In this document: positions 1 through 48,763 of the stretch, piece by piece
Layout: every line of letters starts with the position of its first letter
How positions within the stretch are numbered: position 1 is the first letter of the stretch
Source of the DNA: an uncultured Oscillospiraceae bacterium
Lineage (GTDB): Bacteria; Bacillota; Clostridia; Oscillospirales; Oscillospiraceae
NCBI GenBank assembly: GCA_947625355.1
Contig: CANQOA010000012.1
Coordinates: forward strand, 1 to 48,763
DNA: 48,763 nucleotides
Direction: 5' to 3'
Made by a program: the position numbers and the translations under genes
Notes under the pieces: model-generated
The model's input: only the letters and a program-made list of their open reading frames with translations
Told to the model about the DNA's origin: nothing
The model's database searches: none

Positions 1-360
1 CGCTCTGGTCCGCTCCAACTGGGTCCAGTCCGGCAAGAGCTGGTACTACCTCAAGGACGACGGCCTCATGGCCCGCAATGAGACCCTGACCCTGGACGGC
101 AAGGAATACGCCTTCAAGGACTCCGGCGTCATGCGCACCGGCTGGATCAGCCTGGGCGGCGGCGACTACCGCTACGCCGGCAAGTCCGGCGCTCTGGTCC
201 GCTCCAACTGGGTCCAGTCCGGCAAGAGCTGGTACTACCTCAAGGACGACGGCCTCATGGCCCGCAGCGAGACTCTGACCCTGAACGGCAAGGAATACGC
301 CTTCAAGGACTCCGGCGTCATGCGCACCGGCTGGATCAGCCTGGGCGGCGGCGACTACTA
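1..360 (+). repeat. 189-bp tandem direct repeats encoding a 63-residue surface module
   Basis: Bases 1-170 recur nearly identically from base 190 to ~359. The high DNA identity, not only protein identity, points to recent unit duplication or gene conversion. Confidence 0.8.
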
Positions 361-670
361 CTACGCCGACAAGGACGGCGCCCGGGTGAAGGGCCAGTGG
401 ATCAAGGACGGCGGCAAGGAGTACTACCTGAAGGACGACGGTCTCATGGCCCGCAACGAGCGCATCGGCGACTATCTGGTCAACGACAGCGGTGCCTGGG
501 TCGCCACCTGGAAGAGCGCCTACGGCTGCTATGACAACGCCACCGTCTATGTGAGCCGCAACAACATCATCCACCGCGACAGCAGCTGCTCCGGCATGAA
601 ATACTATTCCACCATGACCCTGGCCCAGGCCCTGCGCCGCGGCGCCAGACGGTGCGAAAAGTGCTTTTGA
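1..670 (+). CDS. Cell-wall-binding repeat surface protein, 3' part
   Basis: Partial gene: the reading frame is already open at base 2 and ends at TGA 668-670, giving about 222 residues. It consists of aromatic/glycine repeats of the choline-binding (Glucan/CW_binding) type, with recurring WYYLKDDG, YAFKDSGVMRTGW and GGGDYYYADK units. The last ~50 residues form a different small domain containing YVSRNN, an HRDSSCSG motif and a terminal CEKC, so a Cys/His metal site is likely; similar Cys-ended tails occur on secreted Firmicute proteins. Such repeats normally hold a secreted protein on wall polymers. The catalytic or adhesive part lies upstream of the window, so the function cannot be stated. 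A hairpin terminator follows at 685-713. Confidence 0.8.
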   Translation, partial: ALVRSNWVQSGKSWYYLKDDGLMARNETLTLDGKEYAFKDSGVMRTGWISLGGGDYRYAGKSGALVRSNWVQSGKSWYYLKDDGLMARSETLTLNGKEYAFKDSGVMRTGWISLGGGDYYYADKDGARVKGQWIKDGGKEYYLKDDGLMARNERIGDYLVNDSGAWVATWKSAYGCYDNATVYVSRNNIIHRDSSCSGMKYYSTMTLAQALRRGARRCEKCF

Positions 671-684
671 CGGCGATATGAGCG

Positions 685-713
685 GCAGCCCCCGGGACAG
701 ACCCGGGGGCTGC
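685..713. terminator. Intrinsic terminator hairpin between convergent genes
   Basis: Stem 685-696 pairs with 702-713 (12 bp, GC-rich, 5-nt loop) directly after the surface-protein stop and before the stop of potCD on the other strand. There is only a short T-run, so efficiency is uncertain. It could serve both strands. Confidence 0.7.
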
Positions 714-730
714 TCTTATCATGTCTGTTC

Positions 731-2710
731 TCAGTTGATCTTGAGGGTCTCCCAGAGGGAGTTGATGTATCCCAGCAGATCGCTGTCCAGGTTCCGGTAG
801 GCGTAGGTGTTGTACTTCTCGGAGAAGTCGCCCCAGTCGGGATAGAGGATGTCCATGGCCTCCGGCCCCATCTCGTCGATGTAATCCTCGTTCTCGTACA
901 CCAGCCGGTTGGGCGAGGCGTAGTAGGTGTACTCCGCGTTGGCGATAGCGGGCTCCTGGCTGAGCATGTAATTGATGAAGATCTCCGCCACCTCTTTGTT
1001 CTGGCAGCAGGTGGGGATGCACATGGCGTCGATGTAGAAATTGGTCCGCTCCGGGTAATAGAACCGCAGGTCCACATTGTCAGCCTGGGCGTCCAGCATG
1101 GTGAAGTAGTCGCCGGCGTAGTAGGCGGCGATGGCGCCCTCGCCGGACTCCATCATGTTGTACACCTCGTCCATCACATAGCTGCGCACCACGCCGCTGC
1201 GCCGCTGCTCCATCAGGGACTCCAGCGCCTGGTCCCACCGGCTCCGGTCGGTGGTGTTCACGTCGATGCCGGCCCGGTACATGGCCGTGCCGAAGGCGTC
1301 CCGGGAGTTGTTGAACTGAAGCACCTGGCCGGCGTATTTCTCGTTCCACATCAGGTCCCAGGAGCCGGTATCCGCCTCGTCCACCACGTTGGCGTTGTAG
1401 ATCACGCCCACGATGCCATAGGCATAGGGCACCGAATAGCGGTCCTCCGGGTCGTAATAGAGCCCGTGGAAGTCGTCGTCGATGTACTGGTAGTTGGGGA
1501 TGTTGTCGAAGTCCAGCGGCAGGAGCATATCCTCGTCGATCATGCGGGCGATCATGTAATCGGAGGGGATGATCACGTCGTAGCTGATGGCGTTTTTGGA
1601 TAGCTTTGCGTACATGTCCTCGTTGCTGGCGAAGGTCTCATAGTTGACCTGCACCGGCCGGCCGTACTCCTGCTCGTACCAGGCGGCGAACTCCTTGATC
1701 ACGTCCATGGAGCCCTCGGAGCCGTCGGAGATATACTCGCCCCAGTTGTAGACATTGAGCACCTGGGGCTTGTTGTCGGTCTCGGTGACGGCGAACACCA
1801 CCGCCGCGGCCAGCGCCGCCAGCGCCAGACTGCCGCCGCAGCCATAGAGGATGCGCCGCTTCTTCGGGTCCATGGGGGGCCTTCCAGAGGCGGCCCGCTT
1901 GGCCTTCCGGGCGGCCCGCAGCTTTTGGCTGTCCTCGCTGTCGGTGAGGTTGGAGAGCAGCAGCAGCGCCAGGATGACGAAGAAGATGATGGTCGCCAGG
2001 GCGTACATGTCCGGGGTGACGGTCTTTTTCGTCATGTTGTAGATGCGGATGGGCAGGGTCTGGAAGCCAGTGCCGGTGGTGAAATAGCTGATGACGAAGT
2101 CGTCCAGGCTCAGAGTGAAGGCCATGATCATGCCGGTGACGATGGCGGGCATGATCTCCGGCAGCTCCACCTTCCAGAATGCGCCCCAGGGGGTGCAGCC
2201 CAGATCCATGGCCGCCTCGGGCAGCGCCTTGTCCATCTGCCGCAGCCGGGGCAGCACCTGCAGGATCACATAGGGCAGGCAGAAGGTGATATGGGCGATG
2301 AGCAGCGTGATGAAGCTCAGACTGTTGGCCAGGCCCAGCAGCCGGCTGGCGAACACGAACATCAGCATCATGGAGATGCCGGTGATGATGTCCGGATTGA
2401 TCATGGGGATGTTGGTGACCATGTCCAGCGCCGAGCGCAGATACTTCGAGCGCATCCGGTGGATGCCCACGGCGGCGGCGGTGCCCATGACGGTGGACAC
2501 GCCCGCGGCGCACACCGCCAGGATCAGGGTGTTGCGCACGGCCTTGAGGGTCTCCGTGTCCCGGAACAGCTCCTTGTACCACTTCAGCGAGAAGCCGGAG
2601 AACACCGAAAGGCTGCGGGCCTCGTTGAAGGAGAACACCAGCAGGATCACCAGCGGCGCGAACAGGAACAGGAACATCAGCGCCGTAAAGACTTTGGATG
2701 CTTTTTTCAT
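731..2710 (-). CDS. potCD: Polyamine ABC transporter, permease PotC fused to substrate-binding protein PotD
   Basis: This 659-residue protein joins two normally separate importer subunits. Residues 1 to ~265 are a binding-protein-dependent permease with about six membrane segments and the EAA-type cytoplasmic loop (DLGCTPWGAF). After a basic linker there is a further hydrophobic segment (~286-308), and from ~318 a PotD/PotF-type periplasmic-binding fold opening with LNVYNWGEYI. The extra membrane segment places the binding domain outside the cell, permanently tethered to its channel. The ATG at 2710 overlaps the potB stop by 4 bases. The likely substrate is spermidine/putrescine, inferred from family. 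Fused binding-domain/permease proteins are known in other ABC importers, and the composite is intact here. Confidence 0.88.
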   Translation of the reverse strand: MKKASKVFTALMFLFLFAPLVILLVFSFNEARSLSVFSGFSLKWYKELFRDTETLKAVRNTLILAVCAAGVSTVMGTAAAVGIHRMRSKYLRSALDMVTNIPMINPDIITGISMMLMFVFASRLLGLANSLSFITLLIAHITFCLPYVILQVLPRLRQMDKALPEAAMDLGCTPWGAFWKVELPEIMPAIVTGMIMAFTLSLDDFVISYFTTGTGFQTLPIRIYNMTKKTVTPDMYALATIIFFVILALLLLSNLTDSEDSQKLRAARKAKRAASGRPPMDPKKRRILYGCGGSLALAALAAAVVFAVTETDNKPQVLNVYNWGEYISDGSEGSMDVIKEFAAWYEQEYGRPVQVNYETFASNEDMYAKLSKNAISYDVIIPSDYMIARMIDEDMLLPLDFDNIPNYQYIDDDFHGLYYDPEDRYSVPYAYGIVGVIYNANVVDEADTGSWDLMWNEKYAGQVLQFNNSRDAFGTAMYRAGIDVNTTDRSRWDQALESLMEQRRSGVVRSYVMDEVYNMMESGEGAIAAYYAGDYFTMLDAQADNVDLRFYYPERTNFYIDAMCIPTCCQNKEVAEIFINYMLSQEPAIANAEYTYYASPNRLVYENEDYIDEMGPEAMDILYPDWGDFSEKYNTYAYRNLDSDLLGYINSLWETLKIN

Positions 2711-3591
2711 GCCGCCGCCCCCCCGTAGGTGTACTTGTCGGTGAGCCGGCGCATCAGGGCCATGGCGGCCAGCAGCGCCACCATCAGGATGAAGGCGATG
2801 GCCGCGGCGAAGTGCAGATTATTGGCCACATACTGCCCCTCGATGGCGTCGCCCAGCAGGAAGAACATGCCGTCGCCCAGCTTCTGGGAGATATAGAAGG
2901 TGCTGATGGAGGGGATCAGGACCATGGTCACGCCGTTGACGATGCCCGGCATGCTCAGCGGCAAGATCACCCGCCGCAGCACCCCCGCCGGGGCGCAGCC
3001 CAGGTCGCGGGCCGCCTCGATGAGCCGGTAGTCCATCTTGGCCATGATGGAGTAAAGCGGCAGGATCATGTAGGGCAGGTAGTCATAGACCATGCCGATG
3101 ATGACGGCGGTCTCCGTGCCGATGATATGCACCCGGCCCAGCCCCAGCTTGGCCAGGAGGTTGTTGAGGATGCCCGTGTCCTGGAGGATGGTCATCCAGG
3201 CGTAGGTCCGGATGAGGAAGTTCATCCACATGGGGATCATGATGAGGGTCATCATGGTCTTTTGGGCCCTGGGCGAGGCCCGGGAGATGATATATGCCAG
3301 AGGGTAGCCCAGCAGCAGGCAGACCACGGTGGAGATCGCCGCCAGCTTGATGGACCGCCAGCTGATCACCAGATAGGTCCGCACCTGGCTGGTCGCGCCG
3401 TCGGCGCTCACGCTGGCGGACATGTCGTTGAAAAAGCGGGCGATGTTGGCGGTGGTGAAGCGGAAGTCGTTGTCCGTGAAGGCGTAATAGGCCACGAAGC
3501 CCAGGGGCACCAGGATGAACACCACCGCCCACAGCTCATAGGGCCCGCTGGCCAGCCCGGTGACCAGGGAGCGGGTCTTTTTCTTGGTCAT
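2707..3591 (-). CDS. potB: Polyamine ABC transporter permease PotB
   Basis: 294 residues from the ATG at 3591 ([10 protein letters not shown]), which overlaps the potA stop by 4 bases; the in-frame extension further upstream lies inside potA and is rejected. Six hydrophobic segments are visible, with an EAA loop near [22 protein letters not shown]. It pairs with the PotC half of the next gene to form the transmembrane channel for polyamine uptake. Its stop overlaps the potCD start (ATGA), so translation is probably coupled through the whole operon. Confidence 0.9.
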
Positions 3592-4706
3592 TGCTCCCCC
3601 TCGCTTTCCGCCTCGGCCAGCTCGTCGAACTCGTTGGAGAAGGAGGCATAGTCGCCGTACAGGCCCGAATACTCGCTCTTTTTCATGATATGGATGGCGT
3701 CCGGCTCGATATACAGGCCGATGTGCTCGTCCACATCCACGAAATCGGTGGTCTGGATCATCCACTTGAAGCCGCCGATGTCCACGATCACCTCATAGTG
3801 CACGCCCATGAAGGTGACGGAGGTGACCACGCCCCGGAGCATGCCCTTGTCCTCGGCCACGATATCCACGTCCTCCGGCCGGACCACCACGTCCACCGGC
3901 TCGTTGGGCTCGAAGCCGCCGTCCACGCACTGGAAGGTGTGGCCGGAGAAGGAGACGCACCTGTCCCGGAGCATCACGCCGTCCACGATGTTGCTCTCGC
4001 CGATGAAATCCGCCACGAAGGCGTTTTTCGGCTCGTTGTACACGTCCTGGCTGGAGCCGATCTGCTGGATGCGGCCCTCGGACATGACCACGATGGTGTC
4101 GGACATGCTCAGGGCCTCCTCCTGGTCATGGGTGACGAACACGAAGGTGATGCCCGTAGCCTTCTGGATGTTTTTCAGCTCCTGCTGCATGTCCTTTCTC
4201 AGCTTCAGGTCCAGCGCCGCCAGCGGCTCGTCCAGCAGCAGCACCCGGGGCTTGCCCACCAGGGCGCGTGCGATGGCCACCCGCTGCTGCTGGCCGCCGG
4301 ACAGGCTGGTGACGGCCCGATGCTCAAAGCCCTTGAGGGCCACCATGGAGAGCATCTCGCTGACCCGCTGGTCGATCTCGTCCCGGGGCGTCTTGCGCTC
4401 CCGCAGGGGGAAGGCCACGTTCTCATACACGTTCAGATGGGGGAACAGGGCATAGCGCTGGAACACGGTGTTCACGTTGCGCTTGTGGGGCGGCACGTCG
4501 TTGATGCGCTCGCCCATGAACAGCACGTCGCCGCTGTCGGGGGTCTCGAAGCCGCCGATGAGCCGCAGCGTGGTGGTCTTGCCGCAGCCGGAGGGGCCCA
4601 GGAGGGTGATGAACTCATTGTCGTAGATGTCCAGACTGATGTTGTCCAGCACCACCTCCCCGTCGAAGGACTTTGTGATGTTTTTCAGCTCGATGATCTT
4701 GTCCAT
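3588..4706 (-). CDS. potA: Polyamine ABC transporter ATP-binding protein PotA
   Basis: 372 residues. It has Walker A (GPSGCGKTT), the ABC signature (LSGGQQQR), Walker B ([11 protein letters not shown]) and the switch His (VTHDQ), followed by a C-terminal TOBE-type regulatory domain. It hydrolyses ATP to power the PotB/PotC channel. The start at 4706 ([10 protein letters not shown]) is chosen because a GGGAGA site lies just upstream and homologues begin here. The frame remains open in-frame back into the leader, but that stretch carries a terminator-like hairpin and has no ribosome site. First gene of potA-potB-potCD, transcribed from the promoter at 5079-5107. Confidence 0.93.
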
Positions 4707-4740
4707 GGCGTCCGTCTCCCTATGTAAAAATAAAAAAAAC

Positions 4741-4769
4741 AAGCGGAACATGCCAGGCACGTTCCACTT
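4741..4769 (-). terminator. Terminator/attenuator hairpin in the pot operon leader
   Basis: On the transcribed strand, two 14-base arms around one central base (4755) pair almost completely, allowing G-U. One base later come eight U, then A and five U (down to ~4725). This is an intrinsic-terminator shape located inside the 5' leader, ~20 bases before the potA ribosome site, so full-length mRNA must read through it. Confidence 0.75.
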
Positions 4770-5072
4770 GCGGACCATCCATACACTGCCGTCCGGATCG
4801 ACGGCGGGCCGTCCCAATGGGTTTGAGAGTTTTTGAAAGCAAAATGCCTTGCTCTGACTCTTACTGACCATTTTACAAGTCTGTGTGCCGCCCGGCACTG
4901 GTTATAAAGTAACCAACTTATAAAACTTGAGCTTTTAACTCAATCAATAAGGCAACAGAAGTTGCCGCCGCTTTCGCGGGGTTCGGCATTCGACCCGGCT
5001 GTCCGTATGGCCTTGGCCGTCCGGAGACGGCGGTCGCATCTTGCTTTGGAAAGGCTCTTTCCAATTGAGACG
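4770..5072 (-). promoter_or_regulatory. Structured 5' leader of the pot operon (candidate attenuator or riboswitch)
   Basis: About 300 nt lie between the predicted transcript start (~5072) and the terminator. In series there are short stem-loops at 5046-5064 (8 bp), 5017-5030, 4951-4966, 4900-4914 and 4885-4898. It matches no riboswitch class I can recognise by eye. A 31-codon reading frame (5039-4944, Pro/Arg-rich start, ending LLLPY) lies in the leader but has no convincing ribosome site. Confidence 0.5.
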
Positions 5073-5078
5073 GCACAC

Positions 5079-5107
5079 ATTCTAACAGCAACCCGGTCCC
5101 CTGTCAA
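5079..5107 (-). promoter_or_regulatory. Sigma-A promoter of the pot operon
   Basis: On the minus strand: TTGACA (5107-5102), 17-bp spacer, TAGAAT (5084-5079). The predicted start near 5072 lies ~365 nt upstream of potA. Confidence 0.85.
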
Positions 5108-5159
5108 GGCCATTGAGAGAATTGTATGAAATTTGTCACTTTTTGCCAACCCGTCAAGA

Positions 5160-5185
5160 GGGCCGGGGGCGTTCGCCCCCGGCCC
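5160..5185 (-). terminator. Hairpin after the LRR surface-protein gene
   Basis: Perfect inverted repeat with a 12-bp GC stem (GGGCCGGGGGCG and its complement). It is an identical copy of the hairpin at 9070-9095, seven bases downstream of an equivalent stop codon. No strong U-run follows. Confidence 0.65.
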
Positions 5186-5590
5186 TGCCGCTCAGATCTT
5201 GATGCTGCCGGTCGCGTCGGTGTACGTGATCATGCCGTACTTGCCGTCGTGCTTGTTGTTCGACCAGACCCAGCCATACCCCTCGGCCCAGTGCCAGCCG
5301 CCCCGGACCCGTCCCTGGGCGCTGGAGTCCGCCGGCGTCTCGAAGTAGTAAAGACCCCCGGGCCACACGGTCTTGGTGTCCAGCTTGCCGGTCTTTTCGC
5401 TGTAGTACCCCTTCACCTGCGGGCAGTCATACACGCCCGTGACCATGACGCCGTTCGCGTTCATGAAGTACCAGATGCCCCTGGCGCTCATCACCCAGGT
5501 GTTCTTCACGGCCTTGCCGTTCAGGAAGTAATACCAGCTGCCGTCGCTGCCCTTGGTCCAGCCCTTGCCGGTGGCGGGCTCCCCCGACTG
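5160..5590 (-). repeat. Duplicated 3' module plus terminator, copy 1
   Basis: This segment is closely similar to 9070-9500: the same hairpin, the same stop context and ~125 shared C-terminal residues (GWTKGSDG, NTWVMSARGIWYFMN, TVWPGGLYYFET, DGKYGM). Because the match extends past the stop codon, a DNA-level duplication is more likely than protein convergence. Confidence 0.85.
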
Positions 5591-8500
5591 CTGCCACTTG
5601 CCGGGGCCATAGGCCCGGGCAGTCCCGCCGGACAGGCGCGGCACATAGGAGAAAGCGATCCTCCCCTCGCCGTCCGCCTCCATCTGGGCGATGAACCGCA
5701 GATTGGACGCCGACAGCAGATCGGCCGCCGACGGATCGGCCGTCACCAGGATCACATAGGTCCCGTTGGCCTGCAGGCCGGTGAACAGCGCCGTGTTCTC
5801 CCCCGTGGAGGTGGGGCTGTGGACCGCCAGCAGCTCGATCTCTGCCGGCTCGCCGTCGATAGAGCCCATCTCCGGCTCTGCCGTGATCTCGGGCTCGGCC
5901 GTCATCTCAGGTTCGGCCGTGGCCTCGGGTTCGGCCGTCATCTCGGGCTCAGCCGTGGCCTCGGGCTCAGCCGTCATCTCGGGCTCAGCCGTCATCTCGG
6001 GCTCAGCCGTCATCTCGGGCTCAGCCGTATCCTCCGGCACGGGCACCGCGCCGGCCTCCGGCAGATCCGCGGCGATGCTGGCCGGCGAAGCGCCCAGGGA
6101 GACGAAGGGGAGGCCGTGCTCCTCGGCGTACGCCTCCGCCGTGGAGCCGTCATAGCCGTGGATGGTGCCGCAAAGGGTATCATGATCCTCGATCGTGTCG
6201 ATCCGACAGTTCGGGTTCAGGACCGTAGTGTCCTTCAAGCTGTCGCACCCATCAAACGCACCCACTCCGATGGAGACGACGCTGGCGGGGATGGTCACGC
6301 TCGCCAGACTTACACAATCAGAAAACGCCCAATCCCCTATGCTGGTCACACTATCGGGGATCGTCACGCTCGCCAGACTTACACAATCAGAAAACGCCCA
6401 ATCCCCTATGCTGGTCACACTATCGGGGATCGTCACGTTCGTCAGACTTGAACAATGAGAAAACGCATCCTCCCCTATGCTGGTTACACTGTCGGGGATC
6501 GTCACACTCGTTAGTCTCCAGCAATCATAAAACGCTTCCTCCCCTATGCTGGTCACACTATCGGGGATCGTCACGTTCGTCAGACTTGAACAATGCATGA
6601 ACACATAATCTTCGATGGTCGGCACGCCATCGGGGATCATCACGCTCGTCAGACTTGAACAATTAGAGAACGCCCAACCCCCTATGCTGGTCACACTATC
6701 GGGGATCGTCACGTTCGTCAGACTTGAACAAAAAGAAAACGCTGCCTCCCCTATGCTGGTCACGCTATCGGGGATCGTCACGCTCGTCAGACTTGAACAT
6801 TCATAAAACGCTTCCTCCCCTATACTGGTCACGCCATCCTGAATAGAAACCCATTTGATAGACGAAACAAACTCATGCCATGGCACCCTGAATGAAAACT
6901 CCCAATACCCCATCTCCCCCGTGCCGTAGATGGACAGCGTCCCGTCGCTGGTAAGTATCCACTTCACATTGTCCCCCTGGGCGCCGCAGTCGCCGGAGGC
7001 AACGATCTCCCCTCCCGGGGTCGGAACAGGTGCTGGCGTCCCGGCAGGCGGGATGTCCGGGCCGGTGCCGGGGCCCGGGGTCGCGCTGGGCTGAGGCGAC
7101 GCATCCGGGGCCGCTTGGAGCAGTATGAACCCCATCGTCGGCTTCCCGCTGACCGTCAGGGTGGCCCTGCCGGAGGCGGTCCCGTCCGGGCTGGACGCGG
7201 ACAGGCTATACATCCCGTCGTGCAGGAAGAACACAGCCTTGCCGTCAGCGCCCGTCACCGGCGCTTCGCTGAGCCCGGTCCCCTCCACAGCCGCGCCGGA
7301 CACCGCCGCGCCGCTCTGGTCCAACACCGTCAGCGTCACCTTATAGCTGCTGTGCGGGCAGGTGCCTAAACCGAATTCGTCAAAATCGAACGAATAATAA
7401 AAATCGAACAGTTTTAGTGATACTTCAAATATTAGCGTCTCATACTTTACGTGTTTTGTAGCGGCAATGCTGCACTTCAAATACGCTTTAAAGTTGACAT
7501 CCCCATCGGTACATTGTTCGCAATCATGATGCTCTTCTTCTGAACCAAGCACCGCCCTTTTGGCTTTTACTTCTACCACAGCTCCCAATTCCGCAGATGC
7601 TTTGAGAAGGTCTTCACTGATAAGGGCAAGATATGGTTCGATTTTAAATCCCACCTCAATTTTCCCTTCAACAGTAACCTTAACCTTCACTTTTGGATCG
7701 CTGCTTTTGTTAACAAACGTGCCGTTATCCAGCGCATATCCGAATGTTTGCTCAACTGAAACAGTGCCCTCGAAACTGCCGCTGATACCCAATACAAGCT
7801 TCGGCTCTACTCCCAAAGACAGCCCCGGCAAAGGATTAAACACTATCTTTCCTAGAGGCTGCTCTGTATCTTGTAGTTTCTGCTCTGCCTCGACAGTCAG
7901 CTTTCCTTCAAGTTTGTTTGTCGCCTTGAACTCAATGTATTCTTTTGAAAGACTGATGTAGATTTTAACCTTGATGCTTACTTCAATGTTTCCAGAAACC
8001 TTTACCGACAAACTTTCGTCAAACTTCTTCTCAAACTCTATTTCGAGGGATTTTCTTGTATTGGCATTTGTATCTACTAGCGCAGCAGGTGCGACCTCGC
8101 TGTTTTCGTCCGAGCCCACGTCAATCTTTACCACATCGAAAAAGTCTGTGATCTCAGCATTGTCGTCCTCAACAACGGTAACAGTATTTCCCTCTTTCGA
8201 GACGGATGCAACTTTCACAAGAAGAAGCGACCCGTCAGCCTTTTCATAAGAAAGGATATCGCCCGCTATCAACCCAGTGAGTTTACCGTCTGCATTTGCG
8301 AAAGTATAGCGTCCCCCTGCAGAACCTGTCAGCGAGTTCACATTTCCCTTAGGTTCTACTAATACTGTATCCTTACTATAGACCATGAAGTTCGTGGTCG
8401 GGTCGCCGTCCAGGTTCAGCACCCGTTCCTCGGCAAAGTCGTTCACCGTGGCGTCATCCAGGTCCTGGATGTCCTCCGTGTAGAACTCCGTGGTATATTC

Positions 8501-8938
8501 CTCGCACAGCGGCTCATGCCCTGCGTGGTCCAGCAGGAACGCCGACGCGACAAAGGTGTCCGGGATCTTACCGGTCAGACCAAAGACCACGATCCCCGAC
8601 CCGGCCGAGATCGACGCGTTCCCCGAGGCCGTCATCTGCCCCGTCCTCTCGTCGTACACCGCCACGACCACGTCCGCTTTCCTGTCAGCCTGATAGCCGA
8701 CGACCGCGGTGTTGTTCGTTACGGTCAGGCTGGTGATCTTGTCCGCCGTCGGGTCCTGTACGATCGCCCGGGCGTCGATCTCCTTGGCGATCAGTTCGCC
8801 CACGTCGTTCTTTCCCTCGACCGTCACATCCGCCGTCTCCAGCTGCGCGTCGGACCCATCATCCGCCGCGAAGACCGGAACGCACAGCGAAAACAGCACC
8901 GTCAGGGCAAGAACCAGACTCAAAACGCGCTTTTTCAT
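5192..8938 (-). CDS. Secreted BspA-type leucine-rich-repeat surface protein
   Basis: 1248 residues. A signal peptide (MKKRVLSLVLALTVLF..., cleavage near VFAADD) is followed by ~450 residues of unassigned beta-rich sequence, a carboxypeptidase-regulatory-like domain (YKVTLTVLDQSGAAVSG), a Pro-rich linker and nine ~23-residue LRR_5 repeats (VTIPDSVTSIGxxAFxxC). Then come TAEPE hexapeptide repeats and a C-terminal aromatic wall-binding module. LRR_5 proteins of this type act as adhesins on host or bacterial surfaces; the ligand is unknown. The start is supported by the GGAATGGAAAG ribosome site and the promoter at 9012-9040. DNA for residues ~180-520 and for the LRR block is visibly AT-richer than its surroundings, suggesting a mosaic origin. 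Its 3' module and promoter match those of the next gene upstream (9102-10793). Confidence 0.85.
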   Translation of the reverse strand: MKKRVLSLVLALTVLFSLCVPVFAADDGSDAQLETADVTVEGKNDVGELIAKEIDARAIVQDPTADKITSLTVTNNTAVVGYQADRKADVVVAVYDERTGQMTASGNASISAGSGIVVFGLTGKIPDTFVASAFLLDHAGHEPLCEEYTTEFYTEDIQDLDDATVNDFAEERVLNLDGDPTTNFMVYSKDTVLVEPKGNVNSLTGSAGGRYTFANADGKLTGLIAGDILSYEKADGSLLLVKVASVSKEGNTVTVVEDDNAEITDFFDVVKIDVGSDENSEVAPAALVDTNANTRKSLEIEFEKKFDESLSVKVSGNIEVSIKVKIYISLSKEYIEFKATNKLEGKLTVEAEQKLQDTEQPLGKIVFNPLPGLSLGVEPKLVLGISGSFEGTVSVEQTFGYALDNGTFVNKSSDPKVKVKVTVEGKIEVGFKIEPYLALISEDLLKASAELGAVVEVKAKRAVLGSEEEHHDCEQCTDGDVNFKAYLKCSIAATKHVKYETLIFEVSLKLFDFYYSFDFDEFGLGTCPHSSYKVTLTVLDQSGAAVSGAAVEGTGLSEAPVTGADGKAVFFLHDGMYSLSASSPDGTASGRATLTVSGKPTMGFILLQAAPDASPQPSATPGPGTGPDIPPAGTPAPVPTPGGEIVASGDCGAQGDNVKWILTSDGTLSIYGTGEMGYWEFSFRVPWHEFVSSIKWVSIQDGVTSIGEEAFYECSSLTSVTIPDSVTSIGEAAFSFCSSLTNVTIPDSVTSIGGWAFSNCSSLTSVMIPDGVPTIEDYVFMHCSSLTNVTIPDSVTSIGEEAFYDCWRLTSVTIPDSVTSIGEDAFSHCSSLTNVTIPDSVTSIGDWAFSDCVSLASVTIPDSVTSIGDWAFSDCVSLASVTIPASVVSIGVGAFDGCDSLKDTTVLNPNCRIDTIEDHDTLCGTIHGYDGSTAEAYAEEHGLPFVSLGASPASIAADLPEAGAVPVPEDTAEPEMTAEPEMTAEPEMTAEPEATAEPEMTAEPEATAEPEMTAEPEITAEPEMGSIDGEPAEIELLAVHSPTSTGENTALFTGLQANGTYVILVTADPSAADLLSASNLRFIAQMEADGEGRIAFSYVPRLSGGTARAYGPGKWQQSGEPATGKGWTKGSDGSWYYFLNGKAVKNTWVMSARGIWYFMNANGVMVTGVYDCPQVKGYYSEKTGKLDTKTVWPGGLYYFETPADSSAQGRVRGGWHWAEGYGWVWSNNKHDGKYGMITYTDATGSIKI
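5874..6033 (-). repeat. 18-bp repeats encoding TAEPE(M/A/I) hexapeptides
   Basis: Eight or more 18-bp units encode an acidic Glu/Pro spacer between the LRR block and the wall-binding module. A similar array lies in the neighbouring gene at 10429-10590. Confidence 0.8.
6240..6860 (-). repeat. 69-bp LRR_5 coding repeats
   Basis: Nine tandem 69-bp units. Two consecutive units (about 6300-6437) are identical at the DNA level, implying recent expansion. These are coding repeats, not CRISPR. Confidence 0.85.
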
Positions 8939-9011
8939 GGTCTTTCCATTCCTTTCTTCTTTTTCCCGGCAGTACCGGCCCGCGGAGGCCGCGCCCCGCC
9001 GGGACGATTTG

Positions 9012-9040
9012 ATTATAATATGGGATATCTATCCATGCAA
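9012..9040 (-). promoter_or_regulatory. Promoter of the LRR surface-protein gene
   Basis: On the minus strand: TTGCAT (9040-9035), 17-bp spacer, TATAAT (9017-9012), preceded by an A-run flanked by G and C. It has the same design as the promoter at 10877-10905. Confidence 0.8.
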
Positions 9041-9069
9041 GCGGTTTTTTCCGCGCCCGGAAACAGAAC

Positions 9070-9095
9070 GGGCCGGGGGCGTTCGCCCCCGGCCC
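9070..9095 (-). terminator. Hairpin after the transglutaminase-domain gene
   Basis: Exact copy of the hairpin at 5160-5185: a 12-bp perfect stem, seven bases after the stop codon on the minus strand. Confidence 0.65.
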
Positions 9096-9500
9096 TGCCG
9101 CTCAGATCCCGATGTTTCCGGTCGCGTCCGTGTACGTGACCATGCCGTACTTGCCGTCGTGCTTGCTGTTCGAAACGACCCAGCCGTATCCCTCGGCCCA
9201 GTGCCGGCCGCCCCGGACGCGCCCCTGGGCGCTGGAGTCCGCCGCCGTCTCGAAGTAGTAAAGCCCGCCGGGCCACACGGTCTTGGTGTCCCGCGTGTGG
9301 GTCTTTTCGCTGTAGTAGCCCGTCACCCGCGGGCAGTCATACACGCCCGTGACCATGATGCCGTCCGCGTTCATGAAGTACCAGATGCCCCGGGCGCTCA
9401 TGACCCAGGTGTTCTTCACGGCCTCGCCGTCCAGGAAGTAATACCAGCTCTTGCCGTCGCTGCCCTTGGTCCAGCCATCGCCGGTGGAAGGCTCCCCCGG
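9070..9500 (-). repeat. Duplicated 3' module plus terminator, copy 2
   Basis: Partner of 5160-5590. It encodes the shared C-terminal wall-binding module and includes the terminator. Confidence 0.85.
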
Positions 9501-10793
9501 CGCGGGCGTCCCCGGCGACGGGGACGGGGCGGGCGTCACGGGCGGCGTTGCGCCGGGCACATAGTCCTGGGCGCTGACAGGGTATTCGCTCCTCCACGCG
9601 GCGGTGTTGAACGGAGGATCAAGGTCGTTGTGATCCGGGAAATTGTTCTCGCCCCGCAGGAAATACTCATAGCGGCTCCGCCCCGCATCCCAGGTGGAGT
9701 CCGCGTTGTAATACCGCCCGTCTATCTTGACGATATTCCAGGCGTGGGAGACGTTCGTGACGACGCGGCTGTCGATGCCCGACTCCAGGGCCAGGCGGTA
9801 CAGCAGCGCCGCGTAGCCCTGGCACACGCACGTACCGTTGATCAGCCCCGCATAGGCCGTGTACTGCAGCTTGTAGCTGTTGTCGCTGACATGGTAATCA
9901 TCGTAGGTGATATGGCTGCAGATGTAGTCATAGATGGCCTTTATGCGGCCATACTGGTCCTTGTTGTAGAGATTCAGCTGCCCCAGCAGACTTCTCACCG
10001 CGGCGTCCATCTCCCGCTCCTGGTCGGCGGTGGTGTAGTACAGCATGTAAAGGGTCATGCTCCAGCACTGCCGGCCGTTGTAAGTTGTCTTGAAGCCCGA
10101 GCCGGAATAGGCGCCAAACTGGCGGAGCAGATAGTCGCCCTCCGTGGGAACGCCGGTGTGCTCCACGGCCACGTCCATGATCTGGTTGGAGACGGTCTGA
10201 GAGCTGGAAATGGAAGTGGGGACGACGAAGCTGATCTGCACGACGCGGTTTTTCATCTGAGAGCGCATGTACTCCCCCGCCGTCTGGATGGAGCTGGCGT
10301 AATAGGTCGTGGCGCTGGGCGCCACGTCCGATGCCGGCGCCAGGCGCAGCAGCTCTTCTTCCGTGACGACGCCCTTGTACAGGGGGTTCACATAGACGAT
10401 CGTCTCCGCCGGTCCAGGCTCGGCAGCCTCCATCGGCTCGTCGGCCGCTTCCGGTTCGGTGGTCGCCTCCGGCTCAGCGGTCACCTCCGGCTCAGCGGTC
10501 GCTTCCGGTTCGGTGGTCGCCTCCGGCTCAGCGGTCACCTCCGGCTCAGCGGTCGCTTCCGGTTCCGTGGTCGCCTCCGGCTCTACCGGGGCGGGCTCTT
10601 CCGGGACAGGCTCTTCCGCAGGCGCCTCGCCCTCCGTCCCGGGCGCCGGCTCCGTTCCTTCCGAGACCTGGGGCTGCTGTTCCTGGGCCGAGATCTCCGG
10701 CAGCGCCGCCCCGCCCTCCGCGGCAAAGGCCGGGACCGCCATGCTCAGCGCCATCACCAGCGCCAGGAGCATGCTCAAAACGCGTTTTTTCAT
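9102..10793 (-). CDS. Secreted transglutaminase-like domain protein with wall-binding repeats
   Basis: 563 residues from the ATG at 10793, which has an AAGGAGATCAGG ribosome site and starts a clean signal peptide (MKKRVLSMLLALVMALSM...VPAFAAEG). An acidic TEPEA/TAEPEV repeat spacer follows. A transglutaminase-core fold has the expected triad: Cys324 in CQGYA, His350 in SHAWN and Asp365 in ADSTWD. After a Pro-rich linker comes the same C-terminal wall-binding module as in the LRR protein. The family usually acts as surface cysteine peptidases or cross-linkers; the substrate is unknown. It probably sits on the cell wall beside the LRR protein and is expressed from a matching promoter. Confidence 0.85.
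   Translation of the reverse strand: MKKRVLSMLLALVMALSMAVPAFAAEGGAALPEISAQEQQPQVSEGTEPAPGTEGEAPAEEPVPEEPAPVEPEATTEPEATAEPEVTAEPEATTEPEATAEPEVTAEPEATTEPEAADEPMEAAEPGPAETIVYVNPLYKGVVTEEELLRLAPASDVAPSATTYYASSIQTAGEYMRSQMKNRVVQISFVVPTSISSSQTVSNQIMDVAVEHTGVPTEGDYLLRQFGAYSGSGFKTTYNGRQCWSMTLYMLYYTTADQEREMDAAVRSLLGQLNLYNKDQYGRIKAIYDYICSHITYDDYHVSDNSYKLQYTAYAGLINGTCVCQGYAALLYRLALESGIDSRVVTNVSHAWNIVKIDGRYYNADSTWDAGRSRYEYFLRGENNFPDHNDLDPPFNTAAWRSEYPVSAQDYVPGATPPVTPAPSPSPGTPAPGEPSTGDGWTKGSDGKSWYYFLDGEAVKNTWVMSARGIWYFMNADGIMVTGVYDCPRVTGYYSEKTHTRDTKTVWPGGLYYFETAADSSAQGRVRGGRHWAEGYGWVVSNSKHDGKYGMVTYTDATGNIGI
10429..10590 (-). repeat. 18-bp repeats encoding TEPEA/TAEPEV spacer
   Basis: Tandem 18-bp units encode a Glu/Pro-rich flexible spacer just after the signal peptide. 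They are related to the array at 5874-6033 but sit at the opposite end of the protein. Confidence 0.8.
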
Positions 10794-10876
10794 CCTGATC
10801 TCCTTCCCCCCGCCTGTTCCGCGCTCCGCATCCTGCCCGCGCCGACGGGACGGCAAAAATTGGTTTATATGCAATC

Positions 10877-10905
10877 ATTATAGTGTCCCGCCGTCGATCA
10901 TGCAA
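10877..10905 (-). promoter_or_regulatory. Promoter of the transglutaminase-domain gene
   Basis: On the minus strand: TTGCAT (10905-10900), 17-bp spacer, TATAAT (10882-10877), preceded by a 7-base A-run between G and C. This matches the promoter at 9012-9040. Confidence 0.85.
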
Positions 10906-11010
10906 GGTTTTTTTCCCGAGGACGCCGCCCCTTTTGAGGGGCGCTTTCCCCTTCTGGGCGTTTTGCTCACAAACGCGGGTTTTGGCGCGTAGAATTGTGA
11001 AGAATTGCCC

Positions 11011-11039
11011 TTGTATTTCCGCACAAGTGGTGGTACACT
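11011..11039 (+). promoter_or_regulatory. Promoter of the antiporter gene
   Basis: TTGTAT (11011-11016), 17-bp spacer, TACACT (11034-11039). The implied start (~11046) excludes the upstream in-frame start codon at 11005. Confidence 0.65.
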
Positions 11040-11091
11040 GATCAACCACGCGAAAAGCGCGGCAACTATATCTCGGAAATCAGGTATCACA

Positions 11092-12447
11092 ATGGAAACC
11101 CTTCTTCTCGTATCGATCGCCATTCTGGCGGGCCTGATGATGACCCGTATCTCCAACCTGGCCAAGCTGCCCACGGTGACCGCCTATCTGGTCTCCGGCG
11201 TGCTGATCGGCCCCTTCGGCCTGGGCGCGCTGGGCTTTGGCTTCACCTCCACCGGCACGGCGGAGGGCCTGGACCTGGCCTCGGAGATCGCGCTGGGCTT
11301 TATCGCCTTCTCCATCGGCAGCGAATTCCGTCTCAAGGAGCTGAAGGCCGTGGGCCGGCAGACCGCCGTGGTGGGCGTGCTGCAGGCGCTGACGGCCACC
11401 GTCTTTGTGGACGCGGCGCTGTATGTTTTCCATCTGCTGCGGCCGGACATCCTCACCACCGCCCAGGCGCTGACCCTGGGGGCCATCGCCACCGCCACCG
11501 CCCCCGCCGCCACGCTGATGGTGGTGCGCCAGTATAAGGCCAAGGGCCCGCTGACCAGCCTGCTGCTGCCGGTGGTGGCCCTGGACGACGCGGTGGGCCT
11601 GGTGGTGTTCGCGGTGTCCTTCGGTCTGGCCAAGACCCTGGTCACCGGCACCACCGATCTGATCTCGATCTTGGTCAACCCCCTGGTGGAGATCGCCGCC
11701 TCCTTGGTGCTGGGCGCGGCGCTGGGCTGGGTGCTGACCCAGCTGGAGCGGCTTTTCAACTCCAATACCAACCGGCTGAACATGACCATCGCCTTCGTGT
11801 TCCTGACGGTGGCCCTGTCCATGGCGGAGTTCCAGGTGGGGCCCGTGACGGTGGGCTTTTCCTCCCTGCTGGTGTGCATGATGCTGGGCACGATATTCTG
11901 CAACTGCTGCCCGCTGAGCCATGACCTGATGTATCTGGCGGACAAGTGGTCCAGCCCGGTGCTGGCGCTGTTTTTCGTGCTGTGCGGCGCGGAGCTGGAT
12001 CTGGGCGTGTTCGCCTCCGGGGCCATCGTGATGGTGGGGCTGGTGTATATCGCCGCCCGTTCCGCCGGCAAATACCTGGGCGCCCGGTTCTCCGCCCGGA
12101 TCACCCACTGCTCGCCGGAGATCCAGAAATATCTGGGCGTGACGCTGCTGCCCCAGGCGGGCGTGGCCCTTGGCATGTGCACCACCGCCATGCAGTTGGG
12201 CTCCCAGGGCGCCCTCATCCGCAACATCACCCTGTTCGCGGTGCTGATCTATGAGCTGGTGGGTCCGCTGCTGACCAAGCTGGCGCTGCAGGCCTCCGGG
12301 GACATCCAGCCCAAGAGCGAGGAGGTCACCCAGCGCCGGGCCCGGAAGCTGGCCGACGCCGGCGCCTCCGATCCCGTTCCCCGCCGGGAGCGGGTCCGCC
12401 GCTCCCCCGCCCTCCGCACCGGACACAGGGCCCACGCCCACAAGTAA
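11092..12447 (+). CDS. CPA2-type cation:proton antiporter
   Basis: 451 residues with about 12 hydrophobic segments, beginning METLLLVSIAILAGLMM. The family signature near the start (LAKLPTVTAYLVSGVLIGPFGLG) and the long Na_H_Exchanger fold place it in the Kef/NapA-like CPA2 group. It would exchange Na+ or K+ for protons across the membrane. No C-terminal TrkA-N nucleotide-binding domain is present; the protein ends in a basic tail of ~45 residues, so KefB/C-type gating is not expected. The start at 11092 is chosen because the promoter lies downstream of the more upstream ATG; the ribosome site is weak. Ion specificity cannot be read from the sequence. Monocistronic, ending at a strong terminator. 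Confidence 0.8.
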   Translation: METLLLVSIAILAGLMMTRISNLAKLPTVTAYLVSGVLIGPFGLGALGFGFTSTGTAEGLDLASEIALGFIAFSIGSEFRLKELKAVGRQTAVVGVLQALTATVFVDAALYVFHLLRPDILTTAQALTLGAIATATAPAATLMVVRQYKAKGPLTSLLLPVVALDDAVGLVVFAVSFGLAKTLVTGTTDLISILVNPLVEIAASLVLGAALGWVLTQLERLFNSNTNRLNMTIAFVFLTVALSMAEFQVGPVTVGFSSLLVCMMLGTIFCNCCPLSHDLMYLADKWSSPVLALFFVLCGAELDLGVFASGAIVMVGLVYIAARSAGKYLGARFSARITHCSPEIQKYLGVTLLPQAGVALGMCTTAMQLGSQGALIRNITLFAVLIYELVGPLLTKLALQASGDIQPKSEEVTQRRARKLADAGASDPVPRRERVRRSPALRTGHRAHAHK

Positions 12448-12463
12448 AAAACTCGGACAAAAA

Positions 12464-12485
12464 CCGCCTCCCGGCCGGGAGGCGG
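12464..12485. terminator. Bidirectional terminator
   Basis: Perfect 22-bp palindrome with an A-run before it and a T-run after it, between the convergent antiporter and carbonic anhydrase genes. It should work in both directions. Confidence 0.85.
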
Positions 12486-12547
12486 TTTTCGCGTCTGAAA
12501 AGCGATATGCGTTCTTTCCATGACGGGGATGCCAGAGCGCGCCGCGC

Positions 12548-13057
12548 TCACTTCCCCGCCATATAGGCGTTCTTCCGGGCCACATAGCCCTGGGCGTTGG
12601 CCAGATTCGTCTCCTTCTGGCCCAGCCGGTCGGTCTTTGCCACCTTGGCGGGAGTGCCCAGCATCAGCGAATAGGCAGGCGCCTGGGTCCGGGCGGTGAC
12701 CACGGCCCCGGCTCCCACGATGGACCAGTCCCCCAGCACCGCCTCGTCCAGCACGACGGCGCCCATGCCCACCAGCACGCCGTTGCCCACGGTGCAGCCG
12801 TGGACCACCGCGTTGTGGCCGATGGTCACGTCCTCCCCGATGGTCAGGGGGTGACCCGGATCGCAGTGGAGGGTGGCGTTGTCCTGGACGTTGGAGCCCC
12901 GGCCCACCACGATGGGCTCGTTGTCCCCCCGGAGCACCGCCCCGAACCAGACGGAGGCGTCCGGCCCGACGGTCACGTCGCCGATGAGCGTGGCGTTGGG
13001 CGCGATGAACGCGGTGGGGTCCACCGAGGGGGTCTTGCCTTTATATGTGATGATCAT
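12548..13057 (-). CDS. Gamma-class carbonic anhydrase family protein
   Basis: 169 residues of left-handed beta-helix hexapeptide repeats (IGDVTVGPDASVWFGAVLRGD). The three metal-binding histidines of the gamma-CA/PaaY/YrdA family are present: His64 (NATLHCD), His81 and His86 (IGHNAVVHGC). The active form is expected to be a trimer with metal sites between subunits. Many members have weak or no anhydrase activity, so CO2 hydration is a family inference. A good ribosome site (AAGGAGA) and a consensus promoter precede it. It is divergent from the TSUP exporter gene. Confidence 0.88.
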   Translation of the reverse strand: MIITYKGKTPSVDPTAFIAPNATLIGDVTVGPDASVWFGAVLRGDNEPIVVGRGSNVQDNATLHCDPGHPLTIGEDVTIGHNAVVHGCTVGNGVLVGMGAVVLDEAVLGDWSIVGAGAVVTARTQAPAYSLMLGTPAKVAKTDRLGQKETNLANAQGYVARKNAYMAGK

Positions 13058-13108
13058 AGTGCATGTTCTCCTTGCATTTTACGCGCGCCGCAGGTATAGT
13101 ATAGGGAA

Positions 13109-13137
13109 ATTATAATGAAAAACGCGAGCCCTGTCAA
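13109..13137 (-). promoter_or_regulatory. Promoter of the gamma carbonic anhydrase gene
   Basis: On the minus strand: TTGACA (13137-13132), 17-bp spacer, TATAAT (13114-13109). The -10 lies in the palindrome ATTATAAT (13109-13116), so it also reads as a -10 on the plus strand toward 13156, although no good plus-strand -35 is visible. Confidence 0.85.
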
Positions 13138-13155
13138 CCGGGGCGAGGAGGACCT

Positions 13156-13920
13156 ATGCCGACCTGGATGCAATATGCCATCGTCTGCCCGCTGATCTTT
13201 CTGGGCGGCTTTTTGGACGCCATCGCCGGCGGCGGCGGGCTCATCTCCCTGCCGGCCTACCTCATCGCCGGCTTCCCCGTCCACGTGAGTATCGGCACCA
13301 ATAAGCTCAGCTCCACCATCGGCACCACCATCACCACCTGGAAGTTCTGGAAGCGGGGCTATATCCGGCCGAAGCTGAGCCTGATCTGCGCGCTGTGCGC
13401 GCTGGTGGGCTCCTCCGTGGGCGCCAACATCGCCATGCACCTGTCCGACCGGGTGTTCAAGCCGCTGCTGCTGGTGATCCTGCCGCTGACAGCGCTGTAC
13501 GTGTTCCGCACCAAGACCATCGGCGCCAGCGAAAAGGACGCCCTGCCCCCCGCCCGGACCGCCCTCATCTGCGCCGCCGTCGCCCTGGGGATGGGCACCT
13601 ACGACGGCTTCTACGGCCCCGGCTCCGGCACGTTCATGCTCCTGCTGCTCACCGGCGCGGCCCACCTGAGCCTCAACGACGCCGCCGGCACCACCAAGGT
13701 CATCAACCTCTGCTCCAACATCGCCGCCCTCACCACCTATCTTCTCAACGGCCAGGGCAACATCCCCCTGGGCCTGACCGCCGGCCTGTTCGGCATCGCC
13801 GGGTGCTCTCTCGGCGTGCGCTGCTTCTCCCAGCGGGGCTCCCGGATCGTCAAGCCCCTGATCGCCGTGGTGCTGGGCATCTGCTTCGTGCGGGTGATTT
13901 GGGAGATGGCCGCCGGCTGA
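13156..13920 (+). CDS. TSUP family (TauE/SafE) membrane exporter
   Basis: 254 residues, about eight hydrophobic segments and the TauE/SafE hallmarks GGFLDAIAGGGGLISLP near the N terminus and GFYGPGSGTFM in the second half, reflecting the internal duplication of the family. Members move sulfite, sulfoacetate or other organic sulfur anions; the substrate here is unknown. The start is supported by a GAGGAGG site seven bases upstream. It ends before a terminator at 13940-13965. Confidence 0.88.
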   Translation: MPTWMQYAIVCPLIFLGGFLDAIAGGGGLISLPAYLIAGFPVHVSIGTNKLSSTIGTTITTWKFWKRGYIRPKLSLICALCALVGSSVGANIAMHLSDRVFKPLLLVILPLTALYVFRTKTIGASEKDALPPARTALICAAVALGMGTYDGFYGPGSGTFMLLLLTGAAHLSLNDAAGTTKVINLCSNIAALTTYLLNGQGNIPLGLTAGLFGIAGCSLGVRCFSQRGSRIVKPLIAVVLGICFVRVIWEMAAG

Positions 13921-13939
13921 ATGACGCTCCACTACCTCC

Positions 13940-13965
13940 AAAACGCCTCCTTCGGGAGGCGTTTT
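13940..13965 (+). terminator. Intrinsic terminator after the TSUP gene
   Basis: 11-bp stem (13940-13950 with 13955-13965), TTCG loop, T-rich 3' side. Confidence 0.9.
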
Positions 13966-14156
13966 CGTTTTAAAAAAAGCCTAAATCCCCGTTCACGATT
14001 CGTTCATATTTTCCTCTTACCATGGTCACAGTTACAAAAAACAACAAATTAAACAAATCTTAAAGATCTTGATGCCAAACCGATGCCGTGGAGCGGTAAA
14101 GTATCCTCACCGGGCGGGAACAGGCCCGGTAGACTGGAGAAACGGAGGTCGATCCG

Positions 14157-15278
14157 ATGCGTTTTGTCAACGACGGCGCCTCGATGCGCCTTTATGCAGA
14201 GTTTCTGGGCCGCCATGAGCGGTGCCATTTCCAGCAGAGCCCCGAGTGGGCCCGCGTGAAAGAGAATTGGAAAAACGAGGTCGTCCTGGCGGAGGACGCC
14301 CAGGGGAACATCAAGGGCGGCATGAGCGTGCTGATCCGGAAGATCCCCCTGTTCGGGAACCTGATGTACTGCCCCAGAGGACCCGTGTGCGACACCGGCG
14401 ACGCGGACAGTCTGCGTCAGCTGCTGGAGGGCGCGGAGCTGCTGGCCATGAAGTACAACGCCATGGCCCTGCGCATGGAGCCGGACATCCCCGCCTCCGA
14501 CGGGGCGTTCCGCGCCGCCGTGGAGGACCTGGGCTGCCGGGTCCGGGAGCCCATGGATACCGGGGACCTGATCCAGCCCCGGCAGGTGTTCCGGCTGGAC
14601 CTGCGGGGCAAGAGCGAGGCGGACGTCCTGGCCGGCTTCCACCGCAAGGCCCGCTACGGCATCCGCGTGGCCCAGCGCCGGGGCGTGACGGTCCGCGTCG
14701 GGACCCGGGAGGACCTTCCGGCGTTCCACGCGCTGCTGGCCGAGACCGGCCGCCGGGACGGCTTTCTGGTACGGCCGCTGAGCTATTTGGAGCGGATGTG
14801 GGACGAACTGGGCCCGGAGCACATGGCTCTGCTGCTGGCCACCTGCGGCGGCGAGCTCATCGCCGGCGCCATCCCGGTGTTCTACGGGCGAAAGACCTGG
14901 TATGCCTTCGGCGCCAGCTCTGACCGGCGGCGGGACACCATGGCCAGCTATTTGCTGCAGTGGGAGATGATCCGGGGCGCGCTGGCCCGGGGCGACCAGG
15001 TCTACGACCTGCGGGGCATCCTGGAGAAGGCCGATCCCGGCAACGGGCTCTATCTCTTCAAGAGCCGCTTCGGCGGGGAGCTGGTGTCGTTCGTCGGGGA
15101 GGTCTACGCGCCTTACCGCCCTGTGGCCTACCGGCTGTACCGGCTGGCGGAGCGGGCCTATATGGCCCTCCGGGACCGCTATACCACCCGGCTGCACCGC
15201 GCTCCGGCGCCCACGGCGGAGCCCCGGCCCCGCTCCTGGGGCATCCCCGCCGGGGCGGGCGCACACACCGGGCCCTGA
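14157..15278 (+). CDS. FemAB-family peptidoglycan bridge aminoacyltransferase
   Basis: 373 residues. The paired GNAT-like layout of FemX/FmhB-type enzymes is recognisable: FQQSPEWARVKENW near residue 26, FHRKARYGIRVAQRRGV in the middle, and GASSDRRRDTMASYLLQWEMI with YDLRGI in the second half. Such enzymes add the first amino acid(s) of the cross-bridge to lipid II from aminoacyl-tRNA at the cytoplasmic membrane face; which residue is added cannot be told. A GGAGG site lies 9 bases before the ATG. The ~190-bp upstream stretch is AT-rich but I see no convincing promoter in it. A strong terminator follows, so the gene is a single unit. Confidence 0.85.
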   Translation: MRFVNDGASMRLYAEFLGRHERCHFQQSPEWARVKENWKNEVVLAEDAQGNIKGGMSVLIRKIPLFGNLMYCPRGPVCDTGDADSLRQLLEGAELLAMKYNAMALRMEPDIPASDGAFRAAVEDLGCRVREPMDTGDLIQPRQVFRLDLRGKSEADVLAGFHRKARYGIRVAQRRGVTVRVGTREDLPAFHALLAETGRRDGFLVRPLSYLERMWDELGPEHMALLLATCGGELIAGAIPVFYGRKTWYAFGASSDRRRDTMASYLLQWEMIRGALARGDQVYDLRGILEKADPGNGLYLFKSRFGGELVSFVGEVYAPYRPVAYRLYRLAERAYMALRDRYTTRLHRAPAPTAEPRPRSWGIPAGAGAHTGP

Positions 15279-15324
15279 GCGCATATCATGAACTGTGACA
15301 GCATTCATGTCCTCCTTCCTTTGG

Positions 15325-15362
15325 CAGCCTGTCCGGGCTCTGTTCCGGGCAGGCTGTTTTTT
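15325..15362 (+). terminator. Intrinsic terminator after the FemAB gene
   Basis: CAGCCTG pairs with CAGGCTG (15325-15331/15350-15356), with an inner CCGG pairing, followed by six T. It insulates the downstream aro promoter. Confidence 0.85.
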
Positions 15363-15384
15363 GCGGCGAACGGCGCGAAATCCG

Positions 15385-15413
15385 TTGACAAGCGGCTAGA
15401 TCGGTATTATAAT
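15385..15413 (+). promoter_or_regulatory. Promoter of the aromatic amino acid operon
   Basis: Perfect consensus: TTGACA (15385-15390), 17-bp spacer, TATAAT (15408-15413). The start is expected near 15420, just before the leader-peptide ribosome site AAAGGAG (15427-15433). Confidence 0.92.
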
Positions 15414-15442
15414 GCCTTTAGCTTTTTAAAGGAGCGCATCCC

Positions 15443-15499
15443 ATGACCAAGACTTTCTTCGCCAGCTACTTTACCTACTATTACTTTTCCGAAAAGTAA
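15443..15499 (+). CDS. Phe/Tyr-rich leader peptide of the aro operon
   Basis: An 18-residue reading frame, MTKTFFASYFTYYYFSEK, starts nine bases after AAAGGAG and ends in tandem stops TAA TAG. Eight of its 18 residues are aromatic (four Phe, four Tyr), with a Tyr-Tyr-Tyr-Phe run at 12-15. Its 3' half lies in a perfect 11-bp hairpin (15478-15502), and a terminator follows at 15544-15576, just ahead of aroF. This is the layout of ribosome-mediated attenuators such as pheL in enteric bacteria. When charged tRNA-Phe or tRNA-Tyr is scarce, a stalled ribosome would open the hairpin and allow an antiterminator. The peptide probably has no function beyond being translated. Such leaders are uncommon in Firmicutes, where T-boxes usually do this job; none is visible here. 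Confidence 0.85.
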   Translation: MTKTFFASYFTYYYFSEK

Positions 15500-15502
15500 T
15501 AG
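15478..15502 (+). promoter_or_regulatory. Leader hairpin overlapping the control codons (pause/protector stem)
   Basis: Arms 15478-15488 and 15492-15502 are perfectly complementary (11 bp, 3-nt loop) and cover codons from Tyr12 through the stop. A candidate antiterminator pairs 15509-15516 (GTGCTGCG) with 15549-15556 (TGCGGCAC), eight pairs including two G-U. It would enclose a small stem at ~15523-15539 and occupy the 5' arm of the terminator. Folding was done by eye. Confidence 0.65.
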
Positions 15503-15543
15503 CGATCGGTGCTGCGAAAAAAGGCTTACAAACGTAACCACAG

Positions 15544-15576
15544 AGCTGTGCGGCACAAGAGCCGCACAGCTTTTTT
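15544..15576 (+). terminator. Attenuator terminator upstream of aroF
   Basis: Perfect 11-bp stem (15544-15554 with 15561-15571), 6-nt loop, then a run of T. It lies between the leader peptide and the aroF ribosome site, so it must be bypassed for operon expression. Confidence 0.9.
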
Positions 15577-15593
15577 GCAAAGGAGAAGCCCAC

Positions 15594-16598
15594 ATGATAA
15601 CCGTCTTGAAACCCAACACCACCGAAGAGCAGCGGGACCACCTGATCCACTGGATGGAGAGCCAGGGCGTCCAGGTCCATGTGTCTCAAGGCAGCGAGTA
15701 CACCATCCTGGGCCTGGTGGGCGACACCGCCCACATCGACACGGAGTTGCTGGAGAGCCTGGAGATCGTCCAGTCCGTGAAGCGGGTGAGCGAGCCCTTC
15801 AAGAAGTGCAACCGCAAGTTCCACCCGGAGGACTCCGTCATCGACGCCGGCGGCGTGCCCATCGGCGGCGGCCACTTTGCCGTCATCGCCGGGCCCTGCT
15901 CCGTGGAGAGCCACGACCAGATCATCGGCATCGCCGAGTCCGTGAAGCAGAGCGGCGCGAAGCTCCTGCGGGGCGGCGCCTTCAAGCCCCGGACCAGCCC
16001 CTATGACTTCCAGGGCCTGCACGCCACGGGCCTGGAGCTGCTCAGCGAGGCCAAGAAGGCCACGGGCCTGCCCATCGTGTCGGAGATCATGGATCTGCGG
16101 GATCTGGACCTTTTCGAGGACGTGGACGTGCTGCAGGTGGGCGCCCGGAACATGCAGAATTTCGAGATGCTGAAGGGCCTGGGCCGCACCGGCAAGACCA
16201 TCCTGCTCAAGCGGGGCCTGGCCAATACCCTGAAGGAGCTGCTCATGAGCGCCGAGTACATCATGGCCGGCGGCAACGAGAACGTGATCCTCTGCGAGCG
16301 GGGCATCCGCACCTATGAGACCTACACCCGCAACACCCTGGACTTGAGCTGCGTGCCGGTGCTGCACGAACTGAGCCATCTGCCCGTGGTGGTGGACCCC
16401 AGCCACGCCACCGGCCACTCCTACCTGGTGCCCTCCATGGCCCTGGCGGCGGCCGCCGCCGGCGCGGACGGCATCATGGTGGAGGTGCACAACGACCCGG
16501 CCCATGCCCTGTGCGACGGGGCCCAGAGCCTGACCCCGGCCCAGTTCGCCGAGCTGATGGGCCAGATGAAGCGCATTTTGGAGGTCGTGCGGCCATGA
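15594..16598 (+). CDS. aroF: 3-deoxy-7-phosphoheptulonate (DAHP) synthase
   Basis: 334 residues. It condenses phosphoenolpyruvate and erythrose 4-phosphate, the entry step of the shikimate pathway. The N-terminal ~80 residues are the ferredoxin-like regulatory domain of Thermotoga/Bacillus-type (I-beta) enzymes, which in relatives binds Phe or Tyr for feedback inhibition. The TIM-barrel follows, with GPCSVES (~residue 100), [12 protein letters not shown] and [10 protein letters not shown]. An AAAGGAG site precedes the ATG. First gene of the operon behind the attenuator; its TGA overlaps the tyrA ATG. Control of the committed step by both the leader peptide and allostery is likely. Confidence 0.95.
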
Positions 16599-17428
16599 TC
16601 GTGGGCATCGTGGGCCTGGGGCTCATCGGCGGCTCCCTGGCCAAGGCATACAAGCGGGACAGCTCCGTGACCGTGCTGGGCTGGAACCGCACCCCCTCCG
16701 TGACGGAATTCGCGCTGCTGGACGGGGCCATCGACGCCGAGCTCACGCCGGACCGGCTTTGCGAGTGCGACCTGGTGCTCATCTCCCTCTACCCCCGGGC
16801 CACCATGGACTATCTGCGGGACAACGCGGACCGGTTCTCCAAGACCGGCATCGTCATGGACTGCGACGGGGTGAAGCGGGAAGTATGCGAATACGCCTTC
16901 CCCCTGGCGGCGGAGCACGGCTTCACCTTCGTGGGGGGGCACCCCATGGCGGGCACCCAGTTCTCCGGCTTCAAATACGCCCGGGCCACCCTCTATGACC
17001 GGGCCCCCATGGTGATCGTGCCGCCGGTGTTCGACGATCCGGACTTTCTGGCCCGGATCAAGGCGCTTTTGAAGCCCGCCGGCTTCGGCCGCATCAGCGT
17101 CACCACCGCCGCCGACCACGATCGGATGATCGCTTTCACCTCCCAGATGGCCCACGTGGTGTCCAACGCCTACATCAAGAGCCCCGCCGCCGCGGACCAC
17201 AAGGGCTTCTCCGCCGGCAGCTACAAGGACCTGACCCGTGTGGCCTGGCTCAACGCCCCCATGTGGAGCGAGCTCATCCTGGACAACCGGGACAACATGC
17301 TCTCGGAGATGGACGCCCTCATCGGCAGTCTGACCGCCTACCGGGACGCCATCGCCGCCAATGACTATGACACCCTGTGCGCCCTGCTGGAAGAGGGCAA
17401 GCGCCGGAAGGAGGAGATCGACGGATGA
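16595..17428 (+). CDS. tyrA: Prephenate dehydrogenase
   Basis: 277 residues. It oxidatively decarboxylates prephenate to 4-hydroxyphenylpyruvate, the tyrosine precursor. A dinucleotide-binding motif (G7-L-G9-L-I-G12) opens the protein, and a GGHPMAGT motif with the catalytic-region His follows in the middle. No C-terminal ACT domain is present, so direct Tyr feedback of the ACT type is not expected. The start overlaps the aroF stop (ATGA), excluding an upstream in-frame start at 16511. The stop overlaps the aroB start in the same way. Confidence 0.92.
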   Translation: MIVGIVGLGLIGGSLAKAYKRDSSVTVLGWNRTPSVTEFALLDGAIDAELTPDRLCECDLVLISLYPRATMDYLRDNADRFSKTGIVMDCDGVKREVCEYAFPLAAEHGFTFVGGHPMAGTQFSGFKYARATLYDRAPMVIVPPVFDDPDFLARIKALLKPAGFGRISVTTAADHDRMIAFTSQMAHVVSNAYIKSPAAADHKGFSAGSYKDLTRVAWLNAPMWSELILDNRDNMLSEMDALIGSLTAYRDAIAANDYDTLCALLEEGKRRKEEIDG

Positions 17429-18480
17429 ACGCCGTCCATGTGCCCGCGTCCGTGCCCTATGACGTGCGGATCGGCCCCGGCCTGCTGGCAGGGCTGGCGG
17501 ACACGGTAAAAGCCGTCTGCCCCAAGGCCGGCCGCTGCCTGGTGGTGACGGACGACGCGGTGGGCCCGCTGTGGCTCCGCGAGTCCGTCTCCGCCCTCTT
17601 CGCCGGGGAGCTGCCCTTCTCCACATACACCCTCCCCCGCGGAGAGGCCAGCAAGACGGCGGAAAAGCTGGTGGACATCCTCAATTTCGCCGCCTCGGAG
17701 CATTTCACCCGCTCGGACGTGTTTTTGGCCCTGGGGGGCGGCATGGTGGGGGACCTGACGGGCCTGGCCGCCGCCACGTATATGCGGGGCGTGGACTACA
17801 TCCAGCTGCCCACCACCCTTCTGGCGGCGGTGGACTCCTCCGTGGGCGGAAAGACCGCCGTGGACCTGCCGGCGGGCAAGAACCTGATGGGCGCCTTCTG
17901 GCAGCCCCGCGCCGTGGTGTGCGACACGGACGCCCTCTCCACCCTGCCCCGGGCCGACTTTCTCTCCGGCTGCGCGGAGGTCATCAAGACCGCCGTGCTC
18001 TTCGATCCGGACCTATTCGCCCTGCTGGAGCGGGAGGGCCCGGCCTTTGACCGGGAGAGCGTCATCGCCCGGTGCGTGGGCCACAAGCGGGACATCGTGG
18101 CCGAGGATGAGCGGGACACCGGCCGCCGGGCGCTGCTCAATCTGGGCCACACCCTGGGCCACGCGGTGGAGGCGGAGAGCGGCTTTGCCCTCTCCCACGG
18201 CCAGGCCGTGGCCATCGGCACGGCGAGCGTATGCCGCGCCGCCGCCCTCTACGGGCTGTGCGACGTGTCGGTGCCGGAGCGGGTGGACGCCATCCTGGAG
18301 AAGTTCGGCCTGCCCATCCGCACGGCCCTCCCCTTCGAGGCCCTGATGGACCGGATGCTGTCGGACAAAAAGCGCGTCGGGGCCAAGGTGAACCTGATCG
18401 TGCCGGAGCGGATCGGCGCCTGCCGGGGCCTGCCCCTGGCCGCCGACGAGCTGCGTGACTTTATGAAAGCGGGGCTGTGA
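17425..18480 (+). CDS. aroB: 3-dehydroquinate synthase
   Basis: 351 residues, the normal length. It converts DAHP to 3-dehydroquinate using NAD+ and a divalent metal. Family motifs are intact: LGGGMVGDLTGLAAATYMRG, PTTLLAAVDSSVGGKTAVD, the metal-site region NLGHTLGHAVE and a further LSHGQAVAIG. The ATG overlaps the tyrA TGA by the ATGA arrangement. One base separates its stop from the aroA start. Confidence 0.95.
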   Translation: MNAVHVPASVPYDVRIGPGLLAGLADTVKAVCPKAGRCLVVTDDAVGPLWLRESVSALFAGELPFSTYTLPRGEASKTAEKLVDILNFAASEHFTRSDVFLALGGGMVGDLTGLAAATYMRGVDYIQLPTTLLAAVDSSVGGKTAVDLPAGKNLMGAFWQPRAVVCDTDALSTLPRADFLSGCAEVIKTAVLFDPDLFALLEREGPAFDRESVIARCVGHKRDIVAEDERDTGRRALLNLGHTLGHAVEAESGFALSHGQAVAIGTASVCRAAALYGLCDVSVPERVDAILEKFGLPIRTALPFEALMDRMLSDKKRVGAKVNLIVPERIGACRGLPLAADELRDFMKAGL

Positions 18481-18481
18481 C

Positions 18482-19702
18482 ATGATCGCCACCATCTACC
18501 CCTCCGCTCTCGCCGGGACCATCCCGGCCATCGCCTCCAAGAGCCAGGCCCACCGGATGCTGATCTGCGCGGCTCTGGCGGACCGGCCCACCCAGATCGC
18601 CTGCCCCACCCTCTCGGCGGACATAGAGGCCACGGCGGACTGCCTGCGGGCCCTGGGGGCGGCCATTGCCTATGAAAGCGGCGTCTTTTCCGTGACGCCC
18701 ATCGCCGCCGTGCCCGCCCATCCCGCGCTGGACTGCGGGGAGAGCGGCTCCACGCTCCGGTTCCTGCTGCCGGTGGTGTGCGCCCTGGGCGCCGGGGCGT
18801 CCATCAAAATGCACGGCCGGCTGCCGGAGCGGCCCCTGTCCCCCCTGTGGGAGGAGCTGAAAGCCCACGGGGCCGTCCTGACCCGCCCCGCCCCGGACAC
18901 CATCGCCGTGGACGGGGCCCTGACGCCGGGCGATTACACCATCGCCGCCAACATCTCCTCCCAGTTCATCAGCGGGCTGCTGTTCGCGCTGCCTCTGCTG
19001 GACGGGAAGAGCTCCCTCGCCCTCGCCGGGAAGCTGGAATCCGCCGCTTACGTCACCATGACCGTCCGGGCCCTGGAGAAATTCTCCGTGGCCTGTCCGT
19101 TCGCGGAGGGCGTTTTTGCCATCCCCGCCGGGCGGTATCGCTCCCCCGGCCGGGCGGAGGTGGAGGGCGACTGGTCCAACGCCGCCTTCTGGGTGGCGGC
19201 GGACCACATCTGCGGCCACAGCCTGACTGTCACGGGCCTGGACCCGGACTCCCCCCAGGGGGATCGGGCGGTGGCGGCCCTGGCCGAACGCATCGCCGCG
19301 GGAAATGCGGTCATCGACTGCCAGGACGTGCCGGACCTGGTGCCGGTGCTGAGCGTGCTGGCGGCGGTGACGCCGGGCGTCACGCGCTTTGAGAACGCCG
19401 GTCGGCTGCGCATCAAGGAGAGCGACCGTCTCGCCACCACCGCCGGGCTCATCCGGTCCCTGGGCGGGGATGCCCAGGAGCTGCCCGAGGGCCTGGTGGT
19501 CACGGGAAAGCCCCGCCTGGCCGGGGGCGAGGTGGACAGTGCCAACGACCACCGCATCGCCATGAGCGCCGCCATCGCGGCGCTGGCCTCGGACGGGCCG
19601 GTGATCCTGCACGGGGCCCAGGCCGTCAACAAATCCTATCCCGCCTTCTGGAGCGACTATGCCGCTCTGGGCGGCCGGGTTACACTGGAGGAAGGACTAT
19701 GA
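18482..19702 (+). CDS. aroA: 5-enolpyruvylshikimate-3-phosphate synthase
   Basis: 406 residues. It transfers enolpyruvyl from PEP to shikimate 3-phosphate. Recognisable sites are SKSQAHRMLI (N-terminal substrate Lys/Arg region), SSQFISGLL, RIKESDRLA and the C-terminal ANDHRIAMS. The PEP/glyphosate loop reads CGESGSTLRF in place of the GNAGT/GNSGT seen in E. coli or Bacillus enzymes, a divergent form. Shorter than the ~427 of E. coli by small deletions only, with all domains present. The stop overlaps the aroC ATG. Confidence 0.94.
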   Translation: MIATIYPSALAGTIPAIASKSQAHRMLICAALADRPTQIACPTLSADIEATADCLRALGAAIAYESGVFSVTPIAAVPAHPALDCGESGSTLRFLLPVVCALGAGASIKMHGRLPERPLSPLWEELKAHGAVLTRPAPDTIAVDGALTPGDYTIAANISSQFISGLLFALPLLDGKSSLALAGKLESAAYVTMTVRALEKFSVACPFAEGVFAIPAGRYRSPGRAEVEGDWSNAAFWVAADHICGHSLTVTGLDPDSPQGDRAVAALAERIAAGNAVIDCQDVPDLVPVLSVLAAVTPGVTRFENAGRLRIKESDRLATTAGLIRSLGGDAQELPEGLVVTGKPRLAGGEVDSANDHRIAMSAAIAALASDGPVILHGAQAVNKSYPAFWSDYAALGGRVTLEEGL

Positions 19703-20703
19703 GCAACAGCTTTGGGGAGCGCTACCGCTTCACCATTTTCGGCCAGTCCCATGCCCCCGCCATCGGCGTGACCATCGAGGGGCTGCCCGTGGGCTTCGCC
19801 CCGGACATGGAAAAGCTGGCCGCCTTTCTGGCCCGCCGGGCACCGGGGAACGGGAAGTACACCACCACCCGCAAGGAGGCCGACGCCCCGGAGTTCATCG
19901 CCGGCCTGGTGGACGGCCACACCTGCGGCGCGCCGGTGACCGCCATCATCCGCAACACCAACGCCCGCTCCGAGGACTATGAGGACCTGCGGCACGTGCC
20001 CCGGCCCGGCCACGCGGACTTCGCCGCGGCGGTGAAATACGGCCTGGACCGGGACGTGGCCGGGGGCGGCCAGTTCTCCGGCCGGCTCACGGCGCCGCTG
20101 TGCATCGCCGGAGGGCTGGCGCTGCAGCTGCTGGAGGCCGAAGGCGTCACCATCAGCGCCCGGATCGAGTCCATCGGCGGCGAGACGGACCCCGCCGCCA
20201 TGGAAGCGCTCCTGGCCGACGCCAAGGCCGCCGGCGACTCGGTGGGCGGCGTCATCGCCTGCGTCTGCGAGGGCGTGCTGCCGGGGCTGGGCGAGCCCAT
20301 GTTCGGCGGCATGGAGAACCGCATCGCCCAGGCGGTGTTCGCCATCCCCGCCGTGAAGGGCGTGGAGTTCGGCGCGGGCTTCGCCGCCGCCGGCATGCGG
20401 GGCAGCGAGAACAACGACCCCTTCTATTTCGACGAATACGGCATCGTCCGCACCCGGACCAACCGCCACGGCGGCATCCTGGGCGGCATCACCAGCGGCA
20501 TGCCCATCCTCTTCCGGGCCGCCTTCAAGCCCACCCCCTCCATCGCCATCGAACAGGACAGCGTGAATCTGACCACCCATGAGGACGTGAAGCTCACCGT
20601 CCGGGGCCGCCACGACCCCTGCATCGTGCTGCGGGCGGTCCCCTGCGTGGAGGCGGCCGCCGCCGCGGCCATCTATGACGCGCTTCTGGAAAGCAGGTGC
20701 TGA
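19699..20703 (+). CDS. aroC: Chorismate synthase
   Basis: 334 residues. It eliminates phosphate from EPSP to give chorismate, needing reduced FMN. The N-terminal SFGERYRFTIFGQSHAPAIG, the central RPGHADFAAAVKYG, the GAGFAAAGMRGSENND stretch and RHDPCIVLRAVPCVEA near the end are family signatures. The C-terminus is somewhat shorter than in many homologues (usually ~350-390) but no motif is lost. Translationally coupled to aroA (ATGA overlap). Its last codons contain the ribosome site for the chorismate mutase gene. Confidence 0.94.
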   Translation: MSNSFGERYRFTIFGQSHAPAIGVTIEGLPVGFAPDMEKLAAFLARRAPGNGKYTTTRKEADAPEFIAGLVDGHTCGAPVTAIIRNTNARSEDYEDLRHVPRPGHADFAAAVKYGLDRDVAGGGQFSGRLTAPLCIAGGLALQLLEAEGVTISARIESIGGETDPAAMEALLADAKAAGDSVGGVIACVCEGVLPGLGEPMFGGMENRIAQAVFAIPAVKGVEFGAGFAAAGMRGSENNDPFYFDEYGIVRTRTNRHGGILGGITSGMPILFRAAFKPTPSIAIEQDSVNLTTHEDVKLTVRGRHDPCIVLRAVPCVEAAAAAAIYDALLESRC

Positions 20704-20705
20704 CC

Positions 20706-20984
20706 ATGGACCTGACCGAACTGCGGACCGAGATCGACGCGGTGGACCGGGAGCTGATCGCGCTGCTGGAGCGGCGCTTCGACGTGTCCGCCGCCATCGC
20801 GGACTATAAACGGGCGCACGGCCTGGCCGTGCTGGACGCGGGCCGGGAGGCGGCCAAGCTCTCCGCCGTCCGCGCCCAGTGCCGGCCGGAGACGGCGGAC
20901 CTGATCGCCGGGCTCTACGGCCCCATCATGGCCGCCAGCCGCGCTTTCCAGACCCAGCGCATGGAGGCACATCATGCAGAATAA
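20706..20984 (+). CDS. AroQ-type chorismate mutase (monofunctional)
   Basis: 92 residues, an all-helical AroQ fold. Active-site residues match the E. coli P-protein mutase domain: Arg7, Arg24 and Lys35 correspond to Arg11, Arg28 and Lys39, and a GREAAK stretch follows. It rearranges chorismate to prephenate, feeding tyrA. The ATG at 20706 is preferred over a GTG at 20697, because AGGTG at 20695-20699 then sits at proper spacing. No prephenate dehydratase domain is attached. Its 3' end overlaps the aroE-aroK fusion by 11 bases. Confidence 0.88.
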   Translation: MDLTELRTEIDAVDRELIALLERRFDVSAAIADYKRAHGLAVLDAGREAAKLSAVRAQCRPETADLIAGLYGPIMAASRAFQTQRMEAHHAE

Positions 20985-22200
20985 AAAATTCGGGCTGCTG
21001 GGCCGGAAGCTGGGCCACAGCTGGTCGCCCCAGATCCACGGCATGCTGGCCGATTATGCATACGAGCTCTACGAGGTGGAGCCGGAGGGCCTGGCGGATT
21101 TCTTCGCCGGCACCGACCTGGACGGGATGAACGTGACCATCCCCTACAAGCGGGACGCCATGGCCTGGTGCACGGAGCTGACCGACACCGCCCGTCGCAT
21201 GGGCTGCGTCAACACCCTGGTCCGCGTCCCCGGCGGCTGGCGGGGCGACAACACCGACTATGCCGGCTTCCGCTATCTGGTGGAGTCCTCCGGCATCCCG
21301 GTGGCGGGCAAAAAAGCCCTCGTCTTTGGCAGCGGCGGGGCCTCTTTGGCCGTTCGGACCGCCCTGGCGGACCTGGGCGCGGACCCGGTCGTCATCGTGT
21401 CCCGGAACGGACCGGATAATTATGTCAACTTAAATCGCCACAGCGACGCCTCCGTCCTGGTGAACGCCACCCCCCTGGGCATGGTGCCCAACACCGGGGC
21501 GGCACCGGTGTCGCTGGCGGACTTCCCCCAGTGCGAGGGCGTCTTTGACGTGGTATATAACCCCCAGCGCACCGCCTTTTTGCTGGAGGCGGAGCGGCTG
21601 GGCATCCCCTTCGCCAACGGGCTGGGAATGCTGGTGGCCCAGGCCCGGCGCAGCGCCGAGCAGTTCGCGGACCGGGCCATCCCGGACGAAGAGGTGGAAT
21701 ATATTATATCTACCTTATCCCGGCAGATGTCCAACCTCATTCTGATCGGCATGCCCGGCAGCGGCAAGTCCGCGGTGGGCCGGGCGCTGGCCAAGGCGCT
21801 GGGCCGGCCCTTCCTGGACGCGGACAAGGAGATCGAGCGGGCGGCGGGCATGCCCATCCCCGCCATTTTCCAGGCGGAGGGCGAGGCCGGCTTCCGCCGG
21901 CGGGAGACCCACGTGCTGGCCCGGCTGGGCCAGGGCTCCGGGGCAGTGATCTCCACCGGCGGCGGCTGCGTGACGAGGCAGGAGAATTATTCTCTCCTGC
22001 ACCAGAACGGGGTCATCCTGTGGCTGCGGCGGGACTTGGAAAAGCTGCCCACCCAGGGCCGGCCCTTGTCCCAAAAGCACACGCCCCAGGCGCTCTACGC
22101 CCAGCGCAAGGACCTGTACGACGCCTTCGCGGACCTGGCCGTGGACAACGACGGGCCCCTGGCGGACACCGTATCCCACATACTGGAGGCACTGTCATGA
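20974..22200 (+). CDS. aroE-aroK: Bifunctional shikimate dehydrogenase / shikimate kinase fusion
   Basis: 408 residues. Residues 1 to ~250 are shikimate dehydrogenase: SWSPQIHG substrate site, catalytic Lys59 (IPYK) and Asp95 (NTDYAGF), and the NADP motif GSGGAS. From Met252 a shikimate kinase follows, with P-loop GMPGSGKS, substrate residues in DADKEIE and FRRRE, and a GGG loop (STGGGC). The chain thus converts 3-dehydroshikimate to shikimate 3-phosphate. The joining codons are conspicuously AT-rich (around 21700-21720) and there is no ribosome site before Met252, so a single polypeptide is expected. A GGAGG site precedes the ATG; the stop overlaps the aroQ start. Confidence 0.92.
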   Translation: MQNKKFGLLGRKLGHSWSPQIHGMLADYAYELYEVEPEGLADFFAGTDLDGMNVTIPYKRDAMAWCTELTDTARRMGCVNTLVRVPGGWRGDNTDYAGFRYLVESSGIPVAGKKALVFGSGGASLAVRTALADLGADPVVIVSRNGPDNYVNLNRHSDASVLVNATPLGMVPNTGAAPVSLADFPQCEGVFDVVYNPQRTAFLLEAERLGIPFANGLGMLVAQARRSAEQFADRAIPDEEVEYIISTLSRQMSNLILIGMPGSGKSAVGRALAKALGRPFLDADKEIERAAGMPIPAIFQAEGEAGFRRRETHVLARLGQGSGAVISTGGGCVTRQENYSLLHQNGVILWLRRDLEKLPTQGRPLSQKHTPQALYAQRKDLYDAFADLAVDNDGPLADTVSHILEALS

Positions 22201-22628
22201 AGATCCTCGTCATCAACGGTCCCAATCTGAACATGCTGGGCATCCGGGAGCCGGGCATCTACGGCTCCCAGAGCTACGCCGCCCTGGTGGGATTCGTCTC
22301 GGACGTCTGCGCGCAGCACGGCGTAAAGGCCGAGTTTTTCCAGTCCAACCACGAGGGGGCCATCGTGGACGCCATCCAAGGCGCCTACGGGGTCATGGAC
22401 GGCATCGTCATCAACCCCGCCGCCTACACCCACACCAGCGTGGCCATCCTGGACGCACTGAAGGCGGTGAGCATCCCGGCGGTGGAGGTCCACCTCAGCG
22501 ACGTGTCCGCCCGGGAGCCCTTCCGCCAGGTGTCCTACGCCGGTATGGCCTGCGAGGCCACCTTCGCCGGCCACGGCTTCGACGGCTACCGCATGGCGGT
22601 GGAATACCTGATAGAGCACCACGGCTGA
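22197..22628 (+). CDS. aroQ: Type II 3-dehydroquinate dehydratase
   Basis: 143 residues, the standard size of the dodecameric type II enzyme. Motifs: NGPNLNMLGIREPGIYG with the catalytic Tyr, FQSNHEGAIVDAIQ, INPAAYTHTSVAI, and EVHLSDVSAREPFR with the catalytic His. It dehydrates 3-dehydroquinate to 3-dehydroshikimate and supplies the AroE half of the preceding fusion. The ATG overlaps the previous stop. Last gene of the operon, followed by a strong terminator. Confidence 0.95.
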   Translation: MKILVINGPNLNMLGIREPGIYGSQSYAALVGFVSDVCAQHGVKAEFFQSNHEGAIVDAIQGAYGVMDGIVINPAAYTHTSVAILDALKAVSIPAVEVHLSDVSAREPFRQVSYAGMACEATFAGHGFDGYRMAVEYLIEHHG

Positions 22629-22635
22629 GGCACGC

Positions 22636-22667
22636 AAAGAGGCGGCTCCGCGAAGAGCCGCCTCTTT
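22636..22667. terminator. Bidirectional terminator between aro operon and thiT
   Basis: 13-bp stem (22636-22648 with 22655-22667) with A-run before and T-run after, between convergent units. Confidence 0.9.
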
Positions 22668-22684
22668 CTCTCTCGATCCTGCCC

Positions 22685-23257
22685 TTATATCAGGTCCTCG
22701 CCCCGGAAATACTTGCCCAGGGGCTTATAGAGGAGCATGGCCACGACCTCCGTCAGCACCAGCTCCGCGCCCATGTACCAGCCGTTGTACGCCAGCGAGT
22801 ACACCACGCTGCTCATGCCCAGCTCGTTGGGCCACAGCGCGTCCCAGATCCACACGCCGGTGATGAAGTGGCACAGGAACCGGAGGAAGAACGTGACCGC
22901 GATGCCCACCGCCAGGGCCGCCCGGCGGGCGCGCATCAGCCGGTCGAAGATGCCCGACAGGCCGATGACCGTATAGGCCGCGATGTAGTCCAGCAGGACG
23001 ACGCCCATGGCCATGATGAAGCTGTCGGCATAGCGGACGTTGTCCAGCCCCAGCACCAGCTGGAGCACGCTGTATACCCCCGCGCTGACCAGGCCCCACC
23101 GCCAGCCGTACCGGTGGCTGATGAGGATCAGCGGCAGCATGCTGCACAGCGTCAGCCCGCCGCCCATGGGCATGTCGAATTTGATCAGGCTCAGCACCGT
23201 GCCCACCGCGATGAGCATAGCGCTCTCCACCAGCTTGCGGATGTTCGTCTTTTGCAT
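22685..23257 (-). CDS. thiT: ECF transporter S-component, thiamine type (ThiT)
   Basis: 190 residues with six hydrophobic segments. The C-terminal stretch FLRFLCHFITGVWIWDALWP...VYSLAYNG matches the thiamine-binding region of ThiT (HFIxGVxFW...YS..xNG). It would bind thiamine and work with a shared EcfA/A'/T module encoded elsewhere. The ATG at 23257 follows an AAAGGGG site. Only 59 bases separate it from queH, too short for a TPP riboswitch, and none is seen. It is probably cotranscribed with queH and the NADAR gene. Confidence 0.82.
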   Translation of the reverse strand: MQKTNIRKLVESAMLIAVGTVLSLIKFDMPMGGGLTLCSMLPLILISHRYGWRWGLVSAGVYSVLQLVLGLDNVRYADSFIMAMGVVLLDYIAAYTVIGLSGIFDRLMRARRAALAVGIAVTFFLRFLCHFITGVWIWDALWPNELGMSSVVYSLAYNGWYMGAELVLTEVVAMLLYKPLGKYFRGEDLI

Positions 23258-23316
23258 GAGCGCACCCCTTTCATTCCTGTGATGTCCGTTCGATCCATGG
23301 GAAAATGGCTCCCGTC

Positions 23317-23916
23317 TCATTTGCCGCCCCAGCCGCAGCCGCAGTAATCCTGGCGGTAGAGGTCGTATTGCTTGGACAGCCGGATGCTGCGCAGATAGCC
23401 GTCCCGCTTCTTGAAGTCCGAGGGCAGCCAGGCCACGCCGTATCGCTCCGCCAACTCCTCCCCGATCCGGTTGATGAGCGCCGCGTCCTTGTGGGGGCTG
23501 ACGGTGAGGGTGGTACCGAAAAAGTCATATCCGCCCTCGGCGGCCAGCCGGGCCGTCTCACCCAGCCGCAGCCGGAAGCATACCGCGCACCGGGCGCCCC
23601 CCTCTGGCTCCGCTTCCAGGCCCCTGGCGGCGGCCAAAAACTCCTCCCCCCGCCAGCCGGGCTCTATGAGCGCCGGCGGATGGTCCATGGGCATGGACGC
23701 GAGCAGCTGCCTCAAGGTCGCCAGCCGCTTTTCGTACTCCGCCTCCGGCCGGATGTTGGGGTCATAAAAGAGCACTGTCACATCGAAATGCCGGGTCAGA
23801 TACTCCAGCACATAGCTGGAGCAGGGCCCGCAGCACGCCTGCAGCAGCAGCCGGGGCCGGGTCTTCAGCCCGGCGATGACGCCGTCCAGTTCTTTTTGAA
23901 AGTTCCGTTTTTCCAT
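23317..23916 (-). CDS. queH: Epoxyqueuosine reductase QueH
   Basis: 199 residues. The QueH (DUF208) cysteine motifs are all present: CCGPC at 28-32, a central CAVCFRLRL, and the C-terminal YRQDYCGCGW. These carry an iron-sulfur cluster and adjacent metal site. The enzyme reduces epoxyqueuosine in tRNA to queuosine, replacing the unrelated cobalamin-dependent QueG. Four bases separate its start from the NADAR gene stop, so the two are probably translationally coupled. No other queuosine gene is visible in the window. Confidence 0.9.
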   Translation of the reverse strand: MEKRNFQKELDGVIAGLKTRPRLLLQACCGPCSSYVLEYLTRHFDVTVLFYDPNIRPEAEYEKRLATLRQLLASMPMDHPPALIEPGWRGEEFLAAARGLEAEPEGGARCAVCFRLRLGETARLAAEGGYDFFGTTLTVSPHKDAALINRIGEELAERYGVAWLPSDFKKRDGYLRSIRLSKQYDLYRQDYCGCGWGGK

Positions 23917-23920
23917 ACGG

Positions 23921-24388
23921 TCATCTCTGCCGGCGGGCAACGACCTCCCGCAGATAGTCCAGCCGTCTGACAAACTGGTATTCCGTCAGGATGGTCTCCC
24001 GCATATTTTTCTTTCCCATACTGTGCATGAGCGTTTGTCCCGCTGTATCCGCGAGGGCCTGCCGAAATCCCGGACACTGCTCATACATCTCACGATACGC
24101 CCGGTCGATCAGCATCTGAAGATCATCCGAAAACAGGCTGTATGCCGTTCCCCGCCACCAGACGGTCTTGGACAGCTTCCAGAAACGCTTGCGTTCGCCG
24201 GCCTTTTTGGCATCCTTCCCCACAAGCGCGCAGACCTCCGTCTGCTTCATGGGGGAACGGTACTTCAGGGACTGCAAAAACCCCTCCATCGACCCGCACG
24301 CGACCCCATCCATGACAAAATGATGCTCCGCAAAATTGGACAGCGCGTCCGACGGATACTCGCCCTTGGAATAGATGTCCACAGACAT
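23921..24388 (-). CDS. NADAR family (YbiA-like) N-glycosidase
   Basis: 155 residues. NADAR hallmarks: YPSDALSNFAEHHF, the GSMEGFLQSLKYRSP stretch with the conserved Glu and Lys, GKDAKKAGE, and a C-terminal NMRETILTEYQF. Family members cleave N-glycosidic bonds, in riboflavin precursors for YbiA, or ADP-ribose attached to nucleobases in others; the substrate here is unknown. The start has a GGGAG site. A TATAAT is present upstream (24448-24443, minus strand) but with a poor -35. First gene of a likely NADAR-queH-thiT operon. Confidence 0.82.
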   Translation of the reverse strand: MSVDIYSKGEYPSDALSNFAEHHFVMDGVACGSMEGFLQSLKYRSPMKQTEVCALVGKDAKKAGERKRFWKLSKTVWWRGTAYSLFSDDLQMLIDRAYREMYEQCPGFRQALADTAGQTLMHSMGKKNMRETILTEYQFVRRLDYLREVVARRQR

Positions 24389-24470
24389 ACCGCCACACTC
24401 CCATCCGCCATGCCGGCCGGCTCTTGTCGTCCCGGTATAGTAATTATAAGTGGTTTTTCCGCAAAAGTGG

Positions 24471-24499
24471 TTACTAATCGGTTAAACCTGTGCTATAAT
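24471..24499 (+). promoter_or_regulatory. Promoter of the dCMP deaminase-family gene
   Basis: TTACTA (24471-24476), 17-bp spacer, TATAAT (24494-24499). A heptamer AGTGGTT is directly repeated at 24449-24455 and 24466-24472 in the divergent region and could be a regulator site. Confidence 0.65.
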
Positions 24500-24561
24500 G
24501 GGCCATAAATAGGCCAGCTCAAACTGACCGAACAGGGAGCAAGCAAAAGGGGAAAACGACC

Positions 24562-25038
24562 ATGGAACGAAGGGACAAGCTCAACTACTATCTGGATATC
24601 GCCGACGCGGCCCGGGAGCGGTCCACCTGCCTGCGGCGGACCTACGGGGCCATCATCGTGAAGAACGACGAGATCCTGGCCACCGGCTATAACGGCGCGC
24701 CCCGGGGCCGGTGCAACTGCGTGGACCTGGGGACCTGCCACCGGGAGGAGCTGCAGATACCCTCCGGCGAGCGGTATGAGCTGTGCCGCTCCGTCCACGC
24801 CGAGGCCAACGCCATCATCTCCGCCGCCCGGCGGGACATGATCGGCGCCACCATGTACCTGGTGGGCCGGGACGCCCGGACCGGGGAGTACCTGACCGAC
24901 ACCACCTCCTGCTCCATGTGCCGGCGGCTGATCATCAACGCCGGCATCGCGAAGGTGATCGCCCGTCTGGGGGAGGACGACATCCGCGTCACCGACGTCA
25001 GCGAGTGGATCGACCAGGACGACACGGTCGTCAGCTGA
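24562..25038 (+). CDS. dCMP/cytidine deaminase family protein (ComEB-like)
   Basis: 158 residues. The zinc site is complete: HAEANAI provides His and the proton-shuttle Glu, and CSMCRRLIINAGI the two Cys. An N-terminal insertion with further Cys/His (CNCVDLGTCHREE) matches dCMP deaminases with a second zinc site. It probably deaminates dCMP to dUMP for thymidylate synthesis; the name ComEB comes from the Bacillus homologue. A ribosome site (AAAAGGGG) precedes the ATG. Two terminators follow. Confidence 0.88.
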   Translation: MERRDKLNYYLDIADAARERSTCLRRTYGAIIVKNDEILATGYNGAPRGRCNCVDLGTCHREELQIPSGERYELCRSVHAEANAIISAARRDMIGATMYLVGRDARTGEYLTDTTSCSMCRRLIINAGIAKVIARLGEDDIRVTDVSEWIDQDDTVVS

Positions 25039-25048
25039 AAATTGACCC

Positions 25049-25076
25049 GGTCCGGCGGGCTTTCCGCCGGACCTTT
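25049..25076 (+). terminator. First of two tandem terminators
   Basis: 10-bp GC stem (25049-25058 with 25064-25073), 5-nt loop, TTT. Confidence 0.75.
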
Positions 25077-25087
25077 CGCGTCTGCCC

Positions 25088-25121
25088 GCCGGGAGAGAAC
25101 TCCCGGCATTTTTTAATTTTT
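25088..25121 (+). terminator. Second of two tandem terminators
   Basis: 8-bp stem (25088-25095 with 25100-25107), AGAA loop, long T-rich tract. It insulates the BlaI promoter immediately downstream. Confidence 0.85.
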
Positions 25122-25132
25122 CAGGGCCGGGC

Positions 25133-25161
25133 TTGACAAATCATTTCTAGCGGAGTAGAAT
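25133..25161 (+). promoter_or_regulatory. Promoter and candidate BlaI operator
   Basis: TTGACA (25133-25138), 17-bp spacer, TAGAAT (25156-25161). An inverted repeat TTCTA-N6-TAGAA (25145-25160) covers the spacer and -10, a plausible autoregulatory operator for the BlaI-type repressor encoded next. Confidence 0.8.
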
Positions 25162-25203
25162 GTCGCCATGTTCTATTGGAATAAAACCAGGGGGATATCG
25201 ATC

Positions 25204-25557
25204 ATGAAGCTGTATGACTCGGAGCTGAAGGTGATGGAGGTGCTCTGGGACCGGGGGGAGGCCAGCGCCAAGACCATCGCCCAGGTGCTGGCAGAGCAGG
25301 TGGGCTGGTCCAAGACCACCACCTATACCGTCATCAAGAAGTGCCTGGACAAGGGCGCGGCCACCCGCACGGAGCCGGGCTTCGTCTGCCGGCCGCTGGT
25401 ATCCCGCGCCGAGGCCCAGGCATACGCCACTGACGAGCTGGTGGACAAGCTCTACGGCGGCGCGGCGGACCGGCTGGTGGCCTCCCTGCTGGGGCGCAAG
25501 CGCCTGACGGAGGAGGAGCTGGACGGGCTGAAAAAGCTGGTGGAGGAGCTGAAATGA
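25204..25557 (+). CDS. BlaI/MecI-family transcriptional repressor
   Basis: 117 residues from the ATG at 25204 (MKLYDSELKV), with an AGGGGGA site; an in-frame ATG at 25168 lies at the predicted transcript start and is rejected. An N-terminal winged helix (AKTIAQVLAEQVGWSKTTT) and C-terminal dimerisation helices fit the family. In known systems a BlaR1-type membrane protease leads to cleavage of the repressor and opens the operon. Its stop overlaps the start of just such a protease gene. The downstream genes are membrane glycan enzymes rather than a beta-lactamase. Confidence 0.9.
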   Translation: MKLYDSELKVMEVLWDRGEASAKTIAQVLAEQVGWSKTTTYTVIKKCLDKGAATRTEPGFVCRPLVSRAEAQAYATDELVDKLYGGAADRLVASLLGRKRLTEEELDGLKKLVEELK

Positions 25558-26732
25558 GCACCCTGTGGCACATGACGGTGTCCGGAGCGGTGCTCATCGC
25601 GGCCATCGTCTGCCTGCGGTCGCTGTTTATGGAGAAGCTGGACAAGGGCGTGTTCCCGGCCCTCTGGCTGGTGGCGGCGGTGCGGCTGCTGGTGCCGGTA
25701 TCGGTACCGGTGCCGGTGCCCGCCCAGGCCATGGAGCTGCTCCCGGCTGCGGCGGCCGGCCCCGCCCCGGCATCGGCGCCCGCCGGCGGCGGTTTTCCCT
25801 GGCTGACGGCGCTGTGGCTGGCCGGAGCGCTGGCCGCAGCGGCGGTGATGCTCCTTCGCCATGTCCGCAGTCTGCGGCAATATGCCCAGGCCCTGCCGGT
25901 GCAGGACGAACAGATCGACGCCCTCGTGGCCGGCTTCGATCTGCGGCGGACGGTGTCCGTGCGGGTATGCCAGACGGTATCCACGCCGCTGACCTACGGC
26001 TTTCTGCGGCCGGTGATCCTTCTGCCCAAGGGCTGGGAGAGCTATGGCCGGCAGGAGCTGGCGCTGGTGCTGACCCATGAGCTGTGCCACATCCGGCGGC
26101 TGGACGTGCCGGTGAAATACATTCTGACGGCGGCGGTGTGCGTGCACTGGTTCGACCCCTTCGTGTGGGTGATGTACGCTCTTGCGGAGCGGGACATCGA
26201 GCTGGCCTGCGACGAGGCGGTGCTCCGGCGGACGACCGACGGCCGGGCGGCCTACGCCATGGCCCTCATCGGCCTGGAGGAGCGCCGGGGCCCGGACATG
26301 CTGCTGTCCGGCTTCGGGCTGCGGGCCGTGCGGGAGCGGGTGACGGAGATCATGCAGTACCGGCGGCGGGGCCTGCGCGGCTTTCTGGCCGGTGCGGCCA
26401 TCCTGGTCTGCTCCCTGACCGTGTTCGCCACGGTGGCCGCGGCCTATGACGCCGAGCCGCTGCCGACCCCCACGCCCTCGCCTATGCTGCAGGAAGACGA
26501 GAGCCTGCCCATCCCCGACCGGGGCACGCCCCCGCCGGCGGGCACGCTGCCGGAGCGGGCCGTGGAGGGCGAAGAAGCGGTACTGCCCACGCCCGATCCC
26601 ATTCCCGCTATGCCCTCCCCCACGCCCGCGCCCATCCCGGTCACCCCGGCGCCTATGCAGCAGGCCGCGCCCACGGCGGCGCCCATGCCCCAGGCGGGCA
26701 CCCAGACCGTCCCGCCCACACCGGAGCCATGA
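25554..26732 (+). CDS. M56-family membrane metallopeptidase (BlaR1-like, without penicillin-sensor domain)
   Basis: 392 residues. N-terminal hydrophobic segments are followed by the M56 catalytic core with HELCH at residues 175-179 and the downstream ELACDEAVL motif supplying further conserved acidic residues. One more membrane segment (~285-305) follows. The ~90-residue tail is Pro/Thr/Ala-rich low complexity, in place of the class-D beta-lactamase-like sensor of BlaR1. It would cut or trigger cleavage of the BlaI-type partner, but what it senses is unknown. Start and stop both overlap neighbouring genes by four bases. Confidence 0.88.
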   Translation: MSTLWHMTVSGAVLIAAIVCLRSLFMEKLDKGVFPALWLVAAVRLLVPVSVPVPVPAQAMELLPAAAAGPAPASAPAGGGFPWLTALWLAGALAAAAVMLLRHVRSLRQYAQALPVQDEQIDALVAGFDLRRTVSVRVCQTVSTPLTYGFLRPVILLPKGWESYGRQELALVLTHELCHIRRLDVPVKYILTAAVCVHWFDPFVWVMYALAERDIELACDEAVLRRTTDGRAAYAMALIGLEERRGPDMLLSGFGLRAVRERVTEIMQYRRRGLRGFLAGAAILVCSLTVFATVAAAYDAEPLPTPTPSPMLQEDESLPIPDRGTPPPAGTLPERAVEGEEAVLPTPDPIPAMPSPTPAPIPVTPAPMQQAAPTAAPMPQAGTQTVPPTPEP

Positions 26733-28030
26733 GCGGCGCGATCCTTCTCCTGCTGCAGATCGGCGCCGTGGCCCTGATGGCCTGGGTATGTCTGGTACTG
26801 GCGGTCCGCTGCTGCGGGGCGGATACGCTCCCCCTGGGCGTGCATAAAATACCGCTGGACCTCTCACCCTCCCCCGCCGGGGAGCCCTTCACCGGCGCCA
26901 TGGCCCGCCGGGCCGCGCTGTGGGGCGCCGGCGCGCTGGCTGTCACCTACGCCGTCAGCGCCCTGTGGTGCGCCGCCGCCCGGGAGACGGTGACATTGCC
27001 GGCTCTGCTGGACATCTGGATGCAGTGGGACGCCAACAATTTCGTGCGCATCGCCGAATTCGGCTATGGCGGCTTCCAGGTGGACGGAATGCACACCACC
27101 CTGGTCTTTTTCCCGCTCTATCCCTGGCTCATGCGTGCGGTGCACCTGCTGGTGCCGGACTGGGCCCTCTGCGGCCACATCCTCAGCGGCGCGTGCTATA
27201 TCGGCGCGTGCGTGGTGCTGGCCCGGCTGGTGACGGAGCAGTTCGGCCGGCGGGCCGCCCGGCTGACGCTGGCGCTGCTGAGCGGATATCCCTTCGCGTT
27301 CTTCTTCGGCGCGGTGTACGGGGAGAGCCTTTTCCTGCTGCTGTCCGCCGCCGCCTTTGACCGCGTCCGCCGGCACCATTGGCTGCGGGCGGGCATCCTG
27401 GGGGCCCTGGCGGCCCTGACCCGGATGCAGGGCGTGCTGCTGCTGGCGGTAGGGCTGGTGGAGTACTGCGTGGCGGAGGAGCCGGTGCAAAAGCTGCGCC
27501 GCCGGGACCTCCGGGGCCTGGGACGGGATGTGGCACACATATGGCTGCCCCTGGCCGTGACCCTGGCGGGGACAGGTGTGTACCTGGCCGTCAACTGGGC
27601 GGTGGACGGAGACCCCTTTCAGTTCACGGTCTATGAGCGGCAGGTCTGGCACCAGGGCTTCGCCCCCATGCCGGAGAGCCTGGCCATCATCTGGGGCAAC
27701 CTGCTCCAGCGCCTGGGCCACAAGCTGATGTTCACCACCTGGGGCCCGGAGCTGGCGCTGTTTCTGGTGAGCATGGTCGCGCTGGTCTACGCCGCGCGCC
27801 GGATGCCGCCGGTCTGGACGGCATATCTGGCGGGGTGCGTGGCGCTGAACTACTCCCTGTCCTGGCCGCTGAGCTGCGGCCGGTATATGGCCTGCGCGTT
27901 CCCGCTGTTCACGGCCCTGGCCCGGATGCTCCGCCGCCGTCCGGCGGCCGGGTGGTCCGTCGCGGCAGCCATGGGGCTGCTGCAGGGAGGCTATCTCATC
28001 GTATATCTGTCCGGCGGACAGGTACTGTAA
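26729..28030 (+). CDS. PIG-V-like membrane mannosyltransferase family protein
   Basis: 433 residues with about ten hydrophobic segments. The motif WDANNFVRIAEFGY followed by VFFPLYPW is the luminal active-loop signature of PIG-V/GT76-type enzymes, which use lipid-linked sugar donors. A bacterial role would be transfer of a sugar to an envelope glycan outside the membrane; donor and acceptor are unknown. Coupled to the M56 gene by an ATGA overlap. A paralogue lies three genes downstream (30435-31661). Confidence 0.75.
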   Translation: MSGAILLLLQIGAVALMAWVCLVLAVRCCGADTLPLGVHKIPLDLSPSPAGEPFTGAMARRAALWGAGALAVTYAVSALWCAAARETVTLPALLDIWMQWDANNFVRIAEFGYGGFQVDGMHTTLVFFPLYPWLMRAVHLLVPDWALCGHILSGACYIGACVVLARLVTEQFGRRAARLTLALLSGYPFAFFFGAVYGESLFLLLSAAAFDRVRRHHWLRAGILGALAALTRMQGVLLLAVGLVEYCVAEEPVQKLRRRDLRGLGRDVAHIWLPLAVTLAGTGVYLAVNWAVDGDPFQFTVYERQVWHQGFAPMPESLAIIWGNLLQRLGHKLMFTTWGPELALFLVSMVALVYAARRMPPVWTAYLAGCVALNYSLSWPLSCGRYMACAFPLFTALARMLRRRPAAGWSVAAAMGLLQGGYLIVYLSGGQVL

Positions 28031-28044
28031 GGAAAGGAACGATC

Positions 28045-29265
28045 ATGGACGGACAAACGATACGCCCCGGCGACCGGGAGCGGTGGGGCACCCTGGCGGC
28101 CCTGCTCATCGCCATGGCGGCAGGATACTTTCTGCTCAGCGATCTGATGGGCGGCACCCTCTTCCAGCACCAGTACTGGGACAGCTACACCCTCCAGACC
28201 TGGAACTGGCTCCAGGGACGGACGTATATCGCCGATCCGGAGCAATACGAATACCTGGAGCTGGCTATCTATGAGGGGCGGTACTATGTGTCCTTCCCGC
28301 CGCTGCCGTCGGTGCTGCTGGTGCCCTTCGTGGCCGTATGCGGGCTGGACACCCCCAACAACCTGCTCGTCGCCTGCTATGGCCTTCTCGCCGCGGCGCT
28401 GGCCTATCTCGTGATGCTCAAGGCCGGCCGGAGCCCCCGGGTCAGCGCCTTCTGGGCGCTGGTGTGCGTGTGGGGCAGCAACATGCTGTGGATGACCACC
28501 AACGCCGGGGTCTGGTTCCAGGCCCAGGCGCTGAACATGGTGATGTGCCTGGCGGCGGTGCTGTGCTTCCTCTCCGGACGCAAGGCCGCCTCCACCACCT
28601 TCCTGGCCCTGGCGGTGGGCTGCCGGCCCCTCAGCGCGCTGTATCTGCCGGTGTTCGCGTTCCTCTACGCCTGGGGCGAGCGAGAAAAACACGGCGGCTT
28701 TTGGAAAAGCTGCCTGCGCCAGTGGCCCATCCTGGTGGGCCCCGTCCTGATCGGCGGCTGCTATATGGCCTACAATTATGCCCGGTTCGGCAGCCCTCTG
28801 GAATTTGGCCACAACTACCTGCCCGAATTCGTCCGGGCCGAGCACGGCCAGTTCCACATCAGCTACCTGCTGCCCAATCTGCGGCAGATGTTCCTGGAGC
28901 CGGTGCGCATCCGGGACGGGCGGCTGGAGTTCACCCTGTTCCAAGGCTTCATGTGCTATGTGGCCAACCCGCTGCTGGTGATCTGGGTCGTGCGCATGAT
29001 CGTCAACGCCCGCCGGGACCGGGTCACCCTCTTCGGCGGGCTGCTGGCGGCCGCCGCGGCGGCGGTGCTGGTGCTCACCTGCATGCACCGGACCTTGGGC
29101 GGGTGGCAGTTCGGTGCGCGCTATACCTGCGACGTGCTGCCCGTCGCGTATCTCTATCTGGCCCGCCGGGGCACGGAGCGGCCCGCCAACTGGGAGCTGG
29201 CCCTGGGCGGCCTGGCGGTGGCTTTCAACGCTTACGGAGCGCTCTATATGCACTTTTACGGCTGA
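28045..29265 (+). CDS. Polytopic membrane protein, GT39-like glycosyltransferase fold
   Basis: 406 residues from the ATG at 28045 with a GGAAAGGA site, 14 bases after the previous stop. About ten membrane segments. An early extracytoplasmic loop contains HQYWDSYTLQTWNWLQG and, after it, RYYVSFPPLPSVLL, resembling the acidic loop of GT-C (GT39/PMT-like) transferases. No specific subfamily is recognised. In context it is probably another lipid-sugar-dependent transferase for a surface glycan, but this is inference. Confidence 0.6.
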   Translation: MDGQTIRPGDRERWGTLAALLIAMAAGYFLLSDLMGGTLFQHQYWDSYTLQTWNWLQGRTYIADPEQYEYLELAIYEGRYYVSFPPLPSVLLVPFVAVCGLDTPNNLLVACYGLLAAALAYLVMLKAGRSPRVSAFWALVCVWGSNMLWMTTNAGVWFQAQALNMVMCLAAVLCFLSGRKAASTTFLALAVGCRPLSALYLPVFAFLYAWGEREKHGGFWKSCLRQWPILVGPVLIGGCYMAYNYARFGSPLEFGHNYLPEFVRAEHGQFHISYLLPNLRQMFLEPVRIRDGRLEFTLFQGFMCYVANPLLVIWVVRMIVNARRDRVTLFGGLLAAAAAAVLVLTCMHRTLGGWQFGARYTCDVLPVAYLYLARRGTERPANWELALGGLAVAFNAYGALYMHFYG

Positions 29266-29287
29266 CCTGAAAAAGGAGGCGGCGCAA

Positions 29288-30412
29288 ATGTTCACAAAGG
29301 ACGACACCCGCGCTCTGAAGGGCGCCGCCGTGCTGCTGATGCTCTTTCACCATCTGGCCGCCTTCGGGGACCGGTGGCCGGTGGGCTTCGAGGGCTTTTC
29401 CAGTCTGTGGCCCGGCTTTGTGGAGCAGGGATATCTGGCGGACTTCGCCATGAACGGGCTGCTGTGCGTGCCGCTGTTCTTCTTTCTGGGCGGCTACGGG
29501 CTCTTTCGGCGCCGGGCGGCCGGCCGCGCCAGCCTGGCGGCGGATATCTGGCGGCTCTATCGCCGGTTCTGGCGGGTGGCCTTTCTGTTTTTGCCCATCG
29601 GGTTCCTCTTTTTCGCCCGCTCCGGCGAGGGGATCAATCCCCTGTGCACCCGATTCACCCTGTCCGTCGGCAAGCCCCTGCTGCGCACGCTGCTGCTCAA
29701 CCTCACCGGCTATGACACGAGCCTCAACGGCGAGTGGTGGTTTTTGGGCTCCTATCTGTGCGCCCTGCCCCTGGGATACCTCTTCTGCCAGGCCACGGAC
29801 CGGGCGCGGGGATTCCTGCCGGACCTTTTTACGGTGTTCTGTCTGGACATCCTGACCCAGGGCGTGTTCCCGTACCTGGCCGGCGTGCCGGGTCTGGCAG
29901 GGCTGGGCGGCAACCTCTATTTCCGGCGGTTCTTCACGGTCAACAAGTACATGACCGCCTTTTTCGCCGGCGTCGTGTTCGCCCGGTATGACGCTCTGGT
30001 CCGGGTGAAGGAGCATCTTTCCCGGCTGGGCCATCCGGCGGCGGTGGGTCTGGCGGGCATGGCGGGGCTGTTCCTGTGCCGGGCCTATGTGCTCTCGGAC
30101 GTGGCCAACGGCGACATCCTGATCGCGCCGCTGTTCGCCGCCTGCTGCTCCCTCTTTTTCGACGCCGTCCGGCCCGTGAAGGCGTTCTTCTCCCTGCTCG
30201 GCCGCCACAGCGCCAACATGTGGCTGACCCATTCCTTCTTCTGCTTTTACTTCTTGGAGTTCACAAAGGTGGTATACTGCACCCACAGCGTCTGGATCGA
30301 CCTGGCGGTCCTGACGGGCCTTTCCCTGGGCGCGTCCGTGCTGACGGAGCGGCTGTATGGGACGCTGGCGCTGCTGCGCTGCCATTTCCGGCGGCTGCCG
30401 GCGGCTGTCTGA
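29288..30412 (+). CDS. Acyltransferase-3 family membrane protein
   Basis: 374 residues from the ATG at 29288, seven bases after an AGGAGG site. The N-terminal KGAAVLLMLFHHLAAFGD carries the conserved His-His of the OafA/YrhL acyltransferase-3 family, and about ten hydrophobic segments follow. Members O-acylate sugars of surface polymers from cytoplasmic acyl donors. There is no C-terminal SGNH domain. Flanked by two PIG-V-like genes in one operon, it likely modifies the same glycan. Confidence 0.8.
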   Translation: MFTKDDTRALKGAAVLLMLFHHLAAFGDRWPVGFEGFSSLWPGFVEQGYLADFAMNGLLCVPLFFFLGGYGLFRRRAAGRASLAADIWRLYRRFWRVAFLFLPIGFLFFARSGEGINPLCTRFTLSVGKPLLRTLLLNLTGYDTSLNGEWWFLGSYLCALPLGYLFCQATDRARGFLPDLFTVFCLDILTQGVFPYLAGVPGLAGLGGNLYFRRFFTVNKYMTAFFAGVVFARYDALVRVKEHLSRLGHPAAVGLAGMAGLFLCRAYVLSDVANGDILIAPLFAACCSLFFDAVRPVKAFFSLLGRHSANMWLTHSFFCFYFLEFTKVVYCTHSVWIDLAVLTGLSLGASVLTERLYGTLALLRCHFRRLPAAV

Positions 30413-30434
30413 CCGGCAGGAACAAGGAGGACCG

Positions 30435-31661
30435 ATGGAAACACTTTTATGGATCTGCTCCACGGCGGCCATGCTGGCGCTGCTGGGCCTGCTGGCGCTG
30501 CGGGCGCTGGAGGAGCTGCTGGGGATCAAGGTGCGCCTTCCCGCGCCCCGCGCCGCGAGCGGGCGGCTGGACCCGGCGAACTGGCCCTGGCCGGCGGTAT
30601 TCGCCGCCTCCCTGGCCGTGCTCTGGCTGGGAGCGCTGGCCGGGTATCTTCTCATGGACGAGCCGTCCCTGGGCTTTTTCACGCGGATATGGACCCGCTT
30701 CACCCAGGCGGGGGACGCGCCCCATTATCTGCGCATCGCCCAGTACGGCTACGCCTCCGCCGGGGAGTACGCCAACGAGATCGTCTTTTATCCCCTCTAT
30801 CCCCTGCTGATGGGGATGCTGGGACGGCTGCTGGGCGGCCGGTATGCCCTGGCGGGCATGCTCCTGTCCCAGGTCTGCTACGGTCTGGCGGGCGTGGTGA
30901 TGGCAAAGCTGGCAAAAAAAGACTGCCCCCATCCGGGGGCGGCGCTGGCGGCCTTCTGGCTGTATCCCTTCGGCTATTTCTGCCTGGGGGTATATACGGA
31001 GGGGCTGTTCCTGCTGTTGACGCTGCTGGGGCTCTGGGCCGTCCGGGAGCGAAAATGGCTGCTGGCCGGGGCGGTGGGCTTTCTCTGCGCGCTGACCCGG
31101 ACCCAGGGGGTCCTGCTGCTGCTGCCGGGCGTCTACTGTGCCTGGCGGGACTGCCGGGAGCACGGCTGGAACTGGCGGTATCTGGCCCTGGCAGGGCCCA
31201 TCCTGGGCTATCTGGCCTACCTCGGTCTGAACAAGGCCGTGTGCGGCAGCTTTTTCGCCTATCAGGTCTATGAGAGCATGGAGCCCTGGTGGCAGACTCC
31301 CCAGTGGCTGGGGGACACCCTGGCCCAGCAGTTCACCATGGGCATGGGCTATCCCGGCCTGGCCAACTGGATCTACTGGCCGCAGCTGTTCCTCTACTTC
31401 ATCGCCGCGGCACTGCTCATGGCCGCCTGGCGGCGGAGGCTGGACAGCGCCCATATCCTCTATGGCACCGCCTATCTGGGCATGAGCTACACCGCCAGCT
31501 GGCTCATCAGCGGCAGCCGGTATATGCTGGGCTGCGTGCCCATGTACCTGGCGGTGGGCAGCTTCAAAAACCGCGCCCTCCGGGCGCTTATCCTGCTGGG
31601 GGAGCTGGCGTTCCTGGCCTACTACGCCGCCCGCTTCATGGAGGGGCAGGCCATCATGTGA
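30435..31661 (+). CDS. Second PIG-V-like membrane mannosyltransferase family protein
   Basis: 408 residues from the ATG at 30435 with an AAGGAGG site. The GDAPHYLRIAQYGY...VFYPLYPLLM motif corresponds to that of the protein at 26729-28030, with which it is paralogous but clearly diverged. About ten hydrophobic segments. Last gene of the BlaI-M56 operon, ended by a terminator at 31679-31710. The acceptor is unknown. Confidence 0.75.
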   Translation: METLLWICSTAAMLALLGLLALRALEELLGIKVRLPAPRAASGRLDPANWPWPAVFAASLAVLWLGALAGYLLMDEPSLGFFTRIWTRFTQAGDAPHYLRIAQYGYASAGEYANEIVFYPLYPLLMGMLGRLLGGRYALAGMLLSQVCYGLAGVVMAKLAKKDCPHPGAALAAFWLYPFGYFCLGVYTEGLFLLLTLLGLWAVRERKWLLAGAVGFLCALTRTQGVLLLLPGVYCAWRDCREHGWNWRYLALAGPILGYLAYLGLNKAVCGSFFAYQVYESMEPWWQTPQWLGDTLAQQFTMGMGYPGLANWIYWPQLFLYFIAAALLMAAWRRRLDSAHILYGTAYLGMSYTASWLISGSRYMLGCVPMYLAVGSFKNRALRALILLGELAFLAYYAARFMEGQAIM

Positions 31662-31678
31662 CCTGCCGGCGGATACAA

Positions 31679-31710
31679 AAAAACACCCCGTCGGGAGACG
31701 GGGTGTTTTT
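31679..31710. terminator. Bidirectional terminator
   Basis: 14-bp stem (31679-31692 with 31697-31710) including the flanking A and T runs, GGGA loop, between the glycan operon and rpsR. Confidence 0.9.
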
Positions 31711-31717
31711 CTTCTCG

Positions 31718-31978
31718 TCAGTCCGCCACGTAGGGCAGCAGAGCGATCTGCCGGGCCTGCTTGATAGCCGTGGTCAGCTGGCGCTGATGCATGGCGCAGG
31801 TGCCGGTGGTGCGGCGGGGCAGGATCTTGCCGCGCTCGGACAGATACTTGCGCAGACGGGCGGTGTCCTTGTAGTCCACATGGGTCATCTTATCCACGCA
31901 GAACTGGCAGACCTTTCTGCGCTTGCGGGGCTTGGCCCGATTGGCGTTATCGGGGGTCGCAGCTTTATCGTAAGGCAT
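31718..31978 (-). CDS. rpsR: 30S ribosomal protein S18
   Basis: 86 residues. The core ([24 protein letters not shown]) is typical of S18. VCQFC and a later Cys (TGTCAMHQ) mark the zinc-binding C+ form. Last gene of rpsF-ssb-rpsR, with an AAAGGAGG site, 16 bases after ssb. Confidence 0.96.
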
Positions 31979-31994
31979 GTTCTATCCTCCTTTA

Positions 31995-32465
31995 TCAGAA
32001 CGGTAATTCGCCGTCGCCGTCGTCCAGCTCCGCAAAGGCGCTGCCGCCGGCAGGCATATCGCTGTACCCGGCGTTATAGCCGCCGGAAGCGGGTCGGGGC
32101 GCGGGACCGCCGGAGCGCTGCGTCTGTCCGTCCTCCCGGGAGCGCTTGCTCTCGCCGAAGTAGACATTGTCCGCGACGATCTCCGCGGAGCGGCGCTTTC
32201 CGCCGTCCCGGTCAGTCCAGTCACGGATCTGCAGCCGCCCGGATACAGCGGCCATGCTCCCCTTCTGAAAATACTTGGAAACGAATTCCGCGGTGCTGCG
32301 CCAGGCCACGCAGTCGATGAAATCGGTCTGCCGTTCGCCGGTCTCCCGGGAACTGAAGTCCCGGTCCACCGCCACGGTGAAGGACGCCACCGGCGTCTGG
32401 CTCTGGGTGTAACGCAGCTCCGGATCACGGGTCAGACGGCCCATGACAACGATGTGGTTGAGCAT
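31995..32465 (-). CDS. ssb: Single-stranded DNA-binding protein
   Basis: 156 residues: an N-terminal OB fold (MLNHIVVMGRLTRDPELRYT, then FIDCVAWRSTAEFVSKYFQKG), a Gly/Ser-rich linker, and the acidic tip DDGDGELPF that recruits replication and repair partners. The position between rpsF and rpsR is the classic bacterial arrangement and marks it as the housekeeping SSB. Confidence 0.96.
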   Translation of the reverse strand: MLNHIVVMGRLTRDPELRYTQSQTPVASFTVAVDRDFSSRETGERQTDFIDCVAWRSTAEFVSKYFQKGSMAAVSGRLQIRDWTDRDGGKRRSAEIVADNVYFGESKRSREDGQTQRSGGPAPRPASGGYNAGYSDMPAGGSAFAELDDGDGELPF

Positions 32466-32477
32466 CCTGCTCCTCCG

Positions 32478-32774
32478 TCAGTCCGCCCGCAGGGTGATCA
32501 GACTGCGCATGATGCCGTCGGTGATCCCCAGCACACGGTCCAGCTCCGCCGGGAAGGCGGGATCGCTCGTGAACTTCATCAGCACATAGTAGCCCTCGCC
32601 GATGTAGTTGATCTGGTAGGCAAGCTTCTGCTTGTCCTTGACCTCCAACTCGTCGACTGTGCCGTGCTGCTCCGCAAGCGTCTTGAACTTGTCTACGATA
32701 GCGGTGCGCTCCTCTTCCTCCAGGTTGGGGTTGATGATGTACATCACTTCGTACTTCTCGCTCGCTTTTGCCAT
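32478..32774 (-). CDS. rpsF: 30S ribosomal protein S6
   Basis: 98 residues, a ferredoxin-like fold with YEVMYIINPNLEEEE and KLAYQINYIGEGYYVLMKF. An AGAAGGAGGTG ribosome site precedes the ATG. First gene of rpsF-ssb-rpsR. The ~78-nt leader holds short stems around CCCG/CGGG; in many bacteria an S6:S18-binding motif lies here and autoregulates the operon, but I cannot confirm that consensus by eye. Confidence 0.95.
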   Translation of the reverse strand: MAKASEKYEVMYIINPNLEEEERTAIVDKFKTLAEQHGTVDELEVKDKQKLAYQINYIGEGYYVLMKFTSDPAFPAELDRVLGITDGIMRSLITLRAD

Positions 32775-32858
32775 TTCAGCACCTCCTTCTGGTCAAATGG
32801 CCCCCGATATGGTCCCCGGGAGCAAGGAAATTGGCCTGGTTTTGAGCCAAGCTTATTT

Positions 32859-32886
32859 ATTATACATGTTTTTTTCCAGATGTCAA
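32859..32886 (-). promoter_or_regulatory. Promoter of rpsF-ssb-rpsR
   Basis: On the minus strand: TTGACA (32886-32881), 16-bp spacer, TATAAT (32864-32859). Confidence 0.85.
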
Positions 32887-32920
32887 CCGGTTTTTACCGA
32901 TCGGCAACGGCCGCGCCGCC

Positions 32921-32949
32921 TTGTTCACCTGCCGCGGCGGTGATATACT
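32921..32949 (+). promoter_or_regulatory. Promoter of the L,D-transpeptidase gene
   Basis: TTGTTC (32921-32926), 17-bp spacer, TATACT (32944-32949). It is divergent from the rpsF promoter, with ~35 bp between the -35 boxes. Confidence 0.7.
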
Positions 32950-32980
32950 AGAAGAAAACCGTCACGGAGGGAGGCGCGCG

Positions 32981-34177
32981 ATGAAAAAAGTCATATGGCT
33001 CCTGCTGGCCGCGATCCTTCTGGCCGCTTTTCCCGCGGCCGCCCTTGCCGACGGAGACGGCTGGCGGTGGGACGGCGCGTGGTACTATGACCGGGACGGC
33101 GAGACGCTGACCGGTTTTCTCACCGAGGACGGCGCGCTGTATTATCTGGACCCCGCCCAGGGCGGCGCTATGGCCTCCGGCTGGAAGCGGATCGACGGCG
33201 ACTGGTACTGGTTCGGCGGCAGCGGGAAAGCGCTCGAGCGCTGGAACCGGTATGAAAACGAGCTCTATTACCTGGACCCGGACACCCACATCATGGCCAC
33301 GGGCCTGCGCGTCATCGGGGACGCCGTCTTTTATTTCGACGAGGGCGGGGCCATGGCCTCCGGCTGGCGGCTGCTGGACGGCCAATGGCACTATTTCACG
33401 GCCGGCGGCGCCATGGCGCGCGGCGGCTGGCTGCAGATCGACGGCGGCTGGTACTGGTTCGGCGAGGACGGCGTCATGGCCGCCGACACCACGGTGGATG
33501 GATATTATGTAAACAAAGACGGCCTTTGGACAGAGCCCGATCCCGTAGGCGAGGGGCCGTCGCCCCGCGCCCACGCGGACTGGGCCGCCTCGCTGGAGCA
33601 GGCGCGGCAATGCTCCCAGCTGCTGATCGTGGCCGCCGAGGGCCAGCGGGCCGCAGTCTCTTTCCACACCAAGGACGACGACGGGCACTGGCGCGAGCGG
33701 TTTTCCGTGAAGGGCTGGATCGGCGCCAACGGTCTGGGCAAGCAGGTGGCCGGCGACAAAAAAACGCCGGTAGGCGTCTATCGGTTCACCCAGGCGTTCG
33801 GCCTTCTCCCCGACCCCGGCAGCGCCCTCCCTTACACCCAGGCGGACGACACCTGCTGGTGGGTCGGCGACGACACCTCGCCCTATTATAACCAGTTCGT
33901 CTCCACCCGCGACGTGACGCTGGACTGGGATACCGCCGCCTCGGAGCGGATCGTGAACTATCCCACCGTTTACAACTACGTCCTGGCGCTGGACTATAAC
34001 GCCGACCGCGTCCCGGGCAAAGGCTCGGCCATCTTCGTCCACTGCGCCCGGGACCCCGGCCGACCTACCGGCGGCTGCGTGGCCATCCCGGAGGACGCCA
34101 TGCTCCAGCTGCTATCCTGTGCCGACGGCGGCTGCGCCGTCATCATCGACACGCCCACCGGCGTGCGCAACTACTGA
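32981..34177 (+). CDS. Secreted L,D-transpeptidase with N-terminal cell-wall-binding repeats
   Basis: 398 residues from the ATG at 32981, with a GGAGGGAGG site and a signal peptide (MKKVIWLLLAAILLAAF...AALADGD). Residues ~25-185 are aromatic wall-binding repeats (WYWFG, ALYYLD, GGAMASGW). The C-terminal ~200 residues resemble the YkuD/ErfK catalytic domain: KTPVGVYRFT, FVHCARDPGRPTGGC with the nucleophile Cys366 and its His. Such enzymes form 3-3 cross-links or attach proteins in peptidoglycan. Wall repeats ahead of the catalytic domain would hold it on the wall. The motif spacing is shorter than in classical YkuD, so activity is inferred. Confidence 0.85.
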   Translation: MKKVIWLLLAAILLAAFPAAALADGDGWRWDGAWYYDRDGETLTGFLTEDGALYYLDPAQGGAMASGWKRIDGDWYWFGGSGKALERWNRYENELYYLDPDTHIMATGLRVIGDAVFYFDEGGAMASGWRLLDGQWHYFTAGGAMARGGWLQIDGGWYWFGEDGVMAADTTVDGYYVNKDGLWTEPDPVGEGPSPRAHADWAASLEQARQCSQLLIVAAEGQRAAVSFHTKDDDGHWRERFSVKGWIGANGLGKQVAGDKKTPVGVYRFTQAFGLLPDPGSALPYTQADDTCWWVGDDTSPYYNQFVSTRDVTLDWDTAASERIVNYPTVYNYVLALDYNADRVPGKGSAIFVHCARDPGRPTGGCVAIPEDAMLQLLSCADGGCAVIIDTPTGVRNY

Positions 34178-34187
34178 GGCAAAAAAT

Positions 34188-34210
34188 GCCCCCTGCCAGC
34201 GGCAGGGGGC
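34188..34210. terminator. Bidirectional terminator
   Basis: Perfect 10-bp stem (34188-34197 with 34201-34210), AGC loop, A-run on one side and a T-rich stretch on the other, between convergent genes. Confidence 0.85.
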
Positions 34211-34224
34211 GATTTCTCTCTCGG

Positions 34225-35766
34225 TCAGCTCAGCTTCAGATCCAGCCAGCCGGACACGTCGGGGGCGCCCTCCCCCGCGGCGAGGGTGGCGCCGTTGGCG
34301 GTCACGGCCACGGCAAAGCCGCCGCCGGCGGCGATGGCCGAGACATCCGTCCACGCGCTCACATCCGGGGCCTCCCCGGCGGTCAGCACGGTCCCGTCGG
34401 CCTTCAGAGCCAAGGCAAAGCCGTCGCCCGCCGCGATGGCCACGATGTCGGTCCACGCACTCACGTCCGGGGCCTCCTCCCCGGCGGCCAGCACGGTCCC
34501 GTCGGCCTTCAGCCCCAGGGCCCAGGTGCCCGCCGCGATGGCCGTCACGTCGGACCAATCGCTCACGTCGGGAGCGGCCTCTCCGGCGGCCAGCGCCGTG
34601 CCGTCGGCCGCGAGGCCCAAGGCATAGTCCTTACCCGCCGCGATGGCCGTCACGTCCGTCCACCCGCTCACATCGGGGGCGGTCTCCCCCGCCGCCAGCA
34701 CGGTCCCATCCGCCGCAAGGCCCAAGGTCGTGCCCCCGCCCGAAGCGATGGCCGTGATGCCGGTCCACGCGCTCACGTCCGGGGCCTCTTCCCCGGCGGT
34801 CAGCACCACGCCCTCGCCGGTCAGCGCCGCCATGTGGCTGGCGCCCACCGCCAGGTCGGTCACATCCGCCCACAGGCTGGTGTCCAGCGGCCACTGCTGC
34901 ACGGCCCCGATGGCGGCGGTGCCGTCCGTCAGCACGGCGGCCACGCCGGCAGGTCCCACCGCCAGCACCGGCCGGGGCGCCTGGGACCACAGGGCCATGG
35001 CCCGGTCATGGGCGTCGGCATACTCGCCCAGCGCGTAAAAGCTGATGGCGGCCGCCGCGGTGCGGCCCTCACCGGCCAGATCCCAGGCGGCGGAATACAG
35101 GGCCATAGGCACCCGCTGGGCGCTGTCGGCATAGCCCTCCAGGGCCTCGTACGCCTCCGCCGCGGCCAGGTGATCCCCGGCGGCGAACAGCTCCGCCGCC
35201 TCGGCATAGCCGGCGGCCTTTTCCATCTCGGACTTGGCCGTCCGGGCGGCCTCCGCCTGGGCTGGGCTGTCCTCATACTCGCCCAGCGCCTCGAAGGCCT
35301 CGATGGCCGCGTCATATTCTCCGCTGATCAGCAGCGTCCGGGCCGCCGCATAGGCCTCTGCGGTCTGCTCGGCCAGCTTCTGCCGGGCCGCCTCCGCCTG
35401 GGCGGCGCTGTCCTCATACTCGCCCAGCGCCTCGAAGGCCTCCGCCGCGTCGACGTAGGCCCCGCTGTCCATCAGCTCCGCCGCCGCCTGGTATGCCGCG
35501 CGGTTGGCCGCCTCGATCTGGGTCAGCCGGGCCGCCTCCGCCTGCTCAGCGCTGTCCTTATACGCGCCCAGGTCCTCGAAGGCGGCGATGGCGCCGTCAT
35601 AATCCCCCGCCGCCAGCATCTGCTCGGCCGCGGCATAAGCCCGCCCGGGGAGGACCACCTTCACTGCCACTGCCGCCGCGATCACGGCGATCACGAGCAG
35701 CACCGCGATCACGATAGGCGCCTTGCTCTTCTTTTTCTTTTCCTGCACCTGCTGTTCCTGTTCCAT
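34225..35766 (-). CDS. Membrane-anchored protein with TPR-like helical repeats and RCC1-like propeller repeats
   Basis: 513 residues. A basic N-terminus (KKKKSK) and one membrane segment (~17-38) give a signal-anchor. Next are about five ~37-residue helical repeats (AAxxLxxxGDYDxAIxAFExLGxYxDS), similar to the TPR-like repeats of other Clostridia membrane proteins. The second half has about seven short repeats (APDVSxWTDVTAIAAGxxxALxLxADGTVLAAG) resembling RCC1/regulator-of-chromosome-condensation blades, probably a beta-propeller outside the cell. Ala-rich and low in Cys. Function not recognised. It has its own promoter and ribosome site (TAGGAGG). Confidence 0.8.
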   Translation of the reverse strand: MEQEQQVQEKKKKSKAPIVIAVLLVIAVIAAAVAVKVVLPGRAYAAAEQMLAAGDYDGAIAAFEDLGAYKDSAEQAEAARLTQIEAANRAAYQAAAELMDSGAYVDAAEAFEALGEYEDSAAQAEAARQKLAEQTAEAYAAARTLLISGEYDAAIEAFEALGEYEDSPAQAEAARTAKSEMEKAAGYAEAAELFAAGDHLAAAEAYEALEGYADSAQRVPMALYSAAWDLAGEGRTAAAAISFYALGEYADAHDRAMALWSQAPRPVLAVGPAGVAAVLTDGTAAIGAVQQWPLDTSLWADVTDLAVGASHMAALTGEGVVLTAGEEAPDVSAWTGITAIASGGGTTLGLAADGTVLAAGETAPDVSGWTDVTAIAAGKDYALGLAADGTALAAGEAAPDVSDWSDVTAIAAGTWALGLKADGTVLAAGEEAPDVSAWTDIVAIAAGDGFALALKADGTVLTAGEAPDVSAWTDVSAIAAGGGFAVAVTANGATLAAGEGAPDVSGWLDLKLS

Positions 35767-35818
35767 AGTTTCCTCCTAAACATGCTGATAACCGGACAGA
35801 TGAACCTCTTATGCCACG

Positions 35819-35847
35819 ATTATGACGGACTTTCGGCCGATTGTCAA
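35819..35847 (-). promoter_or_regulatory. Promoter of the TPR/RCC1 repeat gene
   Basis: On the minus strand: TTGACA (35847-35842), 17-bp spacer, CATAAT (35824-35819). Confidence 0.8.
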
Positions 35848-35884
35848 GGCCGCCGGCCCATATCCGCCCGCCGCCAGGACAAAA

Positions 35885-35910
35885 CACGCCCCCGGATGAC
35901 CGGGGGCGTG
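35885..35910 (-). terminator. Terminator of nifJ
   Basis: 11-bp GC stem (35885-35895 with 35900-35910), 4-nt loop, followed by TTTT on the minus strand. Confidence 0.85.
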
Positions 35911-35924
35911 GCGCTGTGATAAGG

Positions 35925-39485
<3,561 letters not shown>

Positions 39486-39562
39486 AAGGCGCATCTCCTT
39501 TATGTAATAAATTTTTCAAGCCATATCGACAGGACAAGACGCTGCGCGCCTTGCCATTTGGC

Positions 39563-39591
39563 ATTATAGCATAAACCACCCCTCTTGAGAA
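39563..39591 (-). promoter_or_regulatory. Promoter of nifJ
   Basis: On the minus strand: TTCTCA (39591-39586), 17-bp spacer, TATAAT (39568-39563). Confidence 0.65.
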
Positions 39592-39611
39592 GTCTTTTTT
39601 CTTTCATATTC

Positions 39612-39660
39612 CAGCATATCGAGGGGGAATTTTTCGCTTGTTTCTCCGCCGGATATGCTG
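39612..39660. promoter_or_regulatory. Long-spaced inverted repeat in the nifJ/asp23 divergent region
   Basis: CAGCATATC (39612-39620) and its exact complement GATATGCTG (39652-39660), centres 40 bp apart. The right arm fills the spacer immediately before the asp23 -10; the left arm lies upstream of the nifJ -35. It could bind a dimeric or looping regulator. Confidence 0.45.
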
Positions 39661-39666
39661 TATAAT
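39638..39666 (+). promoter_or_regulatory. Promoter of asp23-yloV
   Basis: TTGTTT (39638-39643), 17-bp spacer, TATAAT (39661-39666). Confidence 0.75.
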
Positions 39667-39724
39667 AGAAATAGCGTATAATTTTGTAAGGCAAACGCGA
39701 TCAGATCATAAGGGGGTCACTGAA

Positions 39725-40078
39725 TTGGTCAGAAAAGCCGGCGAAAATGGCGTCATCGAGATCACCAACGACGTATTCATGAGCATCGTGGGCGACGCCG
39801 CCTCCAGTTGCTTCGGCGTGAAGGGCATGGCCAGCCGCTCCAAGGACAGCGGCGTGTGGCAGCTGCTGCGCCGGGAATCCATGTCCAAGGGCGTGAACGT
39901 GCGCTTCGAGGAGGACAACTCTCTGGTCGTGGATCTGCATATCGTGGTGGACCACGGGGTAAATTTGTCCGCCCTCTCCGAGAGCATCATCGCCGAGGTG
40001 GGCTACAAGGTCACCGCCGCCACCGGCGTGCCCGTGAACCAGGTGAACGTGTTCGTGGATTCCATGAATATGGACTGA
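39725..40078 (+). CDS. Asp23/Gls24 family envelope stress protein
   Basis: 117 residues from a TTG start at 39725, eight bases after AGGGGG; upstream in-frame codons fall at or before the promoter. The Asp23 pattern is clear: GVIEITNDVFMSIVGDAASSCFGVKGMA, VNVRFEEDNSLVVDLHIVVDHGVNL and GYKVTAATGVPVNQVNVFVDSM. In Staphylococcus, Asp23 lines the membrane and affects wall stress responses. As in many Firmicutes it precedes yloV, with which it is surely cotranscribed (26-bp gap). Confidence 0.9.
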   Translation: MVRKAGENGVIEITNDVFMSIVGDAASSCFGVKGMASRSKDSGVWQLLRRESMSKGVNVRFEEDNSLVVDLHIVVDHGVNLSALSESIIAEVGYKVTAATGVPVNQVNVFVDSMNMD

Positions 40079-40104
40079 CAAAAGTCGGATAGAGGTAATT
40101 GACT

Positions 40105-41760
40105 TTGAGAGAGTTTATAGACGGCGCCGCGCTGCGGGACATGATCCTGTGTGCCTACGACGCCCTTGAAGCGAACGAGCAGGCCATCAACGAGCTGAAC
40201 GTGTTCCCCGTCCCCGACGGGGACACCGGCGCCAACATGCGCCTGACCCTCGGCTCCGCCGCCACGGACCTGCGCCAGAAGCCCGCCACCACCGTGACGG
40301 ACACCGCCGCCCGCGCGGCCAGCGCCCTGCTCCGGGGCGCCCGGGGCAACTCCGGCGTGATCCTCTCGCTGCTGTTCCGGGGCCTGTCCAAGGGGCTGAA
40401 GGGCCTGGAGACCGCCACGGCGGAGGAATACGCCAAGGCCATGACCGCCGGCGTGGAGGCGGCTTACAAGGCGGTCATGAAGCCCGCCGAGGGCACCATC
40501 CTCACCGTCAGCCGCCTGGCGGCGGACGGCGCCGTGGCCAAGGCCAAACAGTCCTCCTCCTTCGAGGAGATGATCGCCGCCGCCCTGGAGGGCGCCAAGG
40601 CGTCCCTGGCCGAGACGGTGGAGCTGAACCCGGTGCTGAAAAAGGCCGGGGTAGTGGACGCCGGCGGCTACGGCTACGTGCTGATGCTGGAGGCCATGCT
40701 GGGCTGGCTGGAGGGCCGGGTGACGGTGAGCCAGGCCCCCGGCGCGGCCAAGGCCAAGGCGGATTTCGCCGCCATTGCCGACGAGGACATCAAGTATACT
40801 TACTGCACCGAGTTCATCGTCCGCAAGGCCAACAAAAAGAGCGTGGACCTGCTGCGGGCCTATCTGGGCAACATCGGCGACAGCATCGTGCTGGTGGACG
40901 AGGACGACATCATCAAGGTCCACGTGCACACCAACGTGCCCGGCAAGGTGCTGACCCAGGCCCTCTCCTACGGCGCGCTGATCACCGTGAAGATCGAGAA
41001 CATGCGCGAGCAGCACACCTCTCTGGAGGAGAAGCAGGCCGCTCCCGCCCCGGAGGCGGAGCCGGAGGATCCCCACGCCATCCCGGACCCGGTACCGGCG
41101 GAGAAGGCCGTGGGGACGGTATGCGTATGCGCCGGCGACGGGCTGGAGGAGCTGTTCCGCCAGCTGGGCGCGGACGGCATCGTCTCCGGCGGCCAGACCA
41201 TGAACCCGGCCACCGAGGACATCCTCCGGGCCGTGAACCTGACCCCGGCGGAGACCGTGTTCGTGTTCCCCAACAACAAGAACATCATCATGGCCGCCGA
41301 GCAGTGCGTCCCCATGACCACCAAAAAGGTGATCGTGATCCCCTCCCGCACCGTCTGCCAGGGCATCAGCGCCATGATGCGCCTGAGCCCCGACATGTCC
41401 GCCCAGGACCTGGAGGCCGACTTCAACGACGCGCTGGGCACGGTGCACACCATCCAGATCACCTATGCCGCCCGGGACTCCCAGTTCGACGGCTACGACA
41501 TCCACGCCGGCGAATATCTGACGCTGATGGACGGCAAACTGGTGGGCTCCTTCGCCGACACCGGCGCGCTGGTCTCCGGCCTGGACCCCGCCATCGCGGA
41601 CCTCTCCCCGGAATTCGTCACCGTCTACTACGGCCAGGACGTGACCGAGGCCGACGCGGAGCGCTTCTCCAGCTCCCTGGCCGACAAGCTGCCGGACGCC
41701 GAGACCAGCCTCATCCGGGGCGGCCAGCCGGTATACTACTATATGATCTCCGTCGAATGA
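40105..41760 (+). CDS. DAK2-domain protein YloV (FakA-like fatty acid kinase)
   Basis: 551 residues. The N-terminal DAK2 nucleotide-binding domain contains LNVFPVPDGDTGANM and ARGNSGVILS, and a long C-terminal DegV-like-associated region follows (KVHVHTNVPG; VFVFPNNKNIIMAAEQ). FakA homologues phosphorylate fatty acids held by a FakB (DegV) partner, which is not encoded here. The start is a TTG at 40105 spaced eight bases from AGAGGT; an in-frame TTG at 40099 is also possible. It ends at a strong terminator. Confidence 0.88.
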   Translation: MREFIDGAALRDMILCAYDALEANEQAINELNVFPVPDGDTGANMRLTLGSAATDLRQKPATTVTDTAARAASALLRGARGNSGVILSLLFRGLSKGLKGLETATAEEYAKAMTAGVEAAYKAVMKPAEGTILTVSRLAADGAVAKAKQSSSFEEMIAAALEGAKASLAETVELNPVLKKAGVVDAGGYGYVLMLEAMLGWLEGRVTVSQAPGAAKAKADFAAIADEDIKYTYCTEFIVRKANKKSVDLLRAYLGNIGDSIVLVDEDDIIKVHVHTNVPGKVLTQALSYGALITVKIENMREQHTSLEEKQAAPAPEAEPEDPHAIPDPVPAEKAVGTVCVCAGDGLEELFRQLGADGIVSGGQTMNPATEDILRAVNLTPAETVFVFPNNKNIIMAAEQCVPMTTKKVIVIPSRTVCQGISAMMRLSPDMSAQDLEADFNDALGTVHTIQITYAARDSQFDGYDIHAGEYLTLMDGKLVGSFADTGALVSGLDPAIADLSPEFVTVYYGQDVTEADAERFSSSLADKLPDAETSLIRGGQPVYYYMISVE

Positions 41761-41775
41761 CCGACGAACATACGA

Positions 41776-41803
41776 CACGGGCGCGGCAAATGCCGCGCCC
41801 GTG
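41776..41803. terminator. Bidirectional terminator
   Basis: 13-bp perfect stem (41776-41788 with 41791-41803), then a T-run on the plus strand, between convergent yloV and the beta-propeller gene. Confidence 0.88.
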
Positions 41804-41818
41804 ATATTTTTTTGCCGG

Positions 41819-43528
41819 TCAGTCCAGCGTGATGCCGAAGATGTTCTGGCCGCGGGTGCCGATGACCACGGTATTGTTCCAGACGATGGGCGTGGCCTCC
41901 ACGGTGCAGTTGAAGTCGAACTCGTCCAAGAGGTCCCCTGTCTTGCCGTTGAACAGGTGGAGCTTTCCCTGGATGGCGCTGGCATACAGCACATAGCCGT
42001 TGCCGTCGGTATCGTAGAAGCACACCGGCGTGGACCAGGAATAGCTGCTGGAGGTGTAGGTCCAGAGCTCCTCGCCGGTCTGGCTGTCCAGCGCCACCAG
42101 CATGCCGTTCTCCCCGCCGGGGCACCGGGCCACCGAGGCGTACACGATCCCCTCCAGCGGGCCCGTGCCCAGGGACAGGGACCCCTGCACGCCGCCGGAC
42201 AGGTCCGCCACCGAGTAGCAGTCATAGGAGTGGTGCCAGACCTCCTTGCCGGTGACGGCGTCGATCTTCCAGATCGGGATCTCCACCGCCCCGTAGCCGC
42301 GCCAGCCCAAATGGTAGGAGGTGCTCATATAGATATAGGGATGCCCGGTGTCGTCCACCTCCAGCACGCCGGTGCAGTTGGTATCGTCCAGGCAGTCAAA
42401 GACCCATTCGATCTCCAGGGTGTTCAGGTCGATGCACAGGAAGCTGGCGCCGTTGTCCGCGATGAACAGGTGCCCCCGCCAGGCGATGGCGCTGTCCTCC
42501 ATGCCGTAGTAGAACTTCGCGCCGGTGGTGGACCGGTAGGAGAAGCGCACCACCTCCGGGTCGACGGAGATGGTCCCCGCCGCCGGATCATAGGCGGTGT
42601 TCAGGTCGATGATATACAGCACCCCGTTCTCGCCGGGGTAGATGAGCTGGTCGGTCTCCGCGTCCACCAGGGGCGCGCTGTCCCAGGCGGTCCAGGCCCG
42701 GGGGGCGAACTTGTCGCCGTTGCCCACGGTGAACAGCACCTCTCCGTCCAGCAGGCTCACCACCATGATCCGGGGCGTGCCGTCGCCCTGGACGCCGCCG
42801 CCCAGATACATCAGCGGGTAGCCCCGGGGATCCAGGGAGCCCGCTCCCTTGAAGGGATAGCCCAGATACAGCGAGTCACGGGTGGATTCGCCGGTCTCCA
42901 GGTCCAGGAAGTAGACCCGCCCGGCCAGGGTGGCGTAGATGACCTCCACCAGGTCGTCCTTCTGCTTGGCCCACTCATACATATCCATATGGGCCTTGAC
43001 CTCCGCGGGCCAGACCATGGCCAGGGGCTGGCCGGTCCAGCCGCTGCCGCCCCAGCCAGCCATGGCGCCGATGGGCACGGACCAGTACTCCCCGAACTTG
43101 GCCGCGTTCAGCTGGGCGGTGCCGTAAGCGGAGGTGTTGCGGAAGTTGTTGCCCCGGAAGGTGACGATGCCGGTCATATCGGTATAGTCCTCCGGGCCGC
43201 CGAAGTCCATGATGTGGTCCGCGTCGGCCTTGTAGGAGTCCACGATCTCATCGCCCACCTTGATGGACGTCTCGGTGATGGTGGGCTGCTGGGAGAACTG
43301 GGGCTCAAAGTCCGGCCAGGGCGTCGGCTCCGGGGTCGCGGTGGGCACGGGGGTGGAGTGGGGGGTGCGCTCCGTCTCCTCCGGCTGCTCCTCCCGGTCC
43401 GCCGAGGCGAGCCCCGCGGGCAGAGCCGCGCCGCCTTCCCGCACCGCGCGGATCAGCAGTCCCAGGCATACCAGCAGCGCGACCAGCACGCAGCACTCCA
43501 CGGCCTTCACGATGGTTTTCTGTTTCAA
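41819..43528 (-). CDS. Membrane-anchored PQQ-binding-like beta-propeller protein
   Basis: 569 residues. It starts with TTG at 43528 (GAAGGG ribosome site), then an N-terminal signal-anchor (~8-27) and a Pro/Thr-rich linker (HSTPVPTATPEPTPWP). The remainder is built of PQQ-like propeller blades with repeated VYFLDLETGES, LFIADNGASFLCIDLNT, MLVALDSQTGEELWTYTS and LHLFNGKTGDLLDEF units. Such proteins are extracellular scaffolds or ligand binders; no catalytic residues are recognised. Downstream of the rhomboid-fold gene by 53 bases without a terminator, so the two form an operon. Confidence 0.82.
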   Translation of the reverse strand: MKQKTIVKAVECCVLVALLVCLGLLIRAVREGGAALPAGLASADREEQPEETERTPHSTPVPTATPEPTPWPDFEPQFSQQPTITETSIKVGDEIVDSYKADADHIMDFGGPEDYTDMTGIVTFRGNNFRNTSAYGTAQLNAAKFGEYWSVPIGAMAGWGGSGWTGQPLAMVWPAEVKAHMDMYEWAKQKDDLVEVIYATLAGRVYFLDLETGESTRDSLYLGYPFKGAGSLDPRGYPLMYLGGGVQGDGTPRIMVVSLLDGEVLFTVGNGDKFAPRAWTAWDSAPLVDAETDQLIYPGENGVLYIIDLNTAYDPAAGTISVDPEVVRFSYRSTTGAKFYYGMEDSAIAWRGHLFIADNGASFLCIDLNTLEIEWVFDCLDDTNCTGVLEVDDTGHPYIYMSTSYHLGWRGYGAVEIPIWKIDAVTGKEVWHHSYDCYSVADLSGGVQGSLSLGTGPLEGIVYASVARCPGGENGMLVALDSQTGEELWTYTSSSYSWSTPVCFYDTDGNGYVLYASAIQGKLHLFNGKTGDLLDEFDFNCTVEATPIVWNNTVVIGTRGQNIFGITLD

Positions 43529-43581
43529 GCTTGATCCCTTCGTTTCTTATCCCCTGTCGGCGTCCGCCGCCGCGACGGGGT

Positions 43582-44454
43582 TCATTCCGTAAAGTGGATA
43601 TGGTCGTTGATGTGATCGATGCAGAAGCAATGATAGCCCACGCAGCGGCTGCAGTACCGGAACTCCAGATCGGGATAGTCCCGGTCCGTCCGGCCGCAGA
43701 CGGCGCATTTGCGGGTATAGCCCTGGGCCTTCTGCTGGGCCTGGGCCTTTTGGGCGGCCTGCTTGAACTGGATGGTCCGCACCCGCTGCTTCGTCCGCCG
43801 GCGCATGCTGGACGGGCGGAAAAAGTCGAACAGCCAGTCCCCGCAGAACAGCAGATAGTTGCCCACCGCCACGACGGGCACCAGCGCCAAGCCCACGCTG
43901 CCGGCCATCAGATACTGGAGCACGGACACGCCGAACATCACCGCGTCCAGCCAGGCCAGCCACTTGATCTTGACGGGGATGAAGAAGAACAGCAGCACCC
44001 GCTGGTCCGGCCACAGGGTGGCGAAGGCGAAAAACAGCGACAGGTTCAGATAGGCGGAGCTGACCAGCACCCGCATCCCGCTGATCCAGTAGTAGACGAG
44101 CGCATACAGCGCCGTCATCACCATGCCGCTCAGGTAGTAGATGGTGAACCGGCCGGCCCCCCATGCGTTCTCCAGACTGGAGCCGATGAAGTAGTAAAAG
44201 TACAGCGCGACGGCGAACCACAGGATCGAGCTGGAATCCGGCATCAGCGCGAAGGTGACGAGGCGCCACACCTGCCCGCGGCAGAACATGGCCGGATCAA
44301 AGTACAGCAGATATTCCAGCGTTCCGGTGGTGTCCATCCTGCAGAACAGCCAGACGATGATCTTCCCGATGACGATGAACAGCATCATCCTCGGTATGCC
44401 GAACCGGGGATGGTCCATGCAGAACCGGTCGATCTTTCGATTCAGGGACCTCAA
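43582..44454 (-). CDS. Rhomboid-fold membrane protein with C-terminal zinc finger, probably not a protease
   Basis: 290 residues from a TTG start at 44454 with GAGAGGTGATA upstream; the in-frame GTG at 44502 lies inside the -35 region. Six or so membrane segments and the LENAWGAGRFTIYYLSG stretch resemble rhomboid/Derlin proteins. The catalytic GxSG serine motif and the partner His are not seen, so it is probably a pseudo-protease. The C-terminus carries CAVCGRTDRD...YCSRCVGYHCFC..H, a treble-type zinc finger. Function unknown; a chaperone or substrate-binding role would be inference. Confidence 0.72.
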   Translation of the reverse strand: MRSLNRKIDRFCMDHPRFGIPRMMLFIVIGKIIVWLFCRMDTTGTLEYLLYFDPAMFCRGQVWRLVTFALMPDSSSILWFAVALYFYYFIGSSLENAWGAGRFTIYYLSGMVMTALYALVYYWISGMRVLVSSAYLNLSLFFAFATLWPDQRVLLFFFIPVKIKWLAWLDAVMFGVSVLQYLMAGSVGLALVPVVAVGNYLLFCGDWLFDFFRPSSMRRRTKQRVRTIQFKQAAQKAQAQQKAQGYTRKCAVCGRTDRDYPDLEFRYCSRCVGYHCFCIDHINDHIHFTE

Positions 44455-44472
44455 GTATATCACCTCTCTCCA

Positions 44473-44501
44473 ATCATACCCTCTTTTGGCGCCAAAGTCC
44501 A
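44473..44501 (-). promoter_or_regulatory. Promoter of the rhomboid-fold/propeller operon
   Basis: On the minus strand: TGGACT (44501-44496), 17-bp spacer, TATGAT (44478-44473). It implies a very short leader before the TTG start. Confidence 0.55.
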
Positions 44502-44564
44502 CACAAATTTGCCGCGGAGCCCCGTATCCGCGCCGCTTTTTTCCCGAAAGGACGATTTTCTCCC

Positions 44565-44593
44565 TTTTAAAACGCGGTGCTTTGTGTTATAGT
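44565..44593 (+). promoter_or_regulatory. Promoter of rlmB
   Basis: TTTTAA (44565-44570), 17-bp spacer, TATAGT (44588-44593). The predicted start (~44600) nearly coincides with the first ATG (44603), suggesting a leaderless or near-leaderless mRNA. Confidence 0.5.
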
Positions 44594-44602
44594 ACATGCT
44601 GT

Positions 44603-45349
44603 ATGAATATGTCAGAAGAAAACATAATAGAGGGAAAAAACGCCGTTACCGAGGCGATCCGGGCCGGCCGGCCCCTGGACAAGGTATACCTGGTCCGGGG
44701 AAGCGCCGATAAGGCCCTGGCGTTCATCGCCTCCAGCGCACGGGCCGCCGGCGCCGTGGTCACGGAATGCGACCGCCGCAAGCTGGACGCCATGAGCGTC
44801 ACCCACGCCCACCAGGGCGTCATCGCCGTGGCCGCCGCCCGGGAATACTGCACCGTGGAGGACATCCTGGCCCACGCCGACGCGCTGGGAGAGGATCCCT
44901 TCGTGGTGGTATGCGACGGGCTGGAGGACCCACGGAACCTGGGCGCCGTGATCCGCTGCGCCGAGTGCGCCGGGGCCCACGGCGTCGTGATCGGCAAGCA
45001 CCGCAGCGCCGGGCTCACCGCCGCCGCCGACAAGGCCAGCGCCGGGGCCGCCGAGCATATGCTCATCGCCCGCGTGCCCAACATCGCCGCCGCCCTGGAG
45101 GCCATGAAAAAGCGGGGCATCTGGATCTACGGCGCCGAGGCCGGCGGGGACAGCCCCCTCTGGAGGACCGACATGAAGGGCCCCGTCTGCCTGGTGATCG
45201 GCTCCGAGGGCGCGGGCATGAGCCGTCTGGTGCGGGAGTGCTGCGACTTTGTGATGAGCATCCCCCTGATGGGGCGCGTCAACTCCCTGAACGCCTCCGC
45301 GGCGGCGGCGGTGCTCCTGTATGAGATCGTCCGGCAGCGCCATGAGTGA
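44603..45349 (+). CDS. rlmB: 23S rRNA 2'-O-ribose methyltransferase, TrmH/RlmB family
   Basis: 248 residues. An N-terminal substrate-binding domain (IEGKNAVTEAIRAGRPLDKVYL) is followed by a SPOUT knot domain with the three family motifs DGLEDPRNLGAVIRCAE, VIGSEGAGMS and IPLMGRVNSLNASAAAAVLLYE. It probably methylates G2251 of 23S rRNA, though closely related family members differ in target. The start is ATG 44603 or 44609 (MNM); no Shine-Dalgarno is visible. The stop lies inside the next gene (8-bp overlap), so the two are coupled. Confidence 0.88.
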   Translation: MNMSEENIIEGKNAVTEAIRAGRPLDKVYLVRGSADKALAFIASSARAAGAVVTECDRRKLDAMSVTHAHQGVIAVAAAREYCTVEDILAHADALGEDPFVVVCDGLEDPRNLGAVIRCAECAGAHGVVIGKHRSAGLTAAADKASAGAAEHMLIARVPNIAAALEAMKKRGIWIYGAEAGGDSPLWRTDMKGPVCLVIGSEGAGMSRLVRECCDFVMSIPLMGRVNSLNASAAAAVLLYEIVRQRHE

Positions 45350-47708
45350 CCGTTATCTGGACAACCTGCTGCCGGATTTTGGGGAATATTCCGTCGAGTC
45401 CTTCCTGGACAGCTACCGTCAGCGCGTGGCCCAGGACCGCCCTCCCCAGCCGGAGGACGATCCCGCCCGCCCGGCGCGGGCGGCGGAGGCCATTGCCCAG
45501 CGGTCCCGGCAGATCGTGATGGAGGCCCTGGGCGAGACCATGCTCCGCCCCGGCAAGGAGCTGGAGCCGGACCCTGACAGGACCCGGCCCGGCGGCACCG
45601 GCCGCCCCCGGTCCCCGGAGACGGACGAGCCCACCCAGCGGCTGGACAAGGCCCCGAAAGAGGGCGCGGCCGCCCGGCCGGAGAGGACCGCCGGGGAGGA
45701 AGAGCCCACCCGCCGTCTGGACCGGGCCTCCGGCACGGAGGCGGGCCCCTCCGGGAAGGGCCGCGCCCCCCTGTCGGCCAGGGACCGGGTGCATGTCGCC
45801 CCCGATGGGACCATCACCCTGGATCTGGACGTGGACGAGCCCGAGGAGGAGCCCGCCCCGGAGACAGACGAGCCCTTCCCGGAGGAGACCGGCGCCCATA
45901 GCGTGCCGGAGGAGGACCAGGTCCCGGAGTGGGACCGCCCCGCCCCCCGAAAGGGCCGTCAGCCGCGGGAGGGCCGCCCCAACGCCGGGGAACGGTTCCT
46001 GGGTCCCATCGTGCGCATGGCCGCCACCCGGATCGCCCGCCGCCAGATGCAGAAGGCGGAGGCGGCCAGCTGGCCCGACCCGGTGGACATCCGGGAGACG
46101 GACGAGCTGACCCCAAAACAGGCCAACAAATTCTACGCCCTGCAACTGCGGCCCCTGCGGTTCCGGCTGCGGGTGAGCTTCCTGCTGTGCGTGACGCTGG
46201 CATGGATCAGCCTGGGGCTGCCCATGGCCGGTCTGCTCGGCCGCAGCCTCCCCATCCAGGCCGGCGTGTCTCTGGTGCTGCTGATGACGGTGATGATGGC
46301 CTCGCTGGACATCCTGGCCGCCGGCGTGCGGCAGCTGTTCGAGCTGCGACCCGGCGCGGAGGCGCTGGCGTTCCTGGCCGCCCTGATGAGCTGCGTGGAC
46401 GCGGTGATGGTCATGCTTGGCTACGGCGCCAGCCTGCCCTTCTGCGCGGCGGGTGCCTTCTCCCTGACGGCGGCACTGTGGGGCGAAAAGCTGGACTGCA
46501 CCGCCCGGGCCCGCTCCATGCGCATGGCCGCCATCTCCAAGAACCCCGCCACCGTCACCGTCCGGGAAAGCGACCGGGGCGGCCGGTATCTGGGGCGCTC
46601 CCAGCGCCTCCCGGAGGGGATCGTGCGCCGCAGCGAGGAGACCGACTTCTGCCAGAGCGTTTACGCCACCGCCGCGCCGATCCTCATGGTGGCCAGCCTG
46701 CTGCTGGCGGTGATGGCTTCCTCCGGCGGCCAGGGCGCCTATTTTCTGCACACCCTCTCCGCCCTGCTGACGGTCAGCGCCTCCTTCACCGCTTTTTTGA
46801 GCTTTCCGCTCCCCTATTCCTCGGCCGCCCGCAAGCTCCAGGCCTCCGGCGCCGCCGTCATGGGCTACGCCGGCTGCGCCGACATCGGGCGCACCCGCCG
46901 GCTGGTGATCTCCGACGGGGACCTGTTCCCCCCGGGGACCATGAAGCTCAGCGGCATCAACATCCTGGAGGGCGCCAAGGTGGACAAGGTCGTGGCCGGC
47001 ACCACCAGTCTGCTGGCCGCCTCCGGCAGCGGCGTCACCGGCGTGTTCATGGAGCTGGTCACCCGCCGGGGCTACAAGCTCCTTCAGCCCCAGGAATTCC
47101 GCTGCCACGAGGGCGGCGGTCTGTCCGCGCTGGTGGGCGACGAGCAGGTCCTGGTGGGCTCGGCGGGCTTCATGAACCTGATGGGCATCCGCCTGCCCCA
47201 GAACATGACGGTGAAAAACGCCGTGTGCACCGCCATGAGCGGCGAGCTGGTGGGGGTCTTTACCCTGGAGTACATCCCCGTCACCAGCGTCCAGGACGCG
47301 CTGGTCACCCTGCTGCAGGGCCGCACCCAGCCCATTTTCGCCATCCGGGATTTCAACATCACGCCTCTGATGATCCGGCAGCTGTTCCGGCTGCCCACCG
47401 AGAGCTTCAACTTCCCCACCTTCCGGGACCGGTACCGCATCGCCAGCGGCAGCGACCGGGAGCAGCCCGTATGCGCCATCCTGGGCCGGTCGGGCATGGG
47501 ACCGCTGGTGGACGTGGCCGAGACCGGGCGCAAGCTCTACAACGCCTGCCGCCTGGGCACCGTCATCTCCCTGGCGGGCACGGTCATCGGCCTGCTGACC
47601 ATGTTCCTGCTCTGCCGGGCGGGCAGCTATGACACCGCCACGGCGGGCAACGTGCTCAGCTACATGCTGCTGTGGGCGCTTCCGGTGGCCATTTTGTCCA
47701 CACGCTGA
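45342..47708 (+). CDS. Pseudo-P1B-type ATPase: P-type ATPase architecture with catalytic motifs lost
   Basis: 788 residues. Residues 1 to ~265 are soluble, charged low complexity with repeated EPTQRLD/EPTRRLD motifs. The rest follows the layout of heavy-metal P-type ATPases: about four membrane segments (~275-395), a short actuator-like stretch, two segments, a P/N-like cytoplasmic region, and two final segments. The usual CPx site reads FPLPYSSA (488-495). The stretch aligned to DKTGTLT reads SDGDLFPPG (from 524). The N-domain-like GGGLSALVGDEQVLVGS is preserved (~590-607). No TGE loop and no GDGxNDAPAL are present. ATP-driven transport is therefore unlikely; a sensor or structural role is inference. 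Coupled to rlmB. Confidence 0.7.
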   Translation: MSDRYLDNLLPDFGEYSVESFLDSYRQRVAQDRPPQPEDDPARPARAAEAIAQRSRQIVMEALGETMLRPGKELEPDPDRTRPGGTGRPRSPETDEPTQRLDKAPKEGAAARPERTAGEEEPTRRLDRASGTEAGPSGKGRAPLSARDRVHVAPDGTITLDLDVDEPEEEPAPETDEPFPEETGAHSVPEEDQVPEWDRPAPRKGRQPREGRPNAGERFLGPIVRMAATRIARRQMQKAEAASWPDPVDIRETDELTPKQANKFYALQLRPLRFRLRVSFLLCVTLAWISLGLPMAGLLGRSLPIQAGVSLVLLMTVMMASLDILAAGVRQLFELRPGAEALAFLAALMSCVDAVMVMLGYGASLPFCAAGAFSLTAALWGEKLDCTARARSMRMAAISKNPATVTVRESDRGGRYLGRSQRLPEGIVRRSEETDFCQSVYATAAPILMVASLLLAVMASSGGQGAYFLHTLSALLTVSASFTAFLSFPLPYSSAARKLQASGAAVMGYAGCADIGRTRRLVISDGDLFPPGTMKLSGINILEGAKVDKVVAGTTSLLAASGSGVTGVFMELVTRRGYKLLQPQEFRCHEGGGLSALVGDEQVLVGSAGFMNLMGIRLPQNMTVKNAVCTAMSGELVGVFTLEYIPVTSVQDALVTLLQGRTQPIFAIRDFNITPLMIRQLFRLPTESFNFPTFRDRYRIASGSDREQPVCAILGRSGMGPLVDVAETGRKLYNACRLGTVISLAGTVIGLLTMFLLCRAGSYDTATAGNVLSYMLLWALPVAILSTR

Positions 47709-47734
47709 GGCCGAAAAAGTTTTTTCTGTACCTG

Positions 47735-47763
47735 TTGCCAATATTTTTACAATCGTGTATAAT
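47735..47763 (+). promoter_or_regulatory. Promoter of the EF-G paralogue gene
   Basis: TTGCCA (47735-47740), 17-bp spacer, TATAAT (47758-47763). Confidence 0.85.
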
Positions 47764-47822
47764 AGATATTTAGATGAAATACCAACTATAACTTTCAATA
47801 GTATCTTGTAAGGAGACGTCAC

Positions 47823-48763
47823 ATGAGCTACGAACTGAAAAACATTCGCAACATCTGCCTTCTGGGCCATGGCGGGAACGGCAAGACCTCCCTGGCCGAG
47901 AGCATCCTCTCCGTCGCCGGCATGACCGACCGTCAGGGCAAGGTCACCGACGGCAACACCGTCTCTGACTATGACCCCGAAGAGGTCCGCCGCCAGATCA
48001 GCATCTCCGCCGCCACCATGTACGCCAACTGGAACGGCGCGAAGATCAACATCATCGACACCCCGGGCTTCTTCGACTTCGTGGGCGAGGTCTATCAGGC
48101 TCTGCGGGTGGCCGACTGCGGCGTCATCTGCGTCTCCGCCAAGGACGGCGTGAACGTGGGCGCGGAGAAGAGCTGGAAGTACCTCCGGGACGCCGGCAAG
48201 CCCAAGGCCATCTATATCTCCAAGATCGACGAGGAGCACGCCGACTTCGACAAGACCTTCGACGGCCTGCGCGAGCGCTTCGGCAACTCCGTCTGCGCCA
48301 TGACCGCCCCCATCAAGGAGGGCGACAAGTACATCGGCGTCGTGGACGTGATCACCCGCAAGGCCTATAAGATGGACGGCAAGAAGCGGGTGGAGATCCC
48401 CGTGCCCGCCGCCATGGGCGGCCGGCTGGACGAGCTGTATACTGAGCTTGCCGAGTCCGCGGCCGAGACCAGCGAGGAGCTGATGGAGAAGTACTTCGAG
48501 ACCATGGAGCTGTCTCCCGAGGAGATCTCCGGCGCCCTGAGCGCCGGCGTGGCCGAGGGCGCCATCTGCCCGGTCTATTGCGGCAGCGCCTTCACCGGCA
48601 TGGGCACCCAGGTCCTGCTGGACGCCATCGTGAACATCTTCCCCGCCCCCATGGAGGGCGGCAAGGCCTGCGACCCCAACGGCCCGGCCAAGGCCATCGT
48701 CTACAAGACCATCTCCGACCAGTTCGGCAAGTTCAGCCTGTTCAAGGTCGTCTCCGGCAAGGT
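47823..48763 (+). CDS. Elongation factor G-like translation GTPase, 5' part
   Basis: Partial: 313 residues before the window ends, about 45% of an EF-G of ~690. GTPase motifs: P-loop GHGGNGKTS, DTPG (G3) and SKID in the place of NKxD (G4). The GHGGxGKT loop, rather than the GHIDAGKTT of canonical EF-G, is typical of the EF-G paralogue (EF-G-2/EF-G-like) found beside the housekeeping factor in many Firmicutes. Its role in translocation or ribosome rescue is not settled. An AAGGAGA site precedes the ATG, and it has its own promoter. Confidence 0.88.
   Translation, partial: MSYELKNIRNICLLGHGGNGKTSLAESILSVAGMTDRQGKVTDGNTVSDYDPEEVRRQISISAATMYANWNGAKINIIDTPGFFDFVGEVYQALRVADCGVICVSAKDGVNVGAEKSWKYLRDAGKPKAIYISKIDEEHADFDKTFDGLRERFGNSVCAMTAPIKEGDKYIGVVDVITRKAYKMDGKKRVEIPVPAAMGGRLDELYTELAESAAETSEELMEKYFETMELSPEEISGALSAGVAEGAICPVYCGSAFTGMGTQVLLDAIVNIFPAPMEGGKACDPNGPAKAIVYKTISDQFGKFSLFKVVSGK

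Follow-up and report, generated by a model that had tools for sequence, protein, structure and literature searches.

In Firmicutes, the control of aromatic amino acid synthesis has usually been linked to T-boxes. The window analysed here, a stretch of 48,763 nucleotides that represents contig 12 of the 2.1-Mb genome of an uncultured Oscillospiraceae bacterium (96.75% complete), raises the question of whether a different device can serve the same end. Its aroF gene is preceded by a leader that recalls pheL and trpL, the ribosome-mediated attenuators of enterobacteria, which combine a leader ORF rich in cognate codons with the alternative pairings 1:2, 2:3 and 3:4 and a terminator. Our comparison of this leader with those of its relatives makes it very probable that it acts as a ribosome-mediated transcription attenuator sensing the charging of both tRNA-Phe and tRNA-Tyr. 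The elements of the leader are as follows.

15385..15413, plus strand: sigma-70-type promoter TTGACA-17-TATAAT, 12 of 12 consensus matches; by direct reading, TTGACA at 15385-15390, a spacer of 17 nt and TATAAT at 15408-15413
15428..15434, plus strand: ribosome binding site AAAGGAG of the leader ORF (direct reading)
15443..15499, plus strand: leader ORF MTKTFFASYFTYYYFSEK and TAA; ATG at 15443, 18 codons, stop at 15497-15499
15449..15471, plus strand: outer part of region 1, leader codons 3-10, pairing with region 2 as the protector helix (duplex test; largely in the MFE fold)
15478..15488, plus strand: inner part of region 1, the 5' arm of hairpin P1 over Tyr12-Phe15 (fold; order/class-wide covariation)
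15492..15502, plus strand: 3' arm of P1, stop codons included (fold; covariation)
15507..15528, plus strand: region 2, with the core GTGCTGC at 15509-15515, whose partner is either region 1 (protector) or region 3 (antiterminator)
15549..15556, plus strand: region 3, the 3' partner of the antiterminator, overlapping the 5' arm of the terminator (matched versus permuted test)
15544..15576, plus strand: intrinsic terminator (3:4), an 11-bp stem and a U run (fold; stem-plus-T-run finder)

Eight of the 18 leader codons are aromatic, namely Phe at positions 5, 6, 10 and 15 and Tyr at positions 9, 12, 13 and 14, and a TAG follows in frame immediately after the TAA. P1 is a perfect 11-bp hairpin (15478-15488 with 15492-15502). 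The antiterminator pairing, 15509-15516 with 15549-15556, comprises 8 pairs, 2 of them G-U, and the terminator joins the arms 15544-15554 and 15561-15571, its U run extending to 15576, ahead of the aroF ATG at 15594. The initial annotation had described the consensus promoter, the ribosome site, the frame with four Phe and four Tyr codons, the hairpin, the alternative pairing and the terminator before aroF; reading and folding returned every one of these at the same positions. It had missed the outer helix, in which 15449-15471 pairs with 15507-15528 and sequesters region 2. Folded as a whole, the leader (173 nt) reached -56.4 kcal/mol (z = -5.05), and none of 200 shuffles was equally stable. 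A simple scanner for terminators had no entry within 15290-15620, though the fold and the stem-plus-T-run finder show one. When the leader was searched with the 4227 Rfam models, no match attained its gathering score, and there was no T-box (RF00230), as the initial annotation had also stated; with the limit relaxed to E 10, eight weak matches at chance level appeared (best E 0.33), none of them a leader-peptide family. Four of the features by which an attenuator is recognised were found, namely a short ORF enriched in codons for the pathway products (its translation is predicted), an intrinsic terminator between this ORF and the first gene, an antiterminator (2:3) exclusive with the terminator, and control codons within region 1 of a 1:2 hairpin, of which the pairing is shown; the RF00230 covariance match by which a T-box is recognised was absent from the window leader.

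These elements suggest the following mechanism. When no ribosome is present, the leader codons (region 1) and region 2 would form a long hairpin of two parts; with region 2 occupied, region 3 would be free for region 4, and the terminator would form. When Phe- or Tyr-tRNA is scarce, a ribosome would stall at the aromatic codons (5-15) and open the 1:2 hairpin, upon which the freed region 2 would pair with region 3, the terminator would be blocked, and the polymerase would enter the aroF operon. When Phe and Tyr are both plentiful, the ribosome would reach the stop codon at 15497 and mask a portion of region 2, and the terminator would form again. The stop codon ends 9 nt before the core of region 2, so that, given known ribosome footprints, a ribosome terminating there would be expected to overlie some of this region. 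From this arrangement we infer the translation of the leader, the stalling, the opening of the hairpin by the stalled ribosome and the response in read-through.

The genes that this switch would control, identified by their protein families, are listed below.

15594..16598, plus strand: aroF, DAHP synthase, first gene of the operon (NF006421, TIGR01361)
16511..17428, plus strand (ORF bounds; HMM match from about residue 29): tyrA, prephenate dehydrogenase (PF02153, PF20463)
17377..18480, plus strand (ORF bounds): aroB, 3-dehydroquinate synthase (TIGR01357)
18482..19702, plus strand: aroA, EPSP synthase (TIGR01356)
19699..20703, plus strand: aroC, chorismate synthase (TIGR00033)
20697..20984, plus strand: chorismate mutase type II (PF01817, E 2.9e-20)
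20974..22200, plus strand: aroE-aroK fusion, shikimate dehydrogenase and shikimate kinase in a single ORF (PF08501, PF01202)
22020..22628, plus strand (ORF bounds; domain match from residue 61): aroQ, type II dehydroquinase (PF01220, E 1.2e-55)

Since the ORFs from aroF to aroQ overlap or abut, a single operon is likely, and the eight genes aroF-tyrA-aroB-aroA-aroC-CM-aroEK-aroQ would be co-transcribed. The genes downstream of the leader account for every one of the seven shikimate steps as well as for chorismate mutase and TyrA. The initial annotation had called the aromatic operon complete; this holds for these functions, but pheA lies outside the operon, on a different contig, and has a leader of its own. 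Neither TrpE nor IGPS was detected in the genome (96.75% complete), which agrees with the lack of Trp codons in the window leader. An AroF of 100% identity occurs in an uncultured Oscillospiraceae MAG, isolate Lapin-028 (L122), a name that we read as pointing to the rabbit gut.

In order to follow the leader across relatives, AroF proteins were searched in 60 relatives (50 matched), 297 genomes of the order (193 matched) and 243 of the class (187 matched), and a named collection comprised the best 80 of 589 relatives. The loci are the best AroF matches and thus a non-random sample: 28 new and 40 fetched loci from the 193 matching genomes of the order, and 29 and 40 fetched loci from the 187 of the class. 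A short ORF with at least 7 Phe or Tyr in 12 codons was present in 188 of the 255 distinct upstream regions of aroF, and in 93/118, 80/108 (one further locus, lacking upstream sequence, having been left out of 109) and 24/40 loci of three overlapping sets. By comparison, 0.21% of 2360 dinucleotide shuffles (20 for each of the 118 loci) reached 7 and none reached 8, the score of the window leader itself, and on the reverse strand 0 of the 118 loci came up to the threshold. The recurrence of the aromatic leader frame far exceeds chance. It also appears in records without a MAG label, such as Sporobacter termitidis DSM 10068, Angelakisella massiliensis, Emergencia sp. 1XD21-10 and Eubacterium pyruvativorans i6. 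The remaining 67 of the 255 regions scored below 7, and two of these loci carry T-boxes.

Within the genus, most of the 31 aligned rows have a TATAAT-like box near the same place, and most have AAGGAG-type sites at the position of the leader's ribosome site. Codon differences between the leaders are mostly non-synonymous, and apart from the aromatic and P1 codons the peptides differ greatly from one another, which fits the reading of codons better than a functional peptide. Third-position bias, sought as proof of coding, was absent, the differences being spread over the codon positions, and we relied on a frame test instead. In 43 of 45 aroF cases, the P1 arm shared its frame with the nearest ATG behind a ribosome-site motif, a result independent of Phe/Tyr content; 17 of all 62 aroF arms had no ATG behind such a motif under the pattern used. 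At pheA, 16 of 16 were in frame, with one further arm lacking such an ATG.

Some leaders depart from the common form. A second aroF subtype has a peptide core approximating GFYFSAGYF(F)C, often directly preceded by a Trp codon, and was seen at L246, L247, L252, L260, L263, L268, L269 and other loci of the class, and also at L108 and L120. The leaders of L215 and L217 carry tandem Trp codons, MNNYYRFAGYYWWFSLK and MNNKFYFAEYYWWFSLK, and IGPS was not found in either genome. At L042, L111 and L113, the ORFs upstream of aroF have few Phe or Tyr codons in a similar layout, e.g. FGYPRFFWAWDFCAC, and are perhaps diverged leaders. The idea that Trp codons in aroF leaders track Trp synthesis was dropped: among 80 genomes, 25 drawn from the 26 whose leader peptide has a Trp codon and 55 whose leader peptide has none, IGPS (PF00218, at cut-off) was present in 14/25 and 29/55, respectively, showing no association.

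We then asked whether the pairings are retained with the frame. The stem-plus-T-run finder gave a terminator score of at least 24 in 96 of 101 distinct leaders (those with a Phe/Tyr window of at least 6) versus 7 of 505 shuffles; in the genus, locus L022 had only a weak terminator (score 16.8), and three pairs of the terminator stem showed double changes. In 70 leaders, drawn from the 101 with one genus thinned to three rows and a terminator score of at least 24 required, regions 2 and 3 of the same leader paired at -14.5 kcal/mol versus -11.0 when partners were permuted, and 0 of 5000 permutations were as good; in a larger set, the 163 of 180 representatives with a terminator score of at least 24, the values were -14.1 versus -10.2, again with 0 of 5000, all permutation, binomial and Fisher values in this work being without correction for shared ancestry. 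P1 arms behaved likewise in the 180 representatives (-16.1 versus -11.45, 0 of 5000), and so did the outer protector helix in 29 genus rows (-16.7 versus -14.3 kcal/mol, 0 of 10000). Across the genus alignment the 2:3 pairing, a 7-bp helix with one-sided changes only, was intact in every cell (203 of 203), and P1 was nearly invariant; the co-variation of both thus rests on the comparison across the order and class.

How the stem changes is instructive. Each of the 35 representatives with a 3' arm GTAA[A/T]AG had the matching 5' arm no more than 40 nt upstream, GTAAAAG being paired with CTTTTAC in 23/23 and GTAATAG with CTATTAC in 12/12, although two of the latter (L060 and L127) also contain CTTTTAC. 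Read in the leader frame, the change in the arm corresponds to a Phe codon (TTT) becoming a Tyr codon (TAT), compensated by a base-pair swap. In alignment A5, which holds the 27 of 50 aroF segments that fit a pattern fixing the stem except for one A/T position, this position alone is informative because the pattern fixes the rest; it was AU in 15 rows, UA in 12 and mismatched in none. The 180-representative duplex test above is the less selected figure. Taken together, these comparisons establish, at the level of sequence, the ORF, its frame, its aromatic codon content and the three pairings with their co-variation. They also bear on the initial annotation, which had suggested a pheL/trpL-type architecture and proposed homologous leaders and stem covariance as its checks: the short frame and its codons are kept in the 188 regions counted above, compensating changes were found in P1, the antiterminator and the outer helix, and together they favour the architecture.

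The pheA gene provides an internal control. Upstream of pheA (chorismate mutase-prephenate dehydratase) in the window's genome lies a leader, MRFGFTAEFRFFTFARQK, with the same architecture as at aroF. After one locus without upstream sequence (L309) was dropped, 21 of 32 pheA loci of the genus had their own leader with a terminator, containing in total 128 Phe, 4 Tyr and 1 Trp codons, in contrast to 126 Phe, 134 Tyr and 0 Trp in 30 aroF leaders of the genus (Phe:Tyr contrast, Fisher p about 1e-25 with no ancestry correction). The other eleven pheA loci had no leader under the criteria used, and a scan of eleven pheA loci revealed no regulatory RNA. Three pairs of the pheA terminator stem had double changes, and pheA P1 had none. 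At pheA, the stem CTTTAC/GTAAAG encodes Phe-Thr (TTC TTT ACC TTT), and at aroF, CTATTAC encodes Tyr-Tyr; the two genes use a closely similar stem in a different register (FFTF versus YYF), with Tyr codons mostly avoided at pheA. Because the pheA leaders of the same genus are nearly Phe-only, the sensing of both Phe and Tyr by one leader at aroF, as had been put forward initially, gains support. Outside the genus, 14 of 15 relatives in which both proteins were present had a prephenate dehydratase domain on the contig and strand of aroF, about 2.5 to 5 kb beyond the end of an aroF copy, and the aroF leader, where present, precedes an operon that includes pheA.

Collectively, we consider it probable that these aromatic leaders form a family of leader-peptide attenuators spread across the class Clostridia, matched by no Rfam model at the leaders searched, in which the codon content follows the controlled branch and the stem co-evolves with the sensing code. 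Under this proposal, aroF leaders would read Phe and Tyr, and a pheA that lies outside the operon would have its own, nearly Phe-only leader.

A gene-blind search was made with model R1, built from P1 and region 2 of 27 aroF rows. Among 299 genomes of the phylum, 16 matched at E <= 0.01, the window's own included; the two strongest foreign matches (2.3e-11 and 6.6e-8) precede aroF by about 110 nt and have Phe/Tyr leaders. The 13 others were weaker, had no aroF within the roughly 3 kb examined at each, and are probably chance matches. In 40 relatives, R1 gave strong matches at aroF leaders, including 24 of the 25 genomes of the genus (all but G023). It scored pheA leaders weakly in some genomes, and at E <= 1 it did not find the pheA leader of the window's genome on its strand.

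Elsewhere in the genome of the window, three T-box matches occur, none reaching the curated cut-off, which in this search was passed in only 2 of 14 control genomes; one of the three precedes, by reading, an ABC-transporter ATPase gene. Upstream of aroF, a T-box was found at 2 of 37 loci scanned with Rfam, a set of mostly leaderless, weak or second-subtype loci. Both exceeded the gathering score, at L044 (704-968, plus strand) and L046 (1770-2020, minus strand), with no clear leader peptide and a Phe/Tyr score of 5 at each. T-box and leader-peptide control may replace each other within the order.

Could the same leader work without codon reading? The nascent peptide itself might arrest the ribosome in response to free Phe or Tyr or another small molecule, in the way that TnaC exemplifies nascent-peptide sensing. 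The wider-class subtype does keep a peptide core, e.g. FWGFYFSAGYLFC, that is more constant than codon sensing requires. Against this stand the genus peptides, so variable outside the aromatic and P1 codons and with non-synonymous differences dominating, the interchange of Phe and Tyr within P1, and a pheA leader that encodes a different peptide with almost only Phe. We consider such sensing improbable. An untranslated structured RNA, be it a riboswitch or an unrecognised tRNA sensor, would make the ORF incidental and its aromatic codons a by-product of a U/A-rich stem. The structure is indeed strong and conserved, and T-boxes exist at aroF in L044 and L046; yet even at E 10 the window leader matched Rfam only at chance level, the frame agreed in 43/45 aroF and 16/16 pheA cases, pheA reads a closely similar stem in another register while mostly avoiding Tyr codons, and aromatic codons also occur outside P1. 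This makes an untranslated sensor very improbable.

The simplest proposal would be a promoter-proximal terminator with constant read-through, or the end of an sRNA, involving no control by amino acids. The strength of both promoter and terminator would suit it, but neither the matched antiterminator and protector helices nor the gene-specific aromatic codons would be needed, and we give this proposal hardly any credence. An attenuator that reads Phe and Tyr codons remains our preferred interpretation. One precedent calls for caution in applying it: as recounted in a paper on Actinobacteria (PMC1262725), an attenuator-like leader of ilvB in Streptomyces coelicolor failed the mutation test, changes of its candidate codons being without effect on regulation.

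Two further features of the window were recorded. A match to RF02440 (SpF59 sRNA, 71.2 bits) at 4983-5036 on the minus strand precedes, by about 85 nt, a gene on the same strand for the PotA-like ATPase of a spermidine/putrescine ABC transporter; rather than a Streptococcus sRNA, the match may represent the 5' leader of polyamine genes. An ORF of 1248 aa at 5192-8938, also on the minus strand, contains leucine-rich-repeat adhesin-like segments that score far below the family cut-off.

Candidate leader peptides at related genes have been published. According to the sections seen of PMC8632094, uORFC-13-1, represented by 24 sequences from Acholeplasma and environmental sources, precedes aroF and includes one Phe codon or more, and attenuation was proposed. 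Compared by description, it shares with our leaders a Phe uORF at aroF, a possible promoter, a ribosome site, a terminator and an extra paired substructure; in contrast, those sections mention no Tyr and no pheA counterpart. The legend of Fig. 6 in PMC6429828, our only source on these candidates, presents two uORFs with Phe and Tyr at shikimate genes, similar to the aroF leaders in being regulatory uORFs with both residues at such genes; the five genomes of that study include Clostridium novyi and Thermovirga lienii. The eight uORF candidates in the available part of PMC11109978 include none at aroF. The initial annotation had held that Firmicutes normally use T-boxes. T-boxes do occur, as in the B. 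cereus group, where one is described at the tyrosine operon (PMC2494555), but the statement is too strong, given these candidates and the published Firmicute leader-peptide attenuators, which the excerpts describe as a Leu-rich ilv-leu attenuator in S. aureus (PMC5794164) and His leaders of hisZ/hisS* in bacilli (PMC2965389), a hisZ leader being named for Clostridium difficile as well (PMC4833913). These, too, represent leader-peptide attenuation in Firmicutes, partly where relatives use T-boxes; as described, they differ from the window leader in both the amino acids and the genes concerned. Related cases may be listed in a comparative attenuation survey from 2010 (Mol Biol 44:128) that PMC4833913 cites.

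The leaders described here are thus not categorically new, since candidate uORFs at shikimate genes (PMC6429828) and at aroF (PMC8632094) had already been published. What is new is the breadth, the structural evidence and the split between pheA and aroF; neither this leader pair nor a class-wide family was found in the searches of open-licence PMC papers. A large Phe/Tyr leader family in Clostridia would provide a direct and testable rule for switching on shikimate synthesis, and the aroF/pheA pair offers a natural experiment in which a codon-reading sensor appears to have been retuned while the RNA switch was retained. The aromatic leaders could also enter RNA-family libraries and genome annotation.

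In summary, the window leader would share with T-boxes (RF00230) the control of amino-acid genes by tRNA charging through transcription termination, and differs from them in lacking a T-box. It differs from pheL and trpL in having no Rfam leader family, in its place in Clostridia, in containing both Phe and Tyr codons, and in its predicted control of the shikimate pathway via aroF. Like pheL and trpL, it combines an ORF rich in cognate codons, alternative pairings and an intrinsic terminator before a biosynthetic gene.
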